Part shown: piece after piece, positions 1-64,000 of the stretch
Numbering within the stretch: the first letter of the stretch is position 1
How the letters are laid out: each line of letters starts with the position of its first letter
NCBI RefSeq assembly: GCF_014897705.1
Contig: NZ_JABUXV010000011.1
Span: 124,001-188,000 of the forward strand
Source: Brachybacterium sp. FME24
GTDB lineage: Bacteria > Actinomycetota > Actinomycetes > Actinomycetales > Dermabacteraceae
DNA: 64,000 bases
Direction of reading: 5' to 3'
Translations under genes and position numbers: made by a program
Notes under the pieces: generated by a model
The model's input: only the letters and a program-made list of their open reading frames with translations
The model's database searches: none
What the model was told of the DNA's origin: nothing

Positions 1-2
1 CC

Positions 3-857
3 CGGGCTTTCACCGGAGACCGATGGTGGGTGCTCGGACTGTTCCTCCTGGTCATCGCGGCGTGCATGTGCCTCGCCTACGGGGTGCTCTCACGCCGCGA
101 CATCACGGCGGGGCTGCTGCCCGAGTCGCCGGGTCGGGAGAGGGCGCCCGCGCGGCTGCGGAGCATTCTCGCCCTGGCCTGGCGTGAGCACCGGGGCACT
201 CTGCTGGCCTGGGCGGTGGCCTACACGGCGTTGGGCGTGCTGATCGGACTCGCGGCGGGAGGGGCGTCCGCGGAGCAGTTCGGCGGTGTCTTCACGGGCG
301 CCGACGCGCTGTTCAGCTTCCTGCTGCTGATCCTGAGCCAGGCGGCGTCCGGTTTCGCGATCCTGGCTGTCCTGCGCGGGTACGGGGAGGAACGGCGCGG
401 GCTGGCGGAGCTGCTGCTGGCATACGCTCCCGGCCGCGTCCGGTGGGCGTCGGCCCATACCGCGTTCGCCGTGGGCGGCCCGGTCCTGCTGGTGGCTCTC
501 GGCGGGGCGGGCATGGCCCTGGCCTCGGAGGATCCGGGCGCGACCATGGTGGCGGCGCTGGTCTGGCTACCGGCCGTGTGGTCGATCGCCGCGGTCGCGA
601 TCGCGCTGTGGGGTTGGGCACCGCGCCTGGCCGCGCCCCTCACCTGGGCGCTGCTGGCGGCCTTCCTGCTTCTCGAGCTCGGGGTCGAATTCGGCCGGCT
701 CGACTACTCGCTCCTGTCCCTGTCCCCGTTCAGCCATGTCCCCCGGGTCCTTCTGGGCGCGGAGCTCGCAGCCGGCCCGCTGCTGGCGCTGACCGCGATC
801 GCGGTGTGCCTGACGGCCATCGGCCTGCTCGGCATCAGGCGGCGTGACGTCGGCTGA
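3..857 (+). CDS. ABC-2 type exporter permease, 5'-truncated by window edge
   Basis: The frame is open to the first bases of the window, so the true start lies upstream and only about 285 C-terminal residues are visible. The product is very hydrophobic, with about six membrane segments, short polar loops and a basic C-terminal tail (RRRDVG). Its central part begins with a second block (LRSILALAWREHRGTLLAW) resembling the start of an ABC-2 permease half. This suggests the C-terminal half of a duplicated permease of the type found in polyketide-antibiotic exporters. The ATP-binding partner would be upstream, outside the window. The substrate cannot be told from sequence. Confidence 0.7.
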   Translation, partial: RAFTGDRWWVLGLFLLVIAACMCLAYGVLSRRDITAGLLPESPGRERAPARLRSILALAWREHRGTLLAWAVAYTALGVLIGLAAGGASAEQFGGVFTGADALFSFLLLILSQAASGFAILAVLRGYGEERRGLAELLLAYAPGRVRWASAHTAFAVGGPVLLVALGGAGMALASEDPGATMVAALVWLPAVWSIAAVAIALWGWAPRLAAPLTWALLAAFLLLELGVEFGRLDYSLLSLSPFSHVPRVLLGAELAAGPLLALTAIAVCLTAIGLLGIRRRDVG

Positions 858-948
858 ACACCGACCACTCCCCGGCCTGACCTTCGGTGCCGACCTGCCC
901 CGTGACACGATCGGCAGCACCCAGCCGACGACTCGAAGGACCCTCACC

Positions 949-2577
949 GTGGAGACGCTCTACCATTCCGGCCGCATCCTGACGATGGTCGATCAGGACG
1001 ATGCCCCCGAGGCGGTGGTCGTCCGCGACGGGGTGATCGCTGTCGTCGGCGCTCTCGACGGGGCGCGCGCGCAGCTCGGCGCCGGCGCCACCGAGGTGGA
1101 TCTCGCCGGCCGCACCCTGATGCCCTCGTTCATCGACTCCCACGGCCACCTGCTGCACCATGGGGCTCTCGCCGCGCTGGTGGACCTCGAGCACGCCAGC
1201 AGCATCGCCGACGTCGTCGCCGCGTTCCGCGAGCGGCTGGCCCAGCGCGACCCCGAGGACCGCTCCGCGCTGATCGGTGCGAAGTACGACCCGAACCTGC
1301 TGGCCGAGGGCCGTCATCCCACCCGGTACGACCTCGACGAGGTCGCCACCGACCTGCCCGTCTTCGCCCTGCACCGCAGCATGCACGTGGCCGTCGGCAA
1401 CTCGTTCCTCGTCGACGGTGCTTCTCTGACCGCCCGGACCCCCGACCCCGACGGCGGGCGCTTCGGGCGCAGCGCCGACGGCACGCCCGACGGTTACGTC
1501 GAGGAGCATCCCGCGATGGCGGCGTTCGCCGGAGTCCTCGACCCCAGCGGCAGCGGCGGCCTGCTCCCCGGCGGTGCGGCAGACCCCGCGCAGGCTGTGC
1601 AGCTCGCCGTCACCGACTACCTGCGCCACGGCATCACCACCGCGCAGGAGGGCGCTGCCGATCCCAGCGGTATCGCCGCTCTCGCCACTGCCGCGCGGGC
1701 CGGCGGCATCGGGGTGGATCTGGTCGTCTACCCCCTCGTCCAGCTCGGTTCCGGCCCGTACCAGGAGTACGCGGAGTTCGCGGGCGACTACGTGGGCCAC
1801 CTGCGCCTGGGCGGATACAAGATGATCCTCGACGGCTCCCCGCAGGCCCGCTCGGCCTGGATGAGCGAGCCCTACGCCCCGATCCCCGGCGATGAGGACC
1901 CTGGCTGCGCCTACCCGATCCACACGCCGGACGAGGTCGAGGAGTTCACCCGGGCGGTCGCGGCGCAGGGGCGCCAGCTGATCGTGCACTGCAACGGTGA
2001 CGCGGCCGCCGAACTGTGGGTGAGCACCGCCGAGCGCGTCGGCGCCGAGCACCCAGCGCTGCTGGAGGCCCGACCAGTGATGATCCATGCCCAGACCGTG
2101 CGCGATGACCAGCTGGAGCGGATGGCACCGCTGGGCATGATCGCCTCCATCTTCTCCGTGCACACCTGGTTCTGGGGCGACGTGCACCTGACGAACTTCG
2201 GGCCCGATCGCGGCCGCCGGGTCTCCCCCGCCCGCTCCGCGCTGGATCGCGGTGTGCGCGTCACCCTGCACCAGGATTCGCCCGTCACCCCACCGGACAT
2301 GCTGCTGAGCATCTGGGCGGCCGTGAACCGCCTCAGCCGCACCGGCCAGGAGATCGGCCCCGAGCAGCGCATCACCCCCTGGGAAGCGCTGCGCGCCGTG
2401 ACCTCCGAAGCCGCCTACCAGTACGGCGAGGAGGACTCCAAGGGCCTGATCCGCGAAGGCATGCGCGCCGATCTGGTGGTCCTGTCGGCGGACCCGCTGG
2501 CCACCGCCCCGCAGGATCTGCGGGACATCGAAGTGCTCACCACGATCAAGGACGGCGAGGTCGTCTTCGAGGCGTGA
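949..2577 (+). CDS. YtcJ-like metal-dependent amidohydrolase
   Basis: About 542 residues, the usual length of the YtcJ/Amidohydro_3 family (metal-dependent hydrolases of cyclic amides or N-acyl substrates, TIM-barrel fold). I see the N-terminal beta-sandwich start (LYHSGRILTMVDQDD), the HxH metal motif in FIDSHGHLLHHG, a strand-4 lysine region (GYKMILDGSPQARSAW), later metal histidines in LIVHCNGDAA and VMIHAQT, and the C-terminal GMRADLVVLSADPL block. The frame is open back to 844, but GTG at 949 is preferred because GAAGGA at 935-940 lies 8 bases upstream and the family fold begins there. The substrate is not predictable. The gene lies 91 bases after the exporter permease and may be co-transcribed with it. 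Confidence 0.85.
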   Translation: METLYHSGRILTMVDQDDAPEAVVVRDGVIAVVGALDGARAQLGAGATEVDLAGRTLMPSFIDSHGHLLHHGALAALVDLEHASSIADVVAAFRERLAQRDPEDRSALIGAKYDPNLLAEGRHPTRYDLDEVATDLPVFALHRSMHVAVGNSFLVDGASLTARTPDPDGGRFGRSADGTPDGYVEEHPAMAAFAGVLDPSGSGGLLPGGAADPAQAVQLAVTDYLRHGITTAQEGAADPSGIAALATAARAGGIGVDLVVYPLVQLGSGPYQEYAEFAGDYVGHLRLGGYKMILDGSPQARSAWMSEPYAPIPGDEDPGCAYPIHTPDEVEEFTRAVAAQGRQLIVHCNGDAAAELWVSTAERVGAEHPALLEARPVMIHAQTVRDDQLERMAPLGMIASIFSVHTWFWGDVHLTNFGPDRGRRVSPARSALDRGVRVTLHQDSPVTPPDMLLSIWAAVNRLSRTGQEIGPEQRITPWEALRAVTSEAAYQYGEEDSKGLIREGMRADLVVLSADPLATAPQDLRDIEVLTTIKDGEVVFEA

Positions 2578-2760
2578 GGAGCGGCGGGCCGAGGTCGCCC
2601 CGCCACGGTGTGCTGAGCGGCCGCCTCGGGCTCGACCACGTCCGGACCTCGTGGGGGCACTGCGCCCGCGGGGCTTTGCTGCCGACGGTCGGGATAACCC
2701 CCGCCGGGACGGGGCGCGAACCGCGCTGTGCGGCGCATCTGTGCCTCGTAGTCTCCGATC

Positions 2761-3480
2761 ATGACCTTCGCCGGCGCTCTCGCCTTCCTCGGGCTGGCCG
2801 TGCTCACCATGGACGTGCTCGGCGGCGTCATCGCCACCGGCATCCTCCTGCGGGGCGGTCGCTTCCGGCACCTGCTCGCGTTCTGCGCCGGCTACACGGC
2901 GGTGATCATCCCCGTGACCCTGCTCCTGCATCCCCTGCTCACCGTGCTCGGCACCTGGTTGCGACCGATTCTGCACTCGAACGACGCGATCGGCAGCGTC
3001 GAGGTGGTCGCCGGCCTCGCCCTCGCCGGCTTCGCCCTGCACCAATGGCGCGCCGCGCGCCGACCGCCCCTCCCGCACGGGCGACTCCAGCGGCGCAGCT
3101 CCCCCGCCCGGCTCGCGATGTGGCCGCTGCTCGCCGCGGGCCTCGCCTTCTCCGCGACCGCTCTGGCCGACCCCGCCTTCACCATCGCCGTGGGCATGGC
3201 CGCCCAGGAGGAGTCGCTCCCGCTGCGGATCGCCCTCCTCGTGCTGTGGCACCTCGTCTACCAGGCTCCGCTGGTGGCCCTCACGATCATCTCGGCCGCC
3301 GGCAAGCAGGACCGGCTGGTGCGGCGCATCGCAGACTGGTTCGTCGAGCGCCGACGCCCGCTGCAGGGCGCACTCGCCGCCGTGCTGGCGGTCATCGCGC
3401 TGCTGGTGCTCGGCGACGGCACGATCGCCCTGATCGGCGAGCACGTGCCCTGGCTGCGGCAGCTGCTCTCGCTGCGCTGA
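2761..3480 (+). CDS. GAP/Sap-like six-TM membrane protein
   Basis: A 239-residue integral membrane protein with about six hydrophobic segments (near residues 5-28, 38-60, 75-95, 118-140, 158-178 and 205-230). A basic, arginine-rich loop sits at about residues 96-118. The layout (short N-out helix, LGGVIATGILLRGG, a long basic central loop, a late second half) resembles the actinobacterial GAP family of LysE-superfamily proteins (sulfolipid-1-addressing protein Sap). This assignment rests on topology and is tentative; transport of small polar or lipid-linked molecules is only a family-level guess. The gene is separated by about 180 bases from the amidohydrolase and convergent with the symporter gene. 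Confidence 0.55.
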   Translation: MTFAGALAFLGLAVLTMDVLGGVIATGILLRGGRFRHLLAFCAGYTAVIIPVTLLLHPLLTVLGTWLRPILHSNDAIGSVEVVAGLALAGFALHQWRAARRPPLPHGRLQRRSSPARLAMWPLLAAGLAFSATALADPAFTIAVGMAAQEESLPLRIALLVLWHLVYQAPLVALTIISAAGKQDRLVRRIADWFVERRRPLQGALAAVLAVIALLVLGDGTIALIGEHVPWLRQLLSLR

Positions 3481-3523
3481 GACCCGCCGTCGCACCGGGC
3501 CGTCTCGATGCCGACGATCCCCG

Positions 3524-5029
3524 TCAGCGGGTGCTGCTTCCGGCAGTCTCCTCCTGCGCCTGCTCGATGCGATCGGGGTGCCGCAGGGACAGCAGCCCGC
3601 CCACCACGAAGGTGACGATCACACCGAGCAGCGGGTACCACTGCCAGGCGACCCACACCTCGCCCACGACGTACTTCTCCATGACGAAGAAGAAGGCGTT
3701 CACGGCGACCGCGACCACGAAGGCGATGTTGGCGTCCAGTGCGCGGGCTCGCTTGTTGATGATGCCGAACAGGAACGCGCCGAGCAGCCCGCCGTAGGTG
3801 ATGCCGGCGACGCCCAGGGCGAGCACCACGATGTTGCCCTCGTCGGATCGGAAGATGGTCGCCGGGGCGATGAACGCCAGGCCCCAGCAGATCGTCGCCC
3901 AACGGCCGATCCGCAGCCCCTGCGCATCCGTGATCGGCTCCTTGCGCAGCTTGCCGACCACGTCGGTGACCGTCGAGGAGGACAGCGCCGACAGGGACGA
4001 GGACAGGGTGGACATCGCGGCGGCGAGGATGCCGGCCAGCAGCAGCCCGGACAGACCCGGGGGCAGGGCTTCGACGATGAACAGCGGGAAGATCTCGTCG
4101 TCTCGGGTCAGGCCCAGATCCTGCGGGGTGGCCTGGCGGTAGTAGCCCCACAGGGCGAGGCCCACCAGCAGGAAGATCGCGAACTGCACCACGACCACCA
4201 GGCCGGAGACGATGATCGCTTTCTGCGCCTCGACCTTCGAACGGCAGGCCAGCAGGCGCTGGACGATGATCTGGTCGGACCCGTGGGAGGCCATCGCGAA
4301 GACCGCGCCGCCCAGCAGGGAGGCGAGGAAGGAGTTCTCGCCGCTGAGCTGGCTCTCGCCGATCACGAACAGCTGCAGCTTGCCGGCGTCCGCGGCATCT
4401 CCCAGCCATCCCAGCCCGGTGGTGGAGGCGACCACGAGGATCGCGGCGATCCCGCCGACGACGTAGAGCATCATCTGGATCACGTCGACCCAGACCACGG
4501 CCGTGATGCCGCCGATGAAGGTGTACGCGATCGTGACCACGGCGAGGATCACGGTGATGGCGAAGTAGCCGAGGTCCACGCCCAGGCCCTCGAGGATGAC
4601 CTTCAGCGGGATCGCGGCGGCGAGCACCCGGATCCCGTCGGCCAGCAGCCGGGTGAACAGGAAGGTCACCCCCGCGGTCATCTGGGTGCTGCTGCCGAAC
4701 CGCTTGCCGAGGTAGGCGTAGGCGGTGAGCATCTCGCCGTCGTAATAGCGCGGGAGCATGAAGAACGCGATCACGATGCGCCCCAGGATGTAGCCGAGGC
4801 CGAGCTGCAGGTAGGAGATGTCGCCGAGGTAGCTCATCACCGGGATGCCGATGACGGTCAGGGCGCTGGTCTCGGTGGCGACGATGGACAGGCACACCGC
4901 CCACCACGGCAGGTCACGGCCGCCCAGGAAGTAGCCCTTCAGGCCGGTCTGGCGTCCGCTCAGCTTCAGTCCGAGCCAGGCGGTGGCGACCAGATAGGCC
5001 ACGATCACCAGCAGGTCGATGGTCTGCAT
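3524..5029 (-). CDS. Sodium:solute symporter (SSS family)
   Basis: A 501-residue protein with about 13 membrane helices. Family signatures are visible: YFLGGRDLPWW after TM1, then SIVATETSALTVIGIPVMSY, the long GLGYILGR helix, TFIGGITAVVWVDVIQ, and a GMASHGSDQIIVQRLLA-like stretch around residues 245-265. These place it in the Na+/solute symporter family (Na+-coupled uptake of sugars, amino acids or carboxylates), in the branch with sialic acid and glucose carriers. The exact substrate is not deducible. The start has a strong Shine-Dalgarno sequence (AAGGAG) a few bases upstream. No catabolic gene is adjacent on the same strand. The 280 bases upstream hold no convincing gene. Confidence 0.88.
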   Translation of the reverse strand: MQTIDLLVIVAYLVATAWLGLKLSGRQTGLKGYFLGGRDLPWWAVCLSIVATETSALTVIGIPVMSYLGDISYLQLGLGYILGRIVIAFFMLPRYYDGEMLTAYAYLGKRFGSSTQMTAGVTFLFTRLLADGIRVLAAAIPLKVILEGLGVDLGYFAITVILAVVTIAYTFIGGITAVVWVDVIQMMLYVVGGIAAILVVASTTGLGWLGDAADAGKLQLFVIGESQLSGENSFLASLLGGAVFAMASHGSDQIIVQRLLACRSKVEAQKAIIVSGLVVVVQFAIFLLVGLALWGYYRQATPQDLGLTRDDEIFPLFIVEALPPGLSGLLLAGILAAAMSTLSSSLSALSSSTVTDVVGKLRKEPITDAQGLRIGRWATICWGLAFIAPATIFRSDEGNIVVLALGVAGITYGGLLGAFLFGIINKRARALDANIAFVVAVAVNAFFFVMEKYVVGEVWVAWQWYPLLGVIVTFVVGGLLSLRHPDRIEQAQEETAGSSTR

Positions 5030-5309
5030 GTCCGCTCTCCTTCGAGGTCGCTCTCTGACCGTGCGTGCCCAGATATCGACGACCGTCGAGGCGACGGCGC
5101 CGGGTCACAGCCGCCCATTGGTTCACAAGTGGGCTGCCGGGGCAAGCCCACTCCGACGCGTCCGCCGCCGACGACGACGACGACGTAAACAAGCACGAAC
5201 AGCGCATCCTCAACGAACTGCTCGCCCATTGCTGCTGAGCCTCTTCGGATCCGTCGGAGCCGGGAATCAACATGGCCACTCAGAGGTCACTGCCCTCATG
5301 CGCAGACGT

Positions 5310-7058
5310 TCAGTCGCCATCTCCCACGTAGCGGTAGTAGAAACCGGCCCCGCGACGGTTCGCCCGCGATGGTGCCAGTTCTCCCTGCCGCTCGAGCTCC
5401 TGCAGAACAGTGCCGACGTTCGTGCGTTGCGCACCGAGGATGCTGGCCAGCTCGGTCGTGCTGATCCTGCCCCGAGCTCGCGCATAATCACGGGCCACCT
5501 GTTCGCGAGAAGGAACCCTGCCTGCTGCCCCGGCTTCCCGTCGCAGAGCCGTGAGGGAGTCGAACGTCGCGACGTCAATCGCGATGGAAGGCACAGGAGC
5601 CGCGGACGGCGTGCCGTCGATCTCATGACAGACCGGGTGGCCGGCGCGGTGGTGATCCGCCAGTCGCTCCACGGCCTGTCGGGACTCCTCGACCGTCAGC
5701 TGCAGCACGGGAGCGAGGTCGGCCGGGTCCGTCCACCTCTGGACGGACAAGCGATGCAGGACCATGAGGACCCGGAGGTCGCGCCGCGGATCGGGCGAGA
5801 TACCTGCGAGCCACTCGATCCAGCCGAGGTCCGGTCGCTCGCCCGCGAGCACAGTGCGCACGGCGACCCCGTCGATCTCCTCGATCACGGGCAGCGGATG
5901 GCCGTAACGGATCATGTCGGCGAACATGCGATCCACGCCGACGCCCTGCCGCTCAGCGATCCGCAACGTGGCCAGCAGCTGGCTGAGATCCTTGTTCCGG
6001 GAGACCGGAGGGTGGTTGATGATGTTGTCGCTGCGGACTCCGCCGTAGAAGCCTCCCGGGCTCGTCACCCGAAGCGTTCTGCCGATGTGCTCCACCGTCG
6101 TCGGCCCCTCATCGACCCACTCCCGATGGGCTATGCCGTTGACGATCGCCTCGCGCACGGCGCGTTCGGGGAGAGCTCGGACGCGACTGATCACCAGGCC
6201 CTGCTCGACATGGACTTCCGGGTTGTATGCCCGCACCGAGGTGAAGATCTCCGCGAGCTCTTCGAGCACGGAGCGACCTGGCTCATTGAGTCGTTCCTCG
6301 CTGTCGGCTGCGGCACCCGGGCGCCGGATGTAGTCCAATGCCGCTGCTCGTCGCCCCGCGAAGAGCAGCGCCCCGGCGTTGGTGAGGGTCCCGTCATCCT
6401 TGATCACCGCCAGGCGCCGCAACAGGTCCTCGTCAGAGGATCCCGCGAGATCCTCTGCTCGCGGGACACCGGAGTTCTGCAGGAAGTCCCGGGCGATCTG
6501 CACCGCTTGTGCTCGGGCCTGAACTGGCTGGATTCCGCTGCTCTGCGCTGACCAGTCATAGCCCCACGCGCGCGAGCGCCGCTCATGCCACGTCGCCGGG
6601 TCGACATCCTGGCACTGATCTCCGACGCGCCACGTAATCCTGTTCTGCCATCGGATTGGCTCGACGGCGGGTGGACAGCGGATGATCAGAACCCGTGTCC
6701 CACGCACTTCCGCGGGATAGATGACCGTCGTGTATGCCTGGTGCAGCAGCTGGAAGAGACGCACCTGCAGCCAGTCGGCATCGAGATCCGCTCCGACCGG
6801 CGTACCGTCGTTCGCTATCCCCACGATGAGCGCGCCGCCCCCTGGAGTGTTCGCCATGCACGCAGCTTCCTCCGCAAGCTTCTTCGCTGCTGCCTCGTTG
6901 TGCGGGGATCCCGGACGCACCTCTCCGTGCCCACCCCGCCGTCCGGCCTCTTCCTTGAAGTCGAAGAGCCGCCGTTCGGACGGGTTCTCCCCGCTCTCGA
7001 CCGCACGGAGAGCCGCCTCCACGGCGTCTGCCACCGCGTCGATACCGAAAAGTGTCAT
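5310..7058 (-). CDS. Schlafen AlbA_2 domain ATP-binding/DNA-binding regulator (COG2865-like)
   Basis: A protein of about 582 residues. The N-terminal AlbA_2 domain shows the typical run ...FDFKEEAGRRGG..., EEAACMANTPGGGALIVGIANDGTPVGAD, RLFQLLHQAYTTV. The middle region has the HATPase-like block of COG2865 proteins (ALPERAVREAIVNGIAHREW, LRVTSPGGFYGGV, NKDLSQLLATLRIAERQGVGVDRM). The C-terminus has a winged-helix part (RISTTELASILGAQRTNVGTVLQELERQGEL). Such proteins are thought to be transcriptional regulators that also bind nucleotide. The frame is open further upstream, but ATG at 7058 is chosen because AGAAGGGG precedes it and conserved sequence begins there. Two palindromes just upstream overlap the likely promoter, so autoregulation is probable. 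It lies next to an rfb remnant. Confidence 0.85.
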   Translation of the reverse strand: MTLFGIDAVADAVEAALRAVESGENPSERRLFDFKEEAGRRGGHGEVRPGSPHNEAAAKKLAEEAACMANTPGGGALIVGIANDGTPVGADLDADWLQVRLFQLLHQAYTTVIYPAEVRGTRVLIIRCPPAVEPIRWQNRITWRVGDQCQDVDPATWHERRSRAWGYDWSAQSSGIQPVQARAQAVQIARDFLQNSGVPRAEDLAGSSDEDLLRRLAVIKDDGTLTNAGALLFAGRRAAALDYIRRPGAAADSEERLNEPGRSVLEELAEIFTSVRAYNPEVHVEQGLVISRVRALPERAVREAIVNGIAHREWVDEGPTTVEHIGRTLRVTSPGGFYGGVRSDNIINHPPVSRNKDLSQLLATLRIAERQGVGVDRMFADMIRYGHPLPVIEEIDGVAVRTVLAGERPDLGWIEWLAGISPDPRRDLRVLMVLHRLSVQRWTDPADLAPVLQLTVEESRQAVERLADHHRAGHPVCHEIDGTPSAAPVPSIAIDVATFDSLTALRREAGAAGRVPSREQVARDYARARGRISTTELASILGAQRTNVGTVLQELERQGELAPSRANRRGAGFYYRYVGDGD

Positions 7059-7082
7059 GCTAGCCCCTTCTGGCGGCCATCC

Positions 7083-7106
7083 ATACTTTCCAACACAAAA
7101 AAGTAT
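7083..7106. promoter_or_regulatory. Operator-like palindrome 1 over the -10 box of the AlbA_2 gene
   Basis: A 24-bp inverted repeat ATACTTT-N10-AAAGTAT, ending 25 bases before the start codon of the AlbA_2 gene. On the coding strand TATACT (7102-7107) is a good -10 hexamer lying inside the palindrome, so a bound protein would block RNA polymerase. It is A+T-rich in an otherwise G+C-rich region and resembles the second site at 7132-7156. Confidence 0.6.
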
Positions 7107-7131
7107 AGCTCTAGGCCTGGATCGGCCACAG

Positions 7132-7156
7132 CATACTTTTTGCGACAAAAAGTGTG
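7132..7156. promoter_or_regulatory. Operator-like palindrome 2 upstream of the AlbA_2 gene
   Basis: A 25-bp inverted repeat with 11-base arms, CATACTTTTTG-CGA-CAAAAAGTGTG, with a single mismatch between the arms. Its centre lies about 50 bp from that of the first palindrome, and both share ACTTTTT...AAAGT. A pair of like sites around a promoter suggests cooperative binding by a dimeric regulator, most simply the neighbouring AlbA_2 protein itself. Confidence 0.6.
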
Positions 7157-7309
7157 GACACGCGACGCTGTGCCACATGACGAGATTTCTCCGTGCATCT
7201 CGTGGAGTCGACGCTCCATGGTCAGCAGCGGCACCAGCCCACGGTCGCTGAAGCTGCCCACGGCAGCGCCACCCGGAAGGTCGGCCTTCGTGAACCTCCC
7301 TTCGGTGGC

Positions 7310-7480
7310 GGCATTGCGCGAGCGCCACCAGGCCTCGTGGCGGCGATACCAGTCGATTGTCACGGCCGGCACCGCCTCGAAGGCGGGCATGAGCTGCTTG
7401 GAGACCCTGATGGTCGAGGGATGCGGTCGCAAGCCAGTACCGCCCGCCAGAGAGATGCCGCGCGGAAGGCTCAGTACGTC
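7310..7480 (-). pseudogene. Fused remnant of rfbA 5' end and rfbB 3' end
   Basis: On the minus strand a short open frame reads GISLAGGTGLRPHPSTIRVSKQ, a degraded copy of the RmlA N-terminus (the intact neighbour has GIIMAGGTGSRLHPLTIGVSKQ). It then passes directly into VTIDWYRRHEAWWRSRNAATEGRF, which looks like the C-terminal end of dTDP-glucose 4,6-dehydratase (RmlB). Nucleotides 7381-7470 are clearly similar to 8341-8430, the start of the intact rfbA. The nucleotide-binding and active-site regions in between are missing. This is best read as the scar of a duplication followed by deletion in a dTDP-sugar operon. Confidence 0.7.
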
Positions 7481-7540
7481 ACGGTTCGTCCGCAATGCCG
7501 GGGATTCCGCCCGGGCAGTCCCCGTCCCGTACAGGCGGGC

Positions 7541-8431
7541 TCAGACGGGGCGGTCCGCCCGTTCGCGGGCGAGGACGTCCAGCAGGTACCGGCCGTATCC
7601 GGATTTCACGAGCGGTTCGGCACGCTCGCGCAGTTCGTCGTCGTCGAGGAAGCCCATGCGCCAGGCAACCTCCTCCGGGGCGCCGATGGACCGGCCCTGG
7701 CGCTGCTCCACGGTGCGGATCAGGTCCCCGGCCGCGGCCAGGCCGTCGAAGGTGCCGGAGTCCAGCCAGACGGCGCCCCGGGTGAGCACCTCGACGTGCA
7801 GCATCCCGTCCTCCAGATAGGAGCGGTTCAGATCGGTGATCTCGAGCTCTCCGCGGGCGGAGGGCTGCAGCGCCTTCGCGCGCTCCACCACGGTGGCGTC
7901 GTAGAAGTACAGCCCGGGCACCGCATAGTTGGAGCGAGGGCGCGACGGCTTCTCCTCCAGGGCGATCGCTGTGCCGTCCTCCCCGATCTCGACCACACCG
8001 TAGTCGCTGGGATCCCTGACCCAGCAGGCGAACACGGCGGCGCCCTCGAGGTGGCGGAAGCGGCGCAGCTGAGTGCCCATACCGCGCCCGTAGAAGAGGT
8101 TGTCGCCGAGGATGAGCGCGGCCGGCTCACCGGCCAGGAACTCTTCACCGAGCACGAAGGCGCGCGCGAGGCCGTCCGGCTCGGGCTGCACGACGTAGGT
8201 CAGGTGCACGCCGAAGCGGTCGCCGTTGCCGAGGACCCGCTGAAAGGCCACCTGGCCCTCCGGCGTGGTGACGACCAGGATGTCCCGGATCCCGGCGAGG
8301 ATCAGGGTGCTCAGCGGGTAGTAGATCATCGGCTTGTCGTAGACGGGCATGAGCTGCTTGGACACACCGATGGTCAGGGGGTGCAGTCGCGAGCCGGTAC
8401 CGCCCGCCATGATGATGCCGCGCATGCGCAT
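7541..8431 (-). CDS. rfbA: Glucose-1-phosphate thymidylyltransferase
   Basis: A 296-residue protein of the usual RmlA length. It converts glucose 1-phosphate and dTTP into dTDP-glucose, the first step towards dTDP-rhamnose and related cell-wall sugars. The nucleotide-binding motif GIIMAGGTGSRLHPLT, the KQLMPVYDKPMIYYPLS block, LGDNLFYG (metal-binding aspartate), EEKPSRPRSNYAVPGLYFYD and WLDSGTFDGL are all present and intact. The other pathway genes (rfbB, rfbC/D) are not next to it; only the rfbA/rfbB scar follows downstream. The rest of the pathway must therefore be encoded elsewhere or be lost. Confidence 0.95.
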   Translation of the reverse strand: MRMRGIIMAGGTGSRLHPLTIGVSKQLMPVYDKPMIYYPLSTLILAGIRDILVVTTPEGQVAFQRVLGNGDRFGVHLTYVVQPEPDGLARAFVLGEEFLAGEPAALILGDNLFYGRGMGTQLRRFRHLEGAAVFACWVRDPSDYGVVEIGEDGTAIALEEKPSRPRSNYAVPGLYFYDATVVERAKALQPSARGELEITDLNRSYLEDGMLHVEVLTRGAVWLDSGTFDGLAAAGDLIRTVEQRQGRSIGAPEEVAWRMGFLDDDELRERAEPLVKSGYGRYLLDVLARERADRPV

Positions 8432-8551
8432 AGCATGTCACACTTTGTCCGTTTTGCACCTTTTTCTGACAGGCGCATTACAGCCCGGCACTCCCGCCCG
8501 CCCCGCTGCGCTCGGGCAGTCACCCACGCAGTCGCCGTCCCCCTCAGGCTC

Positions 8552-9400
8552 TCACTCGCGCGCGAACAGCCCCACGGCGTCCCAGGCCACCCAGCCGCCC
8601 TCGGCCAGTTCCAGCTCGATGACATTCTCCCCGGCCTGCAGGAGGCCGGCCGGGATCGCCGGCTCGTGGAAGGAGCGCAGCAGCGTCGAGCCCGGCAGAG
8701 TCGCATCGCCCTCGCGGGAGCCGCGCGTCGCACCCCGGGGAAGCTCGATGTCGGTGACGACCTCGCCATTGGCGCTGACCCGCAGGATCCCGCCCAGGCG
8801 AGTGGTGTCCACCAGCCACACCGCCAGGTCGTGATCCTGCGCGGGGGCGCCCTCCAGGGTCACGGTCCACCGCGCGCGGTAGGCCTTCTTGCCGGCCCAG
8901 GCGTCGCCCGGGCCCGGCAGCAGGTACGGCCAGTCCGAGCCCGGATCGTCGGCCCCCTGCACGAACTCGATGAGCGCCTCGGGGTACTGCTCGGGGATGC
9001 TCGCATACCCGCTCGGGGCGAGCAGGTGCTCCAGGGTGCGGCCGTCGAAGGCCCCGATCGTGGCGATCTCGCGGCCGGTCGCGGTGACCGACGGCAGTGA
9101 GGTGCCCGTGATCGGTGCGCTGGGCTTGGCGCGCCGACCGGCGTCGGAGACCGCGAGGACCCTGTAGGTCCAGGCCTCGCCGGCCGGGTCCAGCCCATCG
9201 TGGACGAAACGCGGGTAGACGGTCTTGGCGAGCAGGTCATCTTCTCGCGGGTCGCCGCTCGGGGCGCTGTCCCCGGCGATGCCATAGATCCGGTAGTGGT
9301 CGATCAGCGGATCCCAGCCCAGGGCATCCCAGGTCAGGACGGTCGAGGCGAGGGCGGGTTCGGTGTGCAGACCGGTGACGGTCTCGGGGCGCGGGCTCAT
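8552..9400 (-). CDS. Polysaccharide-lyase-4-like accessory protein (Fn3 + PL4 domain III)
   Basis: 282 residues with no signal peptide. Residues about 5-100 look like a fibronectin type III domain (STVLTWDALGWDPLIDHYRIYG ... WTYRVLAVSDAGRRAKPS). Residues about 110-280 resemble the C-terminal beta-sandwich (domain III) of family 4 rhamnogalacturonan lyases: IGAFDGRT, SDWPYLLPGPGDAW, YRARWTVTLEG, LAVWLVDTTRLGGILRVSANG, LQAGENVIELELAEGGWVAWDAVGLF. The catalytic lyase domain is absent, so enzymatic activity is unlikely. It starts 22 bases after the PhoD stop and is probably co-transcribed with it. Its role is unknown. The lack of an export signal is odd for a carbohydrate-binding module. Confidence 0.6.
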   Translation of the reverse strand: MSPRPETVTGLHTEPALASTVLTWDALGWDPLIDHYRIYGIAGDSAPSGDPREDDLLAKTVYPRFVHDGLDPAGEAWTYRVLAVSDAGRRAKPSAPITGTSLPSVTATGREIATIGAFDGRTLEHLLAPSGYASIPEQYPEALIEFVQGADDPGSDWPYLLPGPGDAWAGKKAYRARWTVTLEGAPAQDHDLAVWLVDTTRLGGILRVSANGEVVTDIELPRGATRGSREGDATLPGSTLLRSFHEPAIPAGLLQAGENVIELELAEGGWVAWDAVGLFARE

Positions 9401-9422
9401 GGATTCTCGTCTCTGGCCGGGA

Positions 9423-10973
9423 TCAGGAGGGGATCAGGTGGGGGTCGCCGGCCGGTGTGGTGAACCGGGCCGTGAGCTGCTTCGGGGCGGTGTCATCGGC
9501 CTCGATCCAGTCCACGACGTAGAAGCTGGAGACCATCTCCTGCGGGGTCAGGCGCACGTGCACGTAGCCGCGTCGGCCGTCGTAGAGCTTGATGTAGTCG
9601 TGCTGGGTCCAGACCCCGGCGTTCGGATTGGTCTTCGCGCCGTCGCCGTCGGAGCCGACGGAGGTGCAGACCAGCTCCACGCCGACGTTCCCGCGGCCGG
9701 GATCGGTGAAGTCGGCGAGCAGCTCGGCGGCGACGTGCTTGTGGATGTCGCCGGTGAGCATCACCGGGTTCTGGCTCGTGGCCATCGCATCCAGCAGCCG
9801 CTGCCGAGCGGCCGGGTAGCCGTCCCACATGTCGGTGTGGCCCTCCGTGACCGCGGCGACCACGACACCGTTGGCCAGCACGTTCCAGGTCGCCGGGGAC
9901 TCCGCGAGGCGCTGGGTCACCCAGGCCTCCTGCTCCATCCCGAGGATCGTGCGCTCCTCCCGGTACTGGTCCTCGGCATCCACCGGCAGCTGGTCGCGGA
10001 ACTGCCGGGAGTCCAGCATCGAGAACCGGGCGAGGGAGCCGACGTCGAAGCCGGTGGTGATATCCGTATCGGGCCCCTCGGGCAGGGCCTCGATGTCCAG
10101 GGGCATGTTCTCGTAGAACGCCCGGTACGCGACGGCGATGCGGTGGGCGAACAGGTCGTCCGGGATCCCGGTGTCGGAGACGTCGCCCTTGTAGTTGTTC
10201 TGCACCTCGTGGTCGTCCCAGACGACCACGGCGGGCACGCGGGCGTGGACGGCCTGCAGGTGCGGATCGGACTTGAACAGGGCGTAGCGCAGGCGGTACT
10301 GCTCGAGCGTCTCGATCTCGACGGCGTGGGCGGGCCCGACCTCGGCTCCCTGGCGCCACAGGTTCGTCTCGGTGATGCCGTACTCGTAGATGTAGTCGCC
10401 GACGAAGACCACCAGGTCCAGATCCTCCTCGGCGGCGAGGTGCTTGTGGGCCGTGAAATGCCCGTGGTACCAGGCCTGGCAGGAGACGACCCCGACGCTG
10501 AAGGAGTCCGCGTCCGCACCCTCGGCGGGCAGGGTGCGCAGGCGGCCGACGGGGCTGGTCTGCCGGCCCACCGAGAAGCGGTAGAAGTAGTCGGTGGCGG
10601 GCTCGAGACCCTCGACCCGCGGATGGACGGCGTGGGCGAGCTCGGGCTGGGCGAGCGCCTGCCCCCGTGCCACGATCTGGCGGAACTCGGCGTCGCGGGC
10701 GACGTGCCAGCGCACGCTGAGGGGATGGAGGTCCATGCCGCCGTGCCCGTCCTCGGCCAGGGGCTCCGGCGCCAGGCGGGTCCACAGCACGGCGCCGTCC
10801 GGTCGCGGCGCGCCGCTGGCGACGCCGAGGGAGAACAGGCCCTCACGCTGCGGCGGCGGATCCGCGTGCGCCTCGGGGGCGTGGATTCCCAGCGCGATCA
10901 CGGCGGCGGAGGCAACGCTGACCTGGAGCAGACGGCGGCGGCTGAGGGGTGCTGGCGCGGCGGATGCCGGCAT
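9423..10973 (-). CDS. phoD: PhoD-family alkaline phosphatase/phosphodiesterase, Tat-exported
   Basis: About 516 residues. The N-terminus has a Tat signal: SRRRLLQ, a hydrophobic stretch (VSVASAAVIALGIHA) and an AHA cleavage site. The mature part carries the PhoD N-terminal domain (FSLGVASGAPRPDGAVLWTRLAP) and the metallophosphatase core with Fe/Ca ligands in VVFVGDYIYEYG, AVVVWDDHEVQNNYKGD and VMLTGDIHKH. PhoD enzymes release phosphate from phosphodiesters, including teichoic acids, outside the cell. The frame is open further upstream, but ATG at 10973 follows GGGAGA and places the Tat motif correctly. Pho-box control is plausible but I did not find a clear box. Confidence 0.9.
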   Translation of the reverse strand: MPASAAPAPLSRRRLLQVSVASAAVIALGIHAPEAHADPPPQREGLFSLGVASGAPRPDGAVLWTRLAPEPLAEDGHGGMDLHPLSVRWHVARDAEFRQIVARGQALAQPELAHAVHPRVEGLEPATDYFYRFSVGRQTSPVGRLRTLPAEGADADSFSVGVVSCQAWYHGHFTAHKHLAAEEDLDLVVFVGDYIYEYGITETNLWRQGAEVGPAHAVEIETLEQYRLRYALFKSDPHLQAVHARVPAVVVWDDHEVQNNYKGDVSDTGIPDDLFAHRIAVAYRAFYENMPLDIEALPEGPDTDITTGFDVGSLARFSMLDSRQFRDQLPVDAEDQYREERTILGMEQEAWVTQRLAESPATWNVLANGVVVAAVTEGHTDMWDGYPAARQRLLDAMATSQNPVMLTGDIHKHVAAELLADFTDPGRGNVGVELVCTSVGSDGDGAKTNPNAGVWTQHDYIKLYDGRRGYVHVRLTPQEMVSSFYVVDWIEADDTAPKQLTARFTTPAGDPHLIPS

Positions 10974-11143
10974 GGGGTCTCCCGGTGTCGTGGGCAGGTT
11001 CCGGGCGAGCCTAGGGGGGCGTGGTAGCGCTCCCATGAACACGGGGCGACCATTGCGGTAAAAGGATTCGACCCGCTGCTGTCGTGCTGTCTCGGCCCCA
11101 CCGTCACCTCGGCGGCGCCGGCAACCGGACGTATTCTGGTCCG

Positions 11144-12358
11144 ATGCATCTCTCCCCCGATCTCGTGCGGTCCCTGCCCAAAGTCGCCCTGCACGACCAC
11201 CTCGACGGTGGGCTGCGACCGGCCACCGTGCTCGAGCTGTGCGCCGAGTTCGGCCTCGCCCCACCGCCGGTGGCCCCGGCCCGCGACGCCGCCGGCGACG
11301 TGGATGTCCCCGGCGGGGCCGTGAGCCCCACCGCGCAGGACGTGGCGGACTGGTTCCAGGCCGCCGCGGATTCTGGCTCCCTGCCCGCCTACCTCGCCAC
11401 CTTCGATCGCACCGTCGCCCTCATGCAGACCGCTCCGGCCCTGCAGCGGATCGCTCGCGAATTCGTGGAGGACATGGTCGCCGACGGGGTGGTCTATGCC
11501 GAGACCCGGTGGGCGCCCCATCAGCACACCGCCGGCGGGATCCGCCTGGACCAGGCGGTGCAGGCGGTCCAGGACGGGCTCGACGAGGGCGTCGCCGCGG
11601 CGGAGGCCGCCGGGACGAGGATCATCGTCGGTCAGCTGCTGTCCTACCTGCGCCACCTCGACCCCACCGACGATCTGGTCGAGCTCGCCCTCGCGCGCCG
11701 CGGGTCCGGCGTGGTGGGCATCGACCTCGCCGGCCCCGAGGCGGGCTTCCCCGCTTCGCGATTCCGCGCCCAGTTCGATCTCGCCCGCCGCCACGGGATC
11801 CACGTGACGATCCACGCCGGGGAGGGCGACGGGCCCACCTCGATCGCCGATGCCCTGGACTGCGGGGCGCAGCGGATCGGCCACGGCGTGCGGATCCTCG
11901 AGGACGTCACCGCCGCGACCAGCACCCGGACCGGCCACGCGGCTCCCGTCGGCGCCGGCGCTCCTGCCGGAATCGACCCACCTTCAGGCGACGCGGACGA
12001 CGCACCCCCGCGCCTCGGGCCGATCGCCGCCCGGGTGCGCTCCGAGCGAGTCTGCCTGGAGGTGTGCCCCAGCTCGAACCTGCAGACCGGCGCCGCTCAG
12101 GACCTCGCCGCTCACGCCGCCGGGCCTCTGCACGCACTCGGTTTCACCGTGGCTCTGAGCTCGGACAATCGCCTGATGAGCCGCACCAGCACCTCACGGG
12201 AGATGGCCCTGGTCGCGGAGACCTTCGACTGGGGCCTCGAGGATCTCGAGCAGGTGGTGCTGACCGGTCTCGATGCGGGCTTCGCGCCGGCCGAAGCACG
12301 CCAGGCGCTGCGCGAGGAGGTCGTGCTTCCCGCGTTCCGCGCCGCGCAGGGACGATAG
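11144..12358 (+). CDS. add: Adenosine deaminase
   Basis: 404 residues; hydrolyses adenosine to inosine in purine salvage. The family motifs are intact: KVALHDHLDGGL (zinc HxH), VVYAETRWAPHQ, GIDLAGPEAGFP, VTIHAGEGDG with the zinc histidine and catalytic glutamate region, RIGHGVRI, LEVCPSSNLQT, and ALSSDNRLMSRTS with the zinc/catalytic aspartate. A low-complexity Ala/Gly/Pro insertion of about 35 residues (near residues 262-296) lies between RIGHGVRI and the CPSSN block and is unusual. ATG at 11144 is preferred over the in-frame 11084 start because conserved sequence begins at once. The gene stands alone, divergent from phoD. Confidence 0.93.
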   Translation: MHLSPDLVRSLPKVALHDHLDGGLRPATVLELCAEFGLAPPPVAPARDAAGDVDVPGGAVSPTAQDVADWFQAAADSGSLPAYLATFDRTVALMQTAPALQRIAREFVEDMVADGVVYAETRWAPHQHTAGGIRLDQAVQAVQDGLDEGVAAAEAAGTRIIVGQLLSYLRHLDPTDDLVELALARRGSGVVGIDLAGPEAGFPASRFRAQFDLARRHGIHVTIHAGEGDGPTSIADALDCGAQRIGHGVRILEDVTAATSTRTGHAAPVGAGAPAGIDPPSGDADDAPPRLGPIAARVRSERVCLEVCPSSNLQTGAAQDLAAHAAGPLHALGFTVALSSDNRLMSRTSTSREMALVAETFDWGLEDLEQVVLTGLDAGFAPAEARQALREEVVLPAFRAAQGR

Positions 12359-12374
12359 AAGCCTTACCGAGTCG

Positions 12375-13061
12375 CTACAGCTCCCGATGCGCGGAGAGCG
12401 CCGTGAGCCATTCGATGAGGAGCTGTGTCTCGGTGCTGCCGAGGACGTCGGGGTGAGCAGCGGCGATCTCGAGGGTCGCAGCGAGCGGGTCGTCCGACTG
12501 TTCGCCGGTACCGGTGATCGCTGCGACAACTCCCTCCCGCACTGCCGCGGAGAGCTCGGGGTCCGGAGCCGCGAGGACGATCTGTCGCAGAGTGACGCCG
12601 ATGTTGGCCACGAGAATGTGCGCCGCCGCCTGCTCGGGGGAGACCACGAGACGGTTCTGTTCGGCCGCTCGTGCCGTCAGACCGAGAAGGATCTCGCTCG
12701 GGCGTGACTGCGCCTCCGGCGAACGGCCAGGGCTGACCTTGCCGTACATGAGCGTGTAGAAGCCGGGGTTGGCCAGCCCGAAGGCGACATGGGCATCCCA
12801 CCCGGAGCGGATCGCCTGAAGGGGATCCCTGGCCGGCTCCATCGCCGCCTTCTCGCCCAGGTACAGGTCGAACCCATGCTCGATGACCGCGTCGACCAAC
12901 CCCTGCTTGGACCCGAAGAAGTGATACAGGGTCGGCATCTTCACTCCGACCGCATCGCACACGGCGCGCAACGAGAAATCCTCACCGGGCGACGCAGCGA
13001 TCAGATCGGCTGCCGCCGCGATCAGGCGCTCCCGTGTATCGCTTCCTGCAGTCTCTGTCAT
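12375..13061 (-). CDS. TetR-family transcriptional repressor
   Basis: 228 residues. The N-terminal helix-turn-helix is canonical (RERLIAAAADLIAASPGEDFSLRAVCDAVGVKMPTLYHFFGSKQGLVDAV). The C-terminal domain is of the TetR_C type found in regulators of stress or redox genes. ATG at 13061 is chosen because the fold begins there; an in-frame start at 13094 would place the operator inside the gene. It is transcribed divergently from an SDR gene. A 22-bp palindrome in the 64-base gap is its probable operator, so it likely represses itself and the SDR. Confidence 0.88.
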   Translation of the reverse strand: MTETAGSDTRERLIAAAADLIAASPGEDFSLRAVCDAVGVKMPTLYHFFGSKQGLVDAVIEHGFDLYLGEKAAMEPARDPLQAIRSGWDAHVAFGLANPGFYTLMYGKVSPGRSPEAQSRPSEILLGLTARAAEQNRLVVSPEQAAAHILVANIGVTLRQIVLAAPDPELSAAVREGVVAAITGTGEQSDDPLAATLEIAAAHPDVLGSTETQLLIEWLTALSAHREL

Positions 13062-13063
13062 GG

Positions 13064-13085
13064 TGCTACAGTACCCGATGTAGCA
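13064..13085. promoter_or_regulatory. TetR operator between tetR and SDR genes
   Basis: A perfect 7-base inverted repeat, TGCTACA-N8-TGTAGCA, sits in the short divergent gap, touching the TetR start region and about 40 bases before the SDR start. Size, symmetry and position fit a TetR dimer site controlling both promoters. Confidence 0.65.
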
Positions 13086-13125
13086 GAGATACACTGTTGC
13101 ATATCGTCATATCGAAAGGGTTGTC

Positions 13126-13881
13126 ATGGCCAAGCGCACTCTCCACGGGAAGAACGTCCTCATCGCAGGAGGAGCCAAGAATCTGGGCGGGCTGATCGCG
13201 CGGCAGGCTGCTGATGCCGGCGCGAACGTCGCGATCCACTACAACTCCGATTCCAGTCGCGCCGACGCCGAGAGCACCCTCGCTGCGGTCGAGGCGACGG
13301 GCGTCACGGCGACCGTGCTCCAAGGGGACCTCACCGTTCCCGCGAACGTGACCCGCCTGTTCGCGGAGGCGGAAGCCGCCCTGGGGACGCTCGACGTCGC
13401 GGTGAACACGGCCGGCAAGGTGCTGCGCAAGCCGATCGCGGAGACCACCGAGGACGAGTACGACTCGATGTTCGACATCAACTCCAAGGCCGCCTATTTC
13501 TTCATCCAGGAAGCCGGCAAGAACCTCGCCGACGACGGCAAGATCATCACCATGGTCACCGCACTGCTCGGGGCCTTCACGGATGGCTACTCCACCTACG
13601 CCGGAGGCAAGTCACCCGTGGAGCACTTCACCCGGGCCGCAGCCAAGGAGTTCGCCGATCGCGGCATCTCCGTCACCGCGATTGCACCCGGCCCGATGGA
13701 CACCCCATTCTTCTACGGACAGGAGACACCGGAGCGGGTCGAGTTCCACAAGTCCCAGGGCATGGGCGGGCAGCTCACGAAGATCGAGGACATCGCCCCG
13801 ATCGTCCGCTTCCTCGCCTCGGAGGGCTGGTGGATCACCGGGCAGACGATCTTCGCCAACGGCGGATACACCACCCGCTGA
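13126..13881 (+). CDS. Short-chain dehydrogenase/reductase
   Basis: 251 residues, classical SDR length. The cofactor motif is a variant glycine-rich GGAKNLGG (residues about 15-22). The NTAG strand-4 motif, a catalytic Tyr158-x3-Lys162 (YSTYAGGK) and a C-terminal GQTIFANGG that matches SDRs using a FabG-like fold are present. The acidic or basic residue pattern after strand 2 (HYNSDSSRADAE) suggests NADP(H). The usual active-site serine appears replaced in the MVTALLGAF stretch, as in some three-gene-operon SDRs. The substrate is unknown. The gene is divergent from and likely repressed by the adjacent TetR. Confidence 0.85.
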   Translation: MAKRTLHGKNVLIAGGAKNLGGLIARQAADAGANVAIHYNSDSSRADAESTLAAVEATGVTATVLQGDLTVPANVTRLFAEAEAALGTLDVAVNTAGKVLRKPIAETTEDEYDSMFDINSKAAYFFIQEAGKNLADDGKIITMVTALLGAFTDGYSTYAGGKSPVEHFTRAAAKEFADRGISVTAIAPGPMDTPFFYGQETPERVEFHKSQGMGGQLTKIEDIAPIVRFLASEGWWITGQTIFANGGYTTR

Positions 13882-13938
13882 TCCCATCGGGACCGCAAGC
13901 AGGACGACCGCACGACAGGCAGACACGAGGTTCACCGC

Positions 13939-15096
13939 ATGACCGCCATCCCCCTGGCCCGTTCCGGGCACCGCCGTTCCGAAGTCGGGCCCGTCGAGCT
14001 CTTCTTCGATCTCGTCTACGTCTTTGCCATCATCCAGCTCTCGCACCTGCTCATCGACCACCTCTCCTGGGAGGGCGCTGCGCAGACCCTCGTGGTGTTC
14101 GCCGCGGTCTGGTGGGGATGGAACTACACGGCCTGGGCGATGAACTGGCTCGATCCGAGCCGGACCCCGGTACAGCTGCTCAGCGGCGTACTCATGCTCG
14201 CCGCGCTCGGAATGTCGATCGCCATCCCCACTGCGTTCGGTGACGGGGCTTGGCTGTTCGTCGGGTGCTACCTGTTCATGGGCATCCTGCGCCCGGTGTT
14301 CATGATGCTCGCCTACCGCGGCCATCAGGTGGCGGCCAACTACCGCATGCTGCTGCTGTGGACCCTGCTGGCGGGCGTCTTCTGGATCCTCGGTGCGGCG
14401 CTGCCGGTCGAATGGCGACTGTGGCTCTGGCTGATCGCAGTGCTCGTCGATTACGCCGCCCCGCTCGCCCACTATCGGATCCCCGGTGTCGGCGCAGCCC
14501 CCATGCATCTCTGGAACCCCGACGCCGAGCATCTGGCCGAGCGGAATCGCCTGGTGTTCATCATCGCCCTCGGTGAGTCCATCCTGCTCATGGGCGGAAG
14601 CATCGTCTCTCACGGGCAGCTCTCACCGTCCCTGGCCCTCAGCTTGATCGTCGGCTTCGCATCCCTGTTCGTGCTCTGGTGGAACTACTTCGCCCTCGCC
14701 GGTCCCGACACTCACGGCGGCGACTCCTCGACCGGCGCGCTACGGTCCGCCTATGCGTACGCGCACGCCCTGATGGTCCTCGGCGCGATCCTCGTCGCCG
14801 TCTCCATCGAACTGCGGCTCACCCACGACCATCTGACGGTCGCCACCGTCCTGGTCACCACCGCCGGCCCTCTCGTCTACCTGGCGGGGAACCTGATGTT
14901 CCTCCGCTCGCGATTCGGGAGTGCGGCACGCTCGCGGTTCATCGCCGCGGTGGTGCTCGTGCTCATCACCGCCTCCGCACTGCTGCTCCGCGACAGCCTT
15001 CCGGTGATCGTCCTGAGCGTCTCCGTGCTCGCCGTGACCGCGACGCTCGCCGCACTCACCGCCGTGACTCGAACCCGCGCGGGCCAGCACGATTGA
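13939..15096 (+). CDS. ltrA: Low temperature requirement A (LtrA) family membrane protein
   Basis: 385 residues with about 11 membrane segments. The signature VGPVELFFDLVYVFAIIQLSHLL at the N-terminus, WWGWNYTAWAMNWLDP, and RNRLVFIIALGESILLMG in the middle are diagnostic of LtrA (Pfam LtrA), first linked to growth of Listeria at low temperature; its biochemical role is unsettled. It follows the SDR gene by 57 bases on the same strand and is probably in the same TetR-controlled unit. It is convergent with the helD-like gene. Confidence 0.88.
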   Translation: MTAIPLARSGHRRSEVGPVELFFDLVYVFAIIQLSHLLIDHLSWEGAAQTLVVFAAVWWGWNYTAWAMNWLDPSRTPVQLLSGVLMLAALGMSIAIPTAFGDGAWLFVGCYLFMGILRPVFMMLAYRGHQVAANYRMLLLWTLLAGVFWILGAALPVEWRLWLWLIAVLVDYAAPLAHYRIPGVGAAPMHLWNPDAEHLAERNRLVFIIALGESILLMGGSIVSHGQLSPSLALSLIVGFASLFVLWWNYFALAGPDTHGGDSSTGALRSAYAYAHALMVLGAILVAVSIELRLTHDHLTVATVLVTTAGPLVYLAGNLMFLRSRFGSAARSRFIAAVVLVLITASALLLRDSLPVIVLSVSVLAVTATLAALTAVTRTRAGQHD

Positions 15097-15274
15097 CTCC
15101 GTCGTCAGCACATCCGGCCGACTGGGGTGGTCAGCAGGCGACCCTGCCAGAGTCGGCTCTCCACCGTGTGGTCGGCGACCGTCCGGTGCTGCTGGTCCAC
15201 GGTCTGCACCGGAGCACGCAGCTGGACTGGATCGACACCACCGGGCAGGCGCACACCACCGATGAGCGTCCTTC

Positions 15275-17581
15275 TCAGCCGAGCGTGCGTCGCTCCCAGG
15301 CGGCGCCGAGTTCGAGGGTGAGGGGCCCGCTCTGGATGAGGGTGAGGGTCCCCGTGGCCCGGGTGAGCGCGACGTAGAGGGTCGCGAGCCCGTCCTCGTC
15401 GGCCACCCGGTCGGGGTCGTGGACCAGGACGTGGTCGAACTCGAGGCCCTTGACCGCGACCGGCGGCAGCACCACGAGAGGCTCGCGCAGGTCCTCCGCT
15501 GACGCCTCGATGCCCTGATCGGCGAGCATCGCGAGCAGTCGCTGCGGAGCGGGCGTGATGATCACGCGCTGGCCGGGACCGTGCTCGCCGCGCGCCCACT
15601 GAAGCACCTGCTCGGCGTCGTCGAGGTCTCCGTCGACGATCACCGGCCGCGTCCCCGCGGAGCGCACGGCATCGATCTCCCGCGCATCGGGGCGCAGCGT
15701 GCGCAGCAGCGGTTCGACCGCCTCGACCAGCTCGCGCGGGGACCGGTAGCAGATGGTCAGCTCCTCCAGGCGCGGCGTGGTGCGCAGGGCCGCGAGGCGG
15801 TCGCTCCACGTCCTGCTGGCGAGCTCGGCGGAGGTCTGCGCGATGTCGCCGACCACGGTCATCGAGCGCACCGGGCAGCGGCGGGCGAGCATCCGCCACT
15901 GCATCGGCGTGAGCTCCTGCGCCTCGTCGACGATCACGTGGCCGTAGGTCCAGCTGCGATCGGCCAGCGCGCGGGTCGCGAGGTCGCGAGTGTCAGATTC
16001 GGTGTTGCGTTCGGCCAGGTCCTGGGCCGAGACCAGACCGGCCAGGCCCGGGGTCGAAGCGATCACCCGCTGGGCATGGGCGACCTGCTGCTGGTGGGCG
16101 CGCTCCGCGGTGGCGACCTGGTCGCTGTCGTCCTCGCCCAGGATCTCGGCGGCCTCGTCCAGCAGGGCCACGTGGGCATCGGTCCACGGTTCCTCGGCGC
16201 TCTGCGCGAGCAGCCGACGCTCTTCCTCGTCCAGGTGCGGGGCGGTCTGCGCATCCAAGCCGTCCCGCAGCAGGCGGGTGACGGCCCCGTCGGGCGTGAG
16301 ATGCGGCCAGAGCTCCTCGAGATCGCGCTGGACCGTGACGTCGGCCGCGAGCTCGGCGCGCAGGCGGCGCCGCTCGAGAGCCTGCTCGCCGTCGGGGTCG
16401 TGGCCCTCGCTCATCGGCATCAGGGCATCGGAGTTCTTGGCCAGCGCCGCATCGAGCTTGCCGACCAGGTCCTCGAATCCGGTGTCGACCTCCGCGAGCA
16501 GGTCGGAATCGGCCTGTTCCACGCGGGAGGTCAGCTCATCCAGGATCAGCTCCCGGAACACCTCGCGGGCCACGTTGTGCTGCTGGGTGTGCTTGCGGGC
16601 CCGATCCGTGCAGAGCTCGAGGGTCCCGCGCGGCAGGAAGATCTGGTCGCCGTCCCAGCTGATGACGTGCCCGTCCTCCTCGCTCGCCCCTTGCAGCGCG
16701 GTCACGAAGCTGCTGATCGCCGTGGCCATCGCGACGTCCCCCAGCAGCCGTGCGGTCTCCGGTTCGGCCGGGGCGGTCGCCTCCAGGCCCGGGAGGAGCC
16801 CTTCGATGGTGCTGGTGACGACGTTGGTCTCGCCGAGCGCCGGCAGCACATCCCCGATGTAGTTCAGGAAGCGGGTGTTCGGGCCGATGATCAGCACGCC
16901 GCGACGCAGCACCTCCGGTGCGCTGTAGAGCAGGTAGGCGGCCCGGTGCAGGGCGACGACGGTCTTGCCGGTGCCGGGGGCGCCCTGGACCACCAGCACT
17001 CCGGCCTTCGGAGCGCGCACGATCGCGTCCTGCTCGGCCTGCAGGGTCGCGACCGCGTCATGCATGCGGCCGTCGCGCGAGGCACTCAGGGCCCGCAGCA
17101 GCGCACCCTCGCCGACCGCATCCTCGGTGCCTTCCGCGCCGGCGGTGTCGGCGTCGCCGAAGAGGTCGTCGTCGACGCGCACCACGGTCCGCTGGTCGAG
17201 CGTGAGGTGCCGGCGGCGGGCCAGGCCGAGCGGTTCGCGCGCGGTGGCCGCGTAGAACGGCGCTGCCGCCGGTGCGCGCCAGTCGATCACCAGGCGGTCA
17301 TCGCCGTCGCGGACGCCGGCGGGCCCGATATGCACGCGCAGGCCATCGGTGCGGTCGATGCGTCCGAAACTGAGATTGGGCTCGGCGCGCATCAGGGCCG
17401 TCAGCCGCGACCCCAGCCGGCGCACCTCCGCGTCCCGTTCGTTCAGCGCTGTCGAGTCACCGGCGGACTGCGCCAGGGCAGCCGTCCTGCGCCTGTCGAG
17501 CTGAGCGATCTCGGCATCCAGGCTCCGGTAGGCGCGGTCGATGTGGTGCTGTTCTGCGGCGATCTGTTCTGATGCGGACAC
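15275..17581 (-). CDS. helD: HelD-like UvrD/Rep-type ATPase associated with RNA polymerase
   Basis: About 768 residues. The N-terminus is a coiled-coil (IAAEQHHIDRAYRSLDAEIAQLDRRR) typical of HelD, where it enters the RNA polymerase secondary channel. Superfamily 1A motifs follow: Walker A VVQGAPGTGKTVVALHRAAYLLY, GPNTRFLNYIGDVLPALGE, the DEAQELTPMQWRMLARR motif, VVGDIAQTSA, and a C-terminal GLEFDHVLVHDP/LYVALTRAT block. HelD recycles stalled RNA polymerase; related HelR proteins protect against rifampicin. GTG at 17581 is chosen for the GGAG 7 bases upstream and for alignment with the coiled coil. I looked for a rifamycin-associated element upstream and found none convincing. Confidence 0.88.
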   Translation of the reverse strand: MSASEQIAAEQHHIDRAYRSLDAEIAQLDRRRTAALAQSAGDSTALNERDAEVRRLGSRLTALMRAEPNLSFGRIDRTDGLRVHIGPAGVRDGDDRLVIDWRAPAAAPFYAATAREPLGLARRRHLTLDQRTVVRVDDDLFGDADTAGAEGTEDAVGEGALLRALSASRDGRMHDAVATLQAEQDAIVRAPKAGVLVVQGAPGTGKTVVALHRAAYLLYSAPEVLRRGVLIIGPNTRFLNYIGDVLPALGETNVVTSTIEGLLPGLEATAPAEPETARLLGDVAMATAISSFVTALQGASEEDGHVISWDGDQIFLPRGTLELCTDRARKHTQQHNVAREVFRELILDELTSRVEQADSDLLAEVDTGFEDLVGKLDAALAKNSDALMPMSEGHDPDGEQALERRRLRAELAADVTVQRDLEELWPHLTPDGAVTRLLRDGLDAQTAPHLDEEERRLLAQSAEEPWTDAHVALLDEAAEILGEDDSDQVATAERAHQQQVAHAQRVIASTPGLAGLVSAQDLAERNTESDTRDLATRALADRSWTYGHVIVDEAQELTPMQWRMLARRCPVRSMTVVGDIAQTSAELASRTWSDRLAALRTTPRLEELTICYRSPRELVEAVEPLLRTLRPDAREIDAVRSAGTRPVIVDGDLDDAEQVLQWARGEHGPGQRVIITPAPQRLLAMLADQGIEASAEDLREPLVVLPPVAVKGLEFDHVLVHDPDRVADEDGLATLYVALTRATGTLTLIQSGPLTLELGAAWERRTLG

Positions 17582-17752
17582 GACGAAGCTCCGTTTCTGC
17601 GCGCCGAGGCACGCGGGAACACCCGGTATCGAAGGAGGAGAGCGAGGAGCGTATGCCGGAATCGTCCGTTCGCACAATGAATAGTGCGGGCTCTGTGGGT
17701 TCTGCGACGTCCTGCTTGCGCCGCACCCCGGCACCGTGTCAGCGGCGACGGG

Positions 17753-18748
17753 TCACAGGGTGGAGCCGCGCACCTCGAGCCGCGGCGTGAGCACCTGACG
17801 GCGCGGCGGCTGCTCCTCGCCCTCGACCAGGGCGAGCAGCGTGCGACCGGCGAGTCGGCCCAGGTCGGCCAGGCCCATGTCCACCGTGGTCAGCGGGGGC
17901 CGTGAGGCGAGCGCCATGACCTCCCAGTTGTCGAAACCGGTCACCCGGACCTGCGTGGGGACGTCGATGCCCTTCTCGCGCAGCCGATCGGTGACGCCCC
18001 GGGCGATCTGATCGGAACCGCAGGAGAACCCGTCCACGTCGGGATGGGAGGCCAGCACGATGTCCACGGCGTAGCGCCCCCACTCCTCGGACCAGTGACC
18101 GAACAGGGCGGGCCCCACCAGCGTCTCGCCCAGCTCGTCGGCCACCGCTTCCGCGCGGGCAGCGGCGGAGTGGTGCCGCTGCGGACCGGTCACATGCGCG
18201 ATGCGGCGAGAACCCAGGGCGGCAAGATGCGAGGCAGCCACCCGGGCCCCCTCCCCCTCGTCCGCGACGACGGTGAAGTCCGCGGGATCATCCGAGGGAG
18301 AGAACGCGTAGACCGTGGGGACGTCCACCCCGATCGACGGGCGCGGATCCGTGGTGCGGCCGGTGATGATCAGGCCGTCGACCCGCCGGTCCTGCAGGGA
18401 CTGCAGGTAGTGGCGCTCACGCAGGACGTCATCGCGGGTATCGCACAGGATGATCGCCATCCGCCCTGCGGCCAGGGCATCCTCGACCCCCATCAGCAGC
18501 GGGATGGTGAAGCGACCGAAGCTGTCCGTGGTCAGCAGGCCGACGGTGTAGGTCCGGGTATCGGCCGGACCCCGCCCGCTCGCCCCCAGCACGAAACCGA
18601 GCGTCGCCGCGGCGTCCTTGACCCGGGCTCGGGTGTCGGCGCGCAGCTGGCCGGTGTCGTTCAGCGCCTTGGACGCGGTGCTGACAGACACCCCGGCGAG
18701 CGCGGCGACATCGACGATGCGGGGCGCCGCATTGTGCCCGTTGTTCAC
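17753..18748 (-). CDS. LacI-family transcriptional regulator of the arabinofuranoside locus
   Basis: 331 residues. The N-terminal HTH reads RIVDVAALAGVSVSTASKALN, with hinge helix ARVKDAAATLGF, followed by a periplasmic-binding-like sensor domain ending in TPRLEVRGSTL. The GTG start has a strong AGGAGG 4 bases upstream. It is divergent from the GH127 gene and the ABC import genes, so it very likely represses that operon and releases it on binding a sugar, possibly an arabinose-containing product. A 13-bp palindrome in the gap is a candidate operator. Confidence 0.92.
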   Translation of the reverse strand: MNNGHNAAPRIVDVAALAGVSVSTASKALNDTGQLRADTRARVKDAAATLGFVLGASGRGPADTRTYTVGLLTTDSFGRFTIPLLMGVEDALAAGRMAIILCDTRDDVLRERHYLQSLQDRRVDGLIITGRTTDPRPSIGVDVPTVYAFSPSDDPADFTVVADEGEGARVAASHLAALGSRRIAHVTGPQRHHSAAARAEAVADELGETLVGPALFGHWSEEWGRYAVDIVLASHPDVDGFSCGSDQIARGVTDRLREKGIDVPTQVRVTGFDNWEVMALASRPPLTTVDMGLADLGRLAGRTLLALVEGEEQPPRRQVLTPRLEVRGSTL

Positions 18749-18843
18749 ATGACCTCCTGAGGTCTCCCGAGGGTCCGCATTGCCGTCGAGTCGGGCGGGT
18801 GCGGGGGTTGTCGCGCGGCGGCGACCATGCCATTATCGCCACA

Positions 18844-18856
18844 GAAACTCTGTTTC
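18844..18856. promoter_or_regulatory. Candidate LacI operator upstream of GH127
   Basis: The perfect palindrome GAAAC-TCT-GTTTC lies 38 bases before the GH127 start, in the LacI/GH127 divergent gap. It is odd-length and lacks the central CG of many LacI sites, so assignment is moderate. Two direct copies of TTTCCGCA (18853-18860 and 18862-18869) overlap its edge. Confidence 0.45.
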
Positions 18857-18894
18857 CGCACTTTCCGCAACGACGCCGCCTGTGAGGTTCCTCC

Positions 18895-20844
18895 ATGACC
18901 ACTGCCCCGAACGCTCTCGCCTCCCCCGCGATCCCCACCGCCGGCGCCGCGGTCGCCCTGCGCCCGCTCACCCCAGGATCCGCACAGATCACCGGGGGCT
19001 TCTGGCACACGCGTCAGCAGCGCAATCGCGACGCCGGTCTGCGCTCCGGGTACGAGCAGCTCGAGTCCTCCGGCACCTTCCGCAATCTCCGCCTCGTCGG
19101 CGGCGCGGAGCAGGGCGAGGCCTCCGGCATGATCTTCCAGGACTCCGACGTCTACAAGTGGCTGGAGGCCGTCGCCTTCGAACTCGGCCGCGAGGACGAC
19201 CGCGCACTGCGCGACATGGCCCGGGAGGTCACCGCGTGGGTCGCCTCCGCGCAGCAGGAGGACGGCTACCTCAACAGCGTGCACACGCTGCGCCACTCCC
19301 CGACCGAGCGCTACTCGAACCTGGCCTGGAACCACGAGCTGTACTGCTACGGGCACCTGATCCAGGCAGCGGTGGCCCTGTCCCGCAGCGCCGGCGAGGA
19401 TCAGCTGCTGGAGGTCGCGCTGCGCATCGTCGATCACCTGCGCACCCTCTTCGGCCCGGAGGGCCGGCACTCGACCGGCGGCCATCCGGTCATCGAGATG
19501 GCGCTGCTCGAGCTGTATCGCCTCACCGGGCGCTCGGACATCAAGGACCTCGCGAGGTTCTTCCTCGACGTCCGCGGCCGCGAGGAGACCTTCCCGGGCT
19601 TCCACCCCGGGCCCGGGTACTTCTCCGCCGGCGTCCCCGTGCGCGAGACCGACTCGGTCGAAGGGCACGCAGTACGTGCTCTCTACCTCTTCGCCGGGGC
19701 CACCGACCAGGCCATCGAGGACGACGACGCGGAGCTCCTGGCGCGCACGGAGTCCGTGTTCGCCGACCTCATGGCCACCAAGACCTACGTCACCGGCGGC
19801 ATGGGAGCCCGCTGGGACTGGGAAGCCTTCGGCGACCCCTACGAGATGACCACCGATCGCGGCTACGCCGAGACCTGCGCCGCCATCGGGGCGATCCAGT
19901 GGGCATGGCGACTGCTGCTGGCCACCGGCAAGGGCATCTACGCCGACGCCGTCGAACGGCTGCTCTACAACGCCTTCCTCGCCGGCGTCTCCCTGGCCGG
20001 CACGGAGTACTTCTACGTGAACTCGCTGCAGCTGCGCGAGGGCACGAAGGCCGATGAGGGCCGCTCGATCGCGCACGGCCGCCGCGGATGGTTCGACTGC
20101 GCCTGCTGCCCCCCGAACATCATGCGGACCTTCGCCAGCCTCGACCACCTCGTGGCGACCTCGACGCCCGACGGCCTCCAGCTCCACCAGTACGCCACCG
20201 GCACCTGGTCCACCGGGGAGGGCGACGGCCGCCTGACGGTCTCGACCGTCACCGACTTCCCCGTCGACGGCCTGGTGCGCCTCACCGTGGACGCCGCGCC
20301 GAACGCACCCCAGCGCCTGTCCCTGCGGATCCCGGGCTGGTCGCGCGGCGCCGCGACGCTCACCGTCGGCGGCACGGACGTTCCCCTCTCCCCGGGCGAC
20401 GACTACGCGACGATCGAGGTGACGTTCCAGGTCGGAGACGTGATCGAGCTGCGACTCGATCTCTCGGCGCGCTTCGTCGGCGCCCATCACCGGCTCGACG
20501 CCTCCCGCGGCAGCGTCGCCCTGGAGCGCGGCCCCCTGGTCTACGCGATCGAGCAGGAGGACCAGGTCGCCGCGGCGTCGGTCGACGATGCGGCGGTGGA
20601 CCCGAGCATCACCCCGGTTCCCGGATCCCCTCTCGCGGCGCTGGACGGGGCGATCCCGCTGGTGCTCAGCGGCAGCGCGGTCGCGGTCTCCGCCGCGGCG
20701 GCCGCCTGGCCGTACCCGGTGCACGGGACCCCCGACGCCGAGATCACCCGAACCGCCGCGACCTGGACGGCGATCCCCTACTACGCGTGGGGCAACCGCA
20801 CCGTCGCGCCCATGCGCGTCTGGCTGCCTCTGGAGGCGCACTGA
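18895..20844 (+). CDS. Glycoside hydrolase family 127 beta-L-arabinofuranosidase
   Basis: 649 residues, the typical length of GH127 (former DUF1680). The enzyme removes terminal beta-L-arabinofuranose from plant glycans such as hydroxyproline-linked arabinosides. Signatures are an (alpha/alpha)6 barrel with ITGGFWHTRQQRNRD, FQDSDVYKWLEAVAFEL, YLNSVH, NHELYCYGHLIQAAVA, YVTGGMGARWDWEAFGD and the WFDCACCPPNIMRTF block. In that block Cys404 and Cys405 correspond to the zinc ligand and nucleophile cysteines, and the E of YAETCAAIGAI lies at the expected glutamate position. There is no signal peptide, so it acts in the cytoplasm on imported oligosaccharides. The stop overlaps the next start by one base. 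Confidence 0.93.
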   Translation: MTTAPNALASPAIPTAGAAVALRPLTPGSAQITGGFWHTRQQRNRDAGLRSGYEQLESSGTFRNLRLVGGAEQGEASGMIFQDSDVYKWLEAVAFELGREDDRALRDMAREVTAWVASAQQEDGYLNSVHTLRHSPTERYSNLAWNHELYCYGHLIQAAVALSRSAGEDQLLEVALRIVDHLRTLFGPEGRHSTGGHPVIEMALLELYRLTGRSDIKDLARFFLDVRGREETFPGFHPGPGYFSAGVPVRETDSVEGHAVRALYLFAGATDQAIEDDDAELLARTESVFADLMATKTYVTGGMGARWDWEAFGDPYEMTTDRGYAETCAAIGAIQWAWRLLLATGKGIYADAVERLLYNAFLAGVSLAGTEYFYVNSLQLREGTKADEGRSIAHGRRGWFDCACCPPNIMRTFASLDHLVATSTPDGLQLHQYATGTWSTGEGDGRLTVSTVTDFPVDGLVRLTVDAAPNAPQRLSLRIPGWSRGAATLTVGGTDVPLSPGDDYATIEVTFQVGDVIELRLDLSARFVGAHHRLDASRGSVALERGPLVYAIEQEDQVAAASVDDAAVDPSITPVPGSPLAALDGAIPLVLSGSAVAVSAAAAAWPYPVHGTPDAEITRTAATWTAIPYYAWGNRTVAPMRVWLPLEAH

Positions 20845-22166
20845 TGCTCAGCCGACGCCGGCTCCTGCACGGAGGCCTCGCCCTCGGGGCCTCCGGCGCG
20901 GGGATCGCCGCCCTGGCGGCGTGCGCGGGAACCCTTCCCCCGACCGACACCGCCGCGGAGGGGTTCGGTCAGGAGGCGACGGGGACGGTGACCGTCTGGT
21001 GCCGCGCCGCGACGCAGACGGCGATCCACGCGATCGCCACCTCGTTCAACGAGCTGCACGAGGACCTCCAGGTGGCGGTCCTCCCCATCCCCGACGCGCA
21101 GTACGTCACCAAGCTCGCCACCTCGATCCGCGGCGGCTCCGTGCCCGACCTCGTCGACTTCGACCTCATCAACTGCCCGCTGTTCTCCGTGCGCGACGCC
21201 TTCGCCGACGTCACCGAACTGGTGCAGGCCCTGCCCTTCCGAGACTCCCTCTCCGCCGGGCACATCGGGCTGGTCACGCACGAGGACCGGCTCTACGGCA
21301 TCCCCTTCATCGGTGACTACTCGACCCTGTTCGCGAACACGGATCTGCTGGGCGCGGCCGGATTCGATCTGGCCGAGGTCTCCGGAAGCCTCGAGTCCCT
21401 GATGACGACCTGCCAGTCACTCGCCTCCGCGCTGCCGGACGTGCATGCCTGGGCGTTCCCCGGCAACGCCTCCGGCGCCATGGGCTTCACGATCCAGCCC
21501 ATGATCTGGGCGGCGGGCACCGATCTGATCACCGGGGATCTCGGGGACCAGTCAGGCAACATCGTCGGCAACGACGTGGTCGAAGCTGTCCTCGAGTTCC
21601 ACCGGCAGCTGTGGGTCGACGAACTGGTCCCTCAACGCTCCTTCGTCGAGGACGGCGCGCAGTGGGGCCACGATTACCGCTCCGGCGACGTCGTCTTCCT
21701 CCCCAGCGCGTACGGCCCCGCCGTCGCGGAGGCCGAGGAGGGCTTCCGTCCGATCTCGCAGAACGTCCTGCTGCCGGGTCCTGACGGGGGCACCGCCACC
21801 TTCTCCGGCGGGGACACCATGTGCATCCTCAACGGCGCTCCGAACGCCTCCGGTGCCTGGATGTTCATGAGATACGCCCTCGAGCTCGACGTCCAGCGGT
21901 CCCTGCCGACCACCGGGTACATGCCCGTCAGATCCGACAGCGCCGACGCCGAGTTCGCCGAGGACTACGAACAGGCGGTCGTGCCCGTCACGCACCTCGA
22001 CGAGGGGTATGTGCCGTCCACCCTCGCCTACAACCTGCTCTACAACCAGTCCTCCAGCCCCTGGCTCGCCATGATCCGCCGCGCTGTGTTCGACGGTGAC
22101 GTTCCCGGCGCCATGGCCGAGGCGCAGTCCGAGTACGACCGCATCCTCACGCAGACCCAGCTCTAG
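20844..22166 (+). CDS. Sugar ABC transporter substrate-binding lipoprotein
   Basis: 440 residues. The N-terminus has SRRRLL (twin arginines), a hydrophobic stretch and a lipobox ending in LAAC (AALAACAG), so it is a lipoprotein, possibly Tat-exported. The rest is a family 1 extracellular solute-binding protein: VTVWCRAATQTAIHAIATSFNE, VPDLVDFDLINCPLF, GIPFIGDYSTLFANTDLL, VFLPSAYGPAV, FSGGDTMCILNGAP. The start codon overlaps the GH127 stop (TGATG), so the two are translationally coupled. It should bind the oligosaccharide cleaved by GH127. Confidence 0.92.
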   Translation: MLSRRRLLHGGLALGASGAGIAALAACAGTLPPTDTAAEGFGQEATGTVTVWCRAATQTAIHAIATSFNELHEDLQVAVLPIPDAQYVTKLATSIRGGSVPDLVDFDLINCPLFSVRDAFADVTELVQALPFRDSLSAGHIGLVTHEDRLYGIPFIGDYSTLFANTDLLGAAGFDLAEVSGSLESLMTTCQSLASALPDVHAWAFPGNASGAMGFTIQPMIWAAGTDLITGDLGDQSGNIVGNDVVEAVLEFHRQLWVDELVPQRSFVEDGAQWGHDYRSGDVVFLPSAYGPAVAEAEEGFRPISQNVLLPGPDGGTATFSGGDTMCILNGAPNASGAWMFMRYALELDVQRSLPTTGYMPVRSDSADAEFAEDYEQAVVPVTHLDEGYVPSTLAYNLLYNQSSSPWLAMIRRAVFDGDVPGAMAEAQSEYDRILTQTQL

Positions 22167-22175
22167 GAGCCCGCC

Positions 22176-23138
22176 ATGACCGCACTCGATGCCGAGGCGC
22201 GACCGGGGCCCGCCGGATCCGGCCCCCGCACAGGGCCGACCCGGGCGCCTCGCTCCCGGCGCCCCCGGTCCCTCACCCACCGCCCGCTGACCGGCGTGCT
22301 CCTGGTCGCGCCCGCCGTCGCGCTGGTCAGCTTCTTCGCCCTGATCCCGCTCGTGTTCGCCGCGTACATCTCCGTCACCAACTGGCCGCTGATCGGCGAG
22401 TACCGCTTCGTCGGCCTGGAGAACTACCAGCAGGCGCTGAACGACCCCGGCATGTGGAAGGCGCTGCGCTACACCCTGATCTACACCGCGATCGTCACGG
22501 TCCCGATCCTGCTGCTCGGCTACGGACTGGCCGTCCTCGTCCGGGCCAACCGCCCCGGATCCACTCTGCTGCGCACGATCTTCTTCATCCCCTTCGTGGT
22601 GGGCCTGACGACCTTGAGCTACATGCTGGTGCTCGAGGCCCAGCCCGACTCCGGGGCGATCAACCGGATCCTGAGAGCACTCGGGCTGAGCGACGGCAGC
22701 ACCGCCTGGCTGCTGGACGGAGTGCTGGGAACGGCGCTGCTCTCGGCCCTGGTGATCTGGGCGGTGCCGGGCCTGACCATGATCCTGCTGCTGTCCGCGA
22801 TGCAGGGAGTCCCCGCAGAGGTGTACGAGGCCGCGGACATCGACGGCGCGAGCTGGCTGCGCCGCGAGCTGTCGATCACCGTCCCGATCATCCGCCCGGC
22901 GATCGGGATGTCCCTGATCATCTCGGTGATCGGATCGTTCCTGGCATTCAACCAGTTCTTCATCCTCACCAAGGGCGGCCCGGGCACGGACACGACGACC
23001 ATCGTCGGCTACATCTACAACCGGGCGTTCGTCGAGCTCCAGCTCGGCTCGGCGACGGCGATCTCCCTGATCCTCGTCGTCTTCACGGCCCTGATCACCG
23101 TGGCCCAGTTCGTTCTGCTCCGAGGGAGTGACCAGTGA
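22176..23138 (+). CDS. Sugar ABC transporter permease (CUT1, MalF-like)
   Basis: 320 residues with six predicted helices after a Pro/Arg-rich cytoplasmic N-terminus. The ATPase-coupling EAA loop is visible (YEAADIDGASWLRRELSITVPIIRP), as is the family start TGVLLVAPAVALVSFFALIPLVFAAYISVTNW. It follows the binding protein by 9 bases and overlaps the next permease by 1-4 bases. It forms a heterodimeric channel with the next gene. No ATPase gene is nearby. Confidence 0.92.
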   Translation: MTALDAEARPGPAGSGPRTGPTRAPRSRRPRSLTHRPLTGVLLVAPAVALVSFFALIPLVFAAYISVTNWPLIGEYRFVGLENYQQALNDPGMWKALRYTLIYTAIVTVPILLLGYGLAVLVRANRPGSTLLRTIFFIPFVVGLTTLSYMLVLEAQPDSGAINRILRALGLSDGSTAWLLDGVLGTALLSALVIWAVPGLTMILLLSAMQGVPAEVYEAADIDGASWLRRELSITVPIIRPAIGMSLIISVIGSFLAFNQFFILTKGGPGTDTTTIVGYIYNRAFVELQLGSATAISLILVVFTALITVAQFVLLRGSDQ

Positions 23139-23992
23139 TGACCCGATCCCGGTCGATGACCAAGGACCGCCGCGCGGTCCCCTACGTGATCCTCGGCGTG
23201 CTCTTCGCGCTGATCTTCACGATTCCCCTGCTCTGGTCGATCCTGCGGGCCTTCCAGCCGCACGAGGTGATCCTCGGAACCCCGAGCTTCCCCGAGATGT
23301 TCGATCTGACCTGGAAGAACTTCTCGTTCTTCCTGTCCTCGGACGGGACGATGCTGCGGCCGGTCCTCAACAGCATCATCGTCTCGCTCTCCACCGCGGC
23401 GCTGACGGCGCTGGTGGCGACGGTGGCCGGATACGGGTTCTCGAAGTTCCGCTTCCGCGGCTCGCGCCTCGCCTTCAGCCTCATCCTGCTGTCGATGATG
23501 GTGCCGTTCCAGGCGATCCTCACACCCCTGTATCTGCTGATGAACTCCGTGGGCCTGACGGACTCCCTGATCGGGCTGATCCTCTTCTACACCAACTTCG
23601 CCCTGCCCTTCGGCATCTTCCTCATGAAGAACACCTTCGACACCGTCCCGCAGGCGCTCGAGGACTCCGCGGTCATCGACGGCGCCGGCACCGTGCGGAT
23701 GCTGGTCAACGTGCTGCGGCCGATGATCGTGCCCGGCATCGCCAGCGCCGCCCTGTACGCCTTCCTGACCTCGTGGACCGAGTTCCTGGGAGCTCTGACG
23801 TTCCTGACCACCGAGAAGTACTTCACGCTGCCCATCGCCCTCCTGAACATCCAGGTCGGCACCTACGGCGAGGTCGACTTCGGCCAGCTGGTCGCCGGCT
23901 CCGTGATCGCGATGATCCCGTGCGTGATCCTCTACGTGTGCCTGCAGCGGTTCTACGTGCAGGGACTGGCGTCCGGAGCGGTCAAAGGCTGA
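23138..23992 (+). CDS. Sugar ABC transporter permease (CUT1, MalG-like)
   Basis: 284 residues, six helices. The EAA loop is ALEDSAVIDGAGTVRMLVNVLRPMI and the typical C-terminal ending QRFYVQGLASGAVKG is present. Either GTG at 23135 or ATG at 23138 could start it; GAGGGAG (23122-23128) is better spaced for ATG. It completes the importer with the preceding permease and lipoprotein. The operon ends here; the downstream gene is convergent with only 44 bases between. Confidence 0.92.
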   Translation: MTRSRSMTKDRRAVPYVILGVLFALIFTIPLLWSILRAFQPHEVILGTPSFPEMFDLTWKNFSFFLSSDGTMLRPVLNSIIVSLSTAALTALVATVAGYGFSKFRFRGSRLAFSLILLSMMVPFQAILTPLYLLMNSVGLTDSLIGLILFYTNFALPFGIFLMKNTFDTVPQALEDSAVIDGAGTVRMLVNVLRPMIVPGIASAALYAFLTSWTEFLGALTFLTTEKYFTLPIALLNIQVGTYGEVDFGQLVAGSVIAMIPCVILYVCLQRFYVQGLASGAVKG

Positions 23993-24036
23993 GGAAGCTC
24001 GCGGTGACGATCAGGCCGCCGGCGAGGCGGTGCGGA

Positions 24037-26079
24037 TCATTCCACCGAGGTGCTCAGCTCATCCCACAGGGGCGTTGCCATCTGCCGGCTGAAATGCGCG
24101 GTGAGGTGGTGGCCGTCGCGGTAGACCAGGGTGTCCCCGATGATCGTCGGGCAGAACGTCTCATTGCAGAAGTAGGCCGACAGATCGATGTACGTCGCAC
24201 CGTCGGCCTCCGCCGCGGCCTGGTTCGCCGCGACCAGATCGGGCGCGAACGCCTCGGATCTCGGGATCGCGCACTCCTGGGCCTGTTCGAGGTTCTCCGA
24301 GAGGCAGATCGCCGGGGCGCTGCCCTGATTGGGAACGTCCGCCAGGACCGCGACCTCGGAGTCGGAGATCGAGCCGATGGTGGACTCCATCCCCTCCTGC
24401 CAACGGTTCGCGAAGTCGTCCATGCCGCCCTCGAGTTCGATGGGCGCGTCGACATAGTTCGCCAGGAGCACCAGATCGGGCTGTTCGCTGTTGATCCGCT
24501 CCAGCACTCCCTGGCGCCACTGGCTGCACTCGGTGTACGGCACGCCCTCGAGCAGTTCGGGCAGATCGGCGGAATAGCAGGAGCTCTTGGTGTTCGTATC
24601 CAGACGGATCTTGCCGTCCTCGGCGAGCTGCGCCAGGGCCGGGTACCAACTGGCCGCATGGGAGTCACCGAACAGGAACACCAGGGGCGCGTCCGGGTTG
24701 TCCCCGATCTGGCATCCGCTGGCGTCGGTGCTCGCCTCCGACCGGTGGCAATCGTTGTCGTAGATGGCGGGGTTGTCCGACTCGGCATCCTCGAGCGAGG
24801 GCGTGAGATTCTCCGGCACGAAGTCGGTGCCGGCCGGACCCTTCGTCGGCGCTTCCTGCGAGGCCTTCTGGTCGGTGGCCGTGTCCGCCTGCGTGGTCGT
24901 GAAGTAGGTGCCGCCGGCGGTCGCGATCAGCGCCAGCGAGGCGAGCAGGGCGGCTGCGCCGGTCCAGATCGGGGTGCGCTGGCGCAGCACGGGCCAGGCG
25001 ATGACCGGACGCTCCACGAAGCGGTACAGCAGCCATGCCAGCGGAATCGCCGCCAGGCCCAGGAGGAGCCGGATCCACAACGGCAGCGGGGAATTCTCAC
25101 CGGCAGCGGTCTGCGGGATGACCAGCAAGGGCCAGTGCACCAGGTACAGCGAATAGGAGATCGCACCGATCAGCTGGAACGGCGCCAGGGAGAGCAGCCG
25201 GTTGGCGTGCGCCCGGCCCGGGGCAGCCCCGCCGATGATCAGCAGCGCCGTCGCGAGCACCGGCAGCGCCGCGGTGTACCCGGGGAACGGGGTCTCCGCC
25301 TGGTACAGCAGCCCGACCGCGACCAGCAGCGCCAGGCCGATCCAGGCCAGCACGCCGGTGCCGGCGGCGCGCAGCCAGCGGGCGTCGGTGCGCATCAGGA
25401 ACGCGACCAGAGCGCCCGCGCCGAGCTCCCAGGCCCTGGTGGGCAGCGAGAAGAACGTCCACGGCTGGGAGATGCCCATCCCGACCACGCACAGCAGGAA
25501 CGAGGCGGCCGTCAGCGTCGCGACGAGGACCAGCAGCCGCCGCTCGCTGCGCCGGCACAGCCAGAAGCCGAGGGCGAGGATCGCGGGCCAGAACAGGTAG
25601 AACTGCTCCTCGATGCCCAGGGACCAGTAGTGCTGGAACACGGACGGGCTGGTCTCTGCCAGATAGTTCGTCCCCTGCACGGCGAACAGCAGGTTGGGCA
25701 CGTACGTCGCGGCCGCCACCGCGCCCTTGACGACCTCGCTCATCAGCAGCGGCGGCATCCAGATCCAGGACGCCAGCACGGTCAGCACGCCGACCAGCAG
25801 GGATGCCGGCAGGATGCGTCGGGCGCGCTTGGCGTAGAAACTCCCGAAGGAGATCCTCCCGTGGGTCGCCAGCGACTCCAGGAGATGGGTGGTGATGAGG
25901 AATCCGGAGATGACGAAGAAGACGTCGACACCGACGAAACCGCCGGAGAGCCAGGGCACGCCGACGTGGTAGACCACGACGAACAGGACGGCGATCGCCC
26001 GGAGCCCCTGGACGTCAGGTCGGAAACCGGACTTCTTCGCGGTGGCGGCCCCGGAGGGGGCCTCGGCGACGGCAGTCAC
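24037..26079 (-). CDS. OafA/YrhL-type membrane acyltransferase with C-terminal SGNH domain
   Basis: 680 residues. Residues about 15-395 are an acyltransferase 3 domain with about 10 helices: FRPDVQGLRAIAVLFVVVYHVG at the start, GGFVGVDVFFVISGFLIT, FYAKRARRILPA and HYWSLGIEEQFYLFWP. Residues about 425-680 form an SGNH hydrolase-like domain with VFLFGDSHAASWYPAL (serine block) and VYRDGHHLT (Asp/His). Such two-domain proteins acetylate cell-wall or surface polysaccharides, the membrane part passing the acyl group across the membrane. GTG at 26079 has AGGAGA upstream. The gene stands alone between the arabinofuranoside operon and the two-component operon. Confidence 0.9.
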   Translation of the reverse strand: MTAVAEAPSGAATAKKSGFRPDVQGLRAIAVLFVVVYHVGVPWLSGGFVGVDVFFVISGFLITTHLLESLATHGRISFGSFYAKRARRILPASLLVGVLTVLASWIWMPPLLMSEVVKGAVAAATYVPNLLFAVQGTNYLAETSPSVFQHYWSLGIEEQFYLFWPAILALGFWLCRRSERRLLVLVATLTAASFLLCVVGMGISQPWTFFSLPTRAWELGAGALVAFLMRTDARWLRAAGTGVLAWIGLALLVAVGLLYQAETPFPGYTAALPVLATALLIIGGAAPGRAHANRLLSLAPFQLIGAISYSLYLVHWPLLVIPQTAAGENSPLPLWIRLLLGLAAIPLAWLLYRFVERPVIAWPVLRQRTPIWTGAAALLASLALIATAGGTYFTTTQADTATDQKASQEAPTKGPAGTDFVPENLTPSLEDAESDNPAIYDNDCHRSEASTDASGCQIGDNPDAPLVFLFGDSHAASWYPALAQLAEDGKIRLDTNTKSSCYSADLPELLEGVPYTECSQWRQGVLERINSEQPDLVLLANYVDAPIELEGGMDDFANRWQEGMESTIGSISDSEVAVLADVPNQGSAPAICLSENLEQAQECAIPRSEAFAPDLVAANQAAAEADGATYIDLSAYFCNETFCPTIIGDTLVYRDGHHLTAHFSRQMATPLWDELSTSVE

Positions 26080-26199
26080 CTGTCTCCTTCCCGTCGATGT
26101 CCTCGGGCCGTGGATTCTAGCGGGCGGCGAGTGGCCGACGGGGACCAGGAGGGCCGACAGGCCGACGAATCTCCCGCGGGCCCGCGGAGGCAGCCGGCC

Positions 26200-26820
26200 T
26201 CACGTGAGCAGGCGGCGGCGGTAGCCCTCGGCCACGGCAGAGGCCCGATCTCGGACGCCGAGCTTGTCGTAGATGTGCTGCAGATGGGTCTTGATGCTCG
26301 CTTCACCGATGAACAACGCCGTCGCGGCCTCTCGATTCGAGCTGCCATTCGCGACCAGCTGCAGCACCTCCTTCTCCCGACCGGTCAGCGAGCCGGCGCT
26401 GGGCCCGCGCACCTGCCCCATGAGGTGCTGCGTCACCGACGGCGCGAGCACCGACTCCCCCCGCGCGGCGGCACGGACGGCTCGCATCAGCTCATCGGGC
26501 AGCGCATCCTTCAGCAGATACCCGATCGCACCCGCCTCGATTGCCGGCAGCACGTCTCTCTCACTGTCGAAAGTGGTCAGGATCAGCACGCGGACATCCG
26601 GGACCAGCTCGCGCAGGGCCGCGGTCGCGGAGACGCCGTCCATTCCGGGCATCCGAAGGTCCATGAGCACGACATCCGCCGTCCGCGCCATGACACGGTC
26701 GATGCCCTCGGCGCCGTCACCCGCCTCGCCGACCACGACGATGTCCTCCACGGCGGCGAAGGTGTCACGAAGGCCGCCCCTCACGATCGGATGGTCGTCG
26801 ACGATCACCAGTCGAATCAT
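26200..26820 (-). CDS. NarL/FixJ-type response regulator
   Basis: 206 residues. The receiver domain shows VIVDDHPIVRGGL (acidic pocket), VVLMDLRMPGMDGV with the phosphorylated aspartate, LTTFDSE and GYLLKDA. The C-terminal LuxR HTH is LTGREKEVLQLVANGSSNREAATALFIGEASIKTHLQHIYDKLGVRDRASAV. It overlaps the kinase gene by 4 bases and is last of a four-gene operon after an ABC exporter. It probably activates that exporter in response to a membrane or antibiotic signal; the signal itself is unknown. Confidence 0.93.
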   Translation of the reverse strand: MIRLVIVDDHPIVRGGLRDTFAAVEDIVVVGEAGDGAEGIDRVMARTADVVLMDLRMPGMDGVSATAALRELVPDVRVLILTTFDSERDVLPAIEAGAIGYLLKDALPDELMRAVRAAARGESVLAPSVTQHLMGQVRGPSAGSLTGREKEVLQLVANGSSNREAATALFIGEASIKTHLQHIYDKLGVRDRASAVAEGYRRRLLT

Positions 26821-28163
26821 CGGTCGGTCTCCTCCTTCACTCTCGCGTCCCCGGGGGCGATCGCCGGCACGCGCACACTGACGGATGTCCCGTCACCCCG
26901 TGCGCTCTGCACGTCGACGTGCCCGCCGACGCCTCGGATGCGCTGGCGCATGCTCGTCAGGCCGAAGCCGGTGCCGACCCCCTTCGCGAACCCGCGTCCA
27001 TCATCCCGTACGTCCAGCAGCACCTCGGTGCCTGTGTACGACAGCGTGACCCCGACGCGCGAGGCCTCCGCGTGCTTGGCCACGTTGGTCAGCGATTCCT
27101 GCGCGACCCGGAAGAGCGACACCTCGATCGCCGGGCTCAGAGGCATCCGAGGGCCTGTGACGTCGAGCTGCACTCTCTTCCCCTCGTCCTGTGACCATTG
27201 CTCGGTCAGCGTGCCGAGCGCGTCGGGGAGGTGGGCTCTGCCGAGTTCCTGAGGCGCGAGCGCCCGCACCGATCGTCGGGCCTCGGTCAGACTGCTGCGC
27301 GCGAGTCGAAGGGCCCGCGCGACGTGCTCGTCCGGCTCGCCCTGCAGCCCTGCGGAACTCTCCGCGGCCTGGAGCTGCGTGATGATGCCGGCGAGCCCCT
27401 GGGCCAAGGTGTCGTGGATGTCGCCGGCCAGTCGCTGTCGCTCGTCCTGGACCCCGGACTCCCGGGCCTGAGCGACCAGCTGCGCGTGCAGCCCGGCATT
27501 CTCGTGCAGGGCCCCCTCCAGCCGCTCGACGAGCTGTTCCCGCTTGCGCTCCTCCGGCTCGCTGCGCGCCGTGAGCACGATGCCCACCCCGATCGCCGCG
27601 GTCTGCACGACGACGATCAGGAGGAACTCCACGAGCAGCTCCGAGGTCGGGTCCGACCACCAGCGCATCGCCGAGCCGTTGAGGGCCACGGAGGTGGCCA
27701 GGACCCCGAGGACCCCCAACGGCCACGGCCTGAGCAGGTACGCGTGGAAGAAGCCGGAGACGGTGAAGACGATGAAGACGTCGGAGTACGACATGAGGGT
27801 GAGGCACAGCCCCAGCAGGCCGATGACATAGATGACCGACGGCGCGGGCCGGAGCGATCTCCTCCTCAGAGGCAGGGTATGGCCGCCCAGCACCCAGAGC
27901 ACCGCGACCGAGACCAGTCCGAGGACGGAGGCGCCCTCGGGCCAGAAGCGTTCTCCGGAAGCCGGAAGCACCCACGAGAAGTAGATCGTCGTCGAGATCG
28001 CCAGCAGCAGCCAGGGGGTGAACAGCTGCAGAAGGTCCCAGACCCGCAGCTGGTCCTCCTTCCAGGCCAAACGGGAACGACTCGCGTCCTCCGCCTCCTC
28101 GGCGACGGCGGCGCCGCGCGACCCGGAGATCTGGCGCGCACCAGTGCCGACGTCTCGCATCAT
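26817..28163 (-). CDS. NarL-partner sensor histidine kinase (HisKA_3)
   Basis: About 448 residues. The N-terminal half has five to six membrane segments (residues about 45-205) and little extracellular sequence, so it is an intramembrane-sensing type. The H-box is ERQRLAGDIHDTLAQGLAGIITQLQAAE and the ATPase part has VAQESLTNVAKHAEAS, DDGRGFA and GTGFGLTSMRQR. ATG at 28163 is chosen because GGGAG lies 9 bases upstream; GTG at 28169 is possible. It sits directly after an ABC-2 permease gene and overlaps the response regulator gene. Confidence 0.9.
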   Translation of the reverse strand: MMRDVGTGARQISGSRGAAVAEEAEDASRSRLAWKEDQLRVWDLLQLFTPWLLLAISTTIYFSWVLPASGERFWPEGASVLGLVSVAVLWVLGGHTLPLRRRSLRPAPSVIYVIGLLGLCLTLMSYSDVFIVFTVSGFFHAYLLRPWPLGVLGVLATSVALNGSAMRWWSDPTSELLVEFLLIVVVQTAAIGVGIVLTARSEPEERKREQLVERLEGALHENAGLHAQLVAQARESGVQDERQRLAGDIHDTLAQGLAGIITQLQAAESSAGLQGEPDEHVARALRLARSSLTEARRSVRALAPQELGRAHLPDALGTLTEQWSQDEGKRVQLDVTGPRMPLSPAIEVSLFRVAQESLTNVAKHAEASRVGVTLSYTGTEVLLDVRDDGRGFAKGVGTGFGLTSMRQRIRGVGGHVDVQSARGDGTSVSVRVPAIAPGDARVKEETDR

Positions 28164-28169
28164 CGTCAC

Positions 28170-28934
28170 CTACTCCCAGCGGAAGAGTCTCGCGGCGATC
28201 GCACTCGTGGTCACCGCGATACCTGCCATTATGGCGATCTGCAACCAGAAGGGCTGCCCTTCGGCGCCAGCGGTGAGCTCGCCCGCTTCCGCAGACCACG
28301 CCTCGGTGAGAGCCTGCAGCCCGGGCGGCACGAATTCTCCGACCCGCTGGAGCACCTCAGGCATGAGGAGGCGGGGCAGGAAGGCGCCGCCGAAGAACAT
28401 CAGCGCCACGAACAGCAGGGTGCCGATCTGTGTCGCGGCGCCACTCGTGGGGACCACTGCCGCGGAGATCATGCTGACCCCGAGCACCGCCGCATAGCCG
28501 ACGAGGAAGGCGACGGCGAACGCCACCGGCCGCTCGGGCGGCGCGATGTCCAGCACCGCCCACGCCACGAAGATCATCAGCGCCGCGGAGACCAGCACGG
28601 AGGCGAACGCGACGATCATCTGCGCGAGCAGGACGTTTCCCGGATGCACAGGAGTGGTCGACATCCTGCGCAGGATGCCGCGCTCCCGATACGTCGCGAT
28701 CACCGACGGCACGTGCTGCACGGCGATCATCACCATCCCGAACACCAGTGCGGTGGGTGCCCAGACGTCGATGGACCGGAGCCCGCCGGTCTCCGGCGAC
28801 GACTCCCTGAGCGAGGGGATGGCGCCCAGACCGAGCAGGAGACCTGTCGGGAACAGCACCCCGAAGCCGACGGTGGCAGGGTCTCGGAGGAAGAGCTTCG
28901 CCTCGACCTTGATCATGTTCATCAGCGCACGCAT
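28170..28934 (-). CDS. ABC-2 type exporter permease
   Basis: 254 residues, six helices. The sequence LFLRDPATVGFGVLFPTGLLLGLGAIPSL, PTALVFGMVMIAVQHVPSVIATYRERGILRRMSTTPV and FLPRLLMPEVLQRVGEFVPPG matches ABC2_membrane permeases of DrrB type. It starts 3 bases after the stop of the ATPase gene and ends a few bases before the kinase gene. With the ATPase it should export a drug, peptide or lipid under control of the two-component pair. Confidence 0.92.
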   Translation of the reverse strand: MRALMNMIKVEAKLFLRDPATVGFGVLFPTGLLLGLGAIPSLRESSPETGGLRSIDVWAPTALVFGMVMIAVQHVPSVIATYRERGILRRMSTTPVHPGNVLLAQMIVAFASVLVSAALMIFVAWAVLDIAPPERPVAFAVAFLVGYAAVLGVSMISAAVVPTSGAATQIGTLLFVALMFFGGAFLPRLLMPEVLQRVGEFVPPGLQALTEAWSAEAGELTAGAEGQPFWLQIAIMAGIAVTTSAIAARLFRWE

Positions 28935-28937
28935 GAG

Positions 28938-29870
28938 TCAGCCTTCCTCGTGGAGGGGCTCGGTGGTCTCCGGGGCGCGGCCGGTGAAGGCCACGAAAGC
29001 GTCGTCGAGGGTGCGGTGGTCGACGCGGAGTTCCTCCGCCACGACCTCGGCCCGGGCAAGAGCCCCCGCAACGCTGCTCAGAAGCTGTCCGCCGCCGGTG
29101 ACCCGCCACTGGTCCTCGGTGACCTCGACATCGGTCACCCCGGGAAGCTCCGTCAGGGCGGTCCTGTCCAGCGGCCGGCTCACGCGGAACCGGACCTGCT
29201 GCACCTCGCTCGCCTGCGCGATCAGCCCTGCAGGCGAGTCCACTGCGGCAACTCGGCCACTGTCGATGACAGCGATCCGGTCGCAGAGGCGCTCCGCCTC
29301 GTCCATGAAATGCGTGACGAGGAGGATCGTGACGCCCGTGTCGCGAACCCGTTCGATGAGCCTCCAGGTGTCGCGCCTCGCCTGTGGGTCAAGTCCCGTC
29401 GTGAGCTCGTCCAGAATCGCGATCTGCGGATTTCCGACCAGGGCGAGCGCGATCGAGAGCCGCTGCTTCTGCCCGCCGGAGAGAGCCCTGTACTGCACGT
29501 CGCGCTTCTCGGTGAGACCCAGGAGCTCCATGAGCTCGCGCCAGTCGGCGGGGTTCCGATAGAAGGAGCTGTAGAGCTCGAGGGCCTCGGCGACCTTGAT
29601 CGCGTCCTGGAAGCTGCTCTCCTGCAGCTGCACGCCGAGTCGCTCACGCACCTCCGCGCGATTCTTCCTCGGGTCCAGACCCAGCACGGAAATGGATCCC
29701 GAGTCAGGCGTCCGCAAGCCGGCGATGCTCTCGACGGTCGTCGTCTTGCCCGCGCCGTTGGGCCCGATGATGCCGAAGATCTCCCCTTCCTCCACCGTGA
29801 AGGAGACGTCGTCGACGGCGACGTGGCGCCCGTAGCGCTTGTGCAGATGTCGTACTTCCAAGGCGGTCAT
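28938..29870 (-). CDS. ABC exporter ATP-binding protein (DrrA-like)
   Basis: 310 residues. Walker A IIGPNGAGKTTTVESIAGL, Q-loop VQLQESSFQDAI, ABC signature ALSGGQKQRLSIALALVGNP, Walker B IAILDELTTGLDP (note LDELT in place of LDEPT) and the switch histidine in LLVTHFMDEAERL are all present. The C-terminal 90 residues resemble the DUF4162 tail of DrrA-like exporters. It is the first gene of the ABC/two-component operon. About 130 bases separate it from the GT4 gene upstream, enough for a promoter. Confidence 0.93.
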   Translation of the reverse strand: MTALEVRHLHKRYGRHVAVDDVSFTVEEGEIFGIIGPNGAGKTTTVESIAGLRTPDSGSISVLGLDPRKNRAEVRERLGVQLQESSFQDAIKVAEALELYSSFYRNPADWRELMELLGLTEKRDVQYRALSGGQKQRLSIALALVGNPQIAILDELTTGLDPQARRDTWRLIERVRDTGVTILLVTHFMDEAERLCDRIAVIDSGRVAAVDSPAGLIAQASEVQQVRFRVSRPLDRTALTELPGVTDVEVTEDQWRVTGGGQLLSSVAGALARAEVVAEELRVDHRTLDDAFVAFTGRAPETTEPLHEEG

Positions 29871-30001
29871 ACCTCGACGCTACGGACGCATCGCGGCCCG
29901 CCACATCGACCGCAGCGACTGCGCCGGGGTTGACTCGCATGTCCACCGTTCGGTGGATCCACTGCACCGCGCGGAGGGCCCGGAGTCCCGTGATGGCGAG
30001 G

Positions 30002-31288
30002 TCAGCGCCGGAGCACCCCGCCGAGGATCTCCAGGTAACGGCGCGCCAGGACGTCGTCGTCGGCGTTGTCGGCGACCCAGGCGCGGCCGCTGGCCCGCAC
30101 GCCTGCCCGGGAGCGGTGCGCGGCGAGTTCGCGCCACAGATCCGTGAGCGCAGCGACGTCCTGCGGGGGCAGTACGTGGCCGGCGTCCGCCGCGCGCACC
30201 ACGTCGGCCGCTTCCCCGTCCAGCAGAGCGGTGATGTGGCGACCTGTCGCGAGCATCTCGTAGAGCTTCGAGGGGACGGTCCACTTGAACGGCGCCCAAT
30301 CGCGCAGGGACACCACGACCGTGTCCGCCCAGCGGTACTGCGCACCGACCTCGATGTGCGGGATGCGCGGCAGCACCTCCACCGGGGCGTCGAGCTCACG
30401 GGCCAGCGCCGCCAGGGCCGGCGCCTCGACCCCGTGGCCGACGAGCCGGACACGCAGGTCCACGCCTTCTCGATGCAGCTGCGCGGCGGCGCGCACCACG
30501 GTGTCCAGACCCTGCGAGCGCCCCATGTTCCCCAGGTACAGGCAGCGCAGCTCGGGATGATCGTCGGGGAGGTGATCGCGCTGCGGGGTGACCGTCGCCA
30601 GATCGGTGCCGTTGCGGACCACGTCGACCTCGGTGACCCCGCGCTCCTCCAGCACGTCCGCGAAGCGATCGGTGGTGGTGACCACGGCGTGGGCACCGCT
30701 CTGCCAGGCGGTGACCTGCTCGTGCACCTGTCCCTTGGCCAGGGCGACCGCCCAGCGCAGACTGCGACGCGCGAGGCCGGGCTGCGGAGCGTGGGCGGCC
30801 TCGGCGGGCAGCGCACCGACCGGGCCCACGTGGGTGACCAGATCCGGCCAGGCATCGCGCATCTCGACCACCAGGGGCACGCCCCAGAAGGTCGCGAGCG
30901 TGCGGCCCACCATGAGCGTGGGGATCGCCGGCGCGGTCGCGATGATCACGTCGGGGCGAGTGCCGGGGCGCGAGAAGCGACAGCGCAGACGACGCAGCGA
31001 ATCCGCGGCCGTCACCAGATGATCCGCGGAGCGGGAGCCGATGTCCGATCGGTGCGGGAGATACGCGGTGCGCAGCACGGTCTCGCCGTGCTGGCCGGTC
31101 TCGACGCTGCCCACGCGGTGGGCGCGACGCTGCTCTCGGGTGGGGCGCCCGATCGGGTAGTGCGGCACGGGAGCAGCGACGGTGACGCGGTGCCCGGCCG
31201 CCAGGAACCGGGCCACCAGTGCCGACCAGCGCCGCTGAGGGGCGCCGAACTCGGGGGCGTAGTAGTGCGTCAGCAGCAGGATCCTCAT
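30002..31288 (-). CDS. GT4-family glycosyltransferase (WbuB-like)
   Basis: 428 residues with a GT-B fold. The N-terminus (MRILLLTHYYAPEFGAPQRR) has the WbuB-type glycan-binding start; the C-terminal half carries LRCLYLGNMGRSQGLDTVV, VRLVGHGVEAPALA, VLPRIPHIEVG and FKWTVPSKLYEMLATGRHI, the last matching the EX7E donor-binding region. It probably adds a sugar to a cell-wall or surface glycan. The start overlaps the stop of the PRC-barrel gene by 4 bases, placing it at the end of the lysC-asd operon. ATG at 31288 is used, where the GT fold begins. Confidence 0.88.
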   Translation of the reverse strand: MRILLLTHYYAPEFGAPQRRWSALVARFLAAGHRVTVAAPVPHYPIGRPTREQRRAHRVGSVETGQHGETVLRTAYLPHRSDIGSRSADHLVTAADSLRRLRCRFSRPGTRPDVIIATAPAIPTLMVGRTLATFWGVPLVVEMRDAWPDLVTHVGPVGALPAEAAHAPQPGLARRSLRWAVALAKGQVHEQVTAWQSGAHAVVTTTDRFADVLEERGVTEVDVVRNGTDLATVTPQRDHLPDDHPELRCLYLGNMGRSQGLDTVVRAAAQLHREGVDLRVRLVGHGVEAPALAALARELDAPVEVLPRIPHIEVGAQYRWADTVVVSLRDWAPFKWTVPSKLYEMLATGRHITALLDGEAADVVRAADAGHVLPPQDVAALTDLWRELAAHRSRAGVRASGRAWVADNADDDVLARRYLEILGGVLRR

Positions 31289-31854
31289 CCGGCGGATGCC
31301 TCCTGGAGCCCCAGGGCCAGCTCCGCCTCGCGCAGCATCTCCGGGGTGGCGTGGCTGGTGCCGGGCGGGCGGATACCGGCGAGAGCGGTCTCGGCATCGA
31401 CCAGCAGCCACAGGGCCTGCGGGTGGCCGGGCTCGGAGGTCAGATCACCCTCGCCCTCGTCCGCTGCCTGGTCCGATGTCTCGCGCACCGCGTCGCGCGC
31501 CGCCTCGTCCGCCGGATGCTCTGCGGGCAGCACAGCGATCGCCGCGGCCGGTATCAGCACCGTGCGGGAGCTGAGTTGACGGCGCACCACCGTGATCGCC
31601 GCGAGTTCACCGGAGGCGTCGTGCAGATAGATGTCACGCACCCGGCCCACGGACTCGTCATCGCTGCCGCGCACACTCGCACCCGCCAGCGCCTGCAGTC
31701 GCTCCCGGCGCATACCGGGTGCGGCGTCGGCCGAAGCTGCGGAGCGAGATCGGTCGGCCGACTCCGCAGGCTCGGCACCACCCGCGTTCGCGTCGGCCGC
31801 ATCGGCCGGGTCGGGAGCGTCAGTGGAGGCACCGCCCCCGATCGCCTCAGCCAC
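31285..31854 (-). CDS. PRC-barrel domain protein
   Basis: About 189 residues from GTG at 31854 (an AGGGCGAG-like run precedes it; the frame is open to 31947, and MRRERLQALAG further in is another possible start). After an Ala/Asp-rich leader comes a PRC-barrel: RLQALAGASVRGSDDESVGRVRDIYLHDASGELAAITVVRR...RTVLIPAAAI. The rest is acidic and ends in ELALGLQEASAG. Such proteins bind RNA, protein or photosystem partners in different contexts; the function here is unknown. It lies between tetR and the GT4 gene in one transcription unit. Confidence 0.7.
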   Translation of the reverse strand: MAEAIGGGASTDAPDPADAADANAGGAEPAESADRSRSAASADAAPGMRRERLQALAGASVRGSDDESVGRVRDIYLHDASGELAAITVVRRQLSSRTVLIPAAAIAVLPAEHPADEAARDAVRETSDQAADEGEGDLTSEPGHPQALWLLVDAETALAGIRPPGTSHATPEMLREAELALGLQEASAG

Positions 31855-31870
31855 GCACTCTCGCCCTACC

Positions 31871-35336
<3,466 letters not shown>

Positions 35337-35727
35337 AGAACGAGTTCCTTCACGGTTGCGGGCTTCGGCTTCAGCTTCGGGCATTCCTGCGATGGGACTG
35401 CTGGTGTGCAGCCCCACGGTCCGTGCCCGGGGCAGCAGTACCTGCCGGTGCCGGGCATACAGAACCACGGGCCAGTCTACGAGGGCGCCCGCTCAGACGC
35501 TCATGACCTCACACACCGAGACGCACCCCCAGGTCACAGCCCTTTCGAGACGTGGCCCACCCAACACTGCCCGGGGCGCGCCGCCTCCGGCCCGGCCCTT
35601 CCCCCACCAGCCCAGCCCCCGCGCCCCCGCCGCCCAGACACCCCCACCCCCGGCGGCGCGCGCAGCCCGCCAGCCACCACGCCCCGCCCCGCCGGCCCGC
35701 CGGCCCGGCAGCCCGGCGGCTCGGCGC

Positions 35728-35783
35728 CACCAGGCACCAGGCACCAGGCACCAGGCACCAGGCACCAGGCACCAGGCACCAGC
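35728..35783. repeat. 7-bp tandem array (CACCAGG)x8
   Basis: Eight consecutive CACCAGG units, the last ending in C. The array ends one base before the first hairpin element and is likely to vary in copy number. Confidence 0.95.
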
Positions 35784-35784
35784 C

Positions 35785-35842
35785 AGTTTTGTCCCGGCAC
35801 GACCGGTGTCGGTGAGCACATCGGTCGTGCCGGGACAAAACT
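35785..35842. repeat. Hairpin family element 1 (25-bp arms)
   Basis: A 58-bp inverted repeat with 25-base arms (35785-35809 and 35818-35842), one mismatch and an 8-base loop. Ends read AGTTTTGTCCC and the inner arm holds CACGACCGGTG. It lies upstream of the DUF559 gene, between a 7-bp array and an 8-bp array. Its U-run is on the 5' side of the stem, the opposite of a rho-independent terminator. Confidence 0.9.
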
Positions 35843-35886
35843 CGGCGCCCCCACCCATGCCCGGCGGCCGGCACCCGGCACCCAGC

Positions 35887-35916
35887 GGCGGGAAGGCGGG
35901 AAGGCGGGAAGGCGGG
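35887..35916. repeat. 8-bp tandem array (GGCGGGAA)n
   Basis: Three perfect GGCGGGAA units followed by GGCGGGTG, on the DUF559 side of hairpin element 1. Confidence 0.8.
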
Positions 35917-36031
35917 TGGGCGATGCGACAGCCGGCGCGACGGGTGGGATCTTTCCTCCACAACGCGCCTGCATCCCCACCACTCGCCACGGGCCCTCGA
36001 CGGCGACGCCGAGAAACTACCGTCGGCCCAC

Positions 36032-37213
36032 ATGCGAGCCACCCCGCTCCCGCCCGGAGCACTCCTCCCCCGTACCGAATGGCGCGCCCTCGGCGTCTCT
36101 GCGCAGCGTCTTGCCGGGCCGGGGCTGGTCACCGTGTTCCGAGGATTCGCGACGCCCGCGGCTGCTCCTGCGAGCGTCAACACCATGTGCCGGGTCCTGC
36201 AGAGAAACGTGCTCCCCGGCGCAATCATCAGCCACACGACTGCTGCGGCGATCCTCGGCATCGCAATCCCGTGGTGGTCGGACCGTGGAATGGGAGTGCT
36301 CTCCAGCGCCTCCTTTCTGCTCGGCGAGAAGCGCATCGTGCCGAGCACCCTTCCTGTCCCGCCGGGCGACAAGGCTGGAGGACCAGGGGCGAGCATCCTC
36401 TCCGAGGTGGGGAACGCCCGGGTCGAGTCCGGCCTCCCCGTCGACCCGTCGGGGCTCCACCCTGGTCCGCCGACCGCGGTCCGCCCCCTGACCACGCCCC
36501 CGCTGCTGCACTGCCGTCTGGATCCGGGTACCCAACGCTCTGCCGGTCCGCACGTGTTGGTGCACCGCACCTCACGGCGTGCCAGCTTCACGTATCAGGA
36601 GCTCGAGCTGTCGCACCCGTACGTCGTGCTGCTTGAGCTCGCGAGCGTCCTCGAGCACGACGATCTCGTCATCGCCGTGGACTCACTGATCTCCCGCGAT
36701 CCCCCACTGCTCGGCGCGAGCCTGGAGGCGATCTGGCGCGCGGTCGGCTCGTACACAGCGCATTGGGGTGCCCCCGCCTTGAGGAAGGCTCTCCGCGACG
36801 CGCGACCGAACACCGACTCCCCCGGCGAGACCCGGACCCGTTTGCTGCTGATGCGCGCCGGTTTCCCGGAGCCCGTCATCAACCACCCCGTGGTCGATCC
36901 TGACACCACGAAGACGCGGTACCTCGATCTCGCGTACCCGGAATTCAAGATCGGCGTGGAGTACGACGGCGACTACCACCGCCTCACCAAAGCGCAATGG
37001 CGCGCCGACCAGGCCCGAAAAGATTCGCTCGCCTCCCTGGGGTGGGATCTCCGCACCTTCACGGGCCAGGACATCACGCAGCCACTCCGAGCACTGGACG
37101 CCCTGCAGCGCACGTTCACTCGCGCCGGAGCCCGTGCGCCCTCGAGCAGCAACTGGTCCGGCCGTGCCGAGGAACTGCTGGGGCGTTCCTTCCGTCCACC
37201 GGCGACAGGCTGA
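36032..37213 (+). CDS. DUF559 (Vsr-like PD-(D/E)XK nuclease fold) protein
   Basis: 393 residues. The N-terminal 150 residues are variable, with an AbiEi-like flavour (ISHTTAAAILGIAIP). Residues about 255-370 are a DUF559 domain: SPGETRTRLLLMRAGFPEP with Glu266, TRYLDLAYPEFKIGVEYDGDYHR with Asp299, Glu310 and Asp312, and SLASLGWDLRTFTGQDI. The spaced E-D-ExD pattern fits an endonuclease fold related to Vsr repair nucleases and restriction enzymes. Proteins of this type are numerous in actinobacteria and have no settled function. The start has only a weak ribosome binding site. The gene is bracketed by hairpin elements 1 and 2. Confidence 0.8.
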   Translation: MRATPLPPGALLPRTEWRALGVSAQRLAGPGLVTVFRGFATPAAAPASVNTMCRVLQRNVLPGAIISHTTAAAILGIAIPWWSDRGMGVLSSASFLLGEKRIVPSTLPVPPGDKAGGPGASILSEVGNARVESGLPVDPSGLHPGPPTAVRPLTTPPLLHCRLDPGTQRSAGPHVLVHRTSRRASFTYQELELSHPYVVLLELASVLEHDDLVIAVDSLISRDPPLLGASLEAIWRAVGSYTAHWGAPALRKALRDARPNTDSPGETRTRLLLMRAGFPEPVINHPVVDPDTTKTRYLDLAYPEFKIGVEYDGDYHRLTKAQWRADQARKDSLASLGWDLRTFTGQDITQPLRALDALQRTFTRAGARAPSSSNWSGRAEELLGRSFRPPATG

Positions 37214-37334
37214 ACCGATCAACACTCCCGCTCCCGCCAATCACCCAACTGGCCCCTCGCCCTGCCGCCAGCGCGCGGTCCACGGGCCGTCGTCGCCCGA
37301 CTGGCGGGCCGCATGTGCCGCGCCTGCCGCCCCA

Positions 37335-37422
37335 CGGTGCGGTACTCACTTCCCCGCGGTGCAGTACTCACTGCCCCGCGGTGCGGTACTCACTTCCCCG
37401 CGGTGCGGTACTCACTGCCCCG
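37335..37422. repeat. 22-bp tandem array, four units
   Basis: Four units of CGGTGCRGTACTCACTKCCCCG, differing only at two positions, plus a fifth partial unit that merges at 37429 into the AGTTTTG end of hairpin element 2. Each unit contains the palindrome GTAC. There are no spacers between units, so it is not a CRISPR array. Confidence 0.95.
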
Positions 37423-37428
37423 CGGTGC

Positions 37429-37486
37429 AGTTTTGCACCGTCAGGACCGGTGCTGGCGTCCACATCGGTCCTCGCACCACAAAACT
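37429..37486. repeat. Hairpin family element 2 (degenerate stem)
   Basis: Arms 37429-37452 and 37463-37486 with a 10-base loop. The outer seven bases (AGTTTTG/CAAAACT) and the inner AGGACCG-TG/CA-CGGTCCT pair, while about seven central positions do not. The inner and outer motifs match elements 1 and 3. It lies just downstream of the DUF559 gene. Confidence 0.85.
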
Positions 37487-37643
37487 AGGTCCGCCACCCG
37501 CCACCCGCCGTTCGCCATCCGTCGGCGCCGGATCGCTCGGTGTGGAGGGCCGGAACTGGCGGGGAAGCCCGGCCGGGAAGCCGCGCGGGGAGACGACGGG
37601 GCGGGAGGCCGGGGCGGGGAGACGACGGGGCGGGAGGGGGAGG

Positions 37644-39167
37644 TCAGGCGGGGGTGACGAGCTCCTGGAGCAGGGCGCGGGCCCCGTCGGCGCGCAGGAC
37701 CTCGAGGGCGTGGAGGTACGGCGTGGTGAAGGCGTCGTGCTCGACCAGGTCGCCGAACAGCTCCTCGTCGCGCAGGAAGGCGAGCGGATCCGAGTCGTGC
37801 TTTGCCGCCGCCGCCATGACGCGGTCGTGGAGGCGATCCACGACCGGCCACTCTTCGCCGTTCTCCCCGGTGCCCTCCGCGTAGCGGGCCCAGGAGGCGA
37901 CGATCGCGGCGCTCGCGGTGACGTCGCGGCCGGCCTCGAGGTTCTCCCTGATCACGGGGACCAGCCAGGTGGGGATGCGGTCGGAGGATTCCGCGGCGAG
38001 CCGGGCCAGGGTGTCCTTGATGCTCTGATTGGCGAAGCGGGCCATGAGCTCGTCCTTGTAGGCCGTCAGGTCGATGCCCGGCACCTCGGGGACTGCTGGC
38101 GTGCCCTCGTGATCCATGTACAGGGTGCGAGTGAACGGAGCGAGGTGCTCGTCAACGGCGGCCTCGTCGGCGTAGGTCTGCCCGAGCAGCAGTCCGAAGT
38201 AGGCGATGGCCTGGTGGGAGCAGTTCAGAAGGCGCAGCTTCATCAGCTCGTACGGTTCGACGTCCTCGACCATCTGCACCCCGACCTCCTCGTAGGCGGG
38301 GCGACCGGCGGGGAACTCGTCCTCCAGGACCCACTGCACGAAGTCCTCGCTGACCACGGGCCAGGCATCCTCGATGCCATAGTCGGCAGCGATCATCTCG
38401 ATGTCCTCGGGTGCCGTCACCGGCGTGATGCGGTCGACCATGCAGTTGGGGAAAGCGACGTGCTGCTCGATCCAATCGCCCATCGGCGTATCGCCGTGCA
38501 GACCGCTCTCGTCGCGGCGCCGCGCGTAGGCGAGGATCATGCGCTTGGCCAGATCACCGTTGCCGCGAACGTTGTCGCAGGACATCACGGTGAAGGGCTC
38601 GGTGCCGGCCGCTCGCCGACGACGCAGCGCCTCGACCACGTAGCCGAACATCGTGCGCGGCGCTCCCTCGCCCTCGCCGAAGCCCGTGGCGAGGTCCGCG
38701 GCGACAGCCTCGGTCCCGTACTGGAACTCGCCCGTGGATGGGTTGTAGTTGTAGCCGCCCTCGGTCACCGTCAGCGAGACGATGCGCACCGCCGGGTCCG
38801 TCATCTGCGCGAGCACGGCCTCGGGGTCGTCGGGCGCGAAGAGGTAGGTGGCGATGGAGCCGATGACGCGCGGGTCGCGCTCCCCGTCGGGCGCCTTGGT
38901 GACCAGCGTGTACAGGCCGTCCTGACTGGTGAGCGCGTCGCGCATGCGGGAGTCGCCCGGCAGGAGGCCGACGCCGCAGATCGCCCAGTCGCGGTCGCGG
39001 CCGGCGTTGAAGAGCCGATCCAGGAACATGGCCTGATGGGCGCGGTGGAAGCCGCCGACGCCGAAGTGGACGATGCCGATCTTCCGCTCATCGAGCGGAT
39101 ACTCGGGCACGGCGACCTGGCCATTCGCAGCGATGTCGGACAGGGCGGAAGAATTCAGGGCGGTCAT
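37644..39167 (-). CDS. Mannitol 2-dehydrogenase family polyol dehydrogenase
   Basis: 507 residues, typical of the polyol-specific long-chain dehydrogenase family (mannitol, arabinitol or sorbitol to the ketose, with NAD+). The Rossmann start is KIGIVHFGVGGFHRAHQAMFLDRL, with VMSCDNVRGNG, FPNCMVDRITP and the catalytic KLRLLNCSHQAIAYFG (Lys, Asn, His) further on. Relatives include fructuronate reductases, but the nearby SorC regulator and ABC importer point to a polyol. It is transcribed away from the importer, in the same direction as the SorC gene 260 bases upstream. Confidence 0.9.
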   Translation of the reverse strand: MTALNSSALSDIAANGQVAVPEYPLDERKIGIVHFGVGGFHRAHQAMFLDRLFNAGRDRDWAICGVGLLPGDSRMRDALTSQDGLYTLVTKAPDGERDPRVIGSIATYLFAPDDPEAVLAQMTDPAVRIVSLTVTEGGYNYNPSTGEFQYGTEAVAADLATGFGEGEGAPRTMFGYVVEALRRRRAAGTEPFTVMSCDNVRGNGDLAKRMILAYARRRDESGLHGDTPMGDWIEQHVAFPNCMVDRITPVTAPEDIEMIAADYGIEDAWPVVSEDFVQWVLEDEFPAGRPAYEEVGVQMVEDVEPYELMKLRLLNCSHQAIAYFGLLLGQTYADEAAVDEHLAPFTRTLYMDHEGTPAVPEVPGIDLTAYKDELMARFANQSIKDTLARLAAESSDRIPTWLVPVIRENLEAGRDVTASAAIVASWARYAEGTGENGEEWPVVDRLHDRVMAAAAKHDSDPLAFLRDEELFGDLVEHDAFTTPYLHALEVLRADGARALLQELVTPA

Positions 39168-39293
39168 GGCTCATCCTTCGTCGGCGAGTGATGTGGGTTC
39201 AGACGATACACACTGAGCCGCCAGATGAGCAGGGGTGGGCGCTCACTTGATCAATGCAGCTCGACGGGCTGGTGGGCCGGCGGGCCAGTGGAT

Positions 39294-39357
39294 CGGTGAG
39301 CCGGTGAGCCGGTGAGCCGACGAGTCGACGGTTCGGTGGACCGACGAGCCGACGAGC
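39294..39357. repeat. 8-bp imperfect tandem array (CGGTGAGC / CGACGAGC)x8
   Basis: Eight 8-bp units in the 260-base gap between the SorC gene and the mannitol dehydrogenase gene. No hairpin of the dispersed family is present here. The rest of the gap shows no gene; a promoter for the dehydrogenase probably lies near 39170-39240. Confidence 0.75.
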
Positions 39358-39426
39358 CGGCGGCGATGGGGCGCTCGAACGCGCGGAGACGAGCGCGACC
39401 CGCCGACGCGCGACCCATCTGCCCCC

Positions 39427-40605
39427 TCAGTCCAGCAGAGCGGCGACCTGATCGGCGAGCTCGGGAGCCAGGACGATGTCGTCCACCATCCCGGAGCGGG
39501 CCGCAGCGATGACCGCCTCGGGCCGGCCGACGGCGGGTGCCGCCGCGATCACCCGGGCACGGCGCAGCTGGTCGGGGCGCACACCGATGACGCGATCCTC
39601 CATCGAGGAGTGCCATACAGCGCCGGTGCCGCCCAGCATGATGCCGCAGATCTCGGCGACGATGCCGGCGTCCTGTGCGCGACGCTGCTCGTCGGCCCCG
39701 AGCCGGGCCCACAGGGTCGAGGCGCCGGCGGACCAGGCCCCGATGGAGACCACGGCGACGTCGAGGGTGTCGGCCGCATCCAATGCTGTGCGCACTTCCT
39801 CCATCGAGCGCAGCGACGCGGCGACCTGAGCTGAATCCACGATCAACGGAGTGGGGAGGGCCCAGAGCTGACCGCCGGTGTGGGCTCCGAGGGTGTGGAC
39901 CAGGGCGGAGGACTGCGCGGTCGAGTAGCCGGGAGCGCTGAGCGGGCCGACGAGCTGGACGATGTCGGCCGCCGGCAGGTCGTCGAGGAAATCCGGCAGG
40001 TGCATGAGGGTGCGGGACCAGGCGACGCCGAGGCGCCCGCCCTCGCGAAGTCTCGTCGGCAGCAGGCGGGCGACCTGCCGGGCGATCGCGGCGCGCATCG
40101 ACTCGCCCGGGCGCGCGGTGGCGACGGTGACCGAGGAGATGCCGAGCTTCTGGGCCAGCGGTGCGGCGTCGCGGCCGGCGGCGCTGGGGTCGACGATCTG
40201 GATGCGCACGATGCCTTCGTCGCGCGCCTCGTCCAACAAGCGCGCGACCTGGAACCGGGACAGCGCGTGCCGACGACCGATCTCGACCTTGGAGAGCCCG
40301 TCGAGGAAGTATTCGGTCGCCAGAACGGCCTTGAGCGACCCGGCCGCGGGAGGTGCCTCGTCAGCCTCGGAGGAGAGCAGTGCGGCGATCGCAGTCCCCG
40401 CAGTGCTCGCGGCCTCCGCCGACCCCGCACCCTCCACGGACCTCGCAGATCCCGTGGCCTCCGCTCCCCCCGAGTCCCGTGCGGCACCGACCGGCTCTTC
40501 GGTGCGACTGCCTGTCGCGGGAGTGCCGTCCCCGTCGGCCGAAGCCCGCCCGATCTGCCTGCTGACCGGCGCGTCGTTGTGCACAGTGGTGCGTTTCTGC
40601 GCCAT
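39427..40605 (-). CDS. SorC-family transcriptional regulator
   Basis: 392 residues from ATG at 40605 (AAGGAGC upstream; the frame is open to 40749). After an Ala/Gly/Ser-rich leader of about 70 residues, the HTH lies in LATEYFLDGLSKVEIGRRHALSRFQVARLLDEARDEGIVRI. The sugar-phosphate-binding domain follows: GGRLGVAWSRTLMHL, DIVQLVGPLSAPGYSTAQSSALVHTLG, VVSIGAWSAGASTLW and ICGIMLGGTG. SorC/DeoR-like regulators sense phosphorylated sugars or polyols. It is divergent from the polyol ABC importer and probably controls both that and the dehydrogenase gene. Confidence 0.9.
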   Translation of the reverse strand: MAQKRTTVHNDAPVSRQIGRASADGDGTPATGSRTEEPVGAARDSGGAEATGSARSVEGAGSAEAASTAGTAIAALLSSEADEAPPAAGSLKAVLATEYFLDGLSKVEIGRRHALSRFQVARLLDEARDEGIVRIQIVDPSAAGRDAAPLAQKLGISSVTVATARPGESMRAAIARQVARLLPTRLREGGRLGVAWSRTLMHLPDFLDDLPAADIVQLVGPLSAPGYSTAQSSALVHTLGAHTGGQLWALPTPLIVDSAQVAASLRSMEEVRTALDAADTLDVAVVSIGAWSAGASTLWARLGADEQRRAQDAGIVAEICGIMLGGTGAVWHSSMEDRVIGVRPDQLRRARVIAAAPAVGRPEAVIAAARSGMVDDIVLAPELADQVAALLD

Positions 40606-40966
40606 CGCAGCTCCTTCCGATGTCTTCCCGGCGCGCACACTTGCGCCCTGCCTCTTGCTCAACTGAGAGTATATGACTACGCTCACTCTCAGCTGAGCAC
40701 GAAGATTGATCATATGAGAGCACCGGCGACGTCGCCGCGTGCACCCCACTCCAGCGGGACCGCCGTCGGCCAGTCGCGACGGGCTCGCCGGGCACCCGTT
40801 CTACAGCGGCCACGACACCGGACCCGTTCCTCGAGACCCCAGGATCCGTACCGAGCGCCCCGGCCAGGGCCTCGCTCGACCCCGAGCGGGCGGACCCGCA
40901 CCGGATACCTCGCGGACCCTTCTGCGGGAACCGTCCAGCCACGAGCCGTTCAAAGGAGAACAGCGC
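40606..40966. promoter_or_regulatory. Divergent polyol promoter region and leader
   Basis: 361 bases between the SorC and binding-protein starts. It has the large operator near the SorC end. The 260 bases from 40699 to the binding-protein start hold no recognised gene and form a long 5' leader, ending in AAAGGAG before ATG at 40967. Confidence 0.6.
40657..40698. promoter_or_regulatory. SorC operator in the divergent polyol promoter
   Basis: A 42-bp inverted repeat GCTCAACTGAGAGT-N14-ACTCTCAGCTGAGC with 14-base arms and one mismatch. Each arm itself holds a CTCA-NN-TGAG palindrome, so there are two like subsites 28 bp apart, suiting a SorC tetramer. TATATGACT in the spacer (40670-40678) is a possible -10 element. 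The site begins 51 bases upstream of the SorC start codon. Confidence 0.75.
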
Positions 40967-42370
40967 ATGGAACACCCTCTTCCACACCGCCCCCACCCGT
41001 CACACCGAGCCGGGACACCGTTGCGTCCGCGCCGTCGCACGGTCCTGGGCGCCGGCCTCACCGCCGGGCTCGGTGCCGCGGGGCTCGCCGGCTGCGGTGC
41101 CGGCTCCGGCGGCAAGGAATCCATCGTCGTCGCGATCGTCTCGAACCCGCAGATGCAGGACGCGATCAGCCTCATCGACCACTTCACGGCCGATCACCCC
41201 GATATCGACGTGCGCTTCGTGTCCCTGCCGGAGAACGAGGCGCGCGCGAAGATCACCGCGTCGGTCGCCTCCGGCGGCGGCGAGTTCGACGTCGTCATGA
41301 TCTCCAACTACGAGACCCCGCTGTGGGCGCCCAACGGCTGGCTGACCGACCTCGAGCCGTACATCGCGCAGACCGACGGCTACCAGCCCGACGACTTCGT
41401 GCCCACGATCAAGGACGCCCTGACAGTCGACGGCTCCATGTACTCGGTGCCCTTCTACGGCGAGAGCGCGTTCCTGGTGTACCGGCAGGATCTGTTCGAT
41501 TCGGCCGGCCTGGAGATGCCCCCTCACCCGAGCTGGGACGACCTGCGGGGCTTCGCCTCCACCCTGCATGACCCCGACGCCGGGATGTCCGGGATCGCCC
41601 TGCGGGGATTGGCCGGCTGGGGCGAGAACCTCGCCCCGATGTGCACGGCCATCAACACCTTCGGAGGCAGCTGGTTCGATACGGACTGGGCACCCCGCCT
41701 GGACTCGGAGGAGGTGCACGATGCGGTGGCCATGTACGTCGACACTCTGCGCACCTACGGCCAGCCCGGTGCCGCGACCTCCGGCTTCGGCGAGTGCCTG
41801 ACTCACTTCAGCCAGGGCAATGCCGCCATGTGGTTCGACGCCTCCTCGATGGTCTCCGGCGTCGAGAACCCGGCCTCCTCCACCGTGGTCGGCAAGACGG
41901 GGTACGCCTTGGGACCCACGAATCTGACCGAGTACGCCGGCTGGCTGTACTCCTGGGCGCTGGCGATCCCCCAGACCAGCCAGAAGAAGGACGCGGCCTG
42001 GGAGTTCATCGCCTGGATGACCCACCCCGACTACTTCCAGCTGGTCGGCAACGAGATCAGTTGGGAGGCATTGCCGCCCGGCTCGCGACTGTCGACCTAC
42101 GAGATCCCCGAGTACGCCGAGCTCTCCGAGCACTACGCGGGACCCACTCTGGACTCGATGGAGAACTCGACCCAGGAGAACTCGATGACCGTCGAGGTGC
42201 CTTATGACGGGCTCCAGAACGTCGTCATCCCGGAGTTCCAGGACCTCGGCACCCGTGTGGGCCAGCAGTTCTCCGCTGCGATCGCCGGTCAGAAGAGCGT
42301 CGACGAGGCGCTGGAGCAATCCCAGGGCTTCGCCGAATCGGTCGCCCGCACCTACGGATGGGAGGGCTGA
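40967..42370 (+). CDS. Polyol/sugar ABC transporter substrate-binding lipoprotein
   Basis: 467 residues. A His/Pro-rich N-terminus is followed by RPRRRTVLGAGLTAGLGAAGLAGCGAG, a Tat-like signal ending in the lipobox LAGC. The mature part is a family 1 solute-binding protein: IVVAIVSNPQMQDAISLIDHFTADHPDIDVRFVSL, DVVMISNYETPLWAPNGWL, YSVPFYGESAFLVYRQDLF, GNAAMWFDASSMVSGVE. The mannitol-dehydrogenase neighbour and the SorC regulator suggest sorbitol or mannitol (SmoE-like), though this is an inference. The start was chosen for the strong ribosome binding site AAAGGAGAA. Confidence 0.9.
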   Translation: MEHPLPHRPHPSHRAGTPLRPRRRTVLGAGLTAGLGAAGLAGCGAGSGGKESIVVAIVSNPQMQDAISLIDHFTADHPDIDVRFVSLPENEARAKITASVASGGGEFDVVMISNYETPLWAPNGWLTDLEPYIAQTDGYQPDDFVPTIKDALTVDGSMYSVPFYGESAFLVYRQDLFDSAGLEMPPHPSWDDLRGFASTLHDPDAGMSGIALRGLAGWGENLAPMCTAINTFGGSWFDTDWAPRLDSEEVHDAVAMYVDTLRTYGQPGAATSGFGECLTHFSQGNAAMWFDASSMVSGVENPASSTVVGKTGYALGPTNLTEYAGWLYSWALAIPQTSQKKDAAWEFIAWMTHPDYFQLVGNEISWEALPPGSRLSTYEIPEYAELSEHYAGPTLDSMENSTQENSMTVEVPYDGLQNVVIPEFQDLGTRVGQQFSAAIAGQKSVDEALEQSQGFAESVARTYGWEG

Positions 42371-42373
42371 GAC

Positions 42374-43354
42374 ATGTCGACCGCCACCGACACACCCGCC
42401 GGCCGGGGGGCGGACGCGCCGCGCACTCCGTCGGCCGACGGACCCCGCGATCGCACCCCGCACCTCGGCGAGCACTCCAAGGCCGAGGCCTGGCGCCGTC
42501 GGCTCCCGCTGATGCCCGCGTTCCTGTTCGTGGTGATCTGCACCCAGATCCCCTTCCTGCTGACGATCTGGTACTCCCTGCGCTCGCGAAACCTGCTGCG
42601 CCCCGAGGGCGAGCAGTTCGTGGGCCTGCGCAACTATCTCGACATCTTCGTCGACTCCACGTTCCGCACCGCGGCACTGAACTCGATCCTGTTCACCCTG
42701 GGCTGCGTGGTCGTCTCGCTCCTGCTGGGACTGGGGCTCGCGCTGCTGCTGGACCGGAAGTTCTTCGGGCGCGGCTTCATCCGCACCCTGCTGATCACGC
42801 CGTTCCTCATCATGCCGGTGGCCGGGGCGATGCTCTGGTCGATCTCGATGTTCGACCCCACCTACGGCCTGGTCAACTGGCTGATCGGCACCGTGGGGAT
42901 CTCGCCGGTGGACTGGACCAGCCAGTTCCCGATGGTCTCGATCATCATCGCGCTGGTGTGGCAGTGGACGCCGTTCATGATGCTGCTGCTCCTGGCGGGC
43001 CTGCAGTCCCAGACCGGTGACGTGCTCGAGGCCGCTTCGATGGACGGCGCCGGGCCGGGCAAGACGTTCCTGCACATCACGTTGCCGCACCTGCGGTTCT
43101 ACCTCGAGCTGTCCGTGCTGCTGGGCGCGATCTACGTCGTCAACACCTTCGACCAGATCTACCTGATGACCGCGGGCGGCCCCGGCACCGCCAGCGCCAA
43201 CCTGCCGTTCTACATCTACCAGCGCGCGTTCCTCGGCTTCGACATCGGGCAGTCCGCCGCGATGGGCGTGATCACCGTGATCGCCACCATCGTCATCGCC
43301 ACGTTCGCGCTGCGCCTGATCTTCACCGGCATCAACAGCAAGGAGCAGTCATGA
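42374..43354 (+). CDS. Polyol ABC transporter permease (SmoF-like)
   Basis: 326 residues with six helices after a polar leader. The EAA loop reads LEAASMDGAGPGKTFLHITLPHLRF. LLMPAFLFVVICTQIPFLLTIWYSLRSRNLLRPEG and NTFDQIYLMTAGGPGTASANLPFYIY match CUT1 permeases of polyol systems. It starts 3 bases after the binding-protein stop and overlaps the next permease by 4 bases. Confidence 0.92.
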   Translation: MSTATDTPAGRGADAPRTPSADGPRDRTPHLGEHSKAEAWRRRLPLMPAFLFVVICTQIPFLLTIWYSLRSRNLLRPEGEQFVGLRNYLDIFVDSTFRTAALNSILFTLGCVVVSLLLGLGLALLLDRKFFGRGFIRTLLITPFLIMPVAGAMLWSISMFDPTYGLVNWLIGTVGISPVDWTSQFPMVSIIIALVWQWTPFMMLLLLAGLQSQTGDVLEAASMDGAGPGKTFLHITLPHLRFYLELSVLLGAIYVVNTFDQIYLMTAGGPGTASANLPFYIYQRAFLGFDIGQSAAMGVITVIATIVIATFALRLIFTGINSKEQS

Positions 43355-44247
43355 GCGCCACCACCGCCGACGCCCCTCGGACTCCCGTCGGCGCCCGGCC
43401 CGCCGCACCTCCCGCCCAGCGGCGTCGGCCCAAGGGCCGACTCAGCCGGCACCTGCTGACCGTGCTGGCCTGGGCTGCCGGGCTGATCTTCTTCGCCCCC
43501 GTGGCGTGGATGGTGCTGACCAGCTTCAAGCAGGAGAGCCAGGCGGCGTCGAACCCGCCCACGTTCTTCTTCACCCCGACGCTCGAGCAGTACGCCTCCA
43601 TCATCGGCACCTCCGGGGCGGGCTCGTACCTGCTGAACTCGGTGATCGCCACCGTGGCGTCGACTCTGCTGGTGCTGGTCCTGGCAGTGCCCGCCGCCTA
43701 TGCCGTGAGCATCCGGCCCATCAAGCGCACCCAGGATGTGCTGTTCTTCTTCATCTCCACGAAGATGCTGCCGGTGGTCGCCGTGATCATGCCGATCTAC
43801 GTGATCGCCGGACAGCTGCGCATCCTCGACAACATCCTCACCCTGATAGTGCTGTACACGGCGATGAACCTGCCGATCGCGGTGTGGATGATGCGCTCGT
43901 TCTTCCTCGAGGTGCCCGGGGAGGTGCTCGAGGCAGCATCGATCGACGGCGCCTCGCTGATGCGCACGATGCGCACGGTGCTGCTGCCGATGGTGGCCCC
44001 GGGCGTCGCGGCCACCGCGCTGATCTGCGTGATCTTCGCGTGGAACGAGTTCTTCTTCGCCCTGAACCTCACCGCCGCGAACGCCGCGACGGTGCCGATC
44101 TTCCTCATGTCGACCATGACCTCGGAAGGCCTGTTCCTGGCGAGGCTGTCCGCAGCGTCCGTGCTGGCCTCCCTGCCGGTGGTCCTGGCCGGTTGGATCG
44201 CCCAGAAGCAGCTGGTGCGCGGCCTCTCCATGGGCGCCGTCAAGTAA
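43351..44247 (+). CDS. Polyol ABC transporter permease (SmoG-like)
   Basis: 298 residues, six helices. The EAA loop is LEAASIDGASLMRTMRTVLLPMVAPGVAATA, and the C-terminus QKQLVRGLSMGAVK is typical of MalG/SmoG proteins. It is the last gene of the importer operon; no ATPase follows. Downstream lie tandem repeats and hairpin element 3, then the convergent NAD+ synthase gene. Confidence 0.92.
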   Translation: MSATTADAPRTPVGARPAAPPAQRRRPKGRLSRHLLTVLAWAAGLIFFAPVAWMVLTSFKQESQAASNPPTFFFTPTLEQYASIIGTSGAGSYLLNSVIATVASTLLVLVLAVPAAYAVSIRPIKRTQDVLFFFISTKMLPVVAVIMPIYVIAGQLRILDNILTLIVLYTAMNLPIAVWMMRSFFLEVPGEVLEAASIDGASLMRTMRTVLLPMVAPGVAATALICVIFAWNEFFFALNLTAANAATVPIFLMSTMTSEGLFLARLSAASVLASLPVVLAGWIAQKQLVRGLSMGAVK

Positions 44248-44270
44248 GCCGACGATCCCCCGCACCGCAC

Positions 44271-44306
44271 GCACCCGCACCCGCACCCGCACCCGCACCC
44301 GCACCC
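44271..44306. repeat. 6-bp tandem array (GCACCC)x6
   Basis: Six perfect GCACCC units directly before the 5' end of hairpin element 3. Confidence 0.95.
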
Positions 44307-44368
44307 CGAGTTTTGTGGCCTGAGGACCGATGCCAGTTCGCGCATCGGTCCTCAGGCCACAAAACTCG
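44307..44368. repeat. Hairpin family element 3 (perfect 27-bp arms)
   Basis: A 62-bp perfect inverted repeat: arms 44307-44333 and 44342-44368, loop of 8 bases (CAGTTCGC). Outer CGAGTTTTGTGGCC, inner GAGGACCGATGC. The absence of any mismatch argues for recent insertion or active selection. It lies between two convergent genes and is followed by a 12-bp tandem array. Confidence 0.95.
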
Positions 44369-44386
44369 AGCCGGCGAGCCCCGGCC

Positions 44387-44450
44387 GGGCGGGCAGCCGA
44401 GCGGGCGGCCGAGCGGGCGGCCGGGCGGCCGAGCGGGCAGCCGAGCAGCC
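44387..44450. repeat. 12/8-bp tandem array (GAGCGGGCGGCC)n
   Basis: About five units of GAGCGGGC(G/A)GCC or shortened GGGCGGCC and GAGCAGCC, between hairpin element 3 and the end of the NAD+ synthase gene. Confidence 0.85.
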
Positions 44451-44471
44451 GTGCGGTGACCTGCCGACGGG

Positions 44472-46646
<2,175 letters not shown>

Positions 46647-46806
46647 GGGCCCGAGCGTAATGGAGCACGGGGCCGCGCCGCCGCCATCGCCGTCGCCGTC
46701 GGCCGGACGCGCCGCCCGGTGCCGGCCGGGCGGCACACGACCCCTCCCACCTGCTATACGTTGACCCGGTGGATCTCCGCAGGGCACGGCGCGTGAAAGG
46801 GGCGGC

Positions 46807-47670
46807 ATGAACTCTCGTCGGCCCCTGCTGGGGTGGCTGCTGATCGCTCCCAGTCTGATCGGGGTGACCGCATTCCTGATCCTGCCGGTGATCCTCGCCT
46901 TCGTCGTCTCCCTGTTCCGCTGGGACCTGCTGGGAACGCGCGACTTCATCGGGCTGGACAACTACGCGTCCCTGCTCTCCAGCGGCGCGCTCGTGAACTC
47001 GCTGGTGGTCACCGCCCTGTTCACCCTGATCTCGGTGCCGGTCTCCCTGGCGCTGGGCCTGGTCCTGGCGACGCGGCTGGTGCAGGCGCTGCCGGGGTCG
47101 GCGGTGGTGCGAGTGATCGTGGTGATCCCCTGGGTGTGCGCCCCGCTGGCCCTCGGCGTGGTGTGGAAGTGGATCCTCCAACCGTCCGTCGGCGCCCTGA
47201 ACCAGATCCTCGGCGTGCGGATCGAGTGGCTCACCGATCCCTCCCTCGCACTGCCTGCGGTGGCCTTCGTCGCGATCTGGCAGAACGTCGGCTACATCTC
47301 GCTGTTCTTCCAGGCCGGCCTGTCGAAGATCCCCACCTCGATCTACGAGGCGGCGCGGCTGGACGGCGCCGGTCCCTGGCAGTCGATGCGTCATATGACC
47401 ATCCCGCTGCTGCGACCGACGACGTTCTTCCTGGCCGTCACCCAGGTGGTGGCCAGCTTCCAGGTCTTCGACATGGTCTTCGCACTGACCGGCGGCGGCC
47501 CCCAGCACCGCACCGAGGTCATCGCCTCCCTCGTCTACCACGAGGCCTTCACCACCTCGAACCTGGGGCGGGCGAGCGCCGTCGCGGTGATCCTGTTCGT
47601 CCTGCTGGTGGTGATCACGCTGATCCAGCAGCGCTACTTCGCCCGCCGTATCACCTACGACATGAGCTGA
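46807..47670 (+). CDS. Sugar ABC transporter permease (CUT1, MalF-like), orphan pair
   Basis: 287 residues, six helices. LLGWLLIAPSLIGVTAFLILPVILAFVVSLFRWDLLG and the EAA loop YEAARLDGAGPWQSMRHMTIPLLRPTTFF are diagnostic, as is FALTGGGPQHRTEVIASLVYHEAF. A ribosome binding site (AAAGGGGC) precedes ATG. TTGACC (46761) with a suitable downstream region may be its promoter -35. There is no binding protein or ATPase next to it, which is unusual for a CUT1 operon. Confidence 0.92.
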   Translation: MNSRRPLLGWLLIAPSLIGVTAFLILPVILAFVVSLFRWDLLGTRDFIGLDNYASLLSSGALVNSLVVTALFTLISVPVSLALGLVLATRLVQALPGSAVVRVIVVIPWVCAPLALGVVWKWILQPSVGALNQILGVRIEWLTDPSLALPAVAFVAIWQNVGYISLFFQAGLSKIPTSIYEAARLDGAGPWQSMRHMTIPLLRPTTFFLAVTQVVASFQVFDMVFALTGGGPQHRTEVIASLVYHEAFTTSNLGRASAVAVILFVLLVVITLIQQRYFARRITYDMS

Positions 47671-47683
47671 GAGGAGACCGACG

Positions 47684-48661
47684 ATGCCGACCACCCCTGA
47701 CACCGCGATGCCGCCCTCGCAGGGCGGCCCCGAGTCCACCGGCGTGCCGCGTTCCGCGCGCCGGGGCTCCTCCGCCGGCCGGTCGTCCGGTTCCCGGGCC
47801 CGCCGTTCCGGCCCCGCCTCGATGCAGGCGCGTGCGCTGGCGGGCTACGCGGGCACCTACCTGGTGCTCGCCCTCGCCGCCGTGCTCACCCTGGGCCCTT
47901 TCCTGTTCTCGGTGATGACCGCCTTCACCTCGTCCCAGCAGTTCGCCCAGCAGGGCCCGCTGGCGATCCCCGCGCCGCCGGTGCTGGAGAGTTTCGCGGC
48001 CCTGTTCGCTCCGTCCGCCGGACCAGACGGATTCCTGACCCCGGTGGTGGTCACGGTGCAGATGGTCGCCGTGATCCTGGTCGGGCAGATGGTGTTCTCG
48101 GTGCTCGCCGCCTATGCCTTCGCCCAGCTCCGCTTCCCCGGCCGTGACCTGCTGTTCTGGGTGTACATCGCGACGCTGATGGTGCCGCAGGTGGTCGTGG
48201 TGGTGCCGCTGTACCTGATGATGAGCGAGGTCGGGCTGCGCAACACGTTCTGGGCGCTGGTGCTGCCGTTCGTGCTGGGCTCGCCGTATGCAATCTTCCT
48301 GCTGCGGGAGAACTTCCGCGGGATCCCGACCGAGCTGATGGACGCGATGCGGATCGACGGCGCCGGCACCCTGCGCCTGCTGTGGCACCTGGTGGTGCCG
48401 CTGAACCGACCGATCATCGTCACTCTCGTGCTCATCACCGTGGTCACCCACTGGAACAACTTCATGTGGCCGATGGTGATCACCTCGGGCCCCGAGTGGC
48501 GCACGATCACCGTGGCGACCTCGGCGCTGCAATCGCAGTACAACAACAACTGGACGCTGGTCATGGCCGGCACCACGCTCGCGATGCTGCCGCTGGTGAT
48601 CCTCATGATCGCGTTCCAGAAGCAGATCACCCGCTCCGTCGGCAACACGACCCTGCGCTGA
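47684..48661 (+). CDS. Sugar ABC transporter permease (CUT1, MalG-like), orphan pair
   Basis: 325 residues with a Ser/Arg-rich cytoplasmic leader of about 50 residues and six helices. The EAA loop is LMDAMRIDGAGTLRLLWHLVVPLNRPIIVT and the end is FQKQITRSVGNTTLR. It follows its partner by 13 bases. The nearest unattached sugar-binding lipoprotein gene is 3.3 kb downstream (51999), beyond an MFS/sigma pair, and may be the lost partner. Confidence 0.92.
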   Translation: MPTTPDTAMPPSQGGPESTGVPRSARRGSSAGRSSGSRARRSGPASMQARALAGYAGTYLVLALAAVLTLGPFLFSVMTAFTSSQQFAQQGPLAIPAPPVLESFAALFAPSAGPDGFLTPVVVTVQMVAVILVGQMVFSVLAAYAFAQLRFPGRDLLFWVYIATLMVPQVVVVVPLYLMMSEVGLRNTFWALVLPFVLGSPYAIFLLRENFRGIPTELMDAMRIDGAGTLRLLWHLVVPLNRPIIVTLVLITVVTHWNNFMWPMVITSGPEWRTITVATSALQSQYNNNWTLVMAGTTLAMLPLVILMIAFQKQITRSVGNTTLR

Positions 48662-49082
48662 CGTCCCGGCACCGTGCCGTGGGCCGGCCGCACCGGTAAG
48701 GGTCCGTCCCTGGGGAGCAGCGGCGGCACGCATCAGGGCGCACCGTCGGCGCGGATCGCTGGGGCGAGCCCGCGCCGCACGGACTCGCGGGACACGTCTT
48801 CCCAGCGGGCCACCGCGGTGGCCCCAGCGGTCAGGGCGAGGTCCTCCTGCTGGTGCTCCGGCGCGTCCCGCATGCACCTCCCGCGTCGCTGAGGATCGAT
48901 CTTCCTCGGCATGTTCCCGATCCTTCTCGGCCCACCAGCAGCGGCATCGACCCCCGGTCGATCCGGGTCACCCGAAACCGAACGCTCGGCGGAGCGATGA
49001 GTTCGTCCACTGCCAGGGATCTACCCCTGTGACCAGACGCTGACAACGGTTCGGTGCGGCACCGGCACGGAGAGGACAGACG
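48662..49082. other. 421-base gap after the orphan permeases
   Basis: I see no confident gene. On the minus strand an ATG at 48873 opens a 46-codon frame ending at 48733 (MRDAPEHQQEDLALTAG...), with GGAGG only 3 bases before it. It has ordinary amino-acid composition, unlike most chance frames here, and could be a tiny gene or a decayed start of a larger one. The 3' part must hold the MFS gene promoter. Confidence 0.4.
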
Positions 49083-50513
49083 ATGACGACCGATGTGCAA
49101 GCAGCAGTGACGAAGCATCGATGGTGGGTGTTGGCCGTGGTGTGCATGGCGATGTTCATGGGCGTACTGGACTCGACGAGCGTCTATGCGGCCTTGCCGG
49201 TGATCGCGATCGACCTGGGCTTCGCCCCGGCGGAAGTCCAGTGGGTGATCACCGCCTACGGGGTGGCGATCGGCGCTCTGCTGCTCCTGGGCGGGCGGCT
49301 GGCCGACTACGCGGGCCGACGACGGACGTTCATGGCTGCCGTCGGAGTATTCGCGGCGGCGTCGTTGGCCTGCGGGCTCGCCCCCTCCAGCGAGGCGTTG
49401 ATCGCCGCGCGGGTCGCTCAGGGCGTCGGTGCAGCGGTGATGACTCCGGCGGGTCTGTCGATCCTGATGCAGGTCTTCGCCGACGGACCGGACCGCAACA
49501 GGGCCCTGGGGATCTGGGGCGGTCTCGGCGGTACCGGGGCAACGGCCGGTCTGCTGCTGGGCGGGGTTCTCACCGATTGGGCGGGATGGGAGTGGATCTT
49601 CTTCACCAATGTCCCCGTCTGCATCGTCGTGCTGATGCTGGGCCCGATGCTTCTGCCCGACAGCACCGGGACCAGAGAACAGCTCGACCTGCCGGGCGCC
49701 GCGACGGCCAGCGGTGCGCTGGTGCTGACGCTTCTGGCGCTGTTCCGCGTCGCCGAGCAGGGTATCGACCCTCTCGCGCTGGTATTCGGCGCCGGTGCGG
49801 TGGCGGTGGCGGGGATGTTCGTCGTCGTCGAACTGCGCAGCCCCGCGCCATTGGTGCCGATGCGGATCTTCGCCTCGCGCGCCTTGGTCGGCGGCAACGT
49901 GGTCATCGTGATCGCCGGCATCGCGGTCGACGGGCTGCTGATCGTCGTGACTCTCTACGCACAGCAGGTGCTGGGATTCTCCGCGCTCCAGTTCGGTCTG
50001 GCGATGGCCATCATGACCGTCACCTCGGTCGTCGGGGTGATGGCCGGACAGCACCTGGTGACCCGGGCAGGGTTCCGATTCGTCGCCTCGTGGGGCATGA
50101 TTCTGCTGATGATCGCTTGCCTGGTGCTGAGCCGGCTGTCGGTTGACGGGTCGCTGGTCGAGGATCTGCTGGCGGGGCTGGTCGTGTTCGGTGTCGGTAT
50201 GGGTGCGGCGTTCGTCGCCGGTCAGATCGCAGCGCTGACAGGTGTCGCCGACGATGATTCGGGGCTGGCAGCGGGACTCGAGGAGACGGCCTTCGCCATC
50301 GGCACCACCCTGGGGGCCGGGCTCGCCTCGGCGATCGCGATCGGCGTCGCCACACGCGGAGCTGCGGGCTCGCCGTCGGCGGCTGAGCTGACCGAGGGCC
50401 TCGGAATCGCACTCTTCGTCCTGGCCGCGCTGGCAGCCGTCGGGGCGCTGGGTGCCGCAGTCCTCCTCCGCACGCCCCGTACCGCCACAGAGAGGATCGC
50501 GACCTCATCATGA
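49083..50513 (+). CDS. MFS drug efflux transporter (DHA2/EmrB-QacA type)
   Basis: 476 residues with about 14 membrane helices. Signatures: VCMAMFMGVLDSTSVYAALPVIAIDLG in TM1 (motif D1), WVITAYGVAIGALLLLGGRLADYAGRRRTFM with motif A, and GLWGGLGGTGATAGLLLGGVLTDWAGWEWIFF with motif C (GxxxGPxxGG-like). Such pumps export drugs with proton exchange. The stop overlaps the sigma factor start by 4 bases (ATGA), so the two are made together. Confidence 0.92.
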   Translation: MTTDVQAAVTKHRWWVLAVVCMAMFMGVLDSTSVYAALPVIAIDLGFAPAEVQWVITAYGVAIGALLLLGGRLADYAGRRRTFMAAVGVFAAASLACGLAPSSEALIAARVAQGVGAAVMTPAGLSILMQVFADGPDRNRALGIWGGLGGTGATAGLLLGGVLTDWAGWEWIFFTNVPVCIVVLMLGPMLLPDSTGTREQLDLPGAATASGALVLTLLALFRVAEQGIDPLALVFGAGAVAVAGMFVVVELRSPAPLVPMRIFASRALVGGNVVIVIAGIAVDGLLIVVTLYAQQVLGFSALQFGLAMAIMTVTSVVGVMAGQHLVTRAGFRFVASWGMILLMIACLVLSRLSVDGSLVEDLLAGLVVFGVGMGAAFVAGQIAALTGVADDDSGLAAGLEETAFAIGTTLGAGLASAIAIGVATRGAAGSPSAAELTEGLGIALFVLAALAAVGALGAAVLLRTPRTATERIATSS

Positions 50514-51496
50514 CGCTCTTGCTCGAGGACTTCGACCATCGGGCCGGTCCGTACCGGTCCGAACTATTGGCACACAGCTACCGAATGCTGGCCTCGATCC
50601 ACGATGCCGAGGATGCCGTCCAGGAGACCTACCTGCGTGCGTGGCGCGGCTACGAGGGATTCGAGGATCGCTCCTCGATCCGGACCTGGCTGTACCGGAT
50701 CGCGACCAACACGTGTCTGCGTGCGCTGGAGAACCGCGGCCGTCGGGCGCTGCCCGCGGGCCTGGGCGGCCCTGACCAGGGTCCGACCGCTGAACTGGCC
50801 CAACGGCCCGAACTTCCCTGGCTGGAACCGGTCCCGGACACGATGCTCGGCGGGCACGCCGTCGCGGCCGGGGACCCGCTCGCCGCGGTGACCCGCCTCC
50901 AGAGCGTGAGGTTGGCGTTCATCGCGGCCCTGCAGCATCTTCCTCCGCGCCAGCGTGCCGTGCTCGTGCTGCGGGAGGTGCTGGCCTTCAGCGCCGCAGA
51001 GGTCGCCGCGATGCTCGACACGACACCGGCCGCGATCAACAGCCTGCTGCAGCGGGCACGTTCCCAGATCAAGGACGCCCACCCCGAAGAGACCGAGATC
51101 CACGAGCCGACCCCGGGGACGGAGCGCGATCTGCTGGACCGCTTCGTCGCGGCGATGTACGCCAATGACATCAAGGAGCTTGTCGCAGTCCTGACCGAGG
51201 ACGCCGTATATGAGATGCCGCCTTTCCCGGCATGGTTCCGTGGCGCCGAGGTGATCGGCCGCATGGTCGATGCCCAGAGCCCCGCGGAGGGTCCCGGCGA
51301 TCACCTCCTCGTGCCGACCGCGGCCAATGGCCAGCCAGCATTCGGGCTCTACATGCCCGACGACTACGGCATCCACAGGGCGTTCAATCTGCAGGTCCTC
51401 ACCGTCACCCCCAGGGGGATCTCGCGCGTCGTCGCCTTCTTCGACCTGCGCTTGTTCGCCCGGTTCGGCCTACCCGAGACCGCGACGCCGCGATGA
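50510..51496 (+). CDS. ECF sigma factor with C-terminal SnoaL-like domain
   Basis: 328 residues. Region 2 (HSYRMLASIHDAEDAVQETYLRAWRGYEGFEDRSSIRTWLYRIATNTCLRAL) and region 4 (LQHLPPRQRAVLVLREVLAFSAAEVAAMLDTTPAAINSLLQRARSQI) are clear. Residues about 205-325 form a SnoaL/NTF2-like domain (LLDRFVAAMYANDIKELVAVLTEDAVYEMPPFPAWFRG). This is the SigG/SigX5-like group, where the extra domain is thought to regulate activity in place of an anti-sigma factor. No anti-sigma gene is present. It is coupled to the MFS gene, which it may control. Confidence 0.9.
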   Translation: MTLLLEDFDHRAGPYRSELLAHSYRMLASIHDAEDAVQETYLRAWRGYEGFEDRSSIRTWLYRIATNTCLRALENRGRRALPAGLGGPDQGPTAELAQRPELPWLEPVPDTMLGGHAVAAGDPLAAVTRLQSVRLAFIAALQHLPPRQRAVLVLREVLAFSAAEVAAMLDTTPAAINSLLQRARSQIKDAHPEETEIHEPTPGTERDLLDRFVAAMYANDIKELVAVLTEDAVYEMPPFPAWFRGAEVIGRMVDAQSPAEGPGDHLLVPTAANGQPAFGLYMPDDYGIHRAFNLQVLTVTPRGISRVVAFFDLRLFARFGLPETATPR

Positions 51497-51860
51497 GCCC
51501 CGGGCTGCCGCCAGGCCCGCGCCCCCGCTGACACCCGTGCCGCCGACGCCCCCCGCCATCGGCACCGGCCAGCCCGGCCCGGCCGGCCCGGCCCAGGCCA
51601 GTCCGGCCCCGGAAATGTCCCCTGAGGACCGATCCGGGGCAGAACACCGGTCCTCGGGGGACATTTCTGGGCGGGCGTGACGCACGCTGCGGCGATGCGC
51701 GATGGCGCCGGGCACGACGCACCGCGCGCACCACCAGAGCCACCGCCGCCAGGACCAGCAGCAGCCCGATGCCCTGCAGGCCCGGCGAGTCGTCGTACCC
51801 GCCGTACATGAAAGCGGCGACCCCGAGAGTCGCGATGAGGAATGCCAGCACGTAGCTCAT
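51405..51860 (-). CDS. Small membrane protein whose frame runs through hairpin element 4
   Basis: ATG at 51860 opens MSYVLAFLIATLGVAAFMYGGYDD...LQGIGLLLVLAAVALVVRAVRRARRHR, a two-helix membrane protein of about 55 residues with a basic tail. The expected stop near 51680 is absent. The frame continues through hairpin element 4 and into the antisense of the sigma gene, ending at 51405 (151 codons). The helix part looks real; the rest reads as Arg/Gly-rich chance sequence. Loss of the original stop by insertion of the hairpin is possible. Function unknown. Confidence 0.5.
   Translation of the reverse strand: MSYVLAFLIATLGVAAFMYGGYDDSPGLQGIGLLLVLAAVALVVRAVRRARRHRASPQRASRPPRNVPRGPVFCPGSVLRGHFRGRTGLGRAGRAGLAGADGGGRRRHGCQRGRGPGGSPGLIAASRSRVGRTGRTSAGRRRRRRARSPWG
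51612..51667. repeat. Hairpin family element 4 (22-bp arms)
   Basis: Arms 51612-51633 and 51646-51667, two G-T type mismatches, a 12-base loop. The outer motif is GAAATGTCCCC instead of AGTTTTG, and the inner motif GAGGACCG matches the family. It follows a GCCCGGCC-rich stretch (about 51570-51600) and lies between the convergent sigma factor and small membrane protein genes. Confidence 0.85.
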
Positions 51861-51998
51861 GAGTTCTTCCTGGTGATCGGCGCATCACTCAGCGGCGCCG
51901 TGGTTGTCACACGGTGTCACGCCTCCCCAACTCGCTCGCGATTCGCGGGATACTGGCGGGTGCCCCCGTCGTTCCGAGGTCCCCGGAAGGATCCCTCC

Positions 51999-53330
51999 AT
52001 GCTGAATCGTCGTACCCTCCTGTCCTCCTTCGCCGCGGCCGGCCTGCTCGGCACCGCCGCCGCCTGCTCCCCCTCGAGCGACGACGGCAGCGGCACCAGC
52101 GACGGCGGCAAGGGCACGCTGACCTTCCGTCTCTGGGACGAGAACGCCGTGCCCGCCTACGAGGAGTCCTTCCAGGCCTTCACCGCCGACAGCGGCTGGA
52201 CCGTCGAGATCGACGTGGTCCCGTGGGCCGACTACTGGACCCGCCTTCCGCTCGACGTGGCCAGCGGTGATGCGGCCGACGTGTACTGGATGAACTCCGC
52301 GAACTACGTCCTGTACAAGGACTCCGAGGACCTCCTGGACATCAACGAGGTCATCCCCGACGGCGCCTCGCAGTGGGAGCAGAGCGTCGTGGACCTCTAC
52401 ACCCGTGACGGCGGCCTCTGGGGAGTTCCGCAGATCTGGGACTCGATCGCCCTGTTCTACAACAAGGCCCTCGTCGAGGAGGCCGGAGTGGACCCGTCCG
52501 CCCTCGCCTTCGACCCCACGGCCGACGCCGACGCCCTGCGCGATGCCGGGAAGGCGCTCACGCTCGACGGCGCCGACAAGCACCCGGGCGAGGACGGCTT
52601 CGATCCGGACTCGCGCAAGCAGTTCGGGTTCAACTCGCAGGCGGACCGCCAGGCGATCATCGGTCCCATGCTCGCCTCCCACGGCGCCCAGTGGCAGGAC
52701 GAGAACGAGTACACCTTCGCCTCCCCCGAGGGCATCGAGGCGTTCCAGTACATGGCGGATCTGATCAACGTCGAGCAGGTCGCCCCCAGCGCCGCGGACA
52801 CCAATGAGAACGGTGACTTCACGCGCGACCTGTTCACCCAGGGCAAGCTCGGCCTGTTCCAGTCGGGCCCGTACAACCTCGGCGCAGTCTCCGACGGTGT
52901 GGGCGACTCCTTCGAGTGGGCCCTGGCCGCGCCGGTCGCCGGCCCCGAGGGCGCGAAGTCGCTCGTGCACGGAGTGGTCGCCGTCGGCAACGCGAAGGCC
53001 GAGGAGGAGCAGCAGGAGGGCATCGCCGCCCTGCTGACCTGGCTGGGCAGCGTCGAAGGTCAGCTTCCGCTGGCCGAGCAGGGCGTGTCCTTCCCCGGCC
53101 ACGTCGACGCGCAGGAAGCCTTCATCGCCTTCTGGGAGAAGAAGGGCATCGACGTCAGCGTCTTCGTCGAGGCCGCCAAGAACGCCGCGGAGGCGGACAT
53201 CGGTGCCCGTGCCAACGCCGGCCTGACTGCCGCGATCCCGATCTTCCAGGAGGTCTTCATCGGTCGCCTCACCGCCGAGGAGGGCATCCCGCAGGCACAG
53301 GAGGAGGGCAACGCCGCCATGTCGGAGTGA
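51999..53330 (+). CDS. Orphan sugar ABC transporter substrate-binding lipoprotein
   Basis: 443 residues. The signal peptide LNRRTLLSSFAAAGLLGTAAAC has twin arginines and a lipobox cysteine. The mature chain is a family 1 solute-binding protein: GTLTFRLWDENAVPAYEESFQAFTADSGWTVEIDVVPWADYWTRL, DVYWMNSANYVLYKDS, GVPQIWDSIALFYNKALVEEAG, GKLGLFQSGPYNLG. GGAAGGA lies 8 bases before ATG. No permease or ATPase gene follows; the unpaired permeases at 46807-48661 are a possible partner. Ligand unknown, probably an oligosaccharide. Confidence 0.92.
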   Translation: MLNRRTLLSSFAAAGLLGTAAACSPSSDDGSGTSDGGKGTLTFRLWDENAVPAYEESFQAFTADSGWTVEIDVVPWADYWTRLPLDVASGDAADVYWMNSANYVLYKDSEDLLDINEVIPDGASQWEQSVVDLYTRDGGLWGVPQIWDSIALFYNKALVEEAGVDPSALAFDPTADADALRDAGKALTLDGADKHPGEDGFDPDSRKQFGFNSQADRQAIIGPMLASHGAQWQDENEYTFASPEGIEAFQYMADLINVEQVAPSAADTNENGDFTRDLFTQGKLGLFQSGPYNLGAVSDGVGDSFEWALAAPVAGPEGAKSLVHGVVAVGNAKAEEEQQEGIAALLTWLGSVEGQLPLAEQGVSFPGHVDAQEAFIAFWEKKGIDVSVFVEAAKNAAEADIGARANAGLTAAIPIFQEVFIGRLTAEEGIPQAQEEGNAAMSE

Positions 53331-53471
53331 GGCGAGGCTGGCGCGGAGGCCGACAGCGTCCCCGCATCCGCGTCCGGCTCTGGGCCCGAGTTCTGAGTCC
53401 CGAATCCCGAGGCGGCCGCCGATCGCGCGGATCATTCCGGGTCGGGCCGACGTCGATCCGCCCACGAGCCC

Positions 53472-54350
53472 TCAGTCCGGGTTCGCGGGGAGCGAGCCGG
53501 CGTGCAGGCCGGCCGCAGAACGGACCAGCGATGCCACGGCCTGGGACCGGCTGGTGCGCGGCCACGCGATCACCGTGGTGATCCTCGGCGCGTCGAGCAC
53601 GGGGACTGCGGCGTGCTCTGGCCACTGCCAGGCGCGGCTGGACGCAGGAATGACCAGGAGCGCCCTGCCCAGAGCCACGAGCTGAGCGAGCTGGGACTGG
53701 GTGTGGACCTCCGGTCCGGGGCCGTCCGGGTAGGACCCGTCGAGCCGGGGCCACCGCGCGATCGGCAGATCCGGCACGTCGCTGACGTCTGCCACTGTCA
53801 ACTGGTCACGGGTCGCGAGCGGGTGCCCGGCGGGAATGATCGCGACCTGGCCTTCCACCAGAAGGTCCTCGGTGTCGAACCCCGCGAGGTCATCGACCGG
53901 GCGATGCATGAGGGCTACATCGGCACGCCCTTCGCGCAGCAGCCCGGTCTGCTCGCCGACCTCGCACAGCAGGACCTCGATCCGGGTCGCACCGGGCTCG
54001 CTCTCCACGGCATCGAGGAGCCGTTGCAGCAGCGCATGGGATGCCCCGGCCTTCGTCACGAGCACGAGCGGTCGGCTCGGATCTCCGGCTCGCTTCGTCC
54101 GATGTGCGGCGCCGACGACGGCATCGAGCACTCCCCTGGCCTCCTCCAGCAGTACTGTGCCGGGCTCGGTCAGCGACACCGACCGGTTGGTGCGGTGCAG
54201 GAGCCGGACACCGAGTCGCCGTTCCAGCAAGCTGATCGCGCGGGACAGCGGCGGCTGGGCCATTCCCAGCCGGACGGCAGCTCGTCCGAAGTGCAACTCT
54301 TCGGCGACGGCGACGAAATATCGCAGCTCCCGGGTCTCCAGATCGTCCAT
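53472..54350 (-). CDS. LysR-family transcriptional regulator
   Basis: 292 residues. The N-terminal HTH is LRYFVAVAEELHFGRAAVRLGMAQPPLSRAISLLERRLGVRLLHRTNRSVSLTEPG, followed by an effector-binding domain (LVLVTKAGASHALLQRLLDAVE ... VGEQTGLLREGRADVALMHRP). It is divergent from an SDR gene with a 21-bp palindrome between them. It probably regulates the SDR and itself. Confidence 0.92.
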   Translation of the reverse strand: MDDLETRELRYFVAVAEELHFGRAAVRLGMAQPPLSRAISLLERRLGVRLLHRTNRSVSLTEPGTVLLEEARGVLDAVVGAAHRTKRAGDPSRPLVLVTKAGASHALLQRLLDAVESEPGATRIEVLLCEVGEQTGLLREGRADVALMHRPVDDLAGFDTEDLLVEGQVAIIPAGHPLATRDQLTVADVSDVPDLPIARWPRLDGSYPDGPGPEVHTQSQLAQLVALGRALLVIPASSRAWQWPEHAAVPVLDAPRITTVIAWPRTSRSQAVASLVRSAAGLHAGSLPANPD

Positions 54351-54366
54351 GGACGCAGACTAGCGC

Positions 54367-54387
54367 GTGATACCCGGTGGGTATCAC
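54367..54387. promoter_or_regulatory. LysR-type operator between lysR and SDR genes
   Basis: A perfect 21-bp palindrome GTGATACCC-GGT-GGGTATCAC, 16 bases upstream of the LysR start. It contains the T-N11-A arrangement (T at 54371, A at 54383) of LysR recognition sites. Confidence 0.75.
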
Positions 54388-54441
54388 CGCCGAAGGAATC
54401 GGTATTGGACCGCCGGTCCTCGACGGCGGAGCATCGGTGCC

Positions 54442-55158
54442 ATGGAAGACACGAAGACAGCACTGGTCACAGGCGCAAACAAGGGAATCGGTCTCGCCAT
54501 CGCGCGAGGCCTCGGACACCTCGACTTCACCGTCGCGGTGGGGGCCCGCGACGACGACAGACGCCGGGCAGCGGTCGCGGACCTCCGGTCTGCAGGCATC
54601 GACGCGTTCGGGGTCTCCCTCGACGTCACGTCGGACGACAGCGTCGTCGCGGCGGCAGCCACCATCGAGCAGACCACGGGACGACTGGACGTCCTCGTCA
54701 ACAATGCGGGCATCGGCGGTCGGACGGACCACGGGGCACAGGACCCGACGACGCTCGACCTCGACGTCGTGCGCAGCGTCCTGGACACGAACGTGTTCGG
54801 GGCGGTCCGGGTCACGAACGCGATGCTCCCTCTGCTCCGGCGCGCGGAATCGCCACGCATCGTCAACATGTCCAGCGACATGGGATCGCTGACCCTCCAG
54901 ACCGGGCCGCAAATGGCTGCCTACGCTCCGTCGAAGACCATGCTCAACAGCATCACGGCGCAATACGCCCGCCGGTTCGTCGACACGAACATCATCATCA
55001 ACGCCGGGTGCCCCGGCTACGTCGCAACCGACTTCACCGGTCACAACGCTCTGCGGACACCGGAGCAGGGTGCCGCGATAGCGATCCAGCTCGCCACACT
55101 GAGTGACGACGGACCGCGCGGCGGCTTCTTCCGCGAGGACGGCGTCATCCCCTGGTGA
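54442..55158 (+). CDS. Short-chain dehydrogenase/reductase
   Basis: 238 residues from ATG at 54442 (the frame is open to 54367, which would cover the palindrome). TALVTGANKGIGLAIARGLG is the cofactor motif, LVNNAGIGG follows, NMSSDMGSL holds the catalytic serine, and Tyr161-x3-Lys165 lies in AAYAPSKTML. INAGCPGYVATDFTGHNALRTPEQGA is typical of carbonyl-reductase-like SDRs. The pattern after strand 2 (GARDDDRR) suggests NADPH. Its substrate is unknown; control by the divergent LysR is likely. Confidence 0.9.
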   Translation: MEDTKTALVTGANKGIGLAIARGLGHLDFTVAVGARDDDRRRAAVADLRSAGIDAFGVSLDVTSDDSVVAAAATIEQTTGRLDVLVNNAGIGGRTDHGAQDPTTLDLDVVRSVLDTNVFGAVRVTNAMLPLLRRAESPRIVNMSSDMGSLTLQTGPQMAAYAPSKTMLNSITAQYARRFVDTNIIINAGCPGYVATDFTGHNALRTPEQGAAIAIQLATLSDDGPRGGFFREDGVIPW

Positions 55159-55380
55159 TCCCTGCCTGACCCGGGCGCATCGATCAGGCGATCGACGAAC
55201 CGGACCCCGCGGCGTCGAGACCGGATCGAGCCACTCCCTTCACCACTGCTCCACGATTCGTCTCCGGAACGTGCCCGCCGAACCGTCCCGGACGCGGATC
55301 ACCCCGTGGCACTCTGAGGTCATGACGCAGAACGCGTCCCCGGCCGAGGGTGCGGCCCGGGAGTCACAGGGGGATGACAC

Positions 55381-56610
55381 GTGGATAACTACAACTACGA
55401 CAACTACGACTCGCCCCAGTCGTCATCGTCCGGCTCGGGGGAGCCGCCGATGCGACCTGGTGCCGACGGTCCGTTTCCCGGGCCGGGCCCTGCGACGGTG
55501 GCCGCCGAGGGAGCCCATACCGGACGGCCGGCGGGCGGGCCGATGAGCCCGCACGGCCCGCAGAACACACAGGGAGTGCCGACCCTGCACCGCACCGAAA
55601 GTTCCCTAAGCCCGACAGGCGCACCGGGCGCATCGGGCACGCAGGGTCCACCGGGCGAACAGAGTCCCGGCATCGTGTGCGAGCAGGTCAGCCGTTCCTT
55701 CGGCTCCGTGCACGCGGTGCGCGACCTGTCGTTCACCGCGCCCCGGGGCGCGGTCACCGCGCTCGTCGGCCCCAACGGCTCCGGCAAGTCCACGCTCATG
55801 CTGATGCTCGCCTCGCTGCTCGCGCCGCAGCGCGGCCGCGTGCTGATCAACGGCGTGGACCCCTCGCAGGATTCCGCCGCGGTGCGCACCACCGTGGGGT
55901 GGATGCCCGACCAGTTCGGGGCCTGGGACTCGCTGCGCGTGGCCGAGGTGCTCGAGGTGATGGGGCGCGCCTACTTCCTGCCGACGGACAAGGTCCGTGC
56001 CCGTGTCAACGAGCTGCTCACGCTCATGGACCTGGTGCCCCTGGCCCAGCAGCCCGCGCACGTCCTCTCCCGAGGGCAGAAGCAGCGCCTCGGACTCGCA
56101 CGAGCCCTCGTGCACGGCCCGCAGGTGCTGATCCTGGACGAGCCCGCGTCGGGCCTGGATCCGGCGTCGAGGCGCCGATTGCTGCGGGTGGTGCGGCAGG
56201 TCGCCGAGCACGGCGCGACCGTGCTGGTCTCCAGCCACATCCTCACCGAGCTCGAGGAGATGGCCGACCATGTCGTGTTCCTCGACGCCGGTCACGTCGT
56301 CGATTCCAGCAGCGTGCGGGAACTGGCCACCCGGCCCCGGCCCTGGCGCATCGAATCCCTGAACGCGACGGCCCTGTCCCGCGCCCTGGGCGAGCTCGGG
56401 GTGCGCCATCACGGGGTCGTGGATCCCGCGCACACCACCGGCGGCCACGCCGAGGCCGTGGTGGACCTGCCCGACGAGTCCACCGCCGCCAAGCTGCTGC
56501 GTGACCTGGCCGCGAAGGAGGCGGCGGTGGTCACCTTCGGCCCCGCCACCGGCCGCCTGGAGGCCGCCTATCTGGCCTCGGAGGCCGCGAGCCGCGAAGG
56601 AGCCCTCTGA
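55381..56610 (+). CDS. ABC exporter ATP-binding protein
   Basis: 409 residues from GTG at 55381 (AGGGGGA upstream). The first 95 residues are a Tyr/Asn/Gly/Pro-rich, disordered leader. The ATPase follows: Walker A ALVGPNGSGKSTLMLMLASLL, signature VLSRGQKQRLGLARALVHGP, Walker B VLILDEPASGLDP and the switch histidine in VLVSSHILTELEE. It lies directly before an ABC-2 permease gene that overlaps its stop (TGATGA-like junction). It forms an exporter with that permease; substrate unknown. Confidence 0.92.
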   Translation: MDNYNYDNYDSPQSSSSGSGEPPMRPGADGPFPGPGPATVAAEGAHTGRPAGGPMSPHGPQNTQGVPTLHRTESSLSPTGAPGASGTQGPPGEQSPGIVCEQVSRSFGSVHAVRDLSFTAPRGAVTALVGPNGSGKSTLMLMLASLLAPQRGRVLINGVDPSQDSAAVRTTVGWMPDQFGAWDSLRVAEVLEVMGRAYFLPTDKVRARVNELLTLMDLVPLAQQPAHVLSRGQKQRLGLARALVHGPQVLILDEPASGLDPASRRRLLRVVRQVAEHGATVLVSSHILTELEEMADHVVFLDAGHVVDSSSVRELATRPRPWRIESLNATALSRALGELGVRHHGVVDPAHTTGGHAEAVVDLPDESTAAKLLRDLAAKEAAVVTFGPATGRLEAAYLASEAASREGAL

Positions 56611-57695
56611 TGAACGGCACTCTCTCCCTGCGTCCGCGCGGACTGTGGTTGACGACCTCCCTCGAGCTGCGTCAGCGAGTCCGCTCGGTGCGCTGGTACG
56701 TGGCCCTCGGAGTGTTCACGGTGGTGCTGTTCGGCATCGGTCTCCTCGCCCTGGCCCCTGCACTCGTCAGTTCCGAGTGGGGCGCGGTCGCCCCGGTCGC
56801 ACGGGTCATGTTCAGCCTGCAGATGCTGCTCGTGCTGTTCGCGATGCTGCTGGTCACACCCGCCCTGTCGGCCGGGTCGATCAATGGCGACCGCAGCGCC
56901 GGCACCCTGGCCACGCTGCAGGCGAGCCTGCTCAGCCCGCTCGAGATCGTGCTGGGCAAGCTGCTCGCCGGGCTGATCACCGGGCTCGCGTTCCTGGTCC
57001 TGGCGATGCCGTCGGCGCTGCCGCTCGCGCTGCTGGGACACGTCAGCGTGTTCTATCTGGTGCGGGTCGTGCTGATGATCTGCTTCCTGACGTTCTGCGT
57101 CACGGCGATCGGTCTGGGGCTCTCGGCCATCACCCAGCGACAACTGGGCTCCGTGGTGCTGGCCTACGTGCTGGTGTTCGGCGTGACCGTGGTCGGTCCG
57201 ATCCTGTGGGGCGTCTCCGCGACGCTCCTCCATCAGGAGCGCGAGGTCACCGGCTACCACACCGAGTACGACGACTACAGCTCGATGACCGGTGGGGTCT
57301 GCGTCGCGGAGGCCGAGGTGCGTCCGGTCTGGCGGATGGATCTCACCCAGCCCCTCATGTGGCCGAACCCCGTCGTGATGCTGGCCGAGACTGCTCCGGG
57401 CCAGGACATGACGGCGAGCTGGGAGGACATGGACGCCGAGAACTCCCCCGACGTGCTCTCCCTCCTGAAGTTCGGGATGCGTGAACTCTCGAGTTCACCG
57501 CACCCTTCGGACTACAACAGCTGCAGCCCGGGGGACGAGAACTACCCGGAGGATCTCGGGTCCCCGAGGTCGATCCCGATGTGGCCGATGGGCGTGGGAG
57601 CGTGGGGCCTCCTCGCGCTCGGGTCCTTGATCCTGGCCGTGTTCCGCCTGGCCGTCCCGATCAAGCATCTCGGCAAGGGCACGCGCATCGCCTGA
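56610..57695 (+). CDS. ABC-2 type exporter permease
   Basis: 361 residues. Six helices with the ABC-2 pattern (VTPALSAGSINGDRSAGTLATLQASLLSPLEIVLGKLLAGLITGLAFLVLAMPSALPLALLGHV). A polar stretch of about 105 residues (near residues 213-318, with YHTEYDDYSSMTGG and SDYNSCSPGDENY) lies between the fifth and sixth helices and is probably extracellular. It has two cysteines that could form a bond. It partners the preceding ATPase. Confidence 0.88.
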   Translation: MNGTLSLRPRGLWLTTSLELRQRVRSVRWYVALGVFTVVLFGIGLLALAPALVSSEWGAVAPVARVMFSLQMLLVLFAMLLVTPALSAGSINGDRSAGTLATLQASLLSPLEIVLGKLLAGLITGLAFLVLAMPSALPLALLGHVSVFYLVRVVLMICFLTFCVTAIGLGLSAITQRQLGSVVLAYVLVFGVTVVGPILWGVSATLLHQEREVTGYHTEYDDYSSMTGGVCVAEAEVRPVWRMDLTQPLMWPNPVVMLAETAPGQDMTASWEDMDAENSPDVLSLLKFGMRELSSSPHPSDYNSCSPGDENYPEDLGSPRSIPMWPMGVGAWGLLALGSLILAVFRLAVPIKHLGKGTRIA

Positions 57696-57759
57696 GCGGG
57701 TCAGCGCCCCGTGGGCACCCCAGCGCCGAGGGCAGCGCCCCCGTGCTCGCGCCGGCCCG

Positions 57760-59475
57760 TCAGGGTTCGCGCAGACCGGTGACCGAGTCGGGGATCTGGT
57801 GGCGGCGCGAGGGATCTCCTGTCGGGTCCTGACCGTCGGCGCCCTGCCCGCCCCCGGTGAAGGGTGAGCCCTCTCCTCCGAAGTCGGGCAGCTTTCCGGT
57901 CGCGAGGTCGGCCTGGCGCACGTCGGTGTCCTTCGCGCCGGGCACGCTGTCGTCGACCCAGAGCCGTTCCCCGGCGGCGTCGAGGTCGAAGATCTCCAGT
58001 GTGTGGTCCCCGCCCTGGGCCTGCAGGCGCTTGCGCAGCGCTGCCCGCACGGCGGGGTCCTCGGCGCGCTGGGTGCGGGTGCCGACGTCGGGCGCGATCA
58101 GCGAGTGCGGGGTCTGGCGGCGCATGAAGTTCCCGGCCGGGCCGTACAGCACGTCCCGCAGCCCCGTCCTCATCGCGGCCGCTGCCCCCAGACCCAGCAG
58201 CGGCACCAGCACCAGGGCGCCCGCGACGATCCAGACCCAGGCCACAGCGGTCGCCGCGCCGAGCAGAGCCAGCACCACCGCGAACAGGGCGAGACCGAGC
58301 AGTCCCATACCGGCGCTGAACCAGCCGGTCAGCGCCACTGCCCGCGCCTCCCAGGGGTTCACGCGGGCGCGGTGCTCCCAAGAAGGGTAGGTGCGCTGGT
58401 CGCGGACCAACCCGTGCTGGTTCTTCGCGGCCAGCGTGGCCAAGCCGGGCGCCAGGGAGATCCCGAGGGCCACCAGGGCCAGCACCGGGGCCCCGACGGC
58501 GACCATCTGCCAGCGCAGCGGAGAATCCACCTGCACCAGATCCGTCTGCATGATTCCGCTGAAGGTAGAGACCAGGTCGGTGATCCCGAAGATCACCCAT
58601 CCCAGACCCACCGCGGCCGGCGCCACCCAGGTCAGGCAGGCGCGGGCGATGAGCGCGAGCGCAGTGAGCGCGCCGCGCGGGGTCAGGGCGGCGGAAGCGG
58701 CGGCGGAGCCGGGAGTCGGGGGAAGGTGCCGGCGGTCCTGACCGAGGACCCGCTGGGCAGCGGCTCGGCGGGTCGGCGGATCCCGATCCAGCCGGCCGAC
58801 GGCCTCCAGTGTCGACGCCGCCTGGATGCCGAGCACCGTCGGTGCGCCGACCAGGCGACGCACGCACACCCAGGCCAGCAGGATCGCGCCGACGCCCAAG
58901 GACAGCGCCATCAACGGGCCGGGCCCCAGCCCGGCCCAGGGCTGCGGCACCCCGACGGCGACGCTCAGCGGCAGCGCCACCACCACCAGGATCGGCGGGA
59001 TCAGCAGGATCGCGGTGAGGCGAGTGGCCACCTCCCGTTGGAAGCCGCGCTCGCTGAGATGGCGCCGCGGGTCCATGCCGGCGATCGCGCTGGGAGCCAG
59101 CGGCAGCAGAGCGAGGCTCAGCGCGGTCAGCACGACGGGGAGCAGCAGGAACGCCGCCCACAGCCCGCCCGAGGTGAACCCGAGCCCGGTCACGGCGGCG
59201 CGCAGATAGGCGGGATCCCCGAGCGCGATCAGCCCCGAGAGGATCCAGAACGTCGGCGAGGCGCCGGTGACGTAGAGGATCAGCAGCACGTACCACAGGC
59301 CCAGGATCACCAGACCCGGAGCCCAGCAGATCCGCAGCAGGCGGCCTGCGAGGGCGCGCTTGGACTCGGCGATGATCTCTCCGGGCGGCACCAGGTTCGT
59401 CGCCTCCCGGGGCAGCTCGCGCGGGGCCGGCAGGTTCACCAGCGGCGGCAGCGGACGGTCGTACGGGGAGGTCAT
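57760..59475 (-). CDS. Multi-spanning membrane protein of unknown function
   Basis: 571 residues with about ten membrane helices (first near residues 48-70, last near 415-445) and a C-terminal cytoplasmic region of about 120 residues that is acidic and disordered. The N-terminus is Pro-rich (SPYDRPLPPLVNLPAPRELPREATNLVPPGE). I do not recognise a family. It follows recR by 17 bases on the same strand and is probably its operon partner. Genes of unknown function commonly sit after recR in actinobacteria, but this one does not look like the usual small DUF5063 gene. Confidence 0.75.
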   Translation of the reverse strand: MTSPYDRPLPPLVNLPAPRELPREATNLVPPGEIIAESKRALAGRLLRICWAPGLVILGLWYVLLILYVTGASPTFWILSGLIALGDPAYLRAAVTGLGFTSGGLWAAFLLLPVVLTALSLALLPLAPSAIAGMDPRRHLSERGFQREVATRLTAILLIPPILVVVALPLSVAVGVPQPWAGLGPGPLMALSLGVGAILLAWVCVRRLVGAPTVLGIQAASTLEAVGRLDRDPPTRRAAAQRVLGQDRRHLPPTPGSAAASAALTPRGALTALALIARACLTWVAPAAVGLGWVIFGITDLVSTFSGIMQTDLVQVDSPLRWQMVAVGAPVLALVALGISLAPGLATLAAKNQHGLVRDQRTYPSWEHRARVNPWEARAVALTGWFSAGMGLLGLALFAVVLALLGAATAVAWVWIVAGALVLVPLLGLGAAAAMRTGLRDVLYGPAGNFMRRQTPHSLIAPDVGTRTQRAEDPAVRAALRKRLQAQGGDHTLEIFDLDAAGERLWVDDSVPGAKDTDVRQADLATGKLPDFGGEGSPFTGGGQGADGQDPTGDPSRRHQIPDSVTGLREP

Positions 59476-59492
59476 CGGGGCTCCTGGCGGGC

Positions 59493-60086
59493 TCAGACGG
59501 AGCGCCGACCCAGGAAGGCCCGCCCCAGTGTCATCTCGTCGGCGTAGTCGAGGTCGCCGCCTACGGGCAGGCCGGAGGCGAGTCGGGTGACGGTCAGCTC
59601 GAGGGGCGAGAGCAGTCGCGAGAGGTAGGTGGAGGTGGCCTCGCCCTCGATGTTCGGGTCCAGCGCGAGGATGACCTCCTGGGTCACTCCGGAGCCGAGC
59701 CGGCTCATCAACTGGGTGATGCGCAGGTCATTGGGCCCGACCCCGCCGATCGGGTCGATCGCCCCGCCGAGCACGTGATAGCGGCCCTTGAACTCGCGGA
59801 TCTTCTCGATCGCGACGATGTCCTTGGACTCCTCGACCACGCAGATGATCTCGTCGGTGCGGCGCGTGTCGGTGCAGATGCGGCAGATGTCCTCCGCCGA
59901 GACGTTGCCGCAGATCTCGCAGAAGCGCACGGTGTCCTTGACGGTCACCAGCACCTCGGCGAGACGGCGCACAGAAGCGTCGTCGGCGTCCAGCAGATGA
60001 AATGCGATCCGCTGGGCCGACTTGGGGCCGATGCCCGGCAGCTTGCCGAGCTCGTCGATGAGGTCCTGGACGATGCCTTCATACAC
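59493..60086 (-). CDS. recR: Recombination mediator protein RecR
   Basis: 197 residues, the standard length. [32 protein letters not shown] is the N-terminal HhH region, [22 protein letters not shown] holds the four zinc cysteines, and [43 protein letters not shown] is the Toprim domain. With RecF and RecO it loads RecA at gaps. It lies about 2.3 kb from the dnaX end; two carbohydrate-related genes have come between. Confidence 0.98.
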
Positions 60087-60293
60087 GTCCCCAACTGTAG
60101 TTCCCGCGGCAGACGCCGGGTGCCGCCGGCGACGTGCCTCCGCGCACGTCGCGGCCCTGCCGATCCGCTGGCGATGCCCCTCCGACCCGCCGACCCGCTG
60201 GCGAGTGCGTCGCCGGCAGGTGCCTCGCAGGCGGTCGACTCACAGGCGGGTGACTCGCTGGCGGGATCCGCCAATGCGCAGACGATTCCTCGA

Positions 60294-60316
60294 ATATGTC
60301 CATCGCCGTGACATAT
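60294..60316. promoter_or_regulatory. Candidate operator upstream of GH125
   Basis: A perfect inverted repeat ATATGTC-N9-GACATAT, 47 bases before the GH125 start, A+T-rich against its surroundings. No regulator gene is adjacent, so the binding protein is not known. The rest of this 277-base recR/GH125 gap (60087-60363) shows repeated GCTGGCGA-like words near 60165-60270 but no gene. Confidence 0.55.
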
Positions 60317-60363
60317 CCGGCTAACCTGGTTCCAGCACAGCCCGACCCTCGTGGAGGACCCCC

Positions 60364-61695
60364 ATGGCCCAGCTGCCGCCCGCCCTGCTCGACGCCGTGC
60401 ACGAGCGCGTGCTCTCCGGACTCGACGACACCGCCCAGCGCGAAGAGATCGCCCGCCGCGTGATCGCCTATCTCCGCAACACCGCCGAGACCACGGTCAG
60501 TGCCGAGGACGACGGCACCACCTTCGTGATCACCGGCGACATCCCCGCGATGTGGCTGCGAGATTCCGCCGCCCAGCTGACGCCCCTGCTGCGCCTGGTC
60601 ATCGCCGGGGTGGGCGCCGAGGAGGACCGCCAGGTGCTGGTGGATCTGCTGACCGGCCTGCTGCGTCGCCACTGGCAGTACATCGTCATCGACCCGTATG
60701 CCAATGCGTTCAACCGGGCCCCGAACGCCTCCCATTGGGACAGCGACGACACGAACCTCGACAACCCGTGGGCGTGGGAGCGCAAGTTCGAACTGGACTC
60801 CCTCTCGTACGGCCCGGATCTGGCCTGGCGGGTCTGGAAGGCCACCGGCGACACCTCCTGGGCCGGCACCGAGTTCGTCACCGCAGCCCGCACGATCCTG
60901 GCCACCGTGCGCACGGAGCAGCATCACGAGGAACGCTCCGAGTACTACTTCCGGCGCGCCGACTGCCCCGCCCAGGACACCCTGGCACGCGAGGGGCGCG
61001 GCTCGCTGACCGCACCGAACGGCCTGGTCTGGGCGGGTTTCCGCCCCAGTGATGACGCCTGCACACTGGGCTACAACATCCCGGGCAACCACTTCTTGGC
61101 GCTCGCCCTGGAGCGCCTCGGGGAACTGCTGGAGCAGGTCGCCGGGGAGGCTGACGATGCCGAGGAGGCCCGCCGTCTGTCCGCCGAGATCCGCGAGGCG
61201 CTGCAGCAGCACGGGCTGATCGACGGGCCGGGTGGCACCAGGATCTGGGCCTACGAGATCGACGGACGCGGAAACCACGTGTTCATGGATGATGCGAACG
61301 TGCCGAGCCTGCTGGGCCTTCCCTACCTGGAGTGCGTCGCGGCCGACGATCCGACCTACCTCGCCACCCGCGCCGCGGTGCTGTCGCGGGAGAACCCGTA
61401 CTACTTCGCGGGCCTGTACCTCGAGGGCGTCGGCTCGCCGCACACCCCGACGGACCACGTGTGGCCGATCGCGAAGAACATCGAGGCGCTCACCTGCACC
61501 GACGACGCGGAGCGGTTGCGGATCCTCGAGCAGCTGATCGACACCGACGGCGGCACCGGGATGATGCACGAGGGCGTCCACGTCGATGACCCGACGGTCT
61601 TCACCCGGGAATGGTTCTCCTGGTCGAACTCGATGTTCTGCGAACTGGCGCTGGATCTGGCCGGCGTGCATCGCGAGGCGGTCGCACGCGCCTGA
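60364..61695 (+). CDS. Glycoside hydrolase family 125 exo-alpha-1,6-mannosidase
   Basis: 443 residues of the GH125 family (former DUF1237), which removes terminal alpha-1,6-mannose by inversion. Signatures include FVITGDIPAMWLRDSAAQLTPLLRL, YIVIDPYANAFNRAPNASHWDSDDT, WAWERKFELDSLSYG, LVWAGFRPSDDACTLGYNIPGNHF, and MDDANVPSLLGLPYL. The absence of a signal peptide puts it in the cytoplasm. GGAGG lies 6 bases before ATG. A palindrome upstream suggests control. It has been placed between recR and dnaX. Confidence 0.93.
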   Translation: MAQLPPALLDAVHERVLSGLDDTAQREEIARRVIAYLRNTAETTVSAEDDGTTFVITGDIPAMWLRDSAAQLTPLLRLVIAGVGAEEDRQVLVDLLTGLLRRHWQYIVIDPYANAFNRAPNASHWDSDDTNLDNPWAWERKFELDSLSYGPDLAWRVWKATGDTSWAGTEFVTAARTILATVRTEQHHEERSEYYFRRADCPAQDTLAREGRGSLTAPNGLVWAGFRPSDDACTLGYNIPGNHFLALALERLGELLEQVAGEADDAEEARRLSAEIREALQQHGLIDGPGGTRIWAYEIDGRGNHVFMDDANVPSLLGLPYLECVAADDPTYLATRAAVLSRENPYYFAGLYLEGVGSPHTPTDHVWPIAKNIEALTCTDDAERLRILEQLIDTDGGTGMMHEGVHVDDPTVFTREWFSWSNSMFCELALDLAGVHREAVARA

Positions 61696-61815
61696 GAGCG
61701 CGACACGGCCGACGACGCCGGACGCACTGGTCTCGCCGATCCGGGAGGGGTACCGTCGGGCCGGGCCGTCGCACCGTGCACGGCCCTTTCGCGACTCTGA
61801 ACAGGACCGTGCACG

Positions 61816-62346
61816 ATGACGTCGTTGCCTCATCCGTATGACGCCACCGAGCCGGCCACCGTGTGCTCGGTGACCGATGCGCCGGAGCTTCCCACCGCTG
61901 TGGTGTCCCAACGTGATTTCCCGATGTATGACATGTCGACGCTGATGGACGGCACGTTCTCGCACCTGGTCTCCGCGTTGGAAGAGGTGGGAGTCCACCC
62001 GATCGGTCCGGCGTTCGCCCTGCACCACCGTGCGCCGGTGTCCACGGCGGATGTGGAGGTCGGCTTCCCGGTGGACACGCCGCTCACGGAATCGATCACC
62101 CTGCCCAGCGGCTACGAGGTGACTGCCTCGGTGCTGCCGGGAGGTCGCGTGGGCCGGGTCAGCCACGTCGGCGGCTACGGCGGGCTCGCCGAGAGCTGGG
62201 GCGCGTTCACCGAGGAGATCGGTCATTCCGAGGAACAGATGATCTACCCGTTCTGGGAGTTCTACGTGACCCCACCGGCGCCGGGCGTGAACCAGGCGTC
62301 ATTGCGCACCGATCTGTTCAGTCTGCTGGAGCCGCGCGACGACTGA
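61816..62346 (+). CDS. GyrI-like small-molecule-binding domain protein
   Basis: 176 residues. After a short leader, LPTAVVSQRDFPMYDMSTLMDGTFSHLVSALEEVGVHPIGPAFALHHR and the following VDVEVGFPVDTPL, VLPGGRVGRVSHVGGYGGLAESWGAF, WEFYVTPP match the AraC effector-binding/GyrI-like fold. No HTH is present, so it binds a ligand or acts as a stand-alone binding protein. The sequence just before ATG (61785-61815) has two direct copies of CCGTGCACG (61772-61780 and 61807-61815, approximate). Confidence 0.82.
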   Translation: MTSLPHPYDATEPATVCSVTDAPELPTAVVSQRDFPMYDMSTLMDGTFSHLVSALEEVGVHPIGPAFALHHRAPVSTADVEVGFPVDTPLTESITLPSGYEVTASVLPGGRVGRVSHVGGYGGLAESWGAFTEEIGHSEEQMIYPFWEFYVTPPAPGVNQASLRTDLFSLLEPRDD

Positions 62347-62422
62347 GCGCAGCGCTCGCGACAGCTGAGCACGACGCTCGCCTCGTCCGAGCGGGGCGCA
62401 CCCGCCCAGGACGGCTCGCGGG

Positions 62423-64000
62423 TCAGTACCGTTCGGTCTCGTCGATGACCTCGAGCACCTTGCCGCCCAGGACGGTCTCGATGATCTCGCGCCCGTTGCG
62501 GTTCGCGACCACCGCGTCCTCGTCGTCGCGGGTCGCGCCGCCGGTGGGATCGGCGTCCGTGCGCGGTTCCTCCGCACCGCCTGTCCGCGCACCTCGCGTG
62601 CGCAGCCCGGCGGTGCGCGATGCCTGCGCCGCCTCTCGGACCAGGGCCGCACCGCTGGTTGCCGGTACGGCGGCCCCGTCGGGAGAGGGCTTCGCGGCGA
62701 GTTCCGGGTTTGCGGTGTCAGCTCCTGCGGGGGCGGAGCCACCAGCGGCAGTGCCTGCGGGAGCGGACGCCATGGTGGCAGTCCCCCACGAGGCCGCCGC
62801 GCGCGCGGAAGCGGAACCGGACGGGGAGGCGGACTCTTCCCCTGTCGCAGACGGCGGGGGCGCGGCAGCGGCCGCGGAGGCAGCAGGGCCCGCAGAGGCG
62901 GCAGGGCCCGCGGACGCCGGGGGCTCGCCAGTTGGCGCAGAGTCCGAGGACAGTTCCGAGGTTGTGGGAGCTCCGGAGGCAGTTGGCGTTCCCGACTGTT
63001 CCGGGGCCGCACTGCCTGCGGGCGCTTCGAACTCATCGTCGGACTCGTCGCCGCTGGTCAGAGGGTCCGTCGTGGTGGTCGTCGAGCTGGGTGCGGGGCG
63101 CGAATGGATCACGCGGCCCTCGGCGATCGCGCGCTTCAAGGCGTTCTGCCCGTAGGTGCGAGGCTCCTCCGGGGGCAGGGAGTCGCGGCCCTCGTCGTCG
63201 ACGACGGGAATCTCTCCCGATGCGTCGGTGGCGTGACCCGGCGCTGCTGCCTGCGGCGCGGCCTGGTCCTGCGGGGTCGGCGCAGTTGTTACGGGGCTGG
63301 AGGCGGGGGCCAGGGCGTCGGACCATCGGCCGGTGTGCTCGGCATGGCGCGGGCTCGAGGGTGCAGCATCGCGCTGGGACGGACCGGCATCGTCGCCTCG
63401 CGGACGGGGGTCCGGCGGATAGAAGTCCTCGGGGTCCGGCGGGTACGGGTCGTCGGGCTCGGGCGCGAAGTCCTCGACCCGGGCAGTGGCCGGGGCCGCA
63501 CCACCTCGCCCTGCCTGGGACACCCGAGCAGCCGCCTGCATGGCACGGTCCGACGCGCGCTGACCTGCCGACGTGGGCTGTTGGGCCGCCGGGGCAGGGT
63601 CTGCGCGATCTGGTGCCGTGCTCTGCGGAGTCATCTGCGTGACGGCGTCGCCCCACGGGACAGGGGCATCGCCTGGTCCGGTCTCAGCGGCCTGTGGGGG
63701 CGCGTCAACGCTCGCTCGGCCCGTGACCGGTGCAGGGCCGGGGCCGCGGGCGGGGTCAGGGCCGGGGCCGGGGCCGCGGGCAGAGTCAGGGCCGGGGCCG
63801 GGGCCGGGGCCGGGGCGATCGAGGGCCTCGGTCGTCGCGCGCTGCTGCTGCTGGGCGGCGGGGTCACCCGGGCCGCCTGGGGCGCCACCGGGTCCCTGCT
63901 GTCCCGAGCGTCCCTGCGATCCGTCCGGGCCGGGGCGGGCACTGCCACCACCGGTGCCGCCAGTGCCGCCAGGATTGCTGGGACCACTAGGGCCACTGCC
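62423..64000 (-). CDS. dnaX: DNA polymerase III gamma/tau subunit, C-terminal part (5' end outside window)
   Basis: The frame ends at 62423 and is open without a stop to the right window edge, about 526 codons; the N-terminal AAA+ clamp-loader domain must lie beyond 64000. What is visible is the disordered Pro/Gly/Ala/Ser-rich tau tail, including a Pro-Gly dipeptide tract (about 63740-63815) and QQQQ. The short conserved end GREIIETVLGGKVLEVIDETERY is typical of actinobacterial DnaX. The identification rests on this ending and on proximity to recR. ATG at 63634 is internal, not the start. Confidence 0.8.
   Translation of the reverse strand, partial: GSGPSGPSNPGGTGGTGGGSARPGPDGSQGRSGQQGPGGAPGGPGDPAAQQQQRATTEALDRPGPGPGPGPDSARGPGPGPDPARGPGPAPVTGRASVDAPPQAAETGPGDAPVPWGDAVTQMTPQSTAPDRADPAPAAQQPTSAGQRASDRAMQAAARVSQAGRGGAAPATARVEDFAPEPDDPYPPDPEDFYPPDPRPRGDDAGPSQRDAAPSSPRHAEHTGRWSDALAPASSPVTTAPTPQDQAAPQAAAPGHATDASGEIPVVDDEGRDSLPPEEPRTYGQNALKRAIAEGRVIHSRPAPSSTTTTTDPLTSGDESDDEFEAPAGSAAPEQSGTPTASGAPTTSELSSDSAPTGEPPASAGPAASAGPAASAAAAAPPPSATGEESASPSGSASARAAASWGTATMASAPAGTAAGGSAPAGADTANPELAAKPSPDGAAVPATSGAALVREAAQASRTAGLRTRGARTGGAEEPRTDADPTGGATRDDEDAVVANRNGREIIETVLGGKVLEVIDETERY

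What the first reader, a model, noticed from the sequence alone, without database searches (positions are those of the whole stretch)
7083..7156. Paired A+T-rich operators at the AlbA_2 regulator promoter
Two palindromes sharing ACTTTTT...AAAGT lie 50 bp apart, one covering a TATACT -10 box of the AlbA_2 gene. Binding sites for Schlafen-AlbA_2 (COG2865) proteins are hardly known, so this is a concrete candidate motif.
Basis: partly seen in the sequence, partly recalled or inferred. Interest (0 to 1): 0.55.

Follow-up and report, generated by a model that had tools for sequence, protein, structure and literature searches.

The report
Self-regulating switch of a bacterial Schlafen gene
The DNA just in front of a bacterial Schlafen-like gene carries a mirror-image landing site, kept in the same place in distant relatives but changed in step on both arms, which suggests that the protein switches its own gene off; little seems to be known about how genes of this kind are controlled.

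Summary
The two palindromes are real and lie where stated, over and upstream of a candidate -10 box of an AlbA_2 + HATPase + winged-helix (COG2865-type) gene. The 14 orthologues found at >=45% identity (13 intact, 1 truncated; four families plus Mobilicoccus) all carry a palindrome before the start codon (imperfect in L057), plus a co-oriented half-site 50-52 bp (about five helical turns) upstream. Between lineages the letters change, but on both arms together (ACTTT/AAAGT, CCTTT/AAAGG, AATTT/AAATT, GTTAYACTTT/AAAGTGTAAC), the mark of a symmetric protein-binding site. In 13 of 14 genomes a pattern search finds the palindrome at this locus, with no excess elsewhere over reversed-pattern controls, so the hoped-for regulon is not seen. 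No neighbouring gene is generally shared across genera. Best reading: the protein is a dedicated autorepressor of its own promoter. Residue 545, first of the recognition helix in the model, is the only column of the C-terminal winged helix that tracks operator type. More distant AlbA_2/HATPase/wHTH genes often have their own, different palindrome (5 of 11 other clusters, at least half of members above the control 95th percentile). Binding and repression are inferred, not shown.

The parts
5310..7058 (-). AlbA_2 + HATPase_c_4 + C-terminal winged-helix gene (582 aa, ATG at 7058, stop 5310-5312)
   Evidence: translation; Pfam SLFN_AlbA_2 E 4e-12 (res 52-152), HATPase_c_4 E 1e-12 (res 329-396), HTH_Crp_2 below its cut-off; relative PDB 3lmm E 1e-74 over res 14-482
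7082..7107 (-). Proximal operator, palindrome TATACTTT-N10-AAAGTATG; left arm 7107-7100, right arm 7089-7082
   Evidence: corresponding palindrome in 14 of 14 orthologues (imperfect in L057)
7102..7107 (-). Candidate -10 box TATACT inside the left arm of the proximal operator
   Evidence: sequence; the orthologues read TATACT, CATACT, CATAAT, TAYACT or, in G003, CATCCT there; no consensus promoter found by scan
7132..7156 (-). Distal operator, palindrome CACACTTT-N9-AAAGTATG; its right arm (7139-7132) is the conserved upstream half-site
   Evidence: half-site 50-52 bp upstream of the proximal right arm in 14 of 14
7064..7071 (-). Candidate ribosome-binding site AGAAGGGG
   Evidence: sequence
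5313..5510 (-). C-terminal winged helix (residues 517-582), proposed operator-binding domain; recognition helix 545-557 = 5426-5388
   Evidence: model (helices 518-529, 534-541, 545-557, strands 561-563 and 575-577); winged-helix matches Z 8.6-9.6 in this part; residue 545
5871..6074 (-). HATPase_c_4 (GHKL ATPase) core, residues 329-396
   Evidence: histidine-kinase catalytic domains Z about 9 over 235-408
6603..6905 (-). SLFN_AlbA_2 domain, residues 52-152 by Pfam; acidic pair E28/D33 and K35 lie just before it in sequence
   Evidence: (E28, D33, K35 at least 90% conserved in 29 sequences); SAMD9 tRNase domain Z 8.8 over 8-167

Best explanation
The two palindromes are the operator of the AlbA_2 gene, and the protein binding them is the gene's own product. 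Two subunits sit symmetrically, through their C-terminal winged helices, on the palindrome that contains the -10 box and the expected start of transcription. A further subunit (or, in this genome and in G004, G022 and G003, a second dimer) binds the half-site about 51 bp upstream, on nearly the same face of the helix, just upstream of where a -35 element would lie. RNA polymerase is thereby shut out: the gene represses itself and little or nothing else. The GHKL-type ATPase domain and the Schlafen-type domain would set when the clamp opens, so that a potentially harmful Schlafen-type nuclease is made only on demand. Shown: the conserved sites, their symmetry, spacing, position and near uniqueness per genome, and the domain make-up. 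Inferred: that this protein binds them, that the effect is repression, the oligomer on DNA, and any ligand or nuclease role.
For: (1) Palindrome before the start codon in 14 of 14 orthologues (the window's and 13 others, 45-82% identity to it; G003's gene is truncated after about 45 codons), left arm 31-50 bp before the assigned start. (2) Both arms change together between lineages: CATACTTT/AAAGTATG; CATCCTTT/AAAGGATG (both palindromes of G003, with one mismatch in the proximal one); CATAATTT/AAATTATG; GTTAYACTTT/AAAGTGTAAC (same calls). (3) A co-oriented half-site lies 50-52 bp upstream of the right arm in 14 of 14; the chance of so good a match among 7 random positions of the same upstream region was printed as 0.000 (3000 draws) each time. 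G004, G022 and G003 extend the array to a third half-site a further 51 bp up. (4) One locus per genome. (5) Beside the AlbA_2 gene no ORF family was shared by more than scattered pairs of loci across genera, so no adjacent regulator can be the general binder. (6) The protein has a C-terminal winged helix. Residue 545, at the N-terminus of its recognition helix, is R where the arm reads AAAGTATG, S/P/P/G where it reads AAATTATG or a weaker form of it, and T/Q where it reads AAARTGTAAC; it is the only column of residues 517-582 meeting my separation criterion. (7) Some other AlbA_2/HATPase/wHTH clusters also have clade-specific palindromes at their own promoters.
Against: No binding or expression data. 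No consensus promoter by scan, and a terminator-like hairpin that uses the distal site's T-run; so an activating role of the upstream half-site, or another use of the distal site, is not excluded. In G003 the third half-site reads AAAGTATG although the palindromes read AAAGGATG. The half-sites of L033 and L035 match the arm in only 6 of 8 letters. Of the 11 other clusters, 6 have fewer than half of their members above the control 95th percentile and 4 have none, though start codons there are uncertain. The residue-545 link rests on 13 related sequences, and 22 columns over the whole protein met the same criterion. L057's palindrome is imperfect, with an uncertain start codon, and in G514 the pattern search found nothing within 3 mismatches. 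Lone half-sites and the N9-spaced full-arm form were not searched genome-wide, so weak extra targets may exist.
Confidence: 0.76

Rival explanations
1. Another transcription factor of the host, not the AlbA_2 protein, binds the palindromes and controls the gene.
For: Palindromic sites as such do not name their binder; no binding test was possible.
Against: The site occurs essentially at one locus per genome, no neighbour gene is generally shared across genera, and the letters change between lineages together with this protein. A general host regulator would be expected to have further copies and a stable motif.
Confidence: 0.1
2. The protein binds here but mainly activates its own promoter (or acts as a two-way switch): the upstream half-site, at about -45 to -38 from a predicted start of transcription, replaces the missing -35 contact.
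For: No consensus promoter; the half-site 50-52 bp upstream is as regularly placed as the palindrome.
Against: The palindrome covers the candidate -10 box and the expected start site in the orthologues, which normally blocks polymerase; the start of transcription is predicted, not mapped.
Confidence: 0.12
3. The inverted repeats act as RNA: alternative hairpins in the leader (upstream half-site with left arm, or left arm with right arm), or the terminator-like hairpin at 7174-7157, control expression.
For: The 111-nt minus strand folds better than all of 200 shuffles (z -4.8; the 61-nt piece z -2.0), as any pair of inverted repeats would; one terminator-like site against 0.1 expected.
Against: The proximal palindrome contains the only candidate -10 box I see, so most of it would not be transcribed from there. 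No Rfam match up to E 0.1. In 5 of 5 f38 orthologues the upstream half-site has G where the right arm has T (AAAGTGGAAC, AAAGTAGAAC or AAAATAGAAC against AAARTGTAAC), which weakens pairing with the left arm. Spacing is held to 50-52 bp while the letters between drift, which fits DNA helix phasing.
Confidence: 0.03

Closest known systems
COG2865-type proteins (SLFN_AlbA_2 + HATPase_c_4 + winged helix), e.g. PDB 3lmm (DIP2311, Corynebacterium diphtheriae)
   Same: Related over residues 14-482 by sequence (E 1e-74) and the best structural match by far (E about 1e-47, TM 0.5-0.6). That the family is COG2865 is recalled; no call assigns the COG number.
   Different: 3lmm is named only as an uncharacterised protein in the tables I saw, with no binding site; its domains are placed differently from the model (rmsd about 16). 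Here a conserved operator is described.
Bacterial Schlafen RNases fused to a minimal histidine kinase and wHTH, reported beside BREX loci (PMC12839542; passages read)
   Same: Same domain make-up as described in that passage; E28-x4-D33 resembles the SLFN13 pair E205/E210 named in PMC5862951 (passages read).
   Different: I saw no BREX genes beside the window gene (no search for them was made); the passages say nothing about operators. Nuclease activity is untested here.
RptR, small autorepressor of a type I restriction island (PMC12255303; passages read)
   Same: Autorepression through several palindromic sites overlapping the -10 box, with sites conserved across many homologues.
   Different: RptR is a 79-residue protein of four helices with 6-bp palindromes; here the regulator is a 582-residue Schlafen/ATPase protein with 25-28 bp palindromes and a phased half-site.

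Membership tests
COG2865-type SLFN_AlbA_2/HATPase_c_4 regulators | SLFN_AlbA_2 domain above the Pfam cut-off | tested here: met
   47.0 bits against 25.3
COG2865-type SLFN_AlbA_2/HATPase_c_4 regulators | HATPase_c_4 domain above the Pfam cut-off | tested here: met
   48.1 bits against 26
COG2865-type SLFN_AlbA_2/HATPase_c_4 regulators | C-terminal winged helix | tested here: met
   model, helices 518-529, 534-541, 545-557 plus wing; Z 8.6-9.6; the Pfam match itself is below cut-off
Schlafen-type nucleases (SLFN13-like) | Catalytic acidic residues E205 and E210 of rat SLFN13 | tested here: inconclusive
   E28-x4-D33 at least 90% conserved in 29 sequences; correspondence to E205/E210 is my reading, not a structural superposition; the third residue D248 was not placed
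Schlafen-type nucleases (SLFN13-like) | RNA cleavage | not testable with these tools
   needs an assay
Autoregulatory operator | Symmetric site at the regulator's own promoter, conserved in orthologues with compensating changes | tested here: met
   14 of 14
Autoregulatory operator | Bound by the gene's own product with effect on transcription | not testable with these tools
   inferred only
Regulon operator of a wider regulator | Further copies at other promoters of the genome above background | tested here: not met
   3 off-locus matches in 14 genomes against 5 control matches; lone half-sites and the N9 form were not tested

The most novel reading that the evidence does not exclude
Bacterial Schlafen-ATPase-winged-helix proteins are one-gene modules in which effector, sensor and repressor are a single polypeptide: each lineage's winged helix recognises essentially only its own promoter, here through a palindrome plus a half-site phased five helical turns upstream, and sensing through the ATPase domain releases the gene and arms the nuclease. 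Operator and recognition helix co-evolve, with residue 545 as a specificity switch (R for AAAGTATG, small residue for AAATTATG).
Probability: 0.35. Interest if true: 0.72.

Novelty: new variant of a known kind. Interest (0 to 1): 0.56.

Why it matters
Proteins with this domain make-up are reported in at least 1017 taxa beside BREX-type loci and discussed as antiviral RNases (PMC12839542, passages), yet I found no described binding site for them in the searches (an open-access library; four of these listings were capped). A base-level operator with known spacing, a single target per genome and a named candidate specificity residue turns 'predicted transcriptional regulator' into something testable by one gel-shift and one reporter experiment, and gives a read-out for finding the signal that such proteins sense.

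Tried and rejected
Regulon search: not supported. One search (loose pattern in the own genome) gave 7 forward and 6 reverse matches, the same as its control. Plasmid or phage origin: no match of the protein in plasmids (E <= 1e-30) or phages (E <= 1e-20). RNA element: see rivals. Defence-system label: PADLOC gives only partial matches to three pAgo-system models and NCBIfam nothing above its cut-off; neither was used.

Conserved neighbour: one search found hits to the AlbA_2 gene in 11 other loci; no other ORF had hits in more than 3 other loci, and those were among L084-L087 of one genus. Cross-genus hits were scattered pairs at 24-49% identity (for example window 9423-11264 with L086). My ORF filter missed the AlbA_2 gene of L083 and the truncated one of L079, so the gene itself was counted in 12 of 14 loci.

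Palindrome statistics on single genomes are weak for this window; the case rests on comparison. The orthologues are related, so the rank-test p-values are not probabilities of independent events. Two of the eight strongest of the 152 controls are the operator itself seen from a divergent ORF, which makes the threshold conservative; control start positions are mechanical. In one search I had not turned minus-strand loci, so its alignment is partly meaningless; one search corrects this. One search failed by a script error and was repeated. The 22 columns include 21 outside the C-terminal winged helix that I did not pursue.

Literature: papers were seen as search listings or passages only (passages); COG2865 appears in 5 papers of the library, of which I read passages in two, neither on binding sites. 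Listings were capped: 20 of 2,914, 8 of 535, 24 of 27, 12 of 3,646.

Full report
What is there. The gene runs from 7058 down to 5310 on the minus strand (582 aa). Pfam finds SLFN_AlbA_2 and HATPase_c_4; an AlphaFold2 model built on 29 sequences (mean pLDDT 88.9) adds two parts that look like winged helices, residues about 428-495 and 517-582. Structure comparison gives PDB 3lmm as close relative, Schlafen N-domains at marginal E-values (1e-3 to 2e-2), the SAMD9 tRNase domain over residues 8-167 (Z 8.8), histidine-kinase catalytic domains over 235-408 (Z about 9) and many winged-helix proteins over 517-582 (Z 8.6-9.6). Upstream of the ATG are two palindromes, 7107-7082 (TATACTTT-N10-AAAGTATG) and 7156-7132 (CACACTTT-N9-AAAGTATG), the only ACTTT-N8-10-AAAGT in the window.

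Footprinting. I took every orthologue of at least 45% identity that searches returned: G004, G022, G002 and G003 of the same genus, Mobilicoccus caccae (L033), G092, G201, G514, and five genomes of family f38; with the window 14 genes, of which G003's is truncated. The genome searches covered 58, 38, 394, 22, 5 and 245 genomes (overlapping), and one search scanned a set of 84,980 species for close relatives only (one locus, L033). The gene is sporadic: 4 of 38 genomes of the genus, the window's own included, at E <= 1e-60, plus the fragment in G003. All 14 upstream regions carry a palindrome whose right arm starts 31, 28-29 or (L057, start uncertain) 13 bp before the assigned start codon. The arms read CATACTTT/AAAGTATG in G002, G004 and G022 (TATACTTT for the proximal left arm of G004 and G022), CATCCTTT/AAAGGATG in G003 (one mismatch proximally), CATAATTT/AAATTATG in L033 and L034 with weaker forms in L035 and L057, and GTTAYACTTT/AAARTGTAAC in f38. 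Spacers between the 8-bp arms are 10 (same genus; 9 in the window's distal site) and 11 (L033, L034, L035; 10 or 11 in L057); in f38 ACTTT and AAA[GA]T are 8 apart. Changes are symmetric, as expected of a two-fold DNA site.

Half-site. In 14 of 14 a copy of the right arm, in the same orientation, starts 50, 51 or 52 bp upstream of the proximal right arm (6-8 of 8 or 8-9 of 10 letters equal, weakest in L033 and L035). In the window, G004, G022 and G003 this copy is part of a full palindrome; in G004, G022 and G003 a third half-site follows 51 bp further up. In G002, L033-L040 and L057 the upstream element is the half-site alone.

Targets. Pattern searches with clade-specific patterns over 14 whole genomes found the operator at this locus in 13 (G514 none within 3 mismatches) and 3 matches elsewhere (one each in G000, G022, G201), against 5 matches of the reversed control patterns. 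With the strict N10 pattern and up to 3 mismatches the own genome has this locus only. Around the gene, ORFs are shared within a genus, but across genera only scattered pairs appear. These two results make the gene's own product the likeliest binder and its own promoter the likeliest sole target.

Specificity. Mobilicoccus L033 is 61% identical to the window protein yet has an AATTT-type operator, like the about 50% identical L034, L035 and L057. Of 22 alignment columns that met my separation criterion (same-genus residue invariant and absent from these four, and either these four also apart from f38 or uniform), only residue 545 lies in the C-terminal winged helix: R in the window and three relatives, S/P/P/G in the AATTT group, T/Q in f38. 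The model begins the recognition helix at 545. This is suggestive, not proof.

Generality. Scoring inverted repeats from -160 to +20 with base-composition log-odds, 12 of 14 orthologues and 13 of 26 more distant homologues exceed the 95th percentile of 152 neighbour-gene controls. Grouped at 45% identity there are 12 clusters: the one studied and 11 others. In 5 of the 11 at least half of the members are above the threshold (two of these are pairs with one member above, one is a singleton); two further clusters have one member above; four have none. Examples are AGTTTTATATCACCCTG-N6-CAGGGTGATATAAAACT, exact in G374, G166 and G397 with close forms in G252 and G075, TTTCAAAGTTGTTTAAACAACTTTGAAA in L015, and arrays of TCACTCTnnACAGTGAG-like units in L017, L020 and L027. 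Ten proteins, two from the studied group and eight distant ones, all carry SLFN_AlbA_2 and HATPase_c_4 above cut-off.

Mechanism. The left arm supplies the candidate -10 hexamer, so a dimer on the palindrome covers -10 and the expected start of transcription: repression is the natural outcome. The half-site, just upstream of the -35 region and nearly in phase, would let a third subunit or second dimer hold the promoter. The ATPase domain keeps E303, N307, S333-P334-G335 and G374 invariant in 29 sequences, so nucleotide control is plausible. E28-x4-D33-x-K35 is nearly invariant and resembles the pair E205/E210 essential in SLFN13 (my reading). PMC12839542 describes Schlafen RNases fused to a minimal histidine kinase and wHTH as backup effectors of BREX. 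An autorepressed RNase effector is therefore my preferred, partly speculative, biological reading.

Literature. Searches (open-access papers; several listings capped) returned no described binding site of an AlbA_2/COG2865 protein; only listings and passages were read.

Noticed in passing
window 7377-7463 (minus strand): An 87-bp stretch 83% identical to 8337-8423, the 5' end of the neighbouring gene 7541-8431 (rmlA-like by my reading; no family search made): a decayed partial duplicate lying between that gene and the AlbA_2 promoter.
   Followed up: partly
L004 1498-1523 (G000 contig C18 about 56927-56952): Palindrome GTAACACTTTTCTACGAAAGTGTTAC 12 bp before the start of a Fic-family ORF with an HTH domain near its C-terminus: resembles the f38-type operator but with a shorter spacer; perhaps another self-regulated gene.
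   Followed up: partly
L079 (G003 contig C98) about 4161-4313: The AlbA_2 gene is cut off after about 45 codons, while two palindromes and a third half-site stand before it; an HTH_3 + nucleotidyltransferase ORF lies convergently at 3038-3628.
   Followed up: partly
L017 about 540-640, also L020 and L027: Upstream of another AlbA_2/HATPase subfamily with MarR-like C-terminal matches, runs of palindromic units of the TCACTCTnnACAGTGAG type reach close to the start codon.
   Followed up: partly
L089, L091, L092, L093; variants in L090, L094, L095, L013: A sister AlbA_2 clade has an inverted pair AGTTTTA...TAAAACT around the promoter region, exact in 4 of the 14 upstream regions read and in altered form in some others: an operator of a different geometry.
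   Followed up: partly
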